Part shown: one piece after another, positions 1-35,353 of the stretch
Numbering within the stretch: the first letter of the stretch is position 1
Layout: each line of letters starts with the position of its first letter
IMG/VR virus record: IMGVR_UViG_3300048790_000131
Span: 1-35,353 of that record
Direction: 5' to 3' (one strand)
Source: a virus
DNA: 35,353 nt
Notes under the pieces: generated by a model
Told to the model about the DNA's origin: nothing
The model's input: the letters and a program-made list of their open reading frames with translations, nothing else
Database searches by the model: none
Made by a program: the position numbers and the translations under genes

Positions 1-127
1 CTGTTTCTTCTTGCGTGTGGGTTTCGTAGTATTTATTCACATCATTGACGAGACTTGGATTAGCAGAGCAATAGTTGTAAAAAGCCAATCTCTTCCCTCT
101 GAAAGCCCGTTTTAGACTTGAGAGAGA
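1..127. repeat. Left copy of 127-bp terminal direct repeat (circular assembly overlap)
   Basis: These 127 bases are identical to 35227..35353. An exact overlap of this length, a value often used as an assembler k-mer size, is the usual mark of a closed circular contig. The repeat lies inside one open reading frame that continues across both ends, which supports circularity rather than a biological terminal repeat. Confidence 0.95.
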
Positions 128-319
128 GACGCCAAGTTTTACTGCAATATCTTCTCTAGACATTTTCCCGATTAATTTTTTAGCTTTTAGAATTTGAGTT
201 TTAGTTAAATTTGAAGCAGGTCTTTTCCGCTTCGCAAGCGCACATGGAAGGCACCACTTAGAATTAAAGTGCCTTTGAATTGGCCTTTTTCTACAAGAGG
301 GACAATTAGCTCTTGTCAC
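1..319 (-). CDS. Zinc-ribbon/helix-turn-helix putative regulator, N-terminal part (gene continues at right end)
   Basis: The start codon is GTG at 319, overlapping the end of the upstream gene by 14 bp. The frame stays open to base 1 and continues on the circle at 35226 down to 34739, giving one 268-aa protein. The N-terminus has a CPSC...CLPC zinc ribbon (about residues 6-30), then a helix-turn-helix (SREDIAVKLGVSLSSLKRAF, about 58-77). The rest is described in the entry at 34739. It is the last of a run of regulator-like genes after the replication module, so a role in switching on the middle/late block is an inference. Without circularisation both halves would be misread as fragments. Confidence 0.8.
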   Translation of the reverse strand, partial: MTRANCPSCRKRPIQRHFNSKWCLPCALAKRKRPASNLTKTQILKAKKLIGKMSREDIAVKLGVSLSSLKRAFRGKRLAFYNYCSANPSLVNDVNKYYETHTQEET

Positions 320-542
320 TTAAATACTTTGCGGCCTGAATAGCCGTCTTAATTGTTAAGTTTAAATTTTGAACACAATTGCAAGCCGCGTTCACCGAAT
401 CAGGTGTCACTTCTTTTTTAGTAACCTCATTCATCATTCTTTGAAGGGCTCTAACTGTATCGACCACTCCGAATCGGTCTGAGATTTCTCGCAATGCCAA
501 TTTCTTTGATTCACCGATAACTTCAACATTTTTATCACCCAT
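306..542 (-). CDS. Small conserved-type phage protein, function unknown (78 aa)
   Basis: Starts at ATG 542 behind a very strong ribosome-binding site (GGGGAGGAG) that lies inside the preceding frame. The 78-aa product is soluble, probably helical, with no recognised motif and one CNC pair near residue 55. It sits between the sigma-like gene (434..859) and the zinc-ribbon/HTH regulator, overlapping both, so it belongs to the same transcript. The strong site suggests high expression. I do not recognise a family. Confidence 0.75.
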   Translation of the reverse strand: MGDKNVEVIGESKKLALREISDRFGVVDTVRALQRMMNEVTKKEVTPDSVNAACNCVQNLNLTIKTAIQAAKYLSDKS

Positions 543-859
543 AACTTTAGCTCCTCCCCGAAGCCTAAACTTGTAACGTACGCGTCTATGTAAGAATCTG
601 CTCTAGGACTTTCTCCGCAATACAAATCTCGTCCATCGCTTCCTTTAATAAGATCCGCAAATGTTCCGTTTGAATCATCCGTAATTTGTTGGTCCAAAGA
701 GAGGGATGCTCTAACGAGAGTGTTGCGAGCAGTCCCTTTGCTACTGATAAATTTGTACTCAAAATCGACATTTCGTCCTTGTGGATTATTCTCGATCCAT
801 TCCTTAATGGCTTTGTCTTGTTCATAGTCTTCCTCGTCTTGTTTACAGAGCCAGTTCAT
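434..859 (-). CDS. Acidic sigma-factor-like protein (141 aa), function uncertain
   Basis: The ATG at 859 overlaps the stop of the LuxR-type gene as ATGA, implying coupled translation. The middle of the protein (SLSLDQQITDDSNGTFADLI, residues 53-72) resembles the SLD...DD...DLI linker between regions 3 and 4 of sigma-70 factors. Residues 1-25 are rich in Asp/Glu/Lys. No clear region 2 or 4 helix-turn-helix is visible, so it may be a degenerate sigma, an anti-sigma or an activator. The last 109 nt overlap the next gene (306..542) in another frame, an unusually long overlap for this genome. A competing 79-aa frame at 586..825 was rejected. Confidence 0.6.
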   Translation of the reverse strand: MNWLCKQDEEDYEQDKAIKEWIENNPQGRNVDFEYKFISSKGTARNTLVRASLSLDQQITDDSNGTFADLIKGSDGRDLYCGESPRADSYIDAYVTSLGFGEELKLWVIKMLKLSVNQRNWHCEKSQTDSEWSIQLEPFKE

Positions 860-1089
860 GGTGATCCAAGAATAATATCCTTCATTATTTGTAGAGATTC
901 CGCATCGAGAAACGAATTCTTAAGTTTAGCCATGAGCTCATATCGAGTGCCCACTTCTTCTTTGGCTAGGATATTTGTGATATGAAACTTAATCGTTTTT
1001 TCAGTCACACCTAGCTCGTTACAAATTTCTTTGTTTGCTTTTCCTTGAAGGAGCAAGTCAACAACCTTTCTTTCAGAACGAGAGAGCAT
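856..1089 (-). CDS. LuxR/GerE-type helix-turn-helix transcriptional regulator (77 aa)
   Basis: The protein is little more than a GerE DNA-binding domain: SRSERKVVDLLLQGKANKEI, then the recognition helix around VTEKTIKFHITNIL. It has no receiver or ligand domain. I chose ATG 1089. A longer start at 1188 would translate through a run of nine G and gives a tail unlike any family. The G9 run lies 7 bases before ATG 1089 and would serve as its ribosome-binding site. The stop overlaps the next gene as ATGA. Stand-alone GerE domains occur as phage activators, so a middle/late activator role is plausible but inferred. Confidence 0.8.
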   Translation of the reverse strand: MLSRSERKVVDLLLQGKANKEICNELGVTEKTIKFHITNILAKEEVGTRYELMAKLKNSFLDAESLQIMKDIILGSP

Positions 1090-1096
1090 CAATTTA

Positions 1097-1105
1097 CCCC
1101 CCCCC
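1097..1105 (-). repeat. Homopolymer of nine G (coding strand) in the leader of the LuxR-type gene
   Basis: The plus strand has C9, read as G9 on the coding strand, 7 bases upstream of ATG 1089. It would act as a Shine-Dalgarno-like element. Runs of this kind are prone to slipped-strand length change, which would alter spacing or, for the longer start at 1188, the reading frame. The surrounding 1090..1278 has no convincing gene; I see no strong promoter or hairpin in it. Confidence 0.5.
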
Positions 1106-1278
1106 GAAAAATAAAGTGCGTGCTGGATTGGCCAGCCGTCAGGAAACCGTTTTGTTTCAGCTCTTTGGCGCGACCAAAGACGACGCACAAAATCATTTCA
1201 AGCTCGCATGGATGGCCATGCCTCCGAAAAACATTCCCCAAAACATTGCTTGCAAAAATAAATGGTCAAGTAGTCGTC

Positions 1279-1596
1279 TCATTTTAAGTGGGCCTCTACA
1301 TCGTCGATTGACCTAGCGCAAATCCCTATGCCGCCTAGCTCGTTAAACAAGCCCAAGAAAACTTTCTGCTCTTGAGTTAGGCTGCCAGTTTTGGATTTAA
1401 CTTCAATCGCAAGAGGTTTGCCTTTATAAATCCCTAAAATATCTGAAACGCCTTTTATGTGAAATTCGCTATGGCGTTTTCGATAAACTTTTTTAATCGG
1501 GTCAAATATCCCAACGGAATCAACTGGAAAAGCAAATATTCTTTTAACTCTTAACCATGCTAGAATATTGTTTTTAACTCGTCCCTCGGGAGTCAT
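1279..1596 (-). CDS. VRR-NUC domain nuclease (105 aa)
   Basis: Small stand-alone VRR-NUC protein of the PD-(D/E)XK superfamily. Visible signature: GVSDILG (catalytic Asp, about residue 51), then LAIEVKSKTGSLTQEQ (Glu and Lys of the ExK motif, about 64-70). The N-terminus MTPEGRVKNNI is typical of phage members. It likely cuts branched or damaged DNA, such as replication or recombination intermediates. The start overlaps the stop of the upstream gene as ATGA, placing it at the end of the O/loader replication operon. Confidence 0.88.
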   Translation of the reverse strand: MTPEGRVKNNILAWLRVKRIFAFPVDSVGIFDPIKKVYRKRHSEFHIKGVSDILGIYKGKPLAIEVKSKTGSLTQEQKVFLGLFNELGGIGICARSIDDVEAHLK

Positions 1597-1823
1597 GATC
1601 CAAACACCCTTCTTGAAGATCTTGGCAATTGCATCAAGGCTTCAAAAATAAAAGGCGGGACAGGATATCTCTTTGGTTGTTTCCCCCTGCTGCATTCCCC
1701 TCCGAATTCAACAAAGAGCTGTTCGCCATCGGTAAATATCCCGTCCCATGTAAGCTGATTTAAATCCTCAGCTCGAATTCCTAAATTTTTAAATTGTCTT
1801 TTTAATTTCTGTGTTCTTGTCAT
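1593..1823 (-). CDS. Small basic protein of the replication operon, unknown function (76 aa)
   Basis: I place the start at ATG 1823, which overlaps the loader-like gene's stop as ATGA; the longer 97-aa reading from 1886 would run inside that gene. The protein starts with a basic helix (MTRTQKLKRQFKNLGI) and continues as a mixed domain (QLTWDGIFTDGEQLFVEFGG). No family is recognised. The stop overlaps the VRR-NUC start, again ATGA, so it is made with the replication and nuclease proteins. Confidence 0.7.
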   Translation of the reverse strand: MTRTQKLKRQFKNLGIRAEDLNQLTWDGIFTDGEQLFVEFGGECSRGKQPKRYPVPPFIFEALMQLPRSSRRVFGS

Positions 1824-2353
1824 GTGTAACTGCCTCGGTATGTGGGCCAGTTTTCTTGCCTTCCGCTTCCAAGCCTGCAGGTGCACTTAGAAACAGTAGG
1901 GGACGCATATTGAGTGGGTTCTGAGAAAACCACGCCCTCAACACAAAGAGCACAGTCTTTCTTGTTTTTGACGGCAAGCTCGATCATCTTTCCGTACTCC
2001 TCAAGCTCCTTAAAGCTTATCTCGCCGGTCATTCGCTTTTTGATCATTCCAAATATTTCGGCAATATCTTCTTTTGAGAAGATTGAGTTTTTACTTGGAT
2101 GAATTTTCTCGGCGTTTGTGGGGATCCCGTCAAAGTATTCGCGCTTATGCCTTTGATTTGCAGCGGTGATAAACTCGGCCGGAAGTGGGGCTTGCCTGTT
2201 GTTTGCAATCATGTCGGTCACAAGTTTTCGAAACCAACTTATTTCTAGTTGATACGTGGCAGTCCATATGAGCTTAATTTTCTCATCTGGGAATGAAGTT
2301 GGCCATGTAGCCTTTAGTCTTTCGGCTTGGGAGTTAAATTCTTCTCTTGTCAT
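1820..2353 (-). CDS. Putative replicative helicase loader with C-terminal zinc motif (177 aa)
   Basis: The N-terminal half (FPDEKIKLIWTATYQLEISW ... NNRQAPLPAEF, residues 21-62) resembles helicase-loader-type N-terminal domains (SPP1 G39P-like) found in phage primosome genes. The C-terminal part carries a CALC ... CTC cysteine cluster (about residues 134-158), probably binding zinc. It lies directly downstream of the O-like initiator with an ATGA overlap, the place of lambda P or DnaC-type loaders. Inferred role: delivering the host DnaB helicase to the origin. The family call rests on pattern and context. Confidence 0.65.
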   Translation of the reverse strand: MTREEFNSQAERLKATWPTSFPDEKIKLIWTATYQLEISWFRKLVTDMIANNRQAPLPAEFITAANQRHKREYFDGIPTNAEKIHPSKNSIFSKEDIAEIFGMIKKRMTGEISFKELEEYGKMIELAVKNKKDCALCVEGVVFSEPTQYASPTVSKCTCRLGSGRQENWPTYRGSYT

Positions 2354-3006
2354 GCGCTATCCCCCAAGATGGCACCGATGTCTACTTTGTGATTATTCTT
2401 GAATTCAGTTATGGGTTCTAGGTGATCTTCCCAAGAAACCATGAAGGTAGAAAAGTGCTTGATGAACTTGGAGTCAGTGACGTGCTTTGAGCAATACTGC
2501 GAATAGTTGGAAATAGCCTTTTTAATTAAATCAAAGTCTTGTTGGGTTTTTACTAATAACCGTAGCTTCTCGATCCCTTTCTTTTTTCCAATCTTTCTTG
2601 GATAAGAAGCATACAAACTCTCTAGATCAAACTTGCTTTGATCAATAGTTCGTTTCGTATCGTTCGTATCGTTCGTACGTATCGTAGGGACAAGTACTTT
2701 GGAAGTAACTTCAAGTAACTCTGAGTTACTTATTGTTACTACACCGTACTTTGATAAAGTCTTAAGATTATTTTGTATCTGAGAAGCTTTAACTTTAAGA
2801 AGTGCCACAGCTAAATTCAAATCAAAAAAGAAACTATCTTTTTTAGCTTTGGACATACAACAGCATAGATAGCTAAAAAGCCTCTGCTCTTCGGCTGACC
2901 ACGAGAAGGTCTTGATATAGAATTCATTTTCAAATCTAAACCACGTATGATTTTTACTATCAGTTCGTGGGTTGAATTTTTGCCAATCTATAATTGTAAT
3001 CTCCAC
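2350..3006 (-). CDS. Phage replication initiator (lambda O/DnaD-like organisation, 218 aa)
   Basis: The start is GTG 3006 behind a purine-rich stretch (GAGGGTAGGGGAAG). Residues 1-95 look like a winged-helix DNA-binding domain (WFRFENEFYIK, SWSAEEQRLFSYL, LSKYGVVTI). Residues about 128-198 (LYASYPRKIGKKKGIEKLRL ... FSTFMVSWEDHL) match the C-terminal domain shared by many phage O/DnaD-type initiators, which binds the loader or helicase. A Thr/Asn/Asp-rich linker between them is encoded by short tandem repeats, the usual place for origin iterons in O-type genes. It begins the replication operon downstream of attP and tRNA-Asn. Confidence 0.8.
   Translation of the reverse strand: MEITIIDWQKFNPRTDSKNHTWFRFENEFYIKTFSWSAEEQRLFSYLCCCMSKAKKDSFFFDLNLAVALLKVKASQIQNNLKTLSKYGVVTISNSELLEVTSKVLVPTIRTNDTNDTKRTIDQSKFDLESLYASYPRKIGKKKGIEKLRLLVKTQQDFDLIKKAISNYSQYCSKHVTDSKFIKHFSTFMVSWEDHLEPITEFKNNHKVDIGAILGDSA
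2648..2740. repeat. Iteron-like repeats inside the O-like gene: candidate replication origin
   Basis: Two repeat sets are side by side. At 2648..2686 a 9-base unit (ACGATACGA on the coding strand) recurs about three times with variants. At 2703..2740, AAGTAACT occurs at 2703 and 2713 and inverted as AGTTACTT at 2724, so 2713..2731 is a perfect interrupted palindrome (arms of 8, spacer CTG). The flank at 2741..2800 is A/T-rich. Lambda and relatives carry their origin iterons inside the O gene, so this is the best origin candidate. Only the repeats are seen; function is inferred. Confidence 0.5.
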
Positions 3007-3152
3007 TTCCCCTACCCTCTAGATTAACGGGCTAGCTCACCCTATCTCTCACCACTAACCAGGTGACGGCCTTCCCACTGAGCAGGGCCCCTAATTAATT
3101 AACTTGCTCAAGATTTGTGTATAGGCGTTTTGAGCATGTAAACCTTGAGCGC

Positions 3153-3228
3153 TGGCTGCAGAGGCAGGGCTCAAACCTGCGACATCCGAATTAACAGTTC
3201 GGCGCTCTATCAACTGAGCTACTCCGCA
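3153..3228 (-). tRNA. tRNA-Asn (anticodon GTT), CCA encoded
   Basis: 76 nt that fold as a canonical cloverleaf. The acceptor TGCGGAG pairs with CTCTGCA (one G-T). The D arm contains AGCTCAGTTGATAGAGC. The anticodon arm is CCGAA-CTGTTAA-TTCGG with anticodon GTT, and the T arm is GCAGG-TTTGAGC-CCTGC. The discriminator is G and the 3' CCA is encoded. It lies 210 bp beyond attP on the same strand as int and the rep genes. The spacer to the O-like gene (3007..3152) has small hairpins but no gene. Confidence 0.93.
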
Positions 3229-3317
3229 AAAACTGGACTTTGATTTTTTATTGCTTTGATTTAATATTTTTGAATAAGCATCCGAAGAGAGAGACAAAAG
3301 ATCCGAGCCAGCGCTTT

Positions 3318-3336
3318 CCCCGAATTTTCCCCGACC
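3318..3336. repeat. attP arm repeat, distal copy
   Basis: The 18-mer CCCGAATTTTCCCCGACC (3319..3336) recurs exactly at 3527..3544, on the other side of the tRNA-Ala-like core. Two identical sites flanking the core in the same orientation fit arm-type binding sites for the tyrosine integrase or Xis. No other explanation for the repeat is visible. Confidence 0.6.
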
Positions 3337-3383
3337 ATGTCTGAATTTTATTGAACCATTGTGGCCTAATTTGAATATGACGG

Positions 3384-3392
3384 TTATCCACA
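3384..3392 (+). promoter_or_regulatory. Perfect DnaA-box sequence in the attP arm
   Basis: TTATCCACA matches the strict DnaA-box consensus. It lies between the tRNA-Asn and the attP core. A single box this far from the O-like gene is more likely to affect recombination-complex assembly or to be chance than to be the origin. Confidence 0.35.
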
Positions 3393-3438
3393 GTTTGTTG
3401 ATGGATATCTGTAAGTGATTGATTTCTATTGAGAGATT

Positions 3439-3486
3439 TGGTGGAGCTGATCGGGATTGAACCGACGACCTCTTGCATGCCATGCA
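3439..3486 (-). other. attP core: 3' half of a tRNA-Ala(GGC) gene
   Basis: On the int strand this reads as a tRNA-Ala 3' half: anticodon-loop part ATGGCATGCAAG (anticodon GGC), variable loop AGGTC, T arm GTCGG-TTCAATC-CCGAT, acceptor CAGCTCC, discriminator A and CCA. No matching 5' half (acceptor, D arm) lies upstream, so it is not a functional tRNA gene. Integrases of this class use tRNA 3' ends as attB, and integration would rebuild the host tRNA-Ala(GGC). The position 66 bp beyond the int stop and between two arm repeats makes this a strong assignment. The exact crossover cannot be fixed without the host junctions. Confidence 0.88.
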
Positions 3487-3525
3487 TGAAAAATCCTGTA
3501 TAATTATTAGACAATTTTGAATACT

Positions 3526-3544
3526 TCCCGAATTTTCCCCGACC
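3526..3544. repeat. attP arm repeat, int-proximal copy
   Basis: Second exact copy of the 18-mer described at 3318, ending 7 bp before the last codon of int. Together the two copies bracket the attP core. Confidence 0.6.
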
Positions 3545-3551
3545 CTTTTTA

Positions 3552-4610
3552 TCATAGAGTCACTAACGAGCTAACAGCTCTCGTATCCTCGAAGTCAAAG
3601 TGGAGATAAGTCTCTTGAGCCTGCTCGATAGAAAGACCGGCATAAGAGCAAATAAGCATCGAGTCGATCTTTCCTTCGCCTGCTTTAAAGGCATTGGTCA
3701 AAAAAGTATGTCTAAGATCATGGAACCGACATTTGACCCCGGCGTTCTTTCTGCAAAGGGTCCAGGACGTCTTATTCCCTTGTCTGCCGATAGATTTCTC
3801 TGGATCCACAGGCGAGGGCCATACAACGTCAGATCTCTTAGCCTTGTGGCGAATAACGAGTTCTGGATAGACCATCTCTGAGATCCCAAAGGTTCTTGAT
3901 TGCCGAATCTTTGTGTCTTTCTTGTGGAGATGAATCACTTTCTTTTCAAGATCAACAAACGAAGTGTTTTCCTTATCCCTACCCCAGGTCAAGAACATGA
4001 TCTCTCCTATCCTCATGCCCATGGTATAGGCCATGAGCATTTGAAGCTGGAGATCGGGATTCGCATGATCGAGAAGGCCTTTAAATTCTGACGCGGTGAT
4101 ATACTTACCGACATCGGATCTCGTAGGGTCTGGGTTTCGAAGTTTAGGGAGTTTATCAATGAGCCCATTTTCATGAAGCCAAATGATAAACATCTTAAAC
4201 CACTTACGATCGTTAAAAAACCTTTGTTCGGGATCTTTCTGTTTCATGGCCGTTACGTAGTGCTCCCAAATCATGGGAGTGATCTCATTTGAGAAAAGCG
4301 ATCCAATATAAGGCTTAAGCCTTCTCCAGGAGTTGGCAATTGAATCAAGGGTAGCTTTTGATTTGTTGTCTTTTGTTGCAAGCCATTTGGGCCAGATATC
4401 CTCAAGCAACTCGGCCATCACAGCTTTTGGCTTAAGGCCTAAGAAGTCTTGAATCATCAGGTCAGCAATCTTTTGTGCTTCTTTTTGATTTTTTGTCTTA
4501 AGGGATTTAAAGAGTTCACCCTTACCTTCGCGGTAAAGGCGTACGTAAACAATTTCCGTCACAGGATGCTTCTTAAGGTGTGGCCTTCCGGGGATGTCTA
4601 AAAGCTTCAA
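3552..4610 (-). CDS. int: Tyrosine recombinase, phage integrase (352 aa)
   Basis: Catalyses site-specific recombination between attP and the host tRNA-Ala(GGC) gene. The N-terminal arm-binding part (1-60) contains YVRLYREGKGELFKSLKTKN. A SAM-like core-binding domain spans about 65-155. Catalytic residues: R200 (MGMRIGEI), a Lys near 231-234, H297 and R300 (FHDLRH), and the nucleophile Y335 (QETYLHF). The usual LGHSS box is replaced by YAGLS, so the second catalytic His is missing or substituted. The start is TTG 4610, overlapping the xis stop as TTGA, which implies coupling. Confidence 0.95.
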   Translation of the reverse strand: MKLLDIPGRPHLKKHPVTEIVYVRLYREGKGELFKSLKTKNQKEAQKIADLMIQDFLGLKPKAVMAELLEDIWPKWLATKDNKSKATLDSIANSWRRLKPYIGSLFSNEITPMIWEHYVTAMKQKDPEQRFFNDRKWFKMFIIWLHENGLIDKLPKLRNPDPTRSDVGKYITASEFKGLLDHANPDLQLQMLMAYTMGMRIGEIMFLTWGRDKENTSFVDLEKKVIHLHKKDTKIRQSRTFGISEMVYPELVIRHKAKRSDVVWPSPVDPEKSIGRQGNKTSWTLCRKNAGVKCRFHDLRHTFLTNAFKAGEGKIDSMLICSYAGLSIEQAQETYLHFDFEDTRAVSSLVTL

Positions 4611-4780
4611 GATGCTACAGAAGTCTTCTTGAAAAGTTTTTCTAGATCAGCTTGCTTTATTAAAACCTTGCCGAAAGGTTTCGATGCTGGCAAAGCCCCT
4701 GCAACAATTTTTCTTTTGATAGCGCTTGCTGAAGTTTTATATTTTTTGCAAGCCTCTTCAATGGTGAAGTATTCTTCCAT
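4607..4780 (-). CDS. xis: Excisionase-type small HTH protein (57 aa)
   Basis: ATG 4780 follows AAGAGGGAAA. The protein begins MEEYFTIEEACKKYKTSASA, followed by IKRKIVAGALPASKPFGKVL. This is the MerR-like winged helix (HTH_17 type) used by phage excisionases and related DNA-binding proteins. It ends on the int start (TTGA overlap). Directly before int, a directionality factor controlling excision is the natural role, and it may also repress int. Confidence 0.82.
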   Translation of the reverse strand: MEEYFTIEEACKKYKTSASAIKRKIVAGALPASKPFGKVLIKQADLEKLFKKTSVAS

Positions 4781-4788
4781 TTTCCCTC

Positions 4789-5499
4789 TTACCCCGCGTG
4801 TTTTTCAAATATCTCTGGATTTTTTAAATAGGCTTCAACTACTTCAGCATCAGCCTTCATTTTAGGAGCCGTCTTATCTCGGGCCCAGTCAACGTATCCC
4901 TTAAGGCTTGCTCTATCACATTCAAAAAGCGGCTTACCCTTACAGCGTCCGTATTGAACGATGTAACGATCAGTAAGTTCGCCGGTTTCATTACTAATCA
5001 TTTCCGCTGGCAAGTCCTCAACGTCTTGAGTGAAAAAGTCTGAAGCTCCGGTAGCAATAACAACAGCTCCAACATAAGCCCTTTTTTGAGCCATCTTTTG
5101 AAGAGTGTTTAGAAGATCTCCTATGCCAACTTTTTTATATTTCTTTTCTTCGGAGTTTGCTGACCCCTGGCATTGAGAAATGATTTTCCCCGAAGGCAGA
5201 TGAAACATCTCAATGGTGTACGTGAACATAGCAAACTGAGGAGGTTCAAAACTAATTTCTTTTTGAACATCGCAAATCCTTGATCCAAGCTGAAAAATGT
5301 TGGCAAGCTTTTCTGCTCCGGGCTTGTACAGCGTGGGTTTTGGAGTTCCTGGAATAATCCCATAATCAACATCTTTAACGAGTTGATTTTGAATAAATTC
5401 TTTTAATTGAATTCGCTGAGTTGAAAGTGCCGACACTGCAGAGCTCGTTAATTCCACAGCTAAATTTCTTTGATCTGAAACTATAATATCGTTCGACAT
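4789..5499 (-). CDS. Putative phage recombination/ssDNA-related protein with C-terminal XhlR-like module (236 aa)
   Basis: I use ATG 5499 (MSNDIIVSDQRN), preceded by AAAGGAGTAACAAA; a longer frame upstream runs through the previous gene. Residues about 45-80 carry DYGIIPGTPKPTLYKPGAEK, and about 135-165 carry KMAQKRAYVGAVVIATGASD ... FTQD, both typical of a widespread phage/prophage family in recombination loci. The C-terminus (YGRCKGKPLFECDRASLKGY) resembles the short module at the end of exodeoxyribonuclease-type proteins. A single-strand annealing or ssDNA-binding role is an inference from position in the early operon before xis/int; no exonuclease partner is nearby. Confidence 0.6.
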   Translation of the reverse strand: MSNDIIVSDQRNLAVELTSSAVSALSTQRIQLKEFIQNQLVKDVDYGIIPGTPKPTLYKPGAEKLANIFQLGSRICDVQKEISFEPPQFAMFTYTIEMFHLPSGKIISQCQGSANSEEKKYKKVGIGDLLNTLQKMAQKRAYVGAVVIATGASDFFTQDVEDLPAEMISNETGELTDRYIVQYGRCKGKPLFECDRASLKGYVDWARDKTAPKMKADAEVVEAYLKNPEIFEKHAG

Positions 5500-5503
5500 T
5501 TTG

Positions 5504-5848
5504 TTACTCCTTTTCCTGGCAGAGGTCGCATTTGCATTCTTTTTTTCGCGGATCAATCTCGCTTCCGCATTTGACACAAAAAACCTTTTCGGCCTTAACT
5601 CCAAAGTTATGTTCTTCCCAAGGAGGGAGAGCCGAGGCCATTCCTGATACAACTCGAATTGCAGCATGCAAATCATTTATTGATTTATGTAAGCCCGACA
5701 AGGGGCCTCTGGCCGTTTCAATAACATTCAGTGCGGCTTGCAAGAGCAGATTTCGTTGCAGAACAACTATCTCCGCATTCTTATCAATTAACTCTAAACT
5801 TTCCATAATGCTTGTGACCCCTGAACTTGCTTTGTTTTGACTATTCAT
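5504..5848 (-). CDS. Early protein with C-terminal zinc ribbon (114 aa)
   Basis: ATG 5848 follows AAGGTGTAGGTGATGT. Residues 1-75 are predicted helical and possibly coiled coil (MESLELIDKNAEIVVLQRNL). The C-terminus holds a four-cysteine ribbon, FCVKCGSEIDPRKKECKCDL then CQ (about residues 90-110). No family is recognised. It is made just before the recombination-like protein, 4 bp away, suggesting a partner role on nucleic acid. Confidence 0.7.
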   Translation of the reverse strand: MNSQNKASSGVTSIMESLELIDKNAEIVVLQRNLLLQAALNVIETARGPLSGLHKSINDLHAAIRVVSGMASALPPWEEHNFGVKAEKVFCVKCGSEIDPRKKECKCDLCQEKE

Positions 5849-5851
5849 ACA

Positions 5852-6154
5852 TCACCTACACCTTACGCAAAAGCCGTCACCCGGCGAGCCGTATGCATCT
5901 TCTAGTCGCTGACCACACTCACAAAATCTGTGTTCGTGACAACGCTCACAATATTCATTTGAGTGCATTTGATCTTTTCGAAACCATTTTTCGCACCCTT
6001 CACAATCTATAAATCCCAGCCGCTCGATAGCGCCTCGATAGGTTCGATACAAGAACCAGGGGAAAGGATGTGGGTACTTCGTGACGTATTTATAAGAGTT
6101 TGGAAACGAGGCCTTTTCGTCTTTTTCACAAATCGTCTTTGGGCACCAAAGCAT
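5852..6154 (-). CDS. Cysteine-rich early protein, multiple zinc-binding motifs (100 aa)
   Basis: Starts at ATG 6154, 1 bp after the upstream stop. The C-terminal 55 residues carry five CxxC-like pairs: CEGC, CERC, CEC and CVRC with an intervening His-rich turn (HSNEYCERCHEHRFC). This implies at least two zinc sites, as in small treble-clef or ribbon proteins. The N-terminal half (PNSYKYVTKYPHPFPWFLYR) is aromatic. Function is unknown; such proteins in early phage regions often bind host RNA polymerase or nucleic acid, but nothing here shows that. Confidence 0.7.
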   Translation of the reverse strand: MLWCPKTICEKDEKASFPNSYKYVTKYPHPFPWFLYRTYRGAIERLGFIDCEGCEKWFRKDQMHSNEYCERCHEHRFCECGQRLEDAYGSPGDGFCVRCR

Positions 6155-6155
6155 A

Positions 6156-6578
6156 TTACTTCCTCACCTTCGGAAAGACAGGTTGATTGTTTTCATCCAA
6201 ATAGATCGTGATATTGTTTTCGCAGAATTCGGGCTCCGCATAACCAGTTAGGTGGGTTCTCGCCATACACTTAAATGTCACTTCTTTCTGGAATTCTTCA
6301 GGATCTGAATAATCATGGTCAACATATTCCCAGTGGTCGTAATCCATGCATTCATCGCATCGCACAAGCCCATTGATTTCGGGGATCTTTACAATTTGGA
6401 GCTCTGAATCTAAATCATCAGCAAAGTGCAAATGCTTTTTGTCTTCGTTTAAAATCGAATCAGCAAGAATCATGAAGCCTGCTCCGTTAAGTTCTTTAGC
6501 AGTTTCTTCAGCGGTAGGATTATGGCCCAAATTTTCGGTAAGCTTTTCTAAAACCTGTTTAGCAAGATTTGTTTTCAT
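6156..6578 (-). CDS. Early protein, unknown function (140 aa)
   Basis: First full gene after the cro-like gene; ATG 6578 is preceded by CCTGGAGGGCCCAAGCC. The protein is acidic, with an N-terminal helical part (LAKQVLEKLTENLGHNPTAE) and a central CDEC pair, followed by FKCMA and EFCENN, possibly one zinc site. The 73-bp leader contains GTAACAATTAC (6604..6614), a small palindrome flanked by TACCGT repeats that could be a protein-binding site. No family is recognised. Confidence 0.7.
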   Translation of the reverse strand: MKTNLAKQVLEKLTENLGHNPTAEETAKELNGAGFMILADSILNEDKKHLHFADDLDSELQIVKIPEINGLVRCDECMDYDHWEYVDHDYSDPEEFQKEVTFKCMARTHLTGYAEPEFCENNITIYLDENNQPVFPKVRK

Positions 6579-6651
6579 GGCTTGGGCCCTCCAGGGCTAC
6601 CGTGTAACAATTACCGTATATTTTGCAGCCTATTTGCTGTAGTGTGTCAGG

Positions 6652-6891
6652 TTAACTAGCTCTACCCTTGGCTCCCGCTTCGGGGAAGAGCTTGTCCATT
6701 TCAATCTTGGTGAGTTCGACCAATACGCTCCGCTCTGCAAAGCCGGGCGTACTGGGATACGAACCTTCCTTCATCTTTTGAAGGGTAGATAGGGAGTAGC
6801 CGGTAACTTTCAGGATCTCGGCTTCTGCCATATGTCCACCGTGTGTGGAGATCCATTCATTAAGTAACTCTGAGTTTAGTTTTCGCTTCAT
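6652..6891 (-). CDS. Cro-like/early HTH regulator (79 aa)
   Basis: Divergent from the CI-like gene, in the place of cro. I choose ATG 6891 (MKRKLNSELL); an alternative GTG at 6939 would extend 16 residues into the operator region. The sequence AEAEILKVTGYSLSTLQKMKEG is helix-turn-helix-like, with recognition around SLSTLQKM. It is likely the first gene of the leftward early operon and an antagonist of the repressor. Neither start has a good ribosome-binding site, and the predicted promoter would make a nearly leaderless message. Confidence 0.7.
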   Translation of the reverse strand: MKRKLNSELLNEWISTHGGHMAEAEILKVTGYSLSTLQKMKEGSYPSTPGFAERSVLVELTKIEMDKLFPEAGAKGRAS

Positions 6892-6969
6892 TCTTAAATA
6901 GTAAACGATTTGATTACTTAATGCAACAGAAAAAGACACATTCTGAGTCTCAAAGTAATCAGTCTGTAG
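6892..6969. promoter_or_regulatory. Immunity-region operator/promoter between cro-like and cI-like genes
   Basis: 78-bp divergent intergenic region. On the minus strand TTGCAT (6921..6926) and TACTAT (6898..6903) are spaced 17 bp and could drive the early operon, with a start near the ATG at 6891. The inverted half-sites GATTACTT (6912..6919, inside that promoter) and AAGTAATC (6953..6960) are obvious operator candidates. A weak rightward signal (AAGACA at 6933, 17 bp, TAATCA) could serve cI. No Shine-Dalgarno precedes cI, suggesting a leaderless message as for lambda cI from PRM. Confidence 0.5.
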
Positions 6970-7464
6970 ATGTACTCTTTGACTATGGATACTTTGGATA
7001 TGAGCCGAAGGTTGGCATTAGCCTCAAATTTAAAGGAGCTTAGAAGGCGTAAGGGCTGGAACCAGGAACAGCTAGCGGAGGCATCCAACCTCTCCCTTGG
7101 AGCTATAAAGCAGATTGAAACATGTAAGCGATGGCCCAAATCATCGACGCTAGAGATATTGGCTAAGGCGTTAGGTATAAGCTCTTCGGTGCTTCTTGGG
7201 GCCCAGAGCGCCCTAACCCCATCGGTAGAGTCGCTTCTAAACGCAATTGCGACATTTCAAAAAGAGAATGAACAACTCAGAGATCTGCTTTCAAAGATTC
7301 CGCCCGAGTGGCTCGCGCGTCTTGCAGTAAAATCAAAGGAGGATTTTGCTGCAATTGCTGCGAGGGCCTTTTTAACGCTTGATTTATCTGAGCTACAAGC
7401 TTTGAAACTTCCGGATGAGTCAATGGCTGCGATGAGGAAGTTAATGGCGAAAAATGCACGATGA
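6970..7464 (+). CDS. CI-like XRE-family repressor without peptidase domain (164 aa)
   Basis: Plus-strand gene facing the early operon. Residues about 17-68 form a classic XRE helix-turn-helix (LRRRKGWNQEQLAEASNLSL, GAIKQIETCKRWPKSSTLEI). The C-terminal part has a Leu-rich helical stretch (ESLLNAIATFQKENEQLRDL) suited to dimerisation. No S24/LexA Ser-Lys peptidase domain is present, so RecA-stimulated self-cleavage is not expected. It is the probable lysogeny repressor acting on the sites at 6912 and 6953. Start is ATG 6970, though ATG 6985 or 7000 is possible. Confidence 0.85.
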   Translation: MYSLTMDTLDMSRRLALASNLKELRRRKGWNQEQLAEASNLSLGAIKQIETCKRWPKSSTLEILAKALGISSSVLLGAQSALTPSVESLLNAIATFQKENEQLRDLLSKIPPEWLARLAVKSKEDFAAIAARAFLTLDLSELQALKLPDESMAAMRKLMAKNAR

Positions 7465-7634
7465 GGCCTTGCATTGATGTTGAAAAATGATTAACCCAAC
7501 CCTCTGGCGTAGACAGATCGGTACCTAGCTTGGAACGCACGCTTCCCCTTATTTCCTTGAGCTTGCGGTATGCCTTCTCCCATATCTTAAATTGACTGTC
7601 AAATGGATTATAACGCAAGGTAGCTAAAGTTTGT

Positions 7635-7662
7635 TTAATTTGATTCCGACACAGTGTATAAT
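7635..7662 (+). promoter_or_regulatory. Plus-strand sigma-70-type promoter of the exported-protein moron
   Basis: A perfect TATAAT at 7657..7662 lies 24 bp before ATG 7687; TTTAAT at about 7634..7639 gives a 17-bp spacer as a weak -35. The surrounding 7465..7686 holds no convincing gene: a minus-strand frame there runs antisense into cI. The promoter would be active in a lysogen because it needs no phage factor. Confidence 0.6.
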
Positions 7663-7686
7663 AGAGTTTGAACGTTTGGAGGACCT

Positions 7687-8010
7687 ATGAAATTTTTACT
7701 TGCTTTTGCCCTGCTTTTATCGGTCGGCTGCGCTTCAGCAGAAACCAAGATGAACCATCTCAATCTAGGTATGACCAAAAATGAAGTCATCGAAGTGATG
7801 GGTACTCCCGACTCTACAAAGGCTCGGGATAATATCGAAACGCTTGTCTATATTCACGAGGGAACTTTTTGGACATGGGGACATGGAGTAAGACCCACAA
7901 GAGAATATTGGGCCATTTTAAAAGATGGTAAGTTAGCTCAATACGGGTTGGCTGGAGATTTCGGTTCTTCAGTAAAACCCACCGAGCATGTGGTGATAGA
8001 TAAGAATTGA
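7687..8010 (+). CDS. BamE/SmpA-like exported protein, likely lysogenic-conversion moron (107 aa)
   Basis: ATG 7687 follows GGAGGA at ideal spacing. A signal peptide MKFLLAFALLLSVGCASA is visible; VGC could be a lipobox (with Ser at -3, atypical) or cleavage may follow ASA. The mature part MNHLNLGMTKNEVIEVMGTP is the hallmark of the SmpA/OmlA/BamE fold. It acts in the periplasm or outer membrane. It is the only plus-strand gene apart from cI, with its own promoter and terminator, the arrangement of a moron expressed from the prophage. Likely role: altering the outer membrane or excluding other phages; this is inferred. Confidence 0.8.
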   Translation: MKFLLAFALLLSVGCASAETKMNHLNLGMTKNEVIEVMGTPDSTKARDNIETLVYIHEGTFWTWGHGVRPTREYWAILKDGKLAQYGLAGDFGSSVKPTEHVVIDKN

Positions 8011-8063
8011 ACTTTTCAAGGGAAATAATATAATCAATTGCAGAGAGGGCCGCTTAGCACTCC

Positions 8064-8098
8064 AGGGCTAGGCATTCTTAGAGCCCTCCCCTTTTTTT
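8064..8098 (+). terminator. Rho-independent terminator after the moron
   Basis: AGGGCT (8064..8069) pairs with AGCCCT (8082..8087) across a 12-base loop; CCCC and then seven T (8092..8098) follow on the plus strand. It stops rightward transcription from the moron before it meets the late genes. It overlaps the last codons of the minus-strand gene ending at 8068, so the same DNA codes on one strand and terminates on the other. Confidence 0.75.
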
Positions 8099-8280
8099 GA
8101 CTGCAGAAACTCAATCACCTTAACATATCCCATGGCTAAAAAGATCATCAAGACTACAACTCCCCCAAATGCGTTCCAAAGTAGGGAGTCAATGTGCGCT
8201 TCCTGATGCTTCTCGTAAGCCGCACTTATGGCATCTATTAACGACTGGTAGGTTATTAAGAATTCATTGAGCTTTGACAT
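8068..8280 (-). CDS. Small single-TM protein at the end of the late region (70 aa)
   Basis: ATG 8280 lies 16 bp inside the end of the Wzy-like gene, with GGGAGG upstream. An amphipathic N-terminal part (residues 1-34) is followed by one membrane helix (LLWNAFGGVVVLMIFLAMGY, 34-53) and a charged tail KVIEFLQSKKGEGSKNA. No family is recognised. It may be an accessory of the Wzy-like protein or a holin-type peptide. It is the last leftward gene before the plus-strand moron. Confidence 0.7.
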   Translation of the reverse strand: MSKLNEFLITYQSLIDAISAAYEKHQEAHIDSLLWNAFGGVVVLMIFLAMGYVKVIEFLQSKKGEGSKNA

Positions 8281-9391
8281 TTTTAAAAGCCTCCCGAATC
8301 AAAACAACGCCTAGCAGTTGAAACACAAAAAGCCTAAGGGGCATCTGAGTTATGGCAATAAAGCCGTAAGTTACGATCACACAAAAGTAGACCGACTTTG
8401 ATTTCCAGGATTCTCTCAAAAGATAAAAATACAGAATTGCAACCGACAGAGCTCCAACTATTCCCAGTTCAAAAAAGACCTGTAGCCAATCGTTATGCAT
8501 CCAAGTGAAGAGATCCATTTTCCCTTGAAACGTTGGCTGAAGAATCATCTGATTATGAATTTGAATTTGCGGGCCCCAAAACCAAAAGGTCCCAAGGCCA
8601 GACCCTATCCATTTATTGGTGTCACTCAAGATAAAGTCATAAGACATCTTCCAAATGCTAAATCTACCGTTAGGATTTAAGAGCTCTTTATCTAAAATAA
8701 GGTAGCTAGCTAAAGTCACCAAGGGCCCAAGCCCCAGGGCCCACAAGAGACCCTTGGTTCTATATCTAAAAACCAGATAGCTTGCTGTTGCTATCCCGAT
8801 GCCCGCATACCCTGTTGAAGATCTCGTTAAAACAATGGCTGAGATCAAAATCAAAACCAGAGACGCACTAAAAATTCTAGAGGGTTTTTTCAAATAAGGC
8901 CTTGAGGCATAATGATAAAAGAGGGGTAAAAAACAGCATAGAAAACTAGCGTCTATGGCTGAGTTTGAAAGCATTGCATAGGCTTGGGTTTTATCAAAAA
9001 GGATTGATCTTAGAATTATCCAAACGGCATCAAACACAGCCATAAAAGAGAAAACTACTTTTAAATGCAGATTCTCGCTTTCTGTAATCTTGGTCCCAAA
9101 CCAAGCCAAAACAAGCAGAATAACAAATGCGCTATTTAAGTGGTCTCCAATGCCAGTCACCCAAGTATCAGGAACAGGATTTGCGTAAATTTGAGGATGA
9201 TAGTGAATTATAAGAGAAGACATTGAACAAATAAAAAATGCCAAAGCCACACTCCAGTGAATTTTTCTTAGAGTGAAAGCAAGGTATGAACTTAGAAAGA
9301 TGAGCCCGTAAAAATTCTCTTCTGGAAGCCTATTGAACGAGTTGGGATAAACAGTAAATCCAATAAATAATATCAGCAGAATAAAAGGCAA
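8264..9391 (-). CDS. Wzy/O-antigen ligase-like polytopic membrane protein (375 aa)
   Basis: About ten hydrophobic segments and a large periplasmic loop before the conserved MHNDWLQVFFELGIVGALSV (near residue 310) mark the Wzy_C/O-antigen ligase superfamily; SSTGYAGIGIATASYLVFRY is also typical. The start is TTG 9391 after GTGGGGGAG. Host members polymerise or ligate O-antigen in the inner membrane. In a phage this suggests seroconversion: changing the surface polysaccharide so the lysogen is no longer recognised. Its place at the end of the late operon, next to the moron, fits an added conversion module. Substrate and linkage cannot be told from sequence. Confidence 0.85.
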   Translation of the reverse strand: MPFILLILFIGFTVYPNSFNRLPEENFYGLIFLSSYLAFTLRKIHWSVALAFFICSMSSLIIHYHPQIYANPVPDTWVTGIGDHLNSAFVILLVLAWFGTKITESENLHLKVVFSFMAVFDAVWIILRSILFDKTQAYAMLSNSAIDASFLCCFLPLFYHYASRPYLKKPSRIFSASLVLILISAIVLTRSSTGYAGIGIATASYLVFRYRTKGLLWALGLGPLVTLASYLILDKELLNPNGRFSIWKMSYDFILSDTNKWIGSGLGTFWFWGPQIQIHNQMILQPTFQGKMDLFTWMHNDWLQVFFELGIVGALSVAILYFYLLRESWKSKSVYFCVIVTYGFIAITQMPLRLFVFQLLGVVLIREAFKNVKAQ

Positions 9392-9468
9392 AGAAACTCC
9401 CCCACATTAAACATGGAGGGGAGGTTATCTTTGAGACTTAAACAAGGTCTCTCTTCAGAGTCAAGTTC

Positions 9469-10074
9469 TTAAGGGGCTGACTGGGGTCCGCCTTCGTTCC
9501 AAAAAAACTGGCAAAAAAGACTAGCTCCAGAGGGCATCGTTGCGCTGTTGAAATTCACGGCAAGCTGCTCACCACTGTAAAGCCTAATAGGAGCAAGTCC
9601 GGTTGTTGGGCCGTAGTCATAAATAAAGCCTGGCACAGCAGAACCGGCACCGCTGGAGGCTTGGAGAGTTACATATTGAGCATCTACCTGAGAAACAAGG
9701 GTTCCGAGACTTGGAGTACCAACCCAATATGAAGCCGTGCTATAAGCCTTATATTTTTTTGAATCAAAAGGAAGTGTTGTCATTGCCACAGATGCACCTG
9801 AGCCCTGATCTAAGCTTGATCTTTTAACCAAGTAAAATGCCGGAGTGGATCCTGTTGTTGCTACACCAGAAATTTTAACCCTAGTAACTCGGGTTACAAA
9901 CCCAGGCGTGCCATCTGTTCCACCCGAGAGTGTGCAAACATCTGTCGGGTTTGTGTAAGCTGAAAACCCAAGCATGGGAGAGCTTACAGAAAAGGTTTTT
10001 GGATCTGCAAAGGCCGCTTGTCCGAAGCTGATTCGAGGCAACGCCAGTAACAGTAAAAGCACTAAAAATTTCAT
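9469..10074 (-). CDS. Secreted-type protein with Sec signal peptide, beta-rich, unknown function (201 aa)
   Basis: ATG 10074 follows GGGAGAACTT. A clear signal peptide MKFLVLLLLLALPRISFGQA is followed by a Gly/Ser/Thr-rich beta-type domain with two Cys (about residues 47 and 188). No virion family is recognised. It lies between the DUF5675 gene and the Wzy-like gene. If exported, it would act in the periplasm or at the surface of the infected or lysogenic cell rather than being assembled in the cytoplasm. A second gene with a signal peptide at 11623 suggests a shared export route. The 77-bp gap before the Wzy-like gene has a short GAGAC/GTCTC hairpin. Confidence 0.7.
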   Translation of the reverse strand: MKFLVLLLLLALPRISFGQAAFADPKTFSVSSPMLGFSAYTNPTDVCTLSGGTDGTPGFVTRVTRVKISGVATTGSTPAFYLVKRSSLDQGSGASVAMTTLPFDSKKYKAYSTASYWVGTPSLGTLVSQVDAQYVTLQASSGAGSAVPGFIYDYGPTTGLAPIRLYSGEQLAVNFNSATMPSGASLFCQFFWNEGGPQSAP

Positions 10075-10083
10075 AAGTTCTCC

Positions 10084-10494
10084 CTATATGACAGTCAGTG
10101 TAAAGTTATCACAGCCCTCTTGGGCTTTCATAAATTTTTCAAAAGCTTCTCTTGAATTTATAATCATTTTTTCATTTCTTCCTAGACCAACCAGGACACA
10201 GCCACTTGAATCCTCGTTAAAATTTCCGGTATGAAAGAGGATCCCTGTGTGGCCATCGATGCCCGTTATTTCAAACGTCTCAAAGGGCTGAGGCTTGGGG
10301 CTTATTGCAGTTGGCTCAAGCTGGTGTATGCCTCTAATACATTCAAAGGTGCCAATAGGTATTTTCGGGACGAATTCATATTCATCTTGGTAAGCATGCT
10401 CAAGCGTACAAAGAACAAGTGAATTATCACCTGAAAAAAGGCTTCCAAATATTCCGCCCGCAATAAATTTGTCACGCTTCAGAGTTAAATTCAT
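10084..10494 (-). CDS. DUF5675 family protein, candidate lysis enzyme (136 aa)
   Basis: The start overlaps the upstream stop as ATGA. The whole length matches the DUF5675 pattern: LKRDKFIAGGIFGSLF at the start, TLEHAYQ, VPKIPIGTFECIRG, then PFETFEITGIDGHTGILFHT with the continuing motif NFNEDSSGCVLVG, and FTLTV at the end. The H ... SGC arrangement recalls L,D-transpeptidase-type active sites, but that similarity is only by eye. It sits among spanin/holin candidates, and no classical lysozyme or amidase is found in the genome, so it is the best endolysin candidate. Confidence 0.75.
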   Translation of the reverse strand: MNLTLKRDKFIAGGIFGSLFSGDNSLVLCTLEHAYQDEYEFVPKIPIGTFECIRGIHQLEPTAISPKPQPFETFEITGIDGHTGILFHTGNFNEDSSGCVLVGLGRNEKMIINSREAFEKFMKAQEGCDNFTLTVI

Positions 10495-10790
10495 CTCTCA
10501 GACTTTCCAATAAAGTAACCGCCAAGGGCCGCGGTGATAACTGCGATAACAACGGTTAAAGCATCAATACCGCCGGAGCCTTCTTTTTTAAGCTGCGAGT
10601 GGCAATCAGCATTCTGATCAAATGCCGTTGCTACCTCTTCAGCTCCAGCCCTGTCTGTGCACCAAAAAGCCCCAGGAGCTCCGGGCTTCAAGGCTTGAGG
10701 CAAATCAGCTTTTACGCACGTCGGAGTTAAGCTTTGCCCGAAGTGCATCATCAGACAAAGAATGATTCTCATCTTCAATCGTCTTGTCAT
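10491..10790 (-). CDS. Putative outer-spanin-like or u-spanin-like lysis protein (99 aa)
   Basis: The protein has an N-terminal signal-like hydrophobic stretch (MRIILCLMMHFGQSL), a periplasmic part with three Cys, and a C-terminal membrane helix (IDALTVVIAVITAALGGYFI). It starts 86 nt inside the upstream TM/coiled-coil gene in another frame, like Rz1 inside Rz. A canonical lipobox is not visible, so an o-spanin role is uncertain. A unimolecular spanin anchored at both ends is another option. The stop overlaps the DUF5675 start (ATGA). Confidence 0.5.
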   Translation of the reverse strand: MTRRLKMRIILCLMMHFGQSLTPTCVKADLPQALKPGAPGAFWCTDRAGAEEVATAFDQNADCHSQLKKEGSGGIDALTVVIAVITAALGGYFIGKSER

Positions 10791-10917
10791 TATACTCTCG
10801 CCTTAACATTTCGTTTTGGGCCTGGGCTAAGTGGAGCCTCCACTCAACCCAAATCCCCCAAAGAACAAGTAATGCCGAACCAACCGCTTCAACGATGGCC
10901 GTCAATTTAGCGCTCAT
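10705..10917 (-). CDS. Putative inner-membrane spanin-like protein (70 aa)
   Basis: One N-terminal membrane helix (TAIVEAVGSALLVLWGIWVE) is followed by a charged helical, coiled-coil-prone segment (LHLAQAQNEMLRREYNDKTI) and the tail SLSDDALRAKLNSDVRKS, which is common at the ends of phage Rz-like lysis proteins. It overlaps the next gene in another frame and the previous stop as ATGA. Inferred role: joining inner and outer membranes in the last step of lysis. Confidence 0.6.
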   Translation of the reverse strand: MSAKLTAIVEAVGSALLVLWGIWVEWRLHLAQAQNEMLRREYNDKTIEDENHSLSDDALRAKLNSDVRKS

Positions 10918-11159
10918 GTGCTTGGAGTATTTTGTCCAAGCTGTTTTAAAACACTTAAGGCTCCCTTAAGAATCCCACCGACTTGCGTGAATCCCAGGCC
11001 CTCAGAAATTGCCAGTAAAAAAGTGCAGATCATGCCCCAGTTGGCGACAAGCCAAGTGACGAGGCCATTTGCTGCTGCGGGAGTTGGTGCAGGAACAGGT
11101 GACGCTTGAGCTAAAAGAATGGTCGGAACTAGAATGATAAGAGCAATTAATAATTTCAT
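10914..11159 (-). CDS. Small membrane protein, holin candidate (81 aa)
   Basis: ATG 11159 follows AAAAGGGGAAAACTTT. A first hydrophobic segment (LLIALIILVPTILLAQA) reads like a signal peptide or membrane helix. A Pro/Ala linker follows, then a second segment (LVTWLVANWGMICTFLLAIS) and a short amphipathic end. The size and two-helix plan suit a class II holin. The gene directly precedes the spanin-like genes. Holins share little sequence, so this rests on topology and position. Confidence 0.55.
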   Translation of the reverse strand: MKLLIALIILVPTILLAQASPVPAPTPAAANGLVTWLVANWGMICTFLLAISEGLGFTQVGGILKGALSVLKQLGQNTPST

Positions 11160-11173
11160 AAAGTTTTCCCCTT

Positions 11174-11626
11174 TTAAAGTTTTATTACTTTTCCAAAAGC
11201 TTCGATTTTCTTTTCTACATTTTCAACCCGGTCAATTGTTGACTGAAAACTCACAGTCACATTTGTTAATTTCCTTTGAAATTCTTCGTATCTTTTTGAA
11301 AGCTCTACAGTCATAGTTTCGAGTTTGGCCTGTAGAAGATTTATAACTTTAGAAATCTCACCCATTTTAGTAAGAGCCACGTCATGCTTTTGCACGGTTG
11401 AATCAAGGTCTTTCATTGTGGATTCAAGCCGAAGAAGAACTCCGTTGATTGTGTCGATTGAGGTCTGAAGGTTTCCTGCTTTTTTATCCTCAAGAAGATT
11501 GTCTCGGTCAAATTGCTTTTTATGATTTCGATCTTCCCAAACGAAATAAAGCTTTATGGTCCCGAAGATTCCTCCGAAGAAGGTACTTAAGAAAATCCAA
11601 AATACGGGTTGGTTATAAAATGTCAT
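11174..11626 (-). CDS. Membrane-anchored coiled-coil protein (150 aa)
   Basis: I choose ATG 11626, which overlaps the fibre-like gene's stop as ATGA. One N-terminal membrane helix (PVFWIFLSTFFGGIFGTIKL) is followed by a long coiled coil (about residues 45-145) with regular hydrophobic spacing (TSIDTINGVLLRLESTMKDL, VINLLQAKLETMTVEL). No family is recognised. Being first in the lysis group, it might be a lysis regulator or a spanin-like tether. Confidence 0.65.
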   Translation of the reverse strand: MTFYNQPVFWIFLSTFFGGIFGTIKLYFVWEDRNHKKQFDRDNLLEDKKAGNLQTSIDTINGVLLRLESTMKDLDSTVQKHDVALTKMGEISKVINLLQAKLETMTVELSKRYEEFQRKLTNVTVSFQSTIDRVENVEKKIEAFGKVIKL

Positions 11627-12441
11627 TTTATTTGTATAACCGTCCATTGAGTGCTGGCGCCTGTATTGAAAGTACCAAAGCCAGAGCTTGAACCGGCCAA
11701 GTTACAATATTGAGCGTTAATTGTTACAGATCCAGTTGTACCAGGAGCGTCTATTCCGCTTACCGTAGCGGGAACGTAAGTCGTTCCACTTCCTCCGTAT
11801 TGAACCCCTTGGCTTGCAAAGTTTTTGTTTTGATAAGTATCAAGGAGTTGAATATTTGTTACCCCCCCGCCAGCCGCTACCTGCAGATCGGTGGCAAAAG
11901 TGACATGATAAACCGCTGTGCTTGATGCAGGGGTAAAGGTAATCCCAGAATTATTACTGCTTGCCGCTGTCACCGTTAGCCCATTTGAAAAAATTGAAGC
12001 AAGAGCATTCCCACCCGAATTTGTTCCAAAACCAAAGCACTGGGTGCCTGACCAAGATCCTGCTTGAAAACCCGTCCAATATTGTTGTGTGACTGCTGGA
12101 TTTTGAACAAATGTTGGCGCTCCAGATCCAGAGGATTGTAGGAAATAGCCTGAGGTTCCAGCAGATGTTGTTGAAAGACCGGTCCCAATACCGTAGGTGA
12201 TACCGCCAGCAGTAGCAGGGCTGCTTGTTCCAGTCATTACAACTTGGTTCCAAGAATTTGAAGGGTAACAAACTTGGAGGGTTGAATATGAGCTAGAAAT
12301 TCTTAAATCTCCAGCAATACATTTGGAGGGCAAGGACGTTGGGGTAAGTCTTAAATAATTATAGCCTGCCCCTTGTTGGGCTAAAGATAAACTTGAAAAA
12401 CATAACAGACTGAATAGGACTAAGAATTTAAAATTTTTCAA
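11623..12441 (-). CDS. Fibre-tip-like protein with Sec signal peptide (272 aa)
   Basis: TTG 12441 follows GCGGAGGATAAA. The N-terminus KNFKFLVLFSLLCFSSLSLA is a typical signal peptide, unusual for a phage tail gene. The rest is Ser/Gly/Thr-rich beta structure; the C-terminal half (VYHVTFATDLQVAAGGGVTN ... TQWTVIQIK) resembles the C1q/TNF-like trimeric domains at fibre or adhesin tips. It follows the fibre gene at 12454. It may be exported and surface-exposed on the host, or the leader may serve another use; it cannot be settled from sequence. Confidence 0.65.
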   Translation of the reverse strand: MKNFKFLVLFSLLCFSSLSLAQQGAGYNYLRLTPTSLPSKCIAGDLRISSSYSTLQVCYPSNSWNQVVMTGTSSPATAGGITYGIGTGLSTTSAGTSGYFLQSSGSGAPTFVQNPAVTQQYWTGFQAGSWSGTQCFGFGTNSGGNALASIFSNGLTVTAASSNNSGITFTPASSTAVYHVTFATDLQVAAGGGVTNIQLLDTYQNKNFASQGVQYGGSGTTYVPATVSGIDAPGTTGSVTINAQYCNLAGSSSGFGTFNTGASTQWTVIQIK

Positions 12442-12453
12442 TTTATCCTCCGC

Positions 12454-13110
12454 TTATAGCGTTCCAGTTTCATAGTAAATTGTCAGTGAACCTTGGGTTA
12501 AAGAACTTAAATTTGCACCCACCGAAACAAAGTTTGCATAAATTTGAGTGGAGTTAACAAAAGAGCCTATATAATTTAGCGACTCATTGTCGTAAACCGT
12601 GTCGCCAGTTCCTTGAAACACATCAAAGTTCTCAATGAACTGTTGATAGTTCGTTGAGGTCCCAACTTGAACCACAACATCTGATATCGCCCCGCCGCTA
12701 AACTGTGTTGAGTGTTTGACGCAAATATTTTTCAAGATTCCAAGTGGCGGCAAAATAAACAAGGGCACTGGATTTGTTAATGATGAGGCTTGAACCGAGG
12801 CATAGGGAATCGTTAGTGTGGTAAACCCTGTTGGGCTCGGAGCCGTCACATTGTCTTCGGTGTATAAAACGTTACTGGAAGCATCCATTACGACAAACTT
12901 ATAACTTGCAGTGGATAGCCAAATGTTGGCTCGTCCCGAAGAATCTAAGATCACAGGATTTGCATTTGGAGTGGAGCCCGTTGCATCAGTAAATGTTGCC
13001 TGGGGAGTTGTGGTTCCTGCTTGATATGTTTGAACCTGACCTCCACTAAGAGGGTTAATACCATTCACGTCAAAAAACTGCGCTTTAATCCACGGCGCTA
13101 GTTGTGCCAT
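12454..13110 (-). CDS. Tail fibre/spike protein with phage-type N-terminal repeat domain (218 aa)
   Basis: Residues 1-85 carry the pattern of podovirus fibre proteins: GGQVQTYQAGTTTPQATFTD, NPVILDSSGRANIWL and YKFVVMDASSNVLYTED. The C-terminal part (LFILPPLGILKNICVKHSTQ ... GSLTIYYETGTL) is beta-rich. It is short for a fibre and may be only the virion-attached adaptor, with other proteins completing the receptor-binding part. It shares the A/TG junction with the upstream gene's end at 13110. Confidence 0.78.
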   Translation of the reverse strand: MAQLAPWIKAQFFDVNGINPLSGGQVQTYQAGTTTPQATFTDATGSTPNANPVILDSSGRANIWLSTASYKFVVMDASSNVLYTEDNVTAPSPTGFTTLTIPYASVQASSLTNPVPLFILPPLGILKNICVKHSTQFSGGAISDVVVQVGTSTNYQQFIENFDVFQGTGDTVYDNESLNYIGSFVNSTQIYANFVSVGANLSSLTQGSLTIYYETGTL

Positions 13111-13358
13111 TATTTGCCCCCAGAATCAGCGTTCAAAGTGTTTTTAAGATACCCCATCACATCGTCTAATTGCTTAGTTCCGGGGTCAAAGCTACTGGCA
13201 GTTATTAAAAGCTTCTTTGCTTTTGGAATGAGAAGAAGCTTGTCTTGGTTATTTTCTAAAAGAGATCTGTCGTCATCGCCTACGTGATTTCTAAGATTGT
13301 GAAAACCATCTAGAGCCCACTTATCCATACCTTTAAGGTCTCGATTGGATTGATTCAT
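13110..13358 (-). CDS. Small protein between ejection and fibre genes, unknown (82 aa)
   Basis: The start overlaps the ejection-protein stop as ATGA and the end abuts the fibre start. Soluble, helical and charged (DKWALDGFHNLRNHVGDDDR, IPKAKKLLITASSFDPGTKQ). Similar small helical proteins occur near ejection genes in related phages, but I cannot assign a role. Confidence 0.7.
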   Translation of the reverse strand: MNQSNRDLKGMDKWALDGFHNLRNHVGDDDRSLLENNQDKLLLIPKAKKLLITASSFDPGTKQLDDVMGYLKNTLNADSGGK

Positions 13359-15226
13359 TTGTTACCCTTTTGAATGTTTTTAACAAATTGCTTAGCTAGC
13401 TCTGGTGCATTTGGAGATTGCGTGATCGAGTTCGGAATAATAATTTCTCCAGGAGAGCCCCAAAGCAAAACATCATCGTTTTTGGGTGAATTTCCAGGCT
13501 TTAAAGGAGTTCCAGGAATTTGTCCGCCATTAGCAAACTTAAAAGCTTTCCTCATGGAGGCTTGAACTTGGGCTGCTTTATCAGGGTTAATCGGGCTTGT
13601 TGGTGTATTTGTATTGGTTGAAGGGGTTGAGTCGGCGGTTATTTGCCCACCATCCGCATAGCCCTTTACTTGGGGTTGATTATCCTGTTGGCCCGCGACT
13701 TTTGACAGCGGGATTTTAGATATAATTTCATCGGTAGCAGGAGCTGAAAATTGTGATGCCAGATCACTCCCAAGAGATCCGAAAGCTCCTGGAGCAGTTG
13801 AATAAAGACCCTTGACCATTTGGGACCCTGCAGAAGCTGCATTTATTCCTGCTTTTATCGCCAAGGGAGACGAAGCTGCCTGGCCTACTGCTGCGCCTGC
13901 TGGTCCGCCCAAAAAATAACCTGCAGCGGTAGCGGTGCCCATTCTAGCAACAGATTTTCCAGTAGAATCCACGGGCAGGATGGGAGCTTTGCCAAATTGC
14001 CTTGCCGCTGCTATTTTCCTAGCCTCGCCAAGAAAATCCTGGCCTGTAATATCGCCGAGTTCTTTTAAGTTTGCTTGGTTTGCCGGGTTCTCCCCAGTGC
14101 CTGCCGTGAATAAAGAAGATGCAGTTTTTCCTTCAGCGAGCATGCTTCTGTTCATGACTTCTTCAACATCGTGAAGCTGAGCTAGAGTATCATTTGCAGC
14201 AGCCACTTCAGGAGCGGCTGTATTAACAAGGCTTCTTGCTACTGCTCCACCAGCTTTCGCGGCTCTTGATGCATTTGTTCCAAGAGTAAAAATTTGACCG
14301 CCCTTAGCGTAAGCCCCTTTTGCTTTTTCTTGAAGGAGAGCCTTTAGATCATGCGCATCTTGAAGGGCAATTTGACCGTCTTTATCAGTAACATTTTGCA
14401 CATCACCTAAAAGATCATTGACCTGATCAATCTCAGCAGGCCTTAGCTTTGCATTTATTTGAGACTGTGATGCCTTTAAGGCATCTATTATGGGTTGAGC
14501 GCTAACCTTTTGGTCAGCCCTTGCCTGAAAGGCTGAAGAGAGTTGATCGGAAAGCTCTGCCCGTTTTGATTGTATCTGGGTGTTTATCTTATCTCTTAAG
14601 TTGTCGGCCAACGTTTGAGGGTTATAATTTGCCTCTTTTGCCAGTTGATTTATTTCATCTGGGTTTGAGGCGTATGTCTCAAGAACTTCTCTCGGGACCC
14701 CTGTTGTAGAGCTCCCGATAGCGCTAGCCACGTCACTCATTTTTTGGCCGATGAATTGTCCGGCCTTGCTATTTATTGCAGCATTTGCACCGATTCCTAC
14801 GAGCTTCCCGCCCATGTCGTAAGTCATCCCTTGAACAACGTCTTTCGGAACTGTTTTAAACTGATTCACTATTCCACTTGCAGTTGTTCCTTGAGCGATA
14901 TTCCCACCATCGACATAACTATTTATTGCGTCTTTTACTTTCTGTCCGGCTGCATATCCAAAGCCTGCACCTGCAATTGTTCCTACGGGGCCCGAGACCA
15001 CATCCGCTGCAGTTCCAGCCGCTCCGCCTAAACCCATTCCGATATAAGGAAGCTGAGCAGTAGTTCCCTTAATAAGTCCACGAGGGGTAACTCCCATTAC
15101 AGACTTGTCAAGCCAACTAGGATCTGATTGTTTTGCTGGAGTTTCGGTAAACCCAACATCAGCGAATTTATCATTCGACTTATTAGGGGTATTTGACTGA
15201 AATCCCAAATCGTCAAAATTACTCAT
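13355..15226 (-). CDS. DNA ejection/internal virion protein, C-terminal member (623 aa)
   Basis: Largest of three ejection-type proteins, in the place of P22 gp16. Gly/Ala-rich hydrophobic stretches (residues about 55-110: GMGLGGAAGTAADVVSGPVG ...) could insert in the membrane. A long helical region (about 180-330) and a second Gly/Ala block (about 430-480) follow. The C-terminus has YADGGQI and FANGGQI repeats and LLWGSPGEIIIPNSI, a motif seen at the C-termini of many virion proteins that are ejected or act as tape measures. ATGA overlap with its predecessor. Confidence 0.75.
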   Translation of the reverse strand: MSNFDDLGFQSNTPNKSNDKFADVGFTETPAKQSDPSWLDKSVMGVTPRGLIKGTTAQLPYIGMGLGGAAGTAADVVSGPVGTIAGAGFGYAAGQKVKDAINSYVDGGNIAQGTTASGIVNQFKTVPKDVVQGMTYDMGGKLVGIGANAAINSKAGQFIGQKMSDVASAIGSSTTGVPREVLETYASNPDEINQLAKEANYNPQTLADNLRDKINTQIQSKRAELSDQLSSAFQARADQKVSAQPIIDALKASQSQINAKLRPAEIDQVNDLLGDVQNVTDKDGQIALQDAHDLKALLQEKAKGAYAKGGQIFTLGTNASRAAKAGGAVARSLVNTAAPEVAAANDTLAQLHDVEEVMNRSMLAEGKTASSLFTAGTGENPANQANLKELGDITGQDFLGEARKIAAARQFGKAPILPVDSTGKSVARMGTATAAGYFLGGPAGAAVGQAASSPLAIKAGINAASAGSQMVKGLYSTAPGAFGSLGSDLASQFSAPATDEIISKIPLSKVAGQQDNQPQVKGYADGGQITADSTPSTNTNTPTSPINPDKAAQVQASMRKAFKFANGGQIPGTPLKPGNSPKNDDVLLWGSPGEIIIPNSITQSPNAPELAKQFVKNIQKGNK

Positions 15227-16512
15227 GACAAAACTTTTGCTCCTAATGAAACCGCTTTTTGTAAATTAGCCTTTGGAATAACTCCGGTCCTACCATCGGG
15301 AAGCTGGACTTTTACCGTATCAGTTGCTCCGGCCTGGCCGTTAAGTGCCTTGTCTTTATTGCTTTGAGATGTAGGGATTGTTCCCCAGTCAGAGCTCGGG
15401 TCAACCTTCCCGCTCACTCGATCAAGAAACTGTTTGTTTAAATTGTTATAGTCACTCGATTGCAAGTAAGGTTTTTTCGACTCAATTACACCTTGATAGT
15501 TTTGTTTCAACAGATTCCTAGAATCATTTCCTATGGCAGTAGCGTAGTTTAGAAGTTGTTGCGCGTAGGCTCCTGCATTCGCATCTTGAGGTGCATTTTT
15601 AAGGTTTTGCGCCATCATTGCCATTTTGTACTTAGCTGACCCAGGAGTTAAAAGTTTAAGCTCATCTTCCGTCCCTTGCCCACCACTTGCCATTTTTAAT
15701 GTTTCTTGGGCAAGAAGGGTCACTTGTTGAGGGCTGAGTTTATTGAGGTCAACTTTTCCAGTTTTTGGATCCACAGCTTGACTAGCGAGGCTTTGAACCT
15801 TATTTGCTGAGTAACTGTCTTTTTCAGCTTGTTGAACCGCGGGATTGCCACGTGCAGATTGCAGGGCTGATAAAGTTTCTTGGAGTTGCTGCGCTTTGGT
15901 CTTTGTTATTTCTTGGCCAAATTGCGCCGCTTTGATTTTGGCTTCTTGTTCTCTAATGCCCATGTCTCTTGCTTTTTGTTCGGCTTCGATTTGATCTTTG
16001 GCATTCAAAGCTCGCCCCTGTTGAAGCTTTACTTGCTGAGGATCAAAAGTAGTTGGCACTTGACTCGTGTCGTATCCCGCAGCCCCGTAAGTTTTAATAG
16101 CTTGGTCGTAATCCTGTTGATTTTGAACTCCGCCTAATAGTTGGCCCAAAAATCCGAGCCTTTCCGTTTCCGCTTTAACCTTCATCTGTTTTACAGCGGC
16201 TTGTTGTTGTGCCACTTGTTGAGCGTAAGGCATGACTTGGGTTGGTGCAGTTTTTCCAAGTTCTTGTAATATTCCATTGCTATCTTGTTTGATATTTCCA
16301 GTATCTGGATCAACAGAAGTATTGTGCTGAATGGCAGACCTTACAGCTTCGTTATCCGAAAACTGTTGCTGAGCCACTTTGTTTTGCATTTGCTTTGATT
16401 GGTTATTCAAATACAAGTCTTGCATAGTCATGGCTTTAACCATGTTGTCTACAGGGCTTGTAATTTGAACTGGAGTTCCGCCCGATGCGATTACTGAATC
16501 AATGTCTGCCAT
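15223..16512 (-). CDS. DNA ejection/pilot protein, Gln-rich (429 aa)
   Basis: ATG 16512 follows GCCGGAGGACTGAT. Long Gln/Ala/Lys-rich helical protein (QMQNKVAQQQFSDNEAVRSA, AEQKARDMGIREQEAKIKAA) with few hydrophobic blocks, as in P22 gp20-type internal proteins. It is the second of three consecutive ejection genes. These proteins leave the virion with the DNA and form a conduit across the envelope. Assignment is by composition, size and position. Confidence 0.7.
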   Translation of the reverse strand: MADIDSVIASGGTPVQITSPVDNMVKAMTMQDLYLNNQSKQMQNKVAQQQFSDNEAVRSAIQHNTSVDPDTGNIKQDSNGILQELGKTAPTQVMPYAQQVAQQQAAVKQMKVKAETERLGFLGQLLGGVQNQQDYDQAIKTYGAAGYDTSQVPTTFDPQQVKLQQGRALNAKDQIEAEQKARDMGIREQEAKIKAAQFGQEITKTKAQQLQETLSALQSARGNPAVQQAEKDSYSANKVQSLASQAVDPKTGKVDLNKLSPQQVTLLAQETLKMASGGQGTEDELKLLTPGSAKYKMAMMAQNLKNAPQDANAGAYAQQLLNYATAIGNDSRNLLKQNYQGVIESKKPYLQSSDYNNLNKQFLDRVSGKVDPSSDWGTIPTSQSNKDKALNGQAGATDTVKVQLPDGRTGVIPKANLQKAVSLGAKVLS

Positions 16513-16513
16513 A

Positions 16514-17254
16514 TCAGTCCTCCGGCATAGTTAATTGTGGAAGATTATTAAGCTGCTGATTATTTTGCGCGTATGTCTTCTGCCAGGCTGCCTGATTTTG
16601 GTTTTGATACATCTGCTGAAACTGGTTCATCGTTTGTTGGTTACTGTAAGCATTCCCAACGCCAGTTAGACCGTTATTGATTGCGCTTGCTTGGCCCATT
16701 ATTCCTGCTGCTTGGGCATTGCCACCAGCCATTATCGAGTTTGACATCGTGTTGGCAAGTTGAGCGCCTGTTGAGCCTTGTTGAATAGCGGCGTTTTGCC
16801 CTTGCTGGCTTAGATTGTTATACATGTTGTAGGTCTGTTGATTTTGAGCCATGTAGTTTTGAAGCGCTTGCTGATAATCCTGATTTGCTAAACCTTGAGA
16901 GTAACTCATAAGATTTTGCTGAGTGCCTGTTGAGTTAAGCATTCCTTTAGCCGCGGCACTTGCTTGAACTGCATTTTGACCTTGTTGTAACTGCCACGCA
17001 TAACCAGGGCTCTGTTGATATTGTTGAGCGCTAAAATTTTGTGTAAGGCTTGGCATCATAGAATTAAGGGTGTTTAAGTTTTGAGTTCCAGAATTATAAT
17101 AAGGAGCCAACATTCTTGCATTCGACGCCCAAATAGATTCTGATTCACCAAGTGATTGCCCCGCAGCTCCTGCTGCTGTGTTAGCGGCATTCTGAGATGC
17201 AGATGAGCTCATTGCTGCCCCGGCTACCGCTGCTCCTGCTATTGCGAATCCCAT
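16514..17254 (-). CDS. DNA ejection/injection protein, P22 gp7-like (246 aa)
   Basis: ATG 17254 lies behind CAGGAGGC. An Ala-rich hydrophobic N-terminus (FAIAGAAVAGAAMSSSASQN) is followed by the recurrent ejection-protein pattern: MLAPYYNSGTQNLNTL, QQSPGYAWQLQQGQNAVQAS, AAAKGMLNSTGTQQNLMSYS, QGLANQDYQQALQNYMAQN. The remainder is Asn/Gln-rich. This combination is common in podovirus DNA transfer proteins. Confidence 0.82.
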   Translation of the reverse strand: MGFAIAGAAVAGAAMSSSASQNAANTAAGAAGQSLGESESIWASNARMLAPYYNSGTQNLNTLNSMMPSLTQNFSAQQYQQSPGYAWQLQQGQNAVQASAAAKGMLNSTGTQQNLMSYSQGLANQDYQQALQNYMAQNQQTYNMYNNLSQQGQNAAIQQGSTGAQLANTMSNSIMAGGNAQAAGIMGQASAINNGLTGVGNAYSNQQTMNQFQQMYQNQNQAAWQKTYAQNNQQLNNLPQLTMPED

Positions 17255-17722
17255 TTAATCTAGCCTCCTGGCCCATATGATTTCGGCCTGTTCGTAACCC
17301 AAATCTTTAAACAAGTTTCCATATTCAAAATAAGTTTTCGCGTGATGGGTGACCGTTACAACGCCTTCTTTTTTAAGATCTTCATCACACCATTTTAGAA
17401 AGTGTTTGCCGGTGCCTCCGCGATAAGGCTTTCTAACGTATAAAATATCTTGTGAGGCAACGAGGGTGTTTTTGTAGTGGAGGTGTTGATCGACGATGAA
17501 AAAAGCGTAGCCGATCAAAACAGTTTCTTGAAACTCTTCATTTGCAACATCTCTTATGGTGTAGCAACGAAGCTTTCCGGCCTCCTCAAGCATCTCGTAT
17601 TTATCCCATTGCATATCAATGGGAATGTCTCTGTAGTGCCCAACTTCTTCCCAGTGTTCATGCCTTAGCACTGGCTGAATTTCTTTTTGGCACTCAGCTA
17701 AAGTCTCACGTTTAAACTGCAC
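17255..17722 (-). CDS. GNAT-family acetyltransferase-like phage protein (155 aa)
   Basis: I choose GTG 17722 because GGAGGGAAC sits directly before it; a TTG at 17746 is less likely. The core (LIGYAFFIVDQHLHYKNTLV, DILYVRKPYRGGTGKHFLKW) follows the GNAT beta4-alpha3 arrangement with an acetyl-CoA loop RGGTG, and LFKDLGYEQAEIIWARRL is the usual end. Such proteins recur in podovirus structural operons. The target is unknown; it could modify a virion or host protein or the small molecule tied to the neighbouring oxygenase. Confidence 0.75.
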   Translation of the reverse strand: MQFKRETLAECQKEIQPVLRHEHWEEVGHYRDIPIDMQWDKYEMLEEAGKLRCYTIRDVANEEFQETVLIGYAFFIVDQHLHYKNTLVASQDILYVRKPYRGGTGKHFLKWCDEDLKKEGVVTVTHHAKTYFEYGNLFKDLGYEQAEIIWARRLD

Positions 17723-18314
17723 GTTCCCTCCGATACTTTGGAGCAACGCAATCCATAATGAGATGGATTCTAGGAACTAAAGATTGATTTACAGCCCAGT
17801 GATTTTCTTTATGGTTAAACCAAAAGAATTCTCCAGGGTGCATTCCGTAGGATTCACACCACCCATTTTTATCTTCGACAAAGAATCTATTTCCGGGCTC
17901 TGAAGTAATGACTAAATGGAATCGTTCAAAATGATCAGAATACATCCCAAAATCTGCATGAGGAATAACACGTCCGCCAGGCTTAAGTTTTGCCAAGAAG
18001 GCCCTTCCAAGTTCGACTCCTTCGCAAGCCTTAACGCATTCGTCGATTAAAACTTGAACTTCTTTTATTTTGAAAAGATTTAGATGATCCTGAATTTTTA
18101 AACTATCCCTTACCGATTCAATGGTATTTTCAGGGGCCCATCGAAACATGATGGCCTCTGTGTCTTCTTGAGGCGAAATAGGCCTATCAAGTTTGACCAC
18201 ATAATCTTGTCGCCAAGTGTTCTCTTTCCAAAGCTCGGGCTCGGCCGCAATTCGATTAAGAAGTGGAGTCACGTTAATATTAGTTTTGAGAAGCTTTATC
18301 AAATGCCCGTTCAT
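17712..18314 (-). CDS. 2-oxoglutarate/Fe(II) oxygenase, aspartyl/asparaginyl beta-hydroxylase-like (200 aa)
   Basis: ATG 18314 overlaps the upstream stop as ATGA. The double-stranded beta-helix signature is visible: iron ligands H119 and D121 in IPHADFGMY, H172 in ENHWAVN, and R182 in VPRIHLIMD for 2-oxoglutarate. LKPGGRVIPHADF and FERFHLVI are typical of the Asp/Asn hydroxylase family. It would hydroxylate a protein side chain or another substrate in the cytoplasm. It is embedded between virion genes and paired with a GNAT, which suggests modification of a capsid or tail protein. Confidence 0.8.
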   Translation of the reverse strand: MNGHLIKLLKTNINVTPLLNRIAAEPELWKENTWRQDYVVKLDRPISPQEDTEAIMFRWAPENTIESVRDSLKIQDHLNLFKIKEVQVLIDECVKACEGVELGRAFLAKLKPGGRVIPHADFGMYSDHFERFHLVITSEPGNRFFVEDKNGWCESYGMHPGEFFWFNHKENHWAVNQSLVPRIHLIMDCVAPKYRRERAV

Positions 18315-18670
18315 GAGCACTGCCTCCCGCCGCATAAAATATTAAGGCCCGTGGCCGCACTTGCTATGACGCTTATAAAATCTAGGGGCCCTAAAATTAT
18401 AGGGGCAATATTAGCCGTTGATTCTAGAGCAATAATTTGTTCTGTTTGTCCGCCAGATACGGAAGCGGCTTTTATTAAAATGTTGCTAGTTGAGGCTGTG
18501 CCTCCTGCAGGAACAACGTTTATTGTTATCGTAATCGCCGAGACGGAAGTGTTGCAAACCACAAGTGAGTCAACAATAGTTGTGGTTCCAGTTGGGCTTG
18601 TGTAAAGAGTCGTCTGTGTGTTTGGGACAACTTGGTTTGCAATTAGAACTGAAGGGATTGCCTGAATCAT
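18311..18670 (-). CDS. Small beta-rich virion-type protein (119 aa)
   Basis: ATG 18670 lies 1 bp after the preceding stop. The sequence is Thr/Ser/Ile/Val-rich with alternating hydrophobic residues (TTTIVDSLVVCNTSVSAITI, IIALESTANIAPIILGPLDF), typical of beta-sandwich tail or decoration proteins. It ends in an odd CGGRQCS. Position after the gp10-like gene suggests a tail accessory protein. No family is recognised. Confidence 0.65.
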   Translation of the reverse strand: MIQAIPSVLIANQVVPNTQTTLYTSPTGTTTIVDSLVVCNTSVSAITITINVVPAGGTASTSNILIKAASVSGGQTEQIIALESTANIAPIILGPLDFISVIASAATGLNILCGGRQCS

Positions 18671-18855
18671 AATCTAGGCCCAAATATTTGAAGATTTTGT
18701 GCAAACGTGTCTTGCATGATTCGAGAATAAACAACGATAAAGAATTTATACCAAGATGAGGTCATCATGTTGTTTTGGTCCACGAGGGCTGTTGTCATTG
18801 GTGGAACACCAAGATTATTATGCTTCCCTTGGTTGTACTGGACTGAATTACTCAA
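18667..18855 (-). CDS. Small tail-region protein, unknown (62 aa)
   Basis: TTG 18855 overlaps the stop of the gp10-like gene as TTGA, with GAGGAGC upstream. The centre (LVDQNNMMTSSWYKFFIVVY) has aromatic and hydrophobic residues but no clear membrane helix. Many podovirus genomes place a short protein with a similar SSWYKFF pattern after gp10; its role is unknown. Confidence 0.65.
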   Translation of the reverse strand: MSNSVQYNQGKHNNLGVPPMTTALVDQNNMMTSSWYKFFIVVYSRIMQDTFAQNLQIFGPRL

Positions 18856-20294
18856 CTTTCGTGCTCCTCTAGTTCAAGCGTTGCCCCATTTATTTTCACT
18901 GGCACAGGATCTGAGATAGAAACTTTAAAGACCCTATTTCTTGAATAACCAAGCCTTCGAAAAAGACACCTTGCTTGAGTCACCCCGTCTTTTCCGAGGG
19001 AAGCTGTCATTTCATCAGAGTAGCTATTTCCCCCATCATCAGACCAAGAAAGCATTGCAAGTGGATTTGAGCCTTGAGATGAACCGTCAAGACCTTGACC
19101 CGGTTCCATGTCTAGTTGAAAGCTTTTAAAAGAAATTCTCACCATGTTGTCTGAGATGTGGGGCGAAATTCTTGTTCTTTTGATGGCGTTTCCATTGTCT
19201 GAATAAACAATAGAGCTCTGAAGGTAGATATTTCCGTTTGTGTAGTCGCCAGTTAAATGGAGCCCGTAAGCAAAAGCGTAAGTACCAGAGAGAATCCTTG
19301 TGTAACTTCCTGAGCTTAGGTAAGCCCTTTCGTGCCACATGTTTGTGGCGATATCAAAAACCCATGTGGCGTTGCCAGTTGGGAAATTGAGCACATAAAA
19401 TTGATGACCATTTTCTTGATAAGACCAAGCCACAGCATCTGTAAAAGATGAATAGCCTTGGATAGCCTGCTCTACAGCGTGATTGCTAACTCTTTGAGGC
19501 GCATAACCGTTTGCCATGTAGACAATGCCTGCACCGTTTCGATCTTGCCCTAACCAAAACAAAGTGTTTCCAACAACCGCAGTTGAGTAAACCGCACAAC
19601 ACCCATACTGCATGAGTGTCCCTTGAATATATTGAAGCGGGTTTAAAGCATTCCCTGCGTCGTACCAAATTTCTGAAGTCTGAGAGCCAAGGAGCCACAC
19701 GTTACGGTTTAAGTTTATGGCTACAACGATGTTGTCAGGCAAACCGTTCTTCGCTGTAAGTGCTGGATTATTAAATGTCACAGCATTTAGGTCTGAGAGA
19801 TAAAACTCGTTAGAATTTGGAACAACAAAAACGAAGTATCCGTCAATAAAAGTAACAGTCTGACTTCCAAGCCAGCTTGAATTAACAATCTGTGTAACAG
19901 AGCTAGGGGTTGCAAGGGTTGTGTAATATCCATTGGGACCGTCAACAATCACAAGCTGAATGCCATTGTCTGCCATTCCAACTTGGCCTGAAGAAGTGAG
20001 AAGTGTGCCGATAAGTGTTGCTTGAAACGCTGAGTTTAATAAATAAACATTCGAACCACTGACCGCAAATAAAACTCCGGTAGACGTGTAATAAAGTCCC
20101 CTGATGGGTCCAGCGCCAATCGTTTGAAGGAGCGTTAGGCCTGGAGTTGAGACAAGGCGATACTGCTCGTTGTCTTTTCCAGATCCCATTTCATCTTTTT
20201 CAGGAAACATGTTAATGCAGCGCTGACAGTCATAAGAGACCGAGTTAAGGTTATATGTCGGGCCTACAAATCCCTTAAACCTAACGCGTGCCAA
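18852..20294 (-). CDS. Packaged-DNA stabilisation protein, P22 gp10-like tail hub (480 aa)
   Basis: The N-terminus FKGFVGPTYNLNSVSYDCQR, then CINMFPE, is the signature of the gp10 family, followed by VSTPGLTLLQTIGAGPIRGL and a series of beta-propeller-like strands (LFAVSGSNVYLLN, IQLVIVDGPNGYYT). P22 gp10 is 472 aa, close to this length. It plugs the portal/gp4 channel after packaging and holds the tail needle. TTG 20294 follows GGAGAG. No separate needle (gp26) gene is recognisable. Confidence 0.9.
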   Translation of the reverse strand: MARVRFKGFVGPTYNLNSVSYDCQRCINMFPEKDEMGSGKDNEQYRLVSTPGLTLLQTIGAGPIRGLYYTSTGVLFAVSGSNVYLLNSAFQATLIGTLLTSSGQVGMADNGIQLVIVDGPNGYYTTLATPSSVTQIVNSSWLGSQTVTFIDGYFVFVVPNSNEFYLSDLNAVTFNNPALTAKNGLPDNIVVAINLNRNVWLLGSQTSEIWYDAGNALNPLQYIQGTLMQYGCCAVYSTAVVGNTLFWLGQDRNGAGIVYMANGYAPQRVSNHAVEQAIQGYSSFTDAVAWSYQENGHQFYVLNFPTGNATWVFDIATNMWHERAYLSSGSYTRILSGTYAFAYGLHLTGDYTNGNIYLQSSIVYSDNGNAIKRTRISPHISDNMVRISFKSFQLDMEPGQGLDGSSQGSNPLAMLSWSDDGGNSYSDEMTASLGKDGVTQARCLFRRLGYSRNRVFKVSISDPVPVKINGATLELEEHES

Positions 20295-21008
20295 TTACTC
20301 TCCAGTTATCCAGTTGAAGCCAGGTTTTTTAGAAATAACGCCAGAATCTTGTCCGAGAAGAACTGGTTTTTGATTAACTCTCTTTAATTGTGCATGGAGA
20401 TTGGTTGCCATTTGTATGATGTCAGTCCTTTGAGGCTTTCCATATTCAGGAGTTAGATCTACAGCCAAGTTCCAAATGATGGCTTTGGTGTACGCTGGCG
20501 GTAGGCTCACAGCGGTTTGAAGTGTCGTAAAAGAACTCAATGGCTTCCAAGAAATCATATAGATGTTGTATGCAGCACTTGGAATAGGCCAAAAATTAAG
20601 TGTTAGATTTGGATAGGTATAGTTTGGCCAGCACTTAGTTGAAATGTTACTTGTCACTGTTGGAACTGTGAGCGCTGCCCATTGATCTTGGTTTATGATT
20701 TGAATTTGAAATTGAAAGGTTGTGGAACCTTGAATTTGCTGCCAAACCATGTTTTCAATTTCACTTGGCCTTGCTGTACTCCAATCAGGAGTTCCGCTTA
20801 AACCCATTTGATAGCTTTGTTGACCCGCTACAAAAGCAAAAGTCTCAGCAACCCTTTGATAGGCTGTAAGCTTTTGGGCTGACCAAGCGTCTAACATATT
20901 ATTTAAAGAGACTAAGGCATTATTTGACTCTTGATAGGACGGCTGTTCGTTTGCCGCCAAGACGCCAATAAGCCTTAGAGCTCCATTAATAATATCGTTT
21001 GCGACCAC
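20295..21008 (-). CDS. P22 gp4-like tail accessory (head completion) protein (237 aa)
   Basis: GTG 21008 directly follows the upstream TAA. The N-terminus (IINGALRLIGVLAANEQPSY ... SLNNMLDAWSAQKLTAYQ) is the standard pattern of gp4/head-completion proteins, and TLNFWPIPSAAYNIYMISWK is its conserved middle. It extends the portal after DNA packaging and receives the gp10-like protein encoded next. It is longer than P22 gp4 (166 aa) but within the family's range. Confidence 0.87.
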   Translation of the reverse strand: MVANDIINGALRLIGVLAANEQPSYQESNNALVSLNNMLDAWSAQKLTAYQRVAETFAFVAGQQSYQMGLSGTPDWSTARPSEIENMVWQQIQGSTTFQFQIQIINQDQWAALTVPTVTSNISTKCWPNYTYPNLTLNFWPIPSAAYNIYMISWKPLSSFTTLQTAVSLPPAYTKAIIWNLAVDLTPEYGKPQRTDIIQMATNLHAQLKRVNQKPVLLGQDSGVISKKPGFNWITGE

Positions 21009-21245
21009 TTACTTACTCTTTTTCTTCTTAACTTCAGAAGTCTCTTCAGCGGGCTCACTTACTTGAGAAGCACTCGGGTGATTTGGATGTTTTTCAGACC
21101 AGTGCCAGTCTTTACCAAGAGATTTAAACTCTTCTTCAGACTTTACAATCTTAGCTAACTTTTCTCGTTTTGCTTCAGCCTCACGATCGTGGTCACTTGC
21201 GCCGAAGGGATAGTCTTTGTGATAAACAACTCTTGGGTAACTCAT
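21009..21245 (-). CDS. Small charged protein of the head region (78 aa)
   Basis: ATG 21245 overlaps the previous stop as ATGA and has AAGGAGATTTC before it. The protein is hydrophilic, Glu/Lys-rich (DHDREAEAKREKLAKIVKSE) with a Lys tail KKKKSK. A virion or assembly role is possible. No family is recognised. Confidence 0.7.
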   Translation of the reverse strand: MSYPRVVYHKDYPFGASDHDREAEAKREKLAKIVKSEEEFKSLGKDWHWSEKHPNHPSASQVSEPAEETSEVKKKKSK

Positions 21246-21427
21246 GAAATCTCCTTTTTTAAGATCTGGCTCGCGCCATAAATATTTGAGCTAGAATGAT
21301 GACCACAAGCGATAGGATGAGAGGCAATGGCATCAAGTTTCTTTCTATTCTGGAAAATATAGCCGCCCCTGAAAATGACAGAGTCATGGTTCCGATCATA
21401 ATCAGGGGCAGCTACCGAAAAATTCAT
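21242..21427 (-). CDS. Small protein between decoration and gp4-like genes (61 aa)
   Basis: The start overlaps the previous stop (TAATG) and the end overlaps the next start (ATGA), so it is translated in the chain. Sequence: FSVAAPDYDRNHDSVIFRGG ... HPIACGHHSSSNIYGA; no motif recognised. A plus-strand frame over the same bases has no initiation signals. Confidence 0.6.
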   Translation of the reverse strand: MNFSVAAPDYDRNHDSVIFRGGYIFQNRKKLDAIASHPIACGHHSSSNIYGASQILKKEIS

Positions 21428-21723
21428 TATGAAGCGATAAGCCCTAAGTTCTTTAAAGCGATGACGATATCGCCAAGCGTGTATGCCGTTGATCCAATAC
21501 CGCCACTAAAAGTGGTATTCGTATAAATTGTGTTGGTGGATCCAGCAGTAACAGTTGTCGAATAGCCAGAAGGACTTGAAGGCTGGTTAATCGGTGTTTT
21601 GCCGTAAAAGCCGATATAATCGGCGGCATTACGACCCAAGACAAAACCATCAACGCTTTGGCCAGTGGCATATTGCGGGTTTCCGTCTTGGTTTGTAGAG
21701 GTTTCAGTATTTGGTACGCCCAT
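21427..21723 (-). CDS. Putative head decoration/fibre-type protein (98 aa)
   Basis: ATG 21723 follows a strong TTAAGGAGATAAAT. The sequence YIGFYGKTPINQPSSPSGYS is a motif found in small proteins directly after coat genes in many phages, usually called head fibre or decoration. The C-terminal SGGIGSTAYTLGDIVIALKN is also common in that class. Close to the coat gene, separated by a hairpin. Virion role likely but not proven by sequence. Confidence 0.7.
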   Translation of the reverse strand: MGVPNTETSTNQDGNPQYATGQSVDGFVLGRNAADYIGFYGKTPINQPSSPSGYSTTVTAGSTNTIYTNTTFSGGIGSTAYTLGDIVIALKNLGLIAS

Positions 21724-21760
21724 ATTTATCTCCTTAAAAGTTTGAATTCATTTTTAATAA

Positions 21761-21819
21761 TGTCGGGCCAGAGCCAGATGACAAATCGGAGGACCCGTCA
21801 CCTAGCTCTATGCCCGACA
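21761..21819 (-). terminator. Long hairpin after the coat gene: partial terminator or mRNA-processing element
   Basis: TGTCGGGC (21761..21768) pairs with GCCCGACA (21812..21819); inside, AGAGC pairs with GCTCT and TGAC with GTCA. In the direction of transcription the stem is followed by TTATT and then AAAA, a poor T-run. It begins 6 bp after the coat stop. It would let a fraction of transcripts stop or would protect the coat message 3' end, giving the coat more protein than its downstream genes. Confidence 0.6.
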
Positions 21820-21825
21820 AGCTAA

Positions 21826-23061
21826 TTACCCTTGGAGTCTGCAAGCGAGCTCAGGGTAAACACTCTGCCAACCGTACAGAATATCAAGACGGCACGGATG
21901 TTGATCATTTACGATGTCGTAAGCTCTAACAACTCTCAGTGCCATTCCGACTTGGTTGTCTTTGGCACGAGCTGCCATTTCAACGCCTCCGGGCATATCA
22001 AGATCAGCCATACCGAGAACGAATGCATCTCTGTGATAGGCGATGTTGTTGGGAGTAACAGCGTTTGCTGCGCCCAATACCGTGATTGCAGAAGAAGTTG
22101 GGATACCGCTTAAGGATCCGTTACCACCAGCGCTTGAAACGATATTGCAATAAGGTCCTGATGCAACAACGCTTGGGAAGACTGGGATGGTAGCAGCGCC
22201 TGAAGATGAAGTTACGTTGCTTGTCACAACGAACTGTTTCAATGCGCCAGTGGATCCAAAAGATACTGGGTTACAAGCATAAACACCTGCGAAGGTGATG
22301 ATATCGCCTGCAAGGAGTAAGTTTGTAACAGAGCCTGTCCAACCGGATGTTACGATGCTTGAACCAGTTTGGTTTGCACCGTTTGATTGTCCAGAACCAA
22401 CCCAAGCACCAACTGTGTGGGATTGGATGTTCTGATCAACTGTCCAGTTGAAACCTAATCCAACGCCCATCAAAGCTTTTTCATATTGACTAGCGATTGA
22501 ATCACCTTTTTGGAAAAGACCCTTTAGAGCATCAACAATGCTGGCTTCAGCAGCAGGGTTAACGGCTAGGTATCTCATGCCATCAAATGGAGCAGCGGCT
22601 TCACTGAGTTTTTGGTTAGCTTGCAACACAACAAGCGCCGTGTTGGGGGTTGTTCCAGGTGTTCCAACTGCTTGAGCTACGTTTGTGTTAACTTGGGTTA
22701 AACCATCATAGTCAACTTTGTTGGCAAGAGCGTTGATTGCAGTTTTCAAATAACGATCAGCAAAAGCGTCAACACTTAATGTCATATCTTTTGAGTTGAA
22801 CTGAAAGTCAACATGCGCTTGAGTGCTCAGTGTTAACCCACAGTATTGATCGTTAATGTCTTGAAGCTGCAGCGCGGGGCCAGTGGTAGGAACATAACGA
22901 ACAGGTTTACGAATATTTATAACGGAACCAATTTTAGCTCCGGTATTTGCAAACGTGTTGTCATATTGACGGTTAACGTATTTGGCAAAGCCAAGTACGT
23001 TAGAAAGAATTCTCAACGATTCCATAGAAATCATCGAGATTGTTAATAAATTATTACTCAT
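21826..23061 (-). CDS. Major capsid protein, P22 coat family (411 aa)
   Basis: ATG 23061 is preceded by a strong AAGGAGATAAAAG. The N-terminal region (MESLRILSNVLGFAKYVNRQ, KIGSVINIRKPVRYVPTTGP) and the centre (LSVDAFADRYLKTAINALAN) match the P22-type coat family of the HK97 fold. P22 gp5 is 430 aa. A Ser/Gly/Ala-rich middle stretch (about residues 215-325) is in the place of an insertion domain. The scaffold gene upstream and the hairpin downstream fit a coat gene made in bulk. A phage GroES homologue (30496) may help fold it. Confidence 0.92.
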   Translation of the reverse strand: MSNNLLTISMISMESLRILSNVLGFAKYVNRQYDNTFANTGAKIGSVINIRKPVRYVPTTGPALQLQDINDQYCGLTLSTQAHVDFQFNSKDMTLSVDAFADRYLKTAINALANKVDYDGLTQVNTNVAQAVGTPGTTPNTALVVLQANQKLSEAAAPFDGMRYLAVNPAAEASIVDALKGLFQKGDSIASQYEKALMGVGLGFNWTVDQNIQSHTVGAWVGSGQSNGANQTGSSIVTSGWTGSVTNLLLAGDIITFAGVYACNPVSFGSTGALKQFVVTSNVTSSSGAATIPVFPSVVASGPYCNIVSSAGGNGSLSGIPTSSAITVLGAANAVTPNNIAYHRDAFVLGMADLDMPGGVEMAARAKDNQVGMALRVVRAYDIVNDQHPCRLDILYGWQSVYPELACRLQG

Positions 23062-23064
23062 CTT

Positions 23065-23910
23065 TTATCTCCTTAGTGAGTTTTTAAATTGTTCATCCCG
23101 AAGCCTCGTATAGGTTTCGTAGTCATCTGCCTCGTACACGGATTTCGTGGAGGTAGATCCTTGAGACCTAATAGGGTTGATGGGCTTGGGGTTTTTCAAA
23201 ACATCAGGAGATTGATTAAGATTATTTTCAGGCGGTTTTACTTCAAACTTCAGTTCAAACTTAGCCATTTCTTTTGTCGCTCTAGAATATGACATTTTCC
23301 TGATTTTCTCATATTCGTCAGGAACTCTCGCGAGTTCTGCCATGATTTCAGGGCCATGATCAGACTCCACAATAAAATCAATAGCAGCAGCGGCATGTTG
23401 CATCTGTTCAAACTTGGACAGATCTTTTGCAACACCAGAATTATTTTTCTTATATTCTTCTAAGCGCTGTTGATGTTTACTTAATTGCGTTTGAGCTGCT
23501 CTTTTGGCTTCTTCTTGCTGAGCTTTGACGGTTCGTTCACGTTCTTTGACTTCCCATTTCCAGTCAGCATAGGCGTCATTATATTCTTGAAGAGTTTCAA
23601 AATTATCTGGGTTTGGTTTTTGAAGTTCTTGTACAGGCACTATTGCTTGTTGTTGAGCAGAAGCTTGACCACCGCGTTTGAATTCTTCTAACTGTTGGGC
23701 TAGAAGATCTCTTTCGGCTGCAAGTTTACCAATTTTTTTGATCTGCTTTTCAATTCGCTTTTGAAAGCCGCCTTTTTTCTTCTTACCTTCATCTCCTGAA
23801 GGTTTTTCGTTACTCTCTACCTCAATGGTAGATTGCGGACCCGCATCTGACTCAACAGGATTACTCCCAGAACTAGATTCGGTTACTTCTAAAGATTCGC
23901 CTTCGAGCAT
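23065..23910 (-). CDS. Scaffolding-type protein (281 aa)
   Basis: Lies between portal and coat, the position of P22 gp8. Highly charged and mostly helical: acidic N-terminus, Lys-rich KKKKGGFQKRIEKQIKKIGK, and long coiled coil (LAAERDLLAQQLEEFKRGGQ, VKAQQEEAKRAAQTQLSKHQ). The C-terminal end is basic (RLRDEQFKNSLRR), like the coat-binding helix-turn-helix of gp8. ATG 23910 follows GGAGGACAG. Confidence 0.82.
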   Translation of the reverse strand: MLEGESLEVTESSSGSNPVESDAGPQSTIEVESNEKPSGDEGKKKKGGFQKRIEKQIKKIGKLAAERDLLAQQLEEFKRGGQASAQQQAIVPVQELQKPNPDNFETLQEYNDAYADWKWEVKERERTVKAQQEEAKRAAQTQLSKHQQRLEEYKKNNSGVAKDLSKFEQMQHAAAAIDFIVESDHGPEIMAELARVPDEYEKIRKMSYSRATKEMAKFELKFEVKPPENNLNQSPDVLKNPKPINPIRSQGSTSTKSVYEADDYETYTRLRDEQFKNSLRR

Positions 23911-23913
23911 GGT

Positions 23914-26187
23914 TTACTGTCCTCCCATGGATTGACCTGGTGATGGTTGCCCGCCAGTAGGCATATTTGGCATTTGGGGAGGCATTCCAGATTGTGGGGG
24001 CATTCCAGGAGGACCTTGGGGAGGAGCCATTTGTTGAGGCCCTCCTTGTGGCATTCCAGGTTGCCCTGCTAATCCAAACTGCGCTCCAATAGGTTCATTT
24101 TCTCCGACCATGTTGAGCCTTCGATCAATCATGCCGATCTCTGCTTCAAAGACAGTCTCTGCTGCTTTTCCACGGGCTCTTAGGTATTCAATGGTGAGGT
24201 CGGTTCTTTGCTTCATGGTTTCGATTCGTTCTTTGGAATCGAGCTCTAGTTTCTTTTGCTGCATGGCTGTTGATAGCTGAGAAATAATTTGTGATTGCTG
24301 AGCCAAGGTTGCTTGTTGTTGCCCGAGAAGTGTTTTGATATTTGGAGGTAAACCGTCAAACTGTGGTGGGCCTTCTTGAGTGAGTTGTGGGGGAAGCCCT
24401 CTTTTAATTCGATCGGCAATTTGTTGAGCCCCCGGCCAATCCATATTGCCTACTAAAATGTCTAGTGAGCCGCCCATGGCTTGGGGCATGGATCTAGCGA
24501 GATCAAGCATTGAAGCTACAGCTTCAGTGCGTCTTGTCTGATAGCTTGGGCCTACAGAGACTGTGCAATCATAGCGACCTTCATCTAAGAAGTGCGCTTT
24601 GATGCCTGTTCCATAACCATCGATGACTCGGTTGATATCGACAAACTTCACTTCGCCATCATCACCAATAATTCTTGCAGCTTGTTGAGCCTTATAGACT
24701 GCAGGAATCCAATTAATAAGAATTCGCCCTAAATGTCTTAAGGACCGACCGAGGTTGTCGATATAATGGAAATTAGTCGTTTGACCCTGGGAAATTTGTC
24801 TTTGAATTGCAACACCAGTGTTTGCATTCGACGAACGATTGCCGATATTTGCATCATACATCCCCGTAATGTCTTTAAGTTCTTGAGCTGACTGCTGGCG
24901 AGACATGGTGATCGACTGAATCTGCGGTTCAAACTGAGTTCTTTGCGGAGGAGGAACTTGAACGCCTGCAATGGATGTCGGTTTATACGGCATATACGCA
25001 TGGTTTTTAGTGTTCGAAGTTTTCCAAATTTGTTCGTAATCTTCGATTTGACCTTCAGCTACGATGAAGGGGGATTTTGGAGCAAGGGCAACCATTTCAG
25101 TCTGAGCTGAAGCCCAGTAGTTATACATGCGCTGTGAATCTTTTGCGTCTCTGATAAGACCCGAGACAACGCGCTTACCATCAACGATCATATCATTTCC
25201 AAGAACTGGAATGATAGGAACCCAATGGCCTAGAACTTCGGCCCGATCAAGAACTTCCATGCCTGTGATCTTTGCCCATTTAATCTTTGGAATAATTGTC
25301 TCGCGCTCTGAAACAACTCTGACGTCATCGGGTAAAGTCTTTGGCAAATCTTTCTTTTGAATTGTCTTTTGATTACTTAAGAGGCATATCGTTGCCTTTT
25401 CCCATACCTTGTAATAATATTCTGCAACCCTTACTGAATCCTTCTTGATGAATAGGCCATTGCCGTCACCAATCGAAGTCCAATCAGCCATAAGAGAAAG
25501 TTTTGCATCTGGATATTGGCTCCTGAATTCGTCTTTTGAAGTCTCAGCAAAGATAAAACCATACTGAGCATCAGAGCCATCAGGCTCTTGATAAAAGGGA
25601 TCAAGGTAAACTGACATTGAATCTCTGATAGAACTGATGATAATTTCTTGTTGAAAAGAGATGGGATCAGAGTATTGAGTCATTACCCTGAAATATCCAC
25701 GGCCTGAAGTCGCTGCGCCTTCGAGTGCTCTATCGTAAGCAAAGTCAGCATGTGAGTTATATTCAATATGCCTAATTAATCCTTCGAGAACCTTGGCTGT
25801 TTCTTTATCGCCCCGGTTGTCTGCAGGATTGACTTTGATGCCTGGTCTATTTTGACGTTGCTCATTTGTGATCTGGTGAACAAACTTTGGGAGCATGTTG
25901 ACAGTCAAACAAGGTCTTTGATCTTCTTGCCTTGCGTGCCTGATATCCATAGGCCACTGATCGCCCGCCATGAACTTGATATCGTCGAGCTCATTTTTTC
26001 GGCACTCAGATTCGGCCTCAACGCTATTTTGAAAGCGCTTCTTAGCTAGGCCTATTAGGGCTTGATCATCATCGGGATCTTGAGCTTTTTTGGCATCATA
26101 GGTATCGACCGGGACATCGTAGGACTGCTGTTGAGTTGTATCGTCGAAAGCCAAAGATTTCCCCGTAAACTTTTTTCTAAATTTCAA
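23914..26187 (-). CDS. Portal protein, P22 family (757 aa)
   Basis: Residues about 45-120 carry FQNSVEAESECRKNELDDIK, FMAGDQWP and RPCLTVNMLPKFVHQITNEQ, then RQNRPGIKVNPADN: the standard opening of P22-type portals. LGHWVPIIPVLG and LKDITGMYDANIGNRSSNAN come later. The C-terminal 90 residues are helical then Gln/Pro/Met-rich, corresponding to the barrel and tail. P22 gp1 is 725 aa. The TTG 26187 start has no Shine-Dalgarno, so the true start is uncertain; the 78-bp leader (26188..26265) holds a possible promoter (TTTATT, 17 bp, GATACT). Confidence 0.92.
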   Translation of the reverse strand: MKFRKKFTGKSLAFDDTTQQQSYDVPVDTYDAKKAQDPDDDQALIGLAKKRFQNSVEAESECRKNELDDIKFMAGDQWPMDIRHARQEDQRPCLTVNMLPKFVHQITNEQRQNRPGIKVNPADNRGDKETAKVLEGLIRHIEYNSHADFAYDRALEGAATSGRGYFRVMTQYSDPISFQQEIIISSIRDSMSVYLDPFYQEPDGSDAQYGFIFAETSKDEFRSQYPDAKLSLMADWTSIGDGNGLFIKKDSVRVAEYYYKVWEKATICLLSNQKTIQKKDLPKTLPDDVRVVSERETIIPKIKWAKITGMEVLDRAEVLGHWVPIIPVLGNDMIVDGKRVVSGLIRDAKDSQRMYNYWASAQTEMVALAPKSPFIVAEGQIEDYEQIWKTSNTKNHAYMPYKPTSIAGVQVPPPQRTQFEPQIQSITMSRQQSAQELKDITGMYDANIGNRSSNANTGVAIQRQISQGQTTNFHYIDNLGRSLRHLGRILINWIPAVYKAQQAARIIGDDGEVKFVDINRVIDGYGTGIKAHFLDEGRYDCTVSVGPSYQTRRTEAVASMLDLARSMPQAMGGSLDILVGNMDWPGAQQIADRIKRGLPPQLTQEGPPQFDGLPPNIKTLLGQQQATLAQQSQIISQLSTAMQQKKLELDSKERIETMKQRTDLTIEYLRARGKAAETVFEAEIGMIDRRLNMVGENEPIGAQFGLAGQPGMPQGGPQQMAPPQGPPGMPPQSGMPPQMPNMPTGGQPSPGQSMGGQ

Positions 26188-26265
26188 TGGAGGGGGTTAT
26201 GCTGTTAAACTATCCATAGTATCGTAAACTTATCAATTAAAATAAACAAGGCCAATGACCTGAAA

Positions 26266-27720
26266 TTAACCCATCCATGAGTTACCACCGCCTGAGTTTG
26301 CATACTTCTGCTTTTCTTCTTTCGGCAAAGCTTTGGCCTTCGCGTATTCTAGGCCCATGATTAAGTATCTTGTCGCATCCATCAAGTGATCGTTTTGTTT
26401 AACGATGCGGCCCTTTTCATCACGCCGATAAAGCCTAAACTCATAAAGCCAGTTGGATAAACTTCGAAAGACTTTAAGTCTGCCAGTCGATAACCTTTGC
26501 CAGACCTCATAGATTCCAGTTTCTACACCGTTGTTGGCATACTGAAGTTTTAGCCCAAGGTCTGTATACATTTGAAAAAGTTGAGCCCCGTCTTTTTGAG
26601 CCCGACCTCTAGATGCCGGGTCAATAACTCCAGGGATCCAATCACCTCTAGACTTTATAGCCTCAGCGTGGATCACAGGTTCTGCTTCGCCCCTATAGTA
26701 TTCACTGTATAAATAAATAATATCTGACTGTCTATCCCAAGCGCCCCAAGGAACTGCTGTTCTATTCCAGCCAACATCCATTCCATAAAGACGTGGCATA
26801 TCATCTCGGAGTTTAAAATCATCTACAACAAAGTCAGATTCTGGCACAGGATAAATAGCTCCGGCGCCTAACTGTGGAACTCCTTTGGCTCTTGCGTCTC
26901 GTTGAAATGGAGGAATGGAGCTCCAGAGAAGTTCTTTAGCTTGCTTTGAAAGGTGGGGGGCATCGTCCCATGAAGCCATTACTACGAACTTTGAACCCTC
27001 GCTCCTGTCTTTGATTTGTCCGTTAGGCAAAAATGCCATAACGGTTTCACTCAAACCCAGAAGTGGTGTGAAGGTTAAAAGCATCAATCCGTTGTCGTCC
27101 CCACCAGATGTGTCCATGGTTCTTATTAAACATTCGGTATAAATATCTAGTGGCGGCTCTTCATCAAGCCATACAAAGTCTTTTTTAGTTCCTTGAAATG
27201 CCTTCCTGTCTTGGTCATAGGATTTAAGCCCAACGCTACTGATTCCTCCAGACTTATGCTTTACATAGATCGTATCGACACATTCAGCCCGGCCGGTCCT
27301 TCTTGTATAATCATGAATAAGATCAGCCGGAATCATCCCAGTGCCTATTTCATCAAGTTTGCCAAGAAGTTTACTCTGTAAAATATCTCGAACAGTTTCT
27401 GAAGTGTCGCCCGCGGCCCAACCGTCTACGGGTTTATCAAACCTTCGACCTTTCCACCACTTTGGATAAATGCCAGTTAGGTGGAGTGTAACCTCGAAAG
27501 CTCCAACACCTTCGGTCTTGCCCACGCGATTTGCGGCGAGCATGAGGCGCTCTGTAAAAGTAGAGCCAGCAGCAAAGAATTTAGTATGCTTTGAGTAAAG
27601 GTCACGTCTTAAGGGCCCCTTATCTGGATAGTAATCAAGAATTTTATTTGTCTTATTAAGCTTATCAAGCTTTTCTAGAATCAAAATCTCTTCAAGCATT
27701 TCGCTTTCATTCAATCGCAA
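26266..27720 (-). CDS. terL: Terminase large subunit (484 aa)
   Basis: ATP-driven packaging motor and nuclease. Walker A is AANRVGKT (62-69), Walker B FVWLDEE (D186, E187). The RNase-H-like nuclease domain has D315 (YGMDVGWN), D367 (GVIDPAS) and D448 (NDHLMDATRY), with all three acidic residues present. Length is typical (P22 gp2 is 499 aa). Start taken as TTG 27720, overlapping the small membrane gene by 10 bp; ATG 27699 is an alternative. Terminase subunits are separated by five genes, which is unusual. Confidence 0.95.
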   Translation of the reverse strand: MRLNESEMLEEILILEKLDKLNKTNKILDYYPDKGPLRRDLYSKHTKFFAAGSTFTERLMLAANRVGKTEGVGAFEVTLHLTGIYPKWWKGRRFDKPVDGWAAGDTSETVRDILQSKLLGKLDEIGTGMIPADLIHDYTRRTGRAECVDTIYVKHKSGGISSVGLKSYDQDRKAFQGTKKDFVWLDEEPPLDIYTECLIRTMDTSGGDDNGLMLLTFTPLLGLSETVMAFLPNGQIKDRSEGSKFVVMASWDDAPHLSKQAKELLWSSIPPFQRDARAKGVPQLGAGAIYPVPESDFVVDDFKLRDDMPRLYGMDVGWNRTAVPWGAWDRQSDIIYLYSEYYRGEAEPVIHAEAIKSRGDWIPGVIDPASRGRAQKDGAQLFQMYTDLGLKLQYANNGVETGIYEVWQRLSTGRLKVFRSLSNWLYEFRLYRRDEKGRIVKQNDHLMDATRYLIMGLEYAKAKALPKEEKQKYANSGGGNSWMG

Positions 27721-27833
27721 ACCCCAATTTCAAGGAGCTCTTGGATTTTATCAAGCTGACGAAACATCACAAAATGCTGAAATGTCATTAGAGTAAAAAG
27801 AACCAGGACAAGCGTTGCGACCATAAGTTTCAT
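27711..27833 (-). CDS. Small single-TM protein upstream of terL (40 aa)
   Basis: ATG 27833 overlaps the glycosyltransferase stop as ATGA. One N-terminal membrane helix (LMVATLVLVLFTLMTFQHFV) is followed by a short helical tail (RQLDKIQELLEIGVCD). Too short for most gene callers. The coupling signals at both ends support it. Function unknown. Confidence 0.6.
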   Translation of the reverse strand: MKLMVATLVLVLFTLMTFQHFVMFRQLDKIQELLEIGVCD

Positions 27834-28795
27834 TCGAGTGTTCCGGGCTCCTGTTTTAAGTCCTTAAAGATCGTTCCTTGCTTCTTAAAGATATTGCCTC
27901 GGTCGTGAATACCTTGAACATGTTGAAGTTGCTTTTCAAAGTCTGCTTTTAAGATCTCAGCATCTTTAACAGGGACTTGGCTTGGCATCTTTGGTTCACA
28001 ACACTTCTTAAACTTCATTCCAGATCCACAAAAACAAGACAGGTTCACCGGCCACTTACTAAAAGGGTTTGGGGCAAGTGCTTTGGCTTCAGGATATGTA
28101 ACCCTGTTGTAGCTTTCATCAGTAGGCGTTACGGCTGAAAACCTATGAGACCCAATATGATCAACAACGCAGTAGGCGTTAAAGTAAACCTTTTCACCAG
28201 CTCTTTGCACCAGATCACAAAAGCCCCAGTCCTCGCTATGCAAGATTCCAGCTTCAGTTATGTCAGCAGGAAAGAAGTTTCTCTCATCTTCCCTGATATT
28301 TAGAATGGGATCACGCGTGTGATACGTTTTTGCGAGTGGCGCAATCTTTTCAAAGATCTTAACGTCACACATAAGAAAACCTGTTGGGACCCGGTACATC
28401 TCAACGTTACCTTGTTGATCGCAGTTCTTTTCACAGTATTCCTTAAAGTCAACCATTCCGGTTCCTTGGGGAGGAATTAGATTTAATTTAATCGGGAAAG
28501 TTCTAAAAGGATATGCGCCACCTACTACAAGTTTGTCTGATCTTAAAAGCCTTATGATCTGCGTTGGCTCCCATGCGATATCAGCGTCAATAAAGAGAAG
28601 CTTGTCATATTTTCCCTTAATGGCAAACTCTGCGGCCCTATTTCTAGCTTGCGAGACAAAGCCACGAGCTTCGGTAAATAGAGTAAACTCCCATTGCTCA
28701 GAAATCAGATACTGAATGGATCCGACAAGGCTAGTTAGATAAGCTGCGCAAACTCGGCTGTCAAACACGGGAGTTGAAATAAGAAGTTTCTTCAT
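27830..28795 (-). CDS. GT-A-type glycosyltransferase with C-terminal SEC-C zinc motif (321 aa)
   Basis: The N-terminal domain has the nucleotide-sugar transferase pattern: STPVFDSRVCAAYLTSL, ARNRAAEFAI and LLFIDADIAWEP with the metal-binding D70-A71-D72, then VVGGAYPFR and a later HSEDWGFCDLVQRAGEKVYF. A SEC-C zinc motif CFCGSGMKFKKCC (C254, C256, C265, C266) is appended near the C-terminus. Starts as ATGA on the HAD-like gene. It could glycosylate DNA, a virion protein or the surface polysaccharide; nothing in the sequence selects among these. It lies inside the terminase region. Confidence 0.8.
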   Translation of the reverse strand: MKKLLISTPVFDSRVCAAYLTSLVGSIQYLISEQWEFTLFTEARGFVSQARNRAAEFAIKGKYDKLLFIDADIAWEPTQIIRLLRSDKLVVGGAYPFRTFPIKLNLIPPQGTGMVDFKEYCEKNCDQQGNVEMYRVPTGFLMCDVKIFEKIAPLAKTYHTRDPILNIREDERNFFPADITEAGILHSEDWGFCDLVQRAGEKVYFNAYCVVDHIGSHRFSAVTPTDESYNRVTYPEAKALAPNPFSKWPVNLSCFCGSGMKFKKCCEPKMPSQVPVKDAEILKADFEKQLQHVQGIHDRGNIFKKQGTIFKDLKQEPGTLE

Positions 28796-29235
28796 ATGTT
28801 TTTCTTATCCATAGTTAGATCCTTCATTGCCGTGTCAATCTCGTGAGCTGGCAAGCCTTGATCCCTAACAACACGTATGGCTCTATCATCCCAAAACTGA
28901 ATCATTCCCTTTTTTTTAATATTGGTCACTTCGTCAACTTTTTGACCGAGGTTCTTCACACACCAATCTTGAATGGTCTTTACAGCCTCAGGATGTTTTG
29001 CGTGAACGGTTAAAATCTTTATCTTATAACCTTTAGCCAAAAACCCTTTAGCGATTGCAATCATATTGGGGACAGGTTCGCCTGGTTGAAACTTGTCTGT
29101 GGTTTGCTTCTTATGCTTTGCAAGCGTGCCAGAGAAATCAAAGGCAATGTAGCCATCTTTACTACTAGAAGGATCATTCACAATGCCATGATCGGTATTA
29201 TCAACGCTTACTTTGGGTTTAACTTTATTATCCAT
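28792..29235 (-). CDS. HAD-superfamily protein with altered motif I (147 aa)
   Basis: Residues 31-39 read AFDFSGTLA where active HAD phosphatases have DxDGT: the nucleophile D33 is kept but the second Asp is Ser35. Motif II is ILTVHA (Thr about 75) and the C-terminal FWDDRAI supplies the acidic motif IV. The loss of the general acid suggests reduced or altered chemistry or a binding role. It precedes the glycosyltransferase with an ATGA overlap, so the two may share a sugar-nucleotide or phosphate substrate. Confidence 0.78.
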   Translation of the reverse strand: MDNKVKPKVSVDNTDHGIVNDPSSSKDGYIAFDFSGTLAKHKKQTTDKFQPGEPVPNMIAIAKGFLAKGYKIKILTVHAKHPEAVKTIQDWCVKNLGQKVDEVTNIKKKGMIQFWDDRAIRVVRDQGLPAHEIDTAMKDLTMDKKNI

Positions 29236-29410
29236 TTAAGTGCTCCGTGCTTAAGTCTCTTGTTGCTCTAACTTCAGCTAAGACAATTTTTCTTATCTCT
29301 TTTACGGCAAACTCAAAACCCGCAATCCAAGCCTCACGAGTTGCGATAACTCCGCGCTCTTTTGAAATTCTCTTTAGATCCTCATCAACCCAAGCTTCTT
29401 CTGGTTTCAT
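29228..29410 (-). CDS. Small helical protein, unknown (60 aa)
   Basis: ATG 29410 overlaps the upstream stop as ATGA. Charged and helical (WVDEDLKRISKERGVIATRE, AWIAGFEFAVKEIRKIV). Similar short proteins with EAWIAGFEFA-type patterns occur in phage packaging regions. No known role. Ends just inside the HAD-like gene. Confidence 0.65.
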   Translation of the reverse strand: MKPEEAWVDEDLKRISKERGVIATREAWIAGFEFAVKEIRKIVLAEVRATRDLSTEHLNG

Positions 29411-29616
29411 TCGATCCCATATTTTTGTTTAAACTCTTCAATAATTCTTGGATGCTCTTTTCCCAAATCAACATCGCCCTTTATTTGAATGAGTTGACAA
29501 TCATAGCACCAAGTCTTTCCCATGCCCTCGATTCTCTCAACTTCTTTTTTATGCTTCTTACAACTTGGACACTTCACAACTCCCCCGTTATGGTCAATGC
29601 GTTCCGGTTGTATCAT
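29407..29616 (-). CDS. Zinc-ribbon protein (69 aa)
   Basis: A single zinc ribbon is formed by CPSC (residues 16-19) and CYDC (37-40), with basic residues between (KKHKKEVERIEG). The start at ATG 29616 overlaps the preceding mini zinc-ribbon gene by 23 bp. It probably binds nucleic acid. Its position just after the small terminase may link it to packaging. Confidence 0.65.
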   Translation of the reverse strand: MIQPERIDHNGGVVKCPSCKKHKKEVERIEGMGKTWCYDCQLIQIKGDVDLGKEHPRIIEEFKQKYGIE

Positions 29617-29701
29617 CGCTATACTTTATGAACCCGCATTTTTGACATCTGATTTTTTTAACCGAATTTTGAAACCCGCACTTGATACATTTCCAGTTCA
29701 C
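29594..29701 (-). CDS. Mini zinc-ribbon protein (35 aa)
   Basis: GTG 29701 overlaps the small terminase stop (GTGA). The peptide VNWKCIKCGFQNSVKKIRCQ, continuing KCGFIKYSDD, has two CxxC pairs 14 residues apart, a complete four-Cys ribbon of the RanBP2 type. It is short but the conserved design and coupling argue that it is real. It is followed by a larger zinc-ribbon gene. Confidence 0.6.
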   Translation of the reverse strand: MNWKCIKCGFQNSVKKIRCQKCGFIKYSDDTTGTH

Positions 29702-30156
29702 TTGAATTTCTTTCTAAGATCTTTTAAGCGGGCTTTAAGTTGATCTTTAGTCCAACCATCGTAGGGCTGACCTGAGTGTTCGATTTTATCGGTCCAGAGT
29801 TTTTTATATTTCCCTTGGAGCTCAGAGGCCTTGAGCGCCGCACTTGCTTGAAAAGTCCACTCTCCTGTCGGATTGCCTTCTGAATCTAAAACGGGCTCGC
29901 CCTGCATGCAGCGAATACGGGTTTCTTCAATGTCTCTTAGTATCTTCTCTGCTGAGAGCTCAAGCTTCTTTTCAACCTTGGATTGTTTCTCTTGGATGAA
30001 GGCAGATACCTTAACATTACTTAACAGGCGCGAGGCCTGGACTTCTGCTGTTTTTTCTGAATATCCTGCGCGAATGGCAGCTTGTTTGCCGTTATGGTCC
30101 TTAAGATATTCCAGACAGAAAAGCCTTTGTTGGTCGGTTAGACCTTCATTGGCCAT
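29698..30156 (-). CDS. terS: Terminase small subunit (152 aa)
   Basis: DNA-recognition subunit of the packaging motor. The N-terminal TDQQRLFCLEYLKDHNGKQA, AIRAGYSEKTAEVQASRLLS and NVKVSAFIQEKQ is the Terminase_2 helix-turn-helix pattern. The centre is coiled coil (EKKLELSAEKILRDIEETRI) and the C-terminus is basic (KDQLKARLKDLRKKFK), suited to binding the large subunit or DNA. The pac site is probably within or near this gene. Confidence 0.9.
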   Translation of the reverse strand: MANEGLTDQQRLFCLEYLKDHNGKQAAIRAGYSEKTAEVQASRLLSNVKVSAFIQEKQSKVEKKLELSAEKILRDIEETRIRCMQGEPVLDSEGNPTGEWTFQASAALKASELQGKYKKLWTDKIEHSGQPYDGWTKDQLKARLKDLRKKFK

Positions 30157-30214
30157 TTGACACTACGCAATCTTTCACAAATTCCCCCACGATGTACCCC
30201 CACCGTACTACCAT

Positions 30215-30352
30215 TTAATCGTCTTTAAACTTCTTTTCCTCAAGTTTTTGACAATTCATGGATCTTGGTCTGGTGTTTTTAGCCGCCCGAAAAAAGGCGG
30301 AGGCACACAGAACAAGAATTGAGTACGCAATCCACCACCCCAAAGTTTGCAT
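30215..30352 (-). CDS. Small single-TM protein (45 aa)
   Basis: ATG 30352 follows GGGGGAAGG. One membrane helix (LGWWIAYSILVLCASAFFRA) near the N-terminus and a basic, charged tail (KNTRPRSMNCQKLEEKKFKD). Unrecognised. It lies in the spacer between terS and the GroES block. Confidence 0.5.
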   Translation of the reverse strand: MQTLGWWIAYSILVLCASAFFRAAKNTRPRSMNCQKLEEKKFKDD

Positions 30353-30379
30353 AACCTTCCCCCGAAGGTTTAAGACAAC

Positions 30380-30499
30380 TTAGCGTTTTAAATCGAGCGA
30401 GAACTCTTCCCAGTAATGCAGATCTGGCTCTTCATCAAAGGCAAAGAGCATTCCTTTTTTCATGTAACCGTGATCGCGCCTGCAAACGTAAACTTTCAT
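30380..30499 (-). CDS. Small protein coupled to the GroES-like gene (39 aa)
   Basis: ATG 30499 overlaps the GroES stop as ATGA. Sequence MKVYVCRRDHGYMKKGMLFA, then FDEEPDLHYWEEFSLDLKR: soluble, with an acidic aromatic end. No motif is recognised. The stop-start overlap is the only support beyond the open frame. Confidence 0.5.
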   Translation of the reverse strand: MKVYVCRRDHGYMKKGMLFAFDEEPDLHYWEEFSLDLKR

Positions 30500-30855
30500 G
30501 TCACCACCGCCAAAATGTTTCGTTCATTAATTACAGTATGATTTTCACCGTCAAGGGCGAAGTCCATACCATCGTGTTTACTGAATATCACAACGTCACC
30601 AACCTTCACTGACATGGGTTTGGTCTTAGTTGAGTCATGCTCTTTACCGTCACCCATAGCAATGACTTTGCCGAGTTGAGTTCTCTCTCGATATTTTTCG
30701 GGAATAATGATTCCGCCTTTGGTTCGATCAGCTTCTTGATCCATTTTGATTACAACTCGGTCAAAAAGAATCTTAACAGCTTTGGTTAAATTCTTTTTAC
30801 TAAGCTTAAGCGCTGTTTGGGATCCGAATTCTCGGATAAATCTATCTTCTGCCAC
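30496..30855 (-). CDS. GroES/Cpn10-like co-chaperonin (119 aa)
   Basis: GTG 30855 follows AAAAAGGGG. From about residue 28 it matches Cpn10: ILFDRVVIKMDQEADRTKGG, IIIPEKYRERTQLGKVIAMG, then VGDVVIFSKHDGMDFALDGE and NERNILAVV. The mobile loop that contacts GroEL is present (GGIIIP, 47-52). An N-terminal extension of about 27 residues is unlike host GroES. T4 gp31 is the precedent for a phage co-chaperonin fitting the host GroEL to its own coat protein; P22-type coat folding depends on GroEL/ES, so that is the likely role. Confidence 0.9.
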   Translation of the reverse strand: MAEDRFIREFGSQTALKLSKKNLTKAVKILFDRVVIKMDQEADRTKGGIIIPEKYRERTQLGKVIAMGDGKEHDSTKTKPMSVKVGDVVIFSKHDGMDFALDGENHTVINERNILAVVT

Positions 30856-30858
30856 TTA

Positions 30859-31026
30859 TTACCCCTTTTTAAACATTATGAATATGGTTCGGTCTTCGTA
30901 TTGGTAAATATCTTTAATTTCCCAACCCCTTGTCTCGGAATTGTTATTATTGCTTTCCCTAAACTCCAATTCGTTTTGGGCATATTCGGGCATTCTAAAA
31001 ACCATTATCTTCCAACGCATTTTCAT
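30859..31026 (-). CDS. Small protein upstream of groES-like gene (55 aa)
   Basis: ATG 31026 follows the 3' repeat module of the upstream gene (CCAGATGAAAATG). The product WKIMVFRMPEYAQNELEFRE ... RGWEIKDIYQYEDRTIFIMF looks like a compact beta-alpha fold with a hydrophobic core. A gap of only 3 bp to the GroES start suggests co-translation. Family unknown. Confidence 0.6.
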   Translation of the reverse strand: MKMRWKIMVFRMPEYAQNELEFRESNNNNSETRGWEIKDIYQYEDRTIFIMFKKG

Positions 31027-31032
31027 CTGGTG

Positions 31033-31215
31033 CTAAGCCTGCTGTGATCTGTTTTTCTTAAACCATCTGGCGCCATCTAAAAACGCCGCTTCTAAAATAG
31101 CCTTGGCTCCGTTAGGATCAGAGTAATCTTCCATAAATTCTTCTGCATATCCTTCGGCGGCTTCAAGTAGTGGTTCATCGCCTTCAATGTCTTCGTAAAG
31201 TGATTCAGCTTTCAT
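31033..31215 (-). CDS. Small acidic protein (60 aa)
   Basis: ATG 31215 lies at the ATGA of a 3' repeat module (GCCTGAATGA). Acidic N-terminal half (ESLYEDIEGDEPLLEAAEGY) and helical C-terminal half (AKAILEAAFLDGARWFKKNR). The FLDGARW-type motif occurs in phage small proteins of unknown role. It ends on a further variant of the repeat. Confidence 0.65.
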   Translation of the reverse strand: MKAESLYEDIEGDEPLLEAAEGYAEEFMEDYSDPNGAKAILEAAFLDGARWFKKNRSQQA

Positions 31216-31233
31216 TCAGGCTATAAACCAGTG

Positions 31234-31473
31234 TTAATCATAAACTGCTCCCGCTCCCGCTCCTGCTCCTGCTCCCGCTCCCGCTCCCGCTCCTGCTCCA
31301 GCTCCTGCTCCTGCTCCTGCTCCCGCTCCCGCTCCCGTTCCTGCTCCAGCTCCTGCTCCCGCTCCCGCTCCCGCTCCAGCTACTGCTCCAGCTCCCGCTC
31401 CAGCTACTGCTCCAGCTCCCGCTCCTGCTCCAGCTCCTGCTCCTGCTCCAGCTCCAGCTCCAGCTATTTTCAT
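31234..31473 (-). CDS. Gly-Ala dipeptide-repeat protein (79 aa)
   Basis: ATG 31473 starts MKIAGAGAG..., then nearly pure Gly-Ala until VYD and stop. It is encoded by about 37 GGAGCN hexamers. N varies freely among A, T and G, which is silent in this frame (Ala wobble), with only two GTA (Val) and one ACG (Thr) changes. The other open frame would swap Trp, Arg and Gly. This supports Gly-Ala as the selected reading. No signal or membrane segment besides the repeat. Low-complexity Gly-rich proteins are often found next to relatives of the 31498 gene; function is unknown. No good Shine-Dalgarno precedes it. Confidence 0.6.
   Translation of the reverse strand: MKIAGAGAGAGAGAGAGAGAGAVAGAGAGAVAGAGAGAGAGAGAGTGAGAGAGAGAGAGAGAGAGAGAGAGAGAGAVYD
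31245..31467. repeat. Imperfect tandem hexanucleotide repeat (GGAGCN)
   Basis: About 37 units of GGAGCN on the minus strand. The unit length is a multiple of three, so unit gain or loss keeps the frame of the Gly-Ala protein. A tract this long is expected to change length by slippage during replication and is also a spot where assembly may have lost or added units. Confidence 0.9.
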
Positions 31474-31497
31474 AACCTAATCTTTTATAGGTCTGGA

Positions 31498-31830
31498 TCA
31501 TTTCTGATCCTTGAATAATTTGTGGGTCCATTCAGTCATATCCACTAAAGATCCTTTTGGGACGATAATGTCTGAAACAAAAGGCTCAACTTCATTGACT
31601 TTGCCATCCCGAAGAAAATCAAAAAACCGGCCCGTATCGGCAATCCAAGCAGCCTCCTCGAAAACAAAACAATCGGGATAAATAGCCTTTAATTTTCCGG
31701 TATAATAATGAGTTACCGTTCTCAAGAAGTAGTTTTTCCCGACTTTGTAGGGGCCTTCTGATGTGCCTTTAACTGCACACATGCCTTGAATTTCTTTTAA
31801 TTGACCTAGTGTTAACTCATTTAAATCCAT
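31498..31830 (-). CDS. Conserved phage protein, unknown function (110 aa)
   Basis: Strong ribosome site TTAAGGAGATAAA before ATG 31830, one of the best in the genome. Sequence LTLGQLKEIQGM, then YKVGKNYFLRTVTHYYTGKL, CFVFEEAAWIADTGRFFDFL and NEVEPFVSDIIVPKGSLVD matches a family common in tailed phages and prophages of proteobacteria, usually annotated hypothetical. The conserved YFIRTVTHHYTG-type core suggests a single folded domain. In several relatives I recall a Gly-rich repeat protein is encoded next door, as here. High translation suggests a virion or abundant late product. Confidence 0.75.
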   Translation of the reverse strand: MDLNELTLGQLKEIQGMCAVKGTSEGPYKVGKNYFLRTVTHYYTGKLKAIYPDCFVFEEAAWIADTGRFFDFLRDGKVNEVEPFVSDIIVPKGSLVDMTEWTHKLFKDQK

Positions 31831-31847
31831 TTTATCTCCTTAATAGT

Positions 31848-32012
31848 TCATTTTTCATCTGGTTCTATACCTGATTCATCGCTTAAAGCGTGGCTGTATT
31901 CAGTGAGAATCTTTTGCCAATGTACCAAACTATGGTGCCACTTAAGGTTCAAATACCATTGAACAAGAATGTATACTTGCCAAAGACAGAGCCAGATAAA
32001 GAAAAAGGTCAT
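31848..32012 (-). CDS. Small membrane protein with repeat-module C-terminus (54 aa)
   Basis: ATG 32012 overlaps the previous stop as ATGA. A Trp-rich hydrophobic N-terminal helix (MTFFFIWLCLWQVYILVQWY) could anchor in the membrane. The C-terminus SGIEPDEK is nearly the same as TGIEPEEKK of the gene at 33619, and 16 nt of the module are identical. Function unknown. Confidence 0.6.
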   Translation of the reverse strand: MTFFFIWLCLWQVYILVQWYLNLKWHHSLVHWQKILTEYSHALSDESGIEPDEK

Positions 32013-32050
32013 TCTTGTGCCCCTGGTTTAGGACCTGTGTTAAGGGCTTC
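32009..32050 (-). repeat. Stop-associated repeat module, copy (type NTGPKPG)
   Basis: 42 nt covering the stop and 13 preceding codons; identical to 33768..33809 in 40 of 42 positions, although the two genes upstream are unrelated. Weaker relatives lie at the ends of genes at 31033, 31848, 32239, 33619, 33983 and 34389, and before 31215. Every copy ends in ATGA or close to the next start. Confidence 0.75.
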
Positions 32051-32242
32051 CTCTGCCTGTATAGAAGAAAGTGGTTCTGTGTTAACATTTTTTTCAATAT
32101 CGCGTAACACCACCTCAAGCTGCTCCACTCGGGCTACTAACCAGTTAGCATCACTATAGTTTAGTGAACTGACGTAGCATAAAAATCCTCCATATGGATC
32201 ATTCCTATCTTTAATCTCCTTCAGCTTCTCTTGTGGTGTCAC
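32009..32242 (-). CDS. Small coiled-coil protein with repeat-module C-terminus (77 aa)
   Basis: Starts as ATGA on the methyltransferase stop. The middle NWLVARVEQLEVVLRDIEKN is a coiled-coil helix like the one in the gene at 33078. It ends EEALNTGPKPGAQE; the last 42 nt match the 3' end of the unrelated gene at 33768 in 40 positions. No enzyme motif. Confidence 0.7.
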   Translation of the reverse strand: MTPQEKLKEIKDRNDPYGGFLCYVSSLNYSDANWLVARVEQLEVVLRDIEKNVNTEPLSSIQAEEALNTGPKPGAQE

Positions 32243-33063
32243 TTATCCTCCGAGCCAGGTGGATAACCTGTGTTAATCCCCATTAAACGCTCAAACGCTT
32301 CTCTTGCTTGGGCCGGTACAACTGCATTGCCCAATCCTCTAAGACGGTCCACTCGGCATTGTATCCCATTAGCCATTCTACCCACGTCGGGTTCAATTGC
32401 CCACCAACTGCGGTTGAAAGGGCTGTGCCGCCTTGTTGATATTTTGTTTTTCTGTGGCTCGTATCGTCCGCTACTGGAGTCGGCCATATTCTCACTGCAT
32501 CGCAAAGATCTAGGCTCTTTCGTTTGGATGTCCGATTTGTTAGGTCTCGTCCGCCCCTCGAATCGTGAGTCATTGGAGTGGGCCAATAAGAACCATCTTT
32601 CTCGTATGTGCGGGGCTCCAACTTCTGAGGCTGATATAATAGTCCACCGAGAATCATACCCGAGCGCAGTGAGCTCCAACAAAACTCTATCAAGCCCCCG
32701 AACAGAGATAGCTGGGACGTTCTCCAAGAAAATGTATCTCGGTCGAATTTCACTTGCCAATCGCACGATTTCAAAGAAAAGTCCGCTTCGCTTTCCTTCC
32801 AAGCCCTTTCCATGTCCTGCAACACTAAGGTCTTGGCAGGGGAATCCCCCGTAGATAATATCGATTTCTGGTAACATGGTCCCTTTAAGCGATGTAACGT
32901 CGTCCCAGATTGGTGCTCTAGGAATGTCTCCGTCAAACATACGGGACAGAAGAACAGATTGGGCATATCTGTCGACTTCACAATAGGCGATAGGCCTAAC
33001 CCATTCTTTGAGGGCAATTGTGATTCCTCCGATTCCGCTAAATAAATCCAGGCCATTTAACAT
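32239..33063 (-). CDS. C5 cytosine DNA methyltransferase, phage type (274 aa)
   Basis: Methylates C5 of cytosine in duplex DNA. Motif I: LDLFSGIGGITIAL (5-18). Motif IV: GGFPCQDLS with catalytic C76. Motif VI: ENV (114-116). Motif VIII: HIRERWFLLA. Motif X: GLGNAVVP (243-250). The target-recognition region between VIII and X is short (about 60 aa). Probably protects phage DNA from host restriction. AAGGA lies 9 nt before ATG 33063. The whole length is overlapped in another frame by a second family (32283). It ends in a variant of the repeat module (NTGYPPG) and as ATGA on the next gene. Confidence 0.93.
   Translation of the reverse strand: MLNGLDLFSGIGGITIALKEWVRPIAYCEVDRYAQSVLLSRMFDGDIPRAPIWDDVTSLKGTMLPEIDIIYGGFPCQDLSVAGHGKGLEGKRSGLFFEIVRLASEIRPRYIFLENVPAISVRGLDRVLLELTALGYDSRWTIISASEVGAPHIRERWFLLAHSNDSRFEGRTRPNKSDIQTKEPRSLRCSENMADSSSGRYEPQKNKISTRRHSPFNRSWWAIEPDVGRMANGIQCRVDRLRGLGNAVVPAQAREAFERLMGINTGYPPGSEDK
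32283..33056 (-). CDS. Overprinted methyltransferase-companion protein (WPTP/LNPTWVEWLMG family, 257 aa)
   Basis: Open for 257 codons inside the methyltransferase gene, same strand, other frame. It reads as a known type of protein that accompanies phage C5 methyltransferases: AKTLVLQDMERAWKESEADF (74-93), FSWRTSQLSLFGGLIEFCWS then SGMILGG (109-139), two WPTP motifs (158 and 191), and GGQLNPTWVEWLMGYNAEWT (218-237). The usual family ending is LNPxWVEWLMGxPxGWT; here YNAEW replaces the P...GW. GGGGGG lies 7 nt before ATG 33056 as a possible ribosome site. Biochemical role is unknown. If not translated, the coincidence of so many family motifs would be hard to explain. Confidence 0.6.
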   Translation of the reverse strand: MAWIYLAESEESQLPSKNGLGLSPIVKSTDMPNLFFCPVCLTETFLEHQSGTTLHRLKGPCYQKSILSTGDSPAKTLVLQDMERAWKESEADFSLKSCDWQVKFDRDTFSWRTSQLSLFGGLIEFCWSSLRSGMILGGLLYQPQKLEPRTYEKDGSYWPTPMTHDSRGGRDLTNRTSKRKSLDLCDAVRIWPTPVADDTSHRKTKYQQGGTALSTAVGGQLNPTWVEWLMGYNAEWTVLEDWAMQLYRPKQEKRLSV

Positions 33064-33077
33064 CCCCCCAAATTCCT

Positions 33078-33299
33078 TTATTTTGAACCAAGTCCGATCT
33101 CAGCTATTTCAATAAGAGCATCTTGAGCAGTCTTCCTGGCCTTTCGAGCTTCGGTGTAACCAACGGTTTTAACCCTAGCTATTTTCTCCAAAGCCTCAGT
33201 GAGGACCTTGACTCGGTTGATGAGCCATTCAACATGATCCGCATCAGGATACGTTTTCTTGTTATTGTGAGAGTCTTCAATTTCATCCATCGTAAGCAT
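33078..33299 (-). CDS. Small coiled-coil protein (73 aa)
   Basis: ATG 33299 (or ATG 33290) is preceded by CAGGATT. The helix VEWLINRVKVLTEALEKIAR is like that of the gene at 32009. The remainder KARKTAQDALIEIAEIGLGS is also helical. First gene of the methyltransferase group after a 224-bp noncoding stretch. Function unknown. Confidence 0.65.
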   Translation of the reverse strand: MLTMDEIEDSHNNKKTYPDADHVEWLINRVKVLTEALEKIARVKTVGYTEARKARKTAQDALIEIAEIGLGSK

Positions 33300-33523
33300 C
33301 TGGTTTCAATCCTGTAATAAAAGGTCCGTGGGTATAAATAGTGCTATCCGCTTTGCCTAACTCCGCCCTACTCCAAGATAGTTGCTTCGCTAAGTCGTGC
33401 CTGCTAGGGATAGCTAACGTGCACTCAGTCCTATTTACACCGCTCGCCATTTTATAGGCTCAAGTACGGACCAAACTTTATAAAGTCATTTATCAACGTT
33501 TATAATGCCTATTTATAAAGGCT
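33300..33523. promoter_or_regulatory. Noncoding regulatory stretch with TTTATAAA palindromes
   Basis: 224 bp without a supported gene, the largest gap in this block. It contains the perfect 12-bp palindrome ACTTTATAAAGT (33475..33486), the imperfect palindrome GCCTATTTATAAAGGC (33507..33522), and further TATAAA copies around 33452 and 33499. They could be a regulator's binding sites in front of the methyltransferase group; TATAAA at 33450..33456 could also be a -10 on the minus strand, with no good -35. Confidence 0.45.
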
Positions 33524-33622
33524 TTACACCTGTTTCAAAACAAAGAATTTAAAAACTAAGGCCCAAAAAATCATCCCAGCAATAAATATCAAAAGTATTA
33601 CACCTGGATTTGGCTCTCTCAC
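33524..33622 (-). CDS. Small single-TM peptide (32 aa)
   Basis: GTG 33622 overlaps the upstream stop (GTGA). The peptide VREPNPGVILLIFIAGMIFW then ALVFKFFVLKQV is one membrane helix with a short soluble N-terminus. A longer reading to 33718 would run inside the upstream gene. Function unknown. Confidence 0.5.
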   Translation of the reverse strand: MREPNPGVILLIFIAGMIFWALVFKFFVLKQV

Positions 33623-33771
33623 TTCTTTTCCTCTGGTTCTATACCTGTTACGTCTGGCGCATATTCTTCCCAAATTATAGTAACTGAAACTCGCCCTTTT
33701 GCGCCGCAGTCCATACATAACACTGTGGGATGATTAGTGCTGCCCTGGCAGTTTTTATGCTCACACTTCAT
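33619..33771 (-). CDS. Small zinc-finger-like protein with repeat-module C-terminus (50 aa)
   Basis: ATG 33771 overlaps the upstream stop as ATGA. C/H-rich MKCEHKNCQGSTNHPTVLCM then DCGAKG makes a four-Cys zinc site. The C-terminus TGIEPEEKK is a copy of the module seen at 31848. Unknown role. Confidence 0.6.
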   Translation of the reverse strand: MKCEHKNCQGSTNHPTVLCMDCGAKGRVSVTIIWEEYAPDVTGIEPEEKK

Positions 33772-33809
33772 TCTTGTGACCCTGGTTTAGGACCTGTGTT
33801 AAGAGCTTC
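33768..33809 (-). repeat. Stop-associated repeat module, copy (type NTGPKPG)
   Basis: Matches 32009..32050 in 40 of 42 positions, including the stop codon and the overlapping start of the next gene. The two differences are at positions 12 and 37 of the unit. See that entry for the other copies. Confidence 0.75.
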
Positions 33810-33986
33810 AAGTAATGATTCTTCTATCTCAAACTTCTTGTACCCAATCCACTCTACTTTATCAGTACCATCTCCGGGATAACTAATAAGAGAGTGACAC
33901 TTGTCAAAACAGGCCCGGCACTGAATATGGTATTCTTCATATTCACTATCACTGGTTATCTGTTTACCGCATTCATCGCATTTCAT
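33768..33986 (-). CDS. Small zinc-ribbon protein with repeat-module C-terminus (72 aa)
   Basis: ATG 33986 overlaps the upstream stop as ATGA. MKCDECGK (Cys 3, 6) and CRACFDKC (about 23-30) form a zinc ribbon. The C-terminal LEALNTGPKPGSQE is almost identical to the end of the gene at 32009. The N-terminal domain is unrelated to that gene. Confidence 0.65.
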   Translation of the reverse strand: MKCDECGKQITSDSEYEEYHIQCRACFDKCHSLISYPGDGTDKVEWIGYKKFEIEESLLEALNTGPKPGSQE

Positions 33987-34219
33987 TTTCCCTCAGGCTC
34001 CGAATCTGTTTCACTTTCCCACTCATAACCATTTGCTTGTTCAATACCATGATGGTTACGGTCTTTAATAAACTCGTCAAAGTTGAAAGGCGGCATCATT
34101 CCAATTTTCTCTACACCTTCTAAACAATGCTCACCGTTACTTATTTCTTTTAATACATCAATTGCATCAAACAGCCTTCTCTCTATATCTACAAACTGAC
34201 CGTAAATCTTATCTTTCAC
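33983..34219 (-). CDS. Small acidic protein (78 aa)
   Basis: GTG 34219 overlaps the upstream stop (GTGA), so I prefer it to a longer frame from 34273 that runs inside the upstream gene. VKDKIYGQFVDIERRLFDAI is helical; FNFDEFIKDRNHHGIEQANG, then an acidic end ESETDSEPEGK. Unknown function. Confidence 0.65.
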   Translation of the reverse strand: MKDKIYGQFVDIERRLFDAIDVLKEISNGEHCLEGVEKIGMMPPFNFDEFIKDRNHHGIEQANGYEWESETDSEPEGK

Positions 34220-34392
34220 TTCTCGCCCTTTGCAAAAGGGTCGCTTTCCGGCTCTCCCATATCTAACCAACATTCATAACAAAGCGGCTGTTTCCAATCT
34301 TCTGTATCAGCAAATATAATTCCATCGCAGTCCTTCATTGAACACCTAACCCCATATCCACAGTGATGAATCAAAGCATCAAACTTTTTCAT
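34216..34392 (-). CDS. Small Cys-rich protein (58 aa)
   Basis: ATG 34392 overlaps the upstream stop as ATGA. Cys pattern C-x5-C-x4-C ... CYEC (residues 11, 17, 22, 38, 41) suggests one zinc site in a compact protein (HHCGYGVRCSMKDCDGIIFA). It is hidden by the longer reading of the next gene. Unknown role. Confidence 0.6.
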   Translation of the reverse strand: MKKFDALIHHCGYGVRCSMKDCDGIIFADTEDWKQPLCYECWLDMGEPESDPFAKGEK

Positions 34393-34577
34393 TCAGGCTT
34401 AAGACCTTCGTTAAACCATTCGGTGTTAAACGGAACAAAAACTGAGCCGAGAATTTTATTCTCTTTGTCATAAGACCGATAAATCCAACCGCCTGGAACT
34501 TTTAAAACTGTCGTGAGTAAATATTTGTCTTCAATGACTAATATTTCATGCAATTTTAACTCATAAATGTTCTTCAT
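34389..34577 (-). CDS. Small protein with repeat-module C-terminus (62 aa)
   Basis: ATG 34577 overlaps the upstream stop as ATGA; a GTG two codons earlier is an alternative. Sequence NIYELKLHEILVIEDKYLLT ... GGWIYRSYDKENKILGSVFV is a plausible small beta-barrel. It ends FNEGLKPE, the shortest form of the shared module. Unknown function. Confidence 0.65.
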   Translation of the reverse strand: MKNIYELKLHEILVIEDKYLLTTVLKVPGGWIYRSYDKENKILGSVFVPFNTEWFNEGLKPE

Positions 34578-34678
34578 CGGCACATCGAGAAATGAAATAC
34601 CACTCTCATGGCTTCGCTTGCTAAGATGAGGCCCACGCCGAACAAAAAACCGCTAACGATATTCTCTAATCTATTCAT
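34574..34678 (-). CDS. Small single-TM peptide (34 aa)
   Basis: ATG 34678 follows AAAAGGAAAGCAA. The peptide MNRLENIVSGFLFGVGLILA then SEAMRVVFHFSMCR has one membrane helix. The stop overlaps the next start (ATGA). No family known; coupling and ribosome site support it. Confidence 0.5.
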   Translation of the reverse strand: MNRLENIVSGFLFGVGLILASEAMRVVFHFSMCR

Positions 34679-34738
34679 TTGCTTTCCTTTTCAATTTCTT
34701 CATTGCATCCTTTTCGACAATATTAAGACCTGGCGTAA

Positions 34739-35353
34739 TCAGTTGTTAATTATCCTCATTATTTTATTTTTTGGCGTCTTTGTCTTAAAAAGCCATCTTT
34801 GAAACTTAGCCATTTGAACGACAGCTTGTTTAATAAATCGGGGATTTCCCTTTTTTAAATGCTTTTCCATGTCAACCCACAGGCAAAGGTTGCGGGAATA
34901 ATAAGTGCCTTTTTTTCGGCCTTCGTAAAACTCTGTTTTAATTCTAGGACATTCATCGGTAACAATTTCTCGGGCTAGCCAATTAGACATTCCATTAATG
35001 GAGCCGCCCATGATCTTAAACTTCTTTGACCACGCGGACTTAATGGAACCGGCATGAGCGCCCGGCCTATTGAAATATTTAGCTTGCCTGTTCGTATTGA
35101 TGAGGCCTGCAAATTGAGCCAATTCTATTATTTGTTTATCGGTCCACCGTATTTGTTTTGGTTCGTGGAGGTTGTAACGGTAGACAATGTGATCGACTTG
35201 TTTTCTGCGTAAATTAAAATGCTTAGCTGTTTCTTCTTGCGTGTGGGTTTCGTAGTATTTATTCACATCATTGACGAGACTTGGATTAGCAGAGCAATAG
35301 TTGTAAAAAGCCAATCTCTTCCCTCTGAAAGCCCGTTTTAGACTTGAGAGAGA
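34739..35353 (-). CDS. Zinc-ribbon/helix-turn-helix putative regulator, C-terminal part (gene starts at 319)
   Basis: Open from the right edge to the TAA at 34739; the true start is GTG 319 on the circle (268 aa). This part carries a second helix-turn-helix (TQEETAKHFNLRRKQVDHIV), a Myb/SANT-like segment (IRWTDKQIIELAQFAGLINT), and a basic C-terminal region (MEKHLKKGNPRFIK ... KTKTPKNK). With the N-terminal zinc ribbon and first HTH it has at least three candidate DNA-binding elements. It precedes the block of small genes, and the 60 bp after it contains a degenerate repeat-module sequence (CAGGTCTTAA). Role inferred: transcription regulator. Confidence 0.8.
   Translation of the reverse strand, partial: SLSSLKRAFRGKRLAFYNYCSANPSLVNDVNKYYETHTQEETAKHFNLRRKQVDHIVYRYNLHEPKQIRWTDKQIIELAQFAGLINTNRQAKYFNRPGAHAGSIKSAWSKKFKIMGGSINGMSNWLAREIVTDECPRIKTEFYEGRKKGTYYSRNLCLWVDMEKHLKKGNPRFIKQAVVQMAKFQRWLFKTKTPKNKIMRIINN
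35227..35353. repeat. Right copy of 127-bp terminal direct repeat
   Basis: Exact copy of 1..127. Removing one copy leaves a circle of 35,226 bp. A defined packaged terminal repeat is possible in principle, but the uninterrupted gene through the join and the circular gene order favour an assembly overlap. Confidence 0.95.

Follow-up and report, generated by a model that had tools for sequence, protein, structure and literature searches.

In the viral contig analysed here (the window, 35,353 nt, with portal, major head, terminase and integrase genes), two overlapping reading frames probably encode one two-subunit C5 cytosine DNA methyltransferase, a reading to which we give a probability of roughly 0.83. 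Frame A would provide the catalytic chain. Frame B, at A+1 and overlapping A over 774 of 825 nt, would provide a small-domain subunit made of an N-terminal extension, two WPTP modules and motif IX. The two chains would assemble into a heterodimer as the active enzyme, and methylation of the phage DNA would then shield it from host restriction. Both frames are conserved and under selection, the methyltransferase motifs are split between them, the second half of B is homologous to a region of single-chain enzymes, and the modules are shuffled among B proteins. The features of the locus are listed in Table 1.

Table 1. Features of the overlapping methyltransferase frames, in window positions.
Feature	Position	Strand	Size and basis
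Frame A, putative catalytic subunit of C5 cytosine methyltransferase (motifs I–VIII and X)	32239..33063	(-)	274 aa; PF00145, phrog_363 and M.HhaI matches
Frame B, proposed recognition subunit (target-recognition modules and motif IX)	32283..33056	(-)	257 aa, 774 nt; phrog_1008, in-frame selection, open in relatives
A motif I, DLFSGIGG (SAM binding)	33025..33048	(-)	sequence
A motif IV, GGFPCQD, catalytic Cys	32830..32850	(-)	sequence; aligned to M.HhaI
A motif VI, ENV	32716..32724	(-)	sequence
A motif VIII region, IRERWFLLAH	32578..32607	(-)	sequence
A motif X, GLGNAVVP	32314..32337	(-)	sequence
B start MAWIYLAES, ATG 7 nt after A start	33030..33056	(-)	+7/+4 start in most of 80 relatives
B SWRTSQLSLF motif, overprinted on A motif VI region	32700..32729	(-)	sequence
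B first WPTP module, proposed target-recognition cassette	32487..32585	(-)	sequence, module comparison
B second WPTP module, WPTPVADDTSHRKTKYQQGGTALST...	32397..32486	(-)	by-eye similarity to module cluster 3
B motif IX, LNPTWVEWLMGYNAEWT	32346..32396	(-)	place and spacing homologous to single-chain motif IX; A 4-fold sites nearly frozen

Both frames lie where the preliminary description had placed them, and the features that it listed for B (AKT...AWKE, SWRTSQ, SGM..GG, two WPTP and LNPTWVEWLMG) are all present, as is the double-coded stretch from which the same DNA gives one peptide in A and another in B. Its statement that A has all key motifs had to be corrected. Frame A carries motifs I, IV (PCQ), VI (ENV), VIII and X of PF00145 enzymes and matches PF00145 (E 1.9e-41), phrog_363 (E 1.6e-71) and M.HhaI (phmmer E 6e-23, residues 3-180), but the PF00145 alignment stops at position 211 of the 324 in the profile, and motif IX and the target-recognition region are absent from this chain and located in B instead. 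The DNA of the B motif IX encodes GRMANGIQCRVD in A, directly before A motif X. Frame B matches phrog_1008 (E 4e-23, residues 67-205) and, by tblastn, 254 phage records. Searches of Pfam, NCBIfam and PDB sequences with frame B or its profile returned no match, and an AlphaFold model of frame B alone was poor (pLDDT 59, pTM 0.27). Elsewhere in the window, positions 31245-31465 hold a 6/12-bp tandem repeat of CTGCTCCCGCTC (18 copies, 85% matches), in which open frames on both strands read (AG)n, (SR)n or (WS)n; it is possibly a repetitive protein or a phase-variable tract.

Selection on frame B was assessed in 80 viral loci fetched with A alone (L012–L091), whose best segments are mostly 45–61% and up to 74% identical. 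All 80 keep frame B essentially open, over a mean of 96% of A compared with 21% for frame +2. Under a null model in which the A protein and codon usage were kept and synonymous codons permuted, 20,000 permutations of the window A gave a mean of 7.7 frame-B stops and never reached zero. The preliminary description had named common stops in close relatives and a lack of selection on B as evidence that would speak against its reading; across the 81 genes, 0.30 frame-B stops per locus were observed against 6.9 expected, an approximately 20-fold depletion, and 68 genes were free of stops. The similarity of the frame-B peptides to the window B also exceeded the A-preserving null (z median 7.3, lowest 3.8, above 3 in 80 of 80). 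Frame +2 was rejected as a third coding frame, with 15.6 stops observed and 14.8 expected; its own similarity excess (z median 3.7) arises because A and B together fix bases.

Among 466 related pairs, the rates at A codon positions 1/2/3 were 0.24/0.15/0.42 within motifs I–VIII and 0.51/0.39/0.37 between motifs VIII and X. The fastest position in the latter stretch is the wobble base of B, so this stretch evolves as B. At 4-fold sites of A beneath the B motif LNPxWVEWLMG, the difference was 0.07–0.08, compared with 0.71–0.73 at sites without B, namely the first 20 A codons where B starts late and the codons past the B end. Other bins showed a moderate reduction, for example 0.48 at A codons 81–100 in the group where B starts with A. 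Selection genuinely acts on frame B. That it is instead a chance open frame, an untranslated shadow of the conserved codons of A, would agree with its almost complete overlap with A and with the annotation of a single frame in most records, but is extremely improbable given the depletion of stops, the frozen silent sites of A under the B motif IX and the sharing of modules in frame B without similarity in frame A (described below). Furthermore, in Samy, RemusLoopin and Medusa the overlap is only partial, and B ends with motif X and runs alone past the end of A.

The pairing of the two frames was constant among the loci recovered with B. All 90 phage and viral loci (10 phages and 80 viral contigs, some of the contigs shared with the set fetched with A) and all 80 loci from prokaryote genomes, mostly bacterial with one archaeal bin, have an overlapping A with B always at +1, which bears out the earlier suggestion of a lock to the methyltransferase by overprinting. 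None of these 170 loci had B as a gene of its own in the absence of A, and in the split forms that were found B remains next to A or overlaps it in part. The B profile was positive in 15 of 369 genomes sampled at class level around an Acinetobacter genome. The +1 frame is open over 76–100% of the gene in methyltransferases that carry the B motif in it, whereas in control methyltransferases of the same bacterial genomes, with a recognised in-frame motif IX, it is closed or broken, with 6 of the 20 control loci not classifiable by the script. Annotation is uneven: both frames are annotated in the GenBank phages K1G, Lily (as “g62 internal gene”), Gryphonian and PhiXhv-18, and only one frame in many other phage records. 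In Pseudomonas phage phPA-G (L010, 1501-2229), only frame B is annotated, as a “hypothetical protein”, and the catalytic frame A was missed. Escherichia phage K1G (L348) carries a more distant methyltransferase (SPPCQ) with a +1-frame B containing WPTP and LNPAHSRWLMGYPQEW.

The identity of B was approached through single-chain and split relatives. VRedHorse gp68 and about 25 viral relatives from Actinobacteria phages are single chains, in which motifs I–VIII are followed by LPTP modules, the motif (R)Lxx(A/P)x(F)xEWMMGxPxGW and IGNGVVP. In the mycobacteriophage members, the segment from VIII to X likewise contains the LPTP modules and (F/W)xEWMMGxPxGW, all in one frame. The profile of the window-type B matches the single-chain enzymes between VIII and X (E 3e-14 to 9e-6, the E-values being for 14 chosen sequences), and in one of these enzymes the PF00145 match spans the region and reaches profile position 317 of 324. 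LNP..EWLMG stands at the same distance from the GN of motif X as motif IX does from motif X in ordinary methyltransferases. An AlphaFold model of one single-chain form (pTM 0.69), with a confident motif IX–X part and low confidence in the LPTP module region, matches the M.HhaI and M.HaeIII structures. On the strength of the profile matches, the spacing, the PF00145 run and this model, LNPxWVEWLMGxPxGWT is assigned as motif IX. Since the second half of B is homologous to the VIII–X region of the single-chain enzymes, it would supply the recognition region and motif IX that A does not have.

By homology, B is predicted to be the half that the methyltransferase otherwise lacks, with the recognition region and motif IX, and does not form a companion family of its own; the earlier proposal of a separate family arisen by overprinting was not upheld: its C-terminal half has counterparts in single-chain methyltransferases. 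Only the N-terminal part of B, over A motifs I–VIII, and the stretch of A between VIII and X look overprinted. It is unlikely that A is instead complete, with a very short recognition region, and that B arose de novo by overprinting as an accessory protein acting in regulation or against restriction. Such an arrangement would fit the presence in A of motif X and most catalytic motifs, as well as the absence of a Pfam match for B, but A has no motif IX, its VIII–X stretch is not conserved as protein, and the homologous part of B fills exactly that gap in the single-chain relatives.

The B proteins mostly contain 1–5 WPTP modules with a median of 35 aa; the window B has two, of roughly 30 aa each. 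Modules 65–90% identical were shared by B proteins that often have less than 20% identity in the 90 residues ahead of the module, and a shared module stood at a different index in 73 of 130 cases. Under symmetric criteria, module pairs at least 55% identical in unlike contexts numbered 297 in frame B and 1 in frame A, many of these pairs not being independent, as the loci are related and modules recur. The same module DNA had a mean identity of 0.66 in B and 0.32 in A. The maximum number of modules was 5 in overlapping forms and 8 in KBurrousTX gp80 (L293), a separate B-type gene in which LPTP/LLTP modules precede motifs IX and X, resembling a multi-cassette recognition subunit.

Multispecific C5 methyltransferases of the SPbeta phage group carry exchangeable recognition cassettes of roughly 40 aa. 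Because of these cassettes and the shuffling described above, the WPTP modules are most likely exchangeable target-recognition cassettes, shuffled among unlike B proteins; a role in reading the DNA target follows from their position, homology and shuffling rather than from a structure. We lean, by a little, towards a broader proposal in which B is a modular specificity subunit. Each cassette of about 35 aa would read a DNA target, and from phage to phage cassettes would be exchanged, duplicated and lost with the second frame staying open, possibly giving several specificities per enzyme.

Regarding expression, an AAGGA and a G6 run precede the A start, and the B start is only 7 nt further downstream. 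Counted from the A start, most of the 80 relatives have an ATG or GTG at +7 or +4. Both chains may come from a single mRNA on which ribosomes load at one region and start at either of two ATGs 7 nt apart. We consider it very unlikely that B is reached from A by ribosomal frameshifting, which would produce an A–B fusion similar to the single-chain enzymes. Single-chain and split forms do alternate among close mycobacteriophage relatives, some of them with possible sequencing frameshifts, but in a window-type locus, ribosomes that moved into B would no longer read motif X, whose codons are in frame A past the IX region. Moreover, a late shift explains neither the conserved start of B nor its conserved N-terminal half over motifs I–VIII. 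Near the single-chain mycobacteriophage methyltransferases, three loci (L319, L323 and L325) show a one-base shift of the catalytic frame inside A or at its end, representing either real splits or sequencing errors.

Fully overlapping genes on the same strand are rare in prokaryotes, and the usual view is that an old gene has been joined with a new one. In the two-subunit reading preferred here, the two frames would be two halves of one enzyme, an arrangement that recurs in phages, bacteria and at least one archaeal genome, and intermediates are known: single chains, splits with little overlap, partial overlap and full overlap. Two separate genes occur in KBurrousTX (gp79/gp80), Murai (6/5) and Jumbo (35/36). 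The division of one enzyme into halves, its recurrence and these intermediates make the origin and upkeep of a gene overlap testable within one family. Gene callers mostly retain a single frame, so many phage methyltransferases appear in records as a “hypothetical protein” or with only half of the enzyme; cloning, the prediction of specificity and work on anti-restriction would be misled by such annotation. Overlapping-frame C5 methyltransferases are already known as isolated cases, and their wide spread is described here. The phenomenon itself is not new, given the split of M.EcoHK31I, the streptococcal overlaps and the doubly annotated GenBank phages. Among the texts searched, which left most subscription papers and REBASE outside, none gave the second frame the recognition region, its spread or the module shuffling.

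In M.EcoHK31I, the gene for the small chain is contained in that for the large chain, in a different frame. According to a published summary of this YGGCCR enzyme (Lee 1995, as summarised in PMC3404938), it consists of two polypeptides, a large one with motifs I–VIII and X and a small one with only motif IX, and the predicted recognition domain was placed in the large subunit (PMC3404938). Compared by this published description, the window type is alike in having I–VIII and X in the large chain A and IX in the small chain B; it is unlike it in that the recognition region is assigned by homology to B here and to the large chain there (PMC3404938). M.EcoHK31I is, furthermore, part of a restriction-modification system, whereas the window enzyme sits in a phage. 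In M.AquI (CYCGRG), the small chain carries motifs IX and X according to the same passages, and the split between motif VIII and the distal part is shared with the window type (PMC3404938). Motif X of the window type is in A, so that a small chain with both IX and X is not found there; this M.AquI-like split occurs in Samy, KBurrousTX, Murai, Medusa and RemusLoopin (L005, L006, L007, L292, L293). Total overlap of C5 methyltransferases, called a striking feature, is described for S. thermophilus phages of the 5093 group, S. pneumoniae phage MM1 and Tn5252 (PMC5601072). The window type likewise has one DNA stretch specifying two products in separate frames, here at +1 over most of the longer frame, and adds the motif split and the recognition modules, which do not appear in the passages on the streptococcal overlap (PMC5601072). 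Frame B is a member of the phrog_1008 family, and some records annotate both frames, as in the pairs K1G gp34/gp35 and Lily gp62/gp63; the family is labelled only “DNA methyltransferase”, a label from which the proposed recognition and motif IX role of B is absent. The single-chain enzymes VRedHorse gp68 and Tweety gp72 share LPTP modules, motif IX and the fold with the window type and, unlike it, consist of one chain in one frame.
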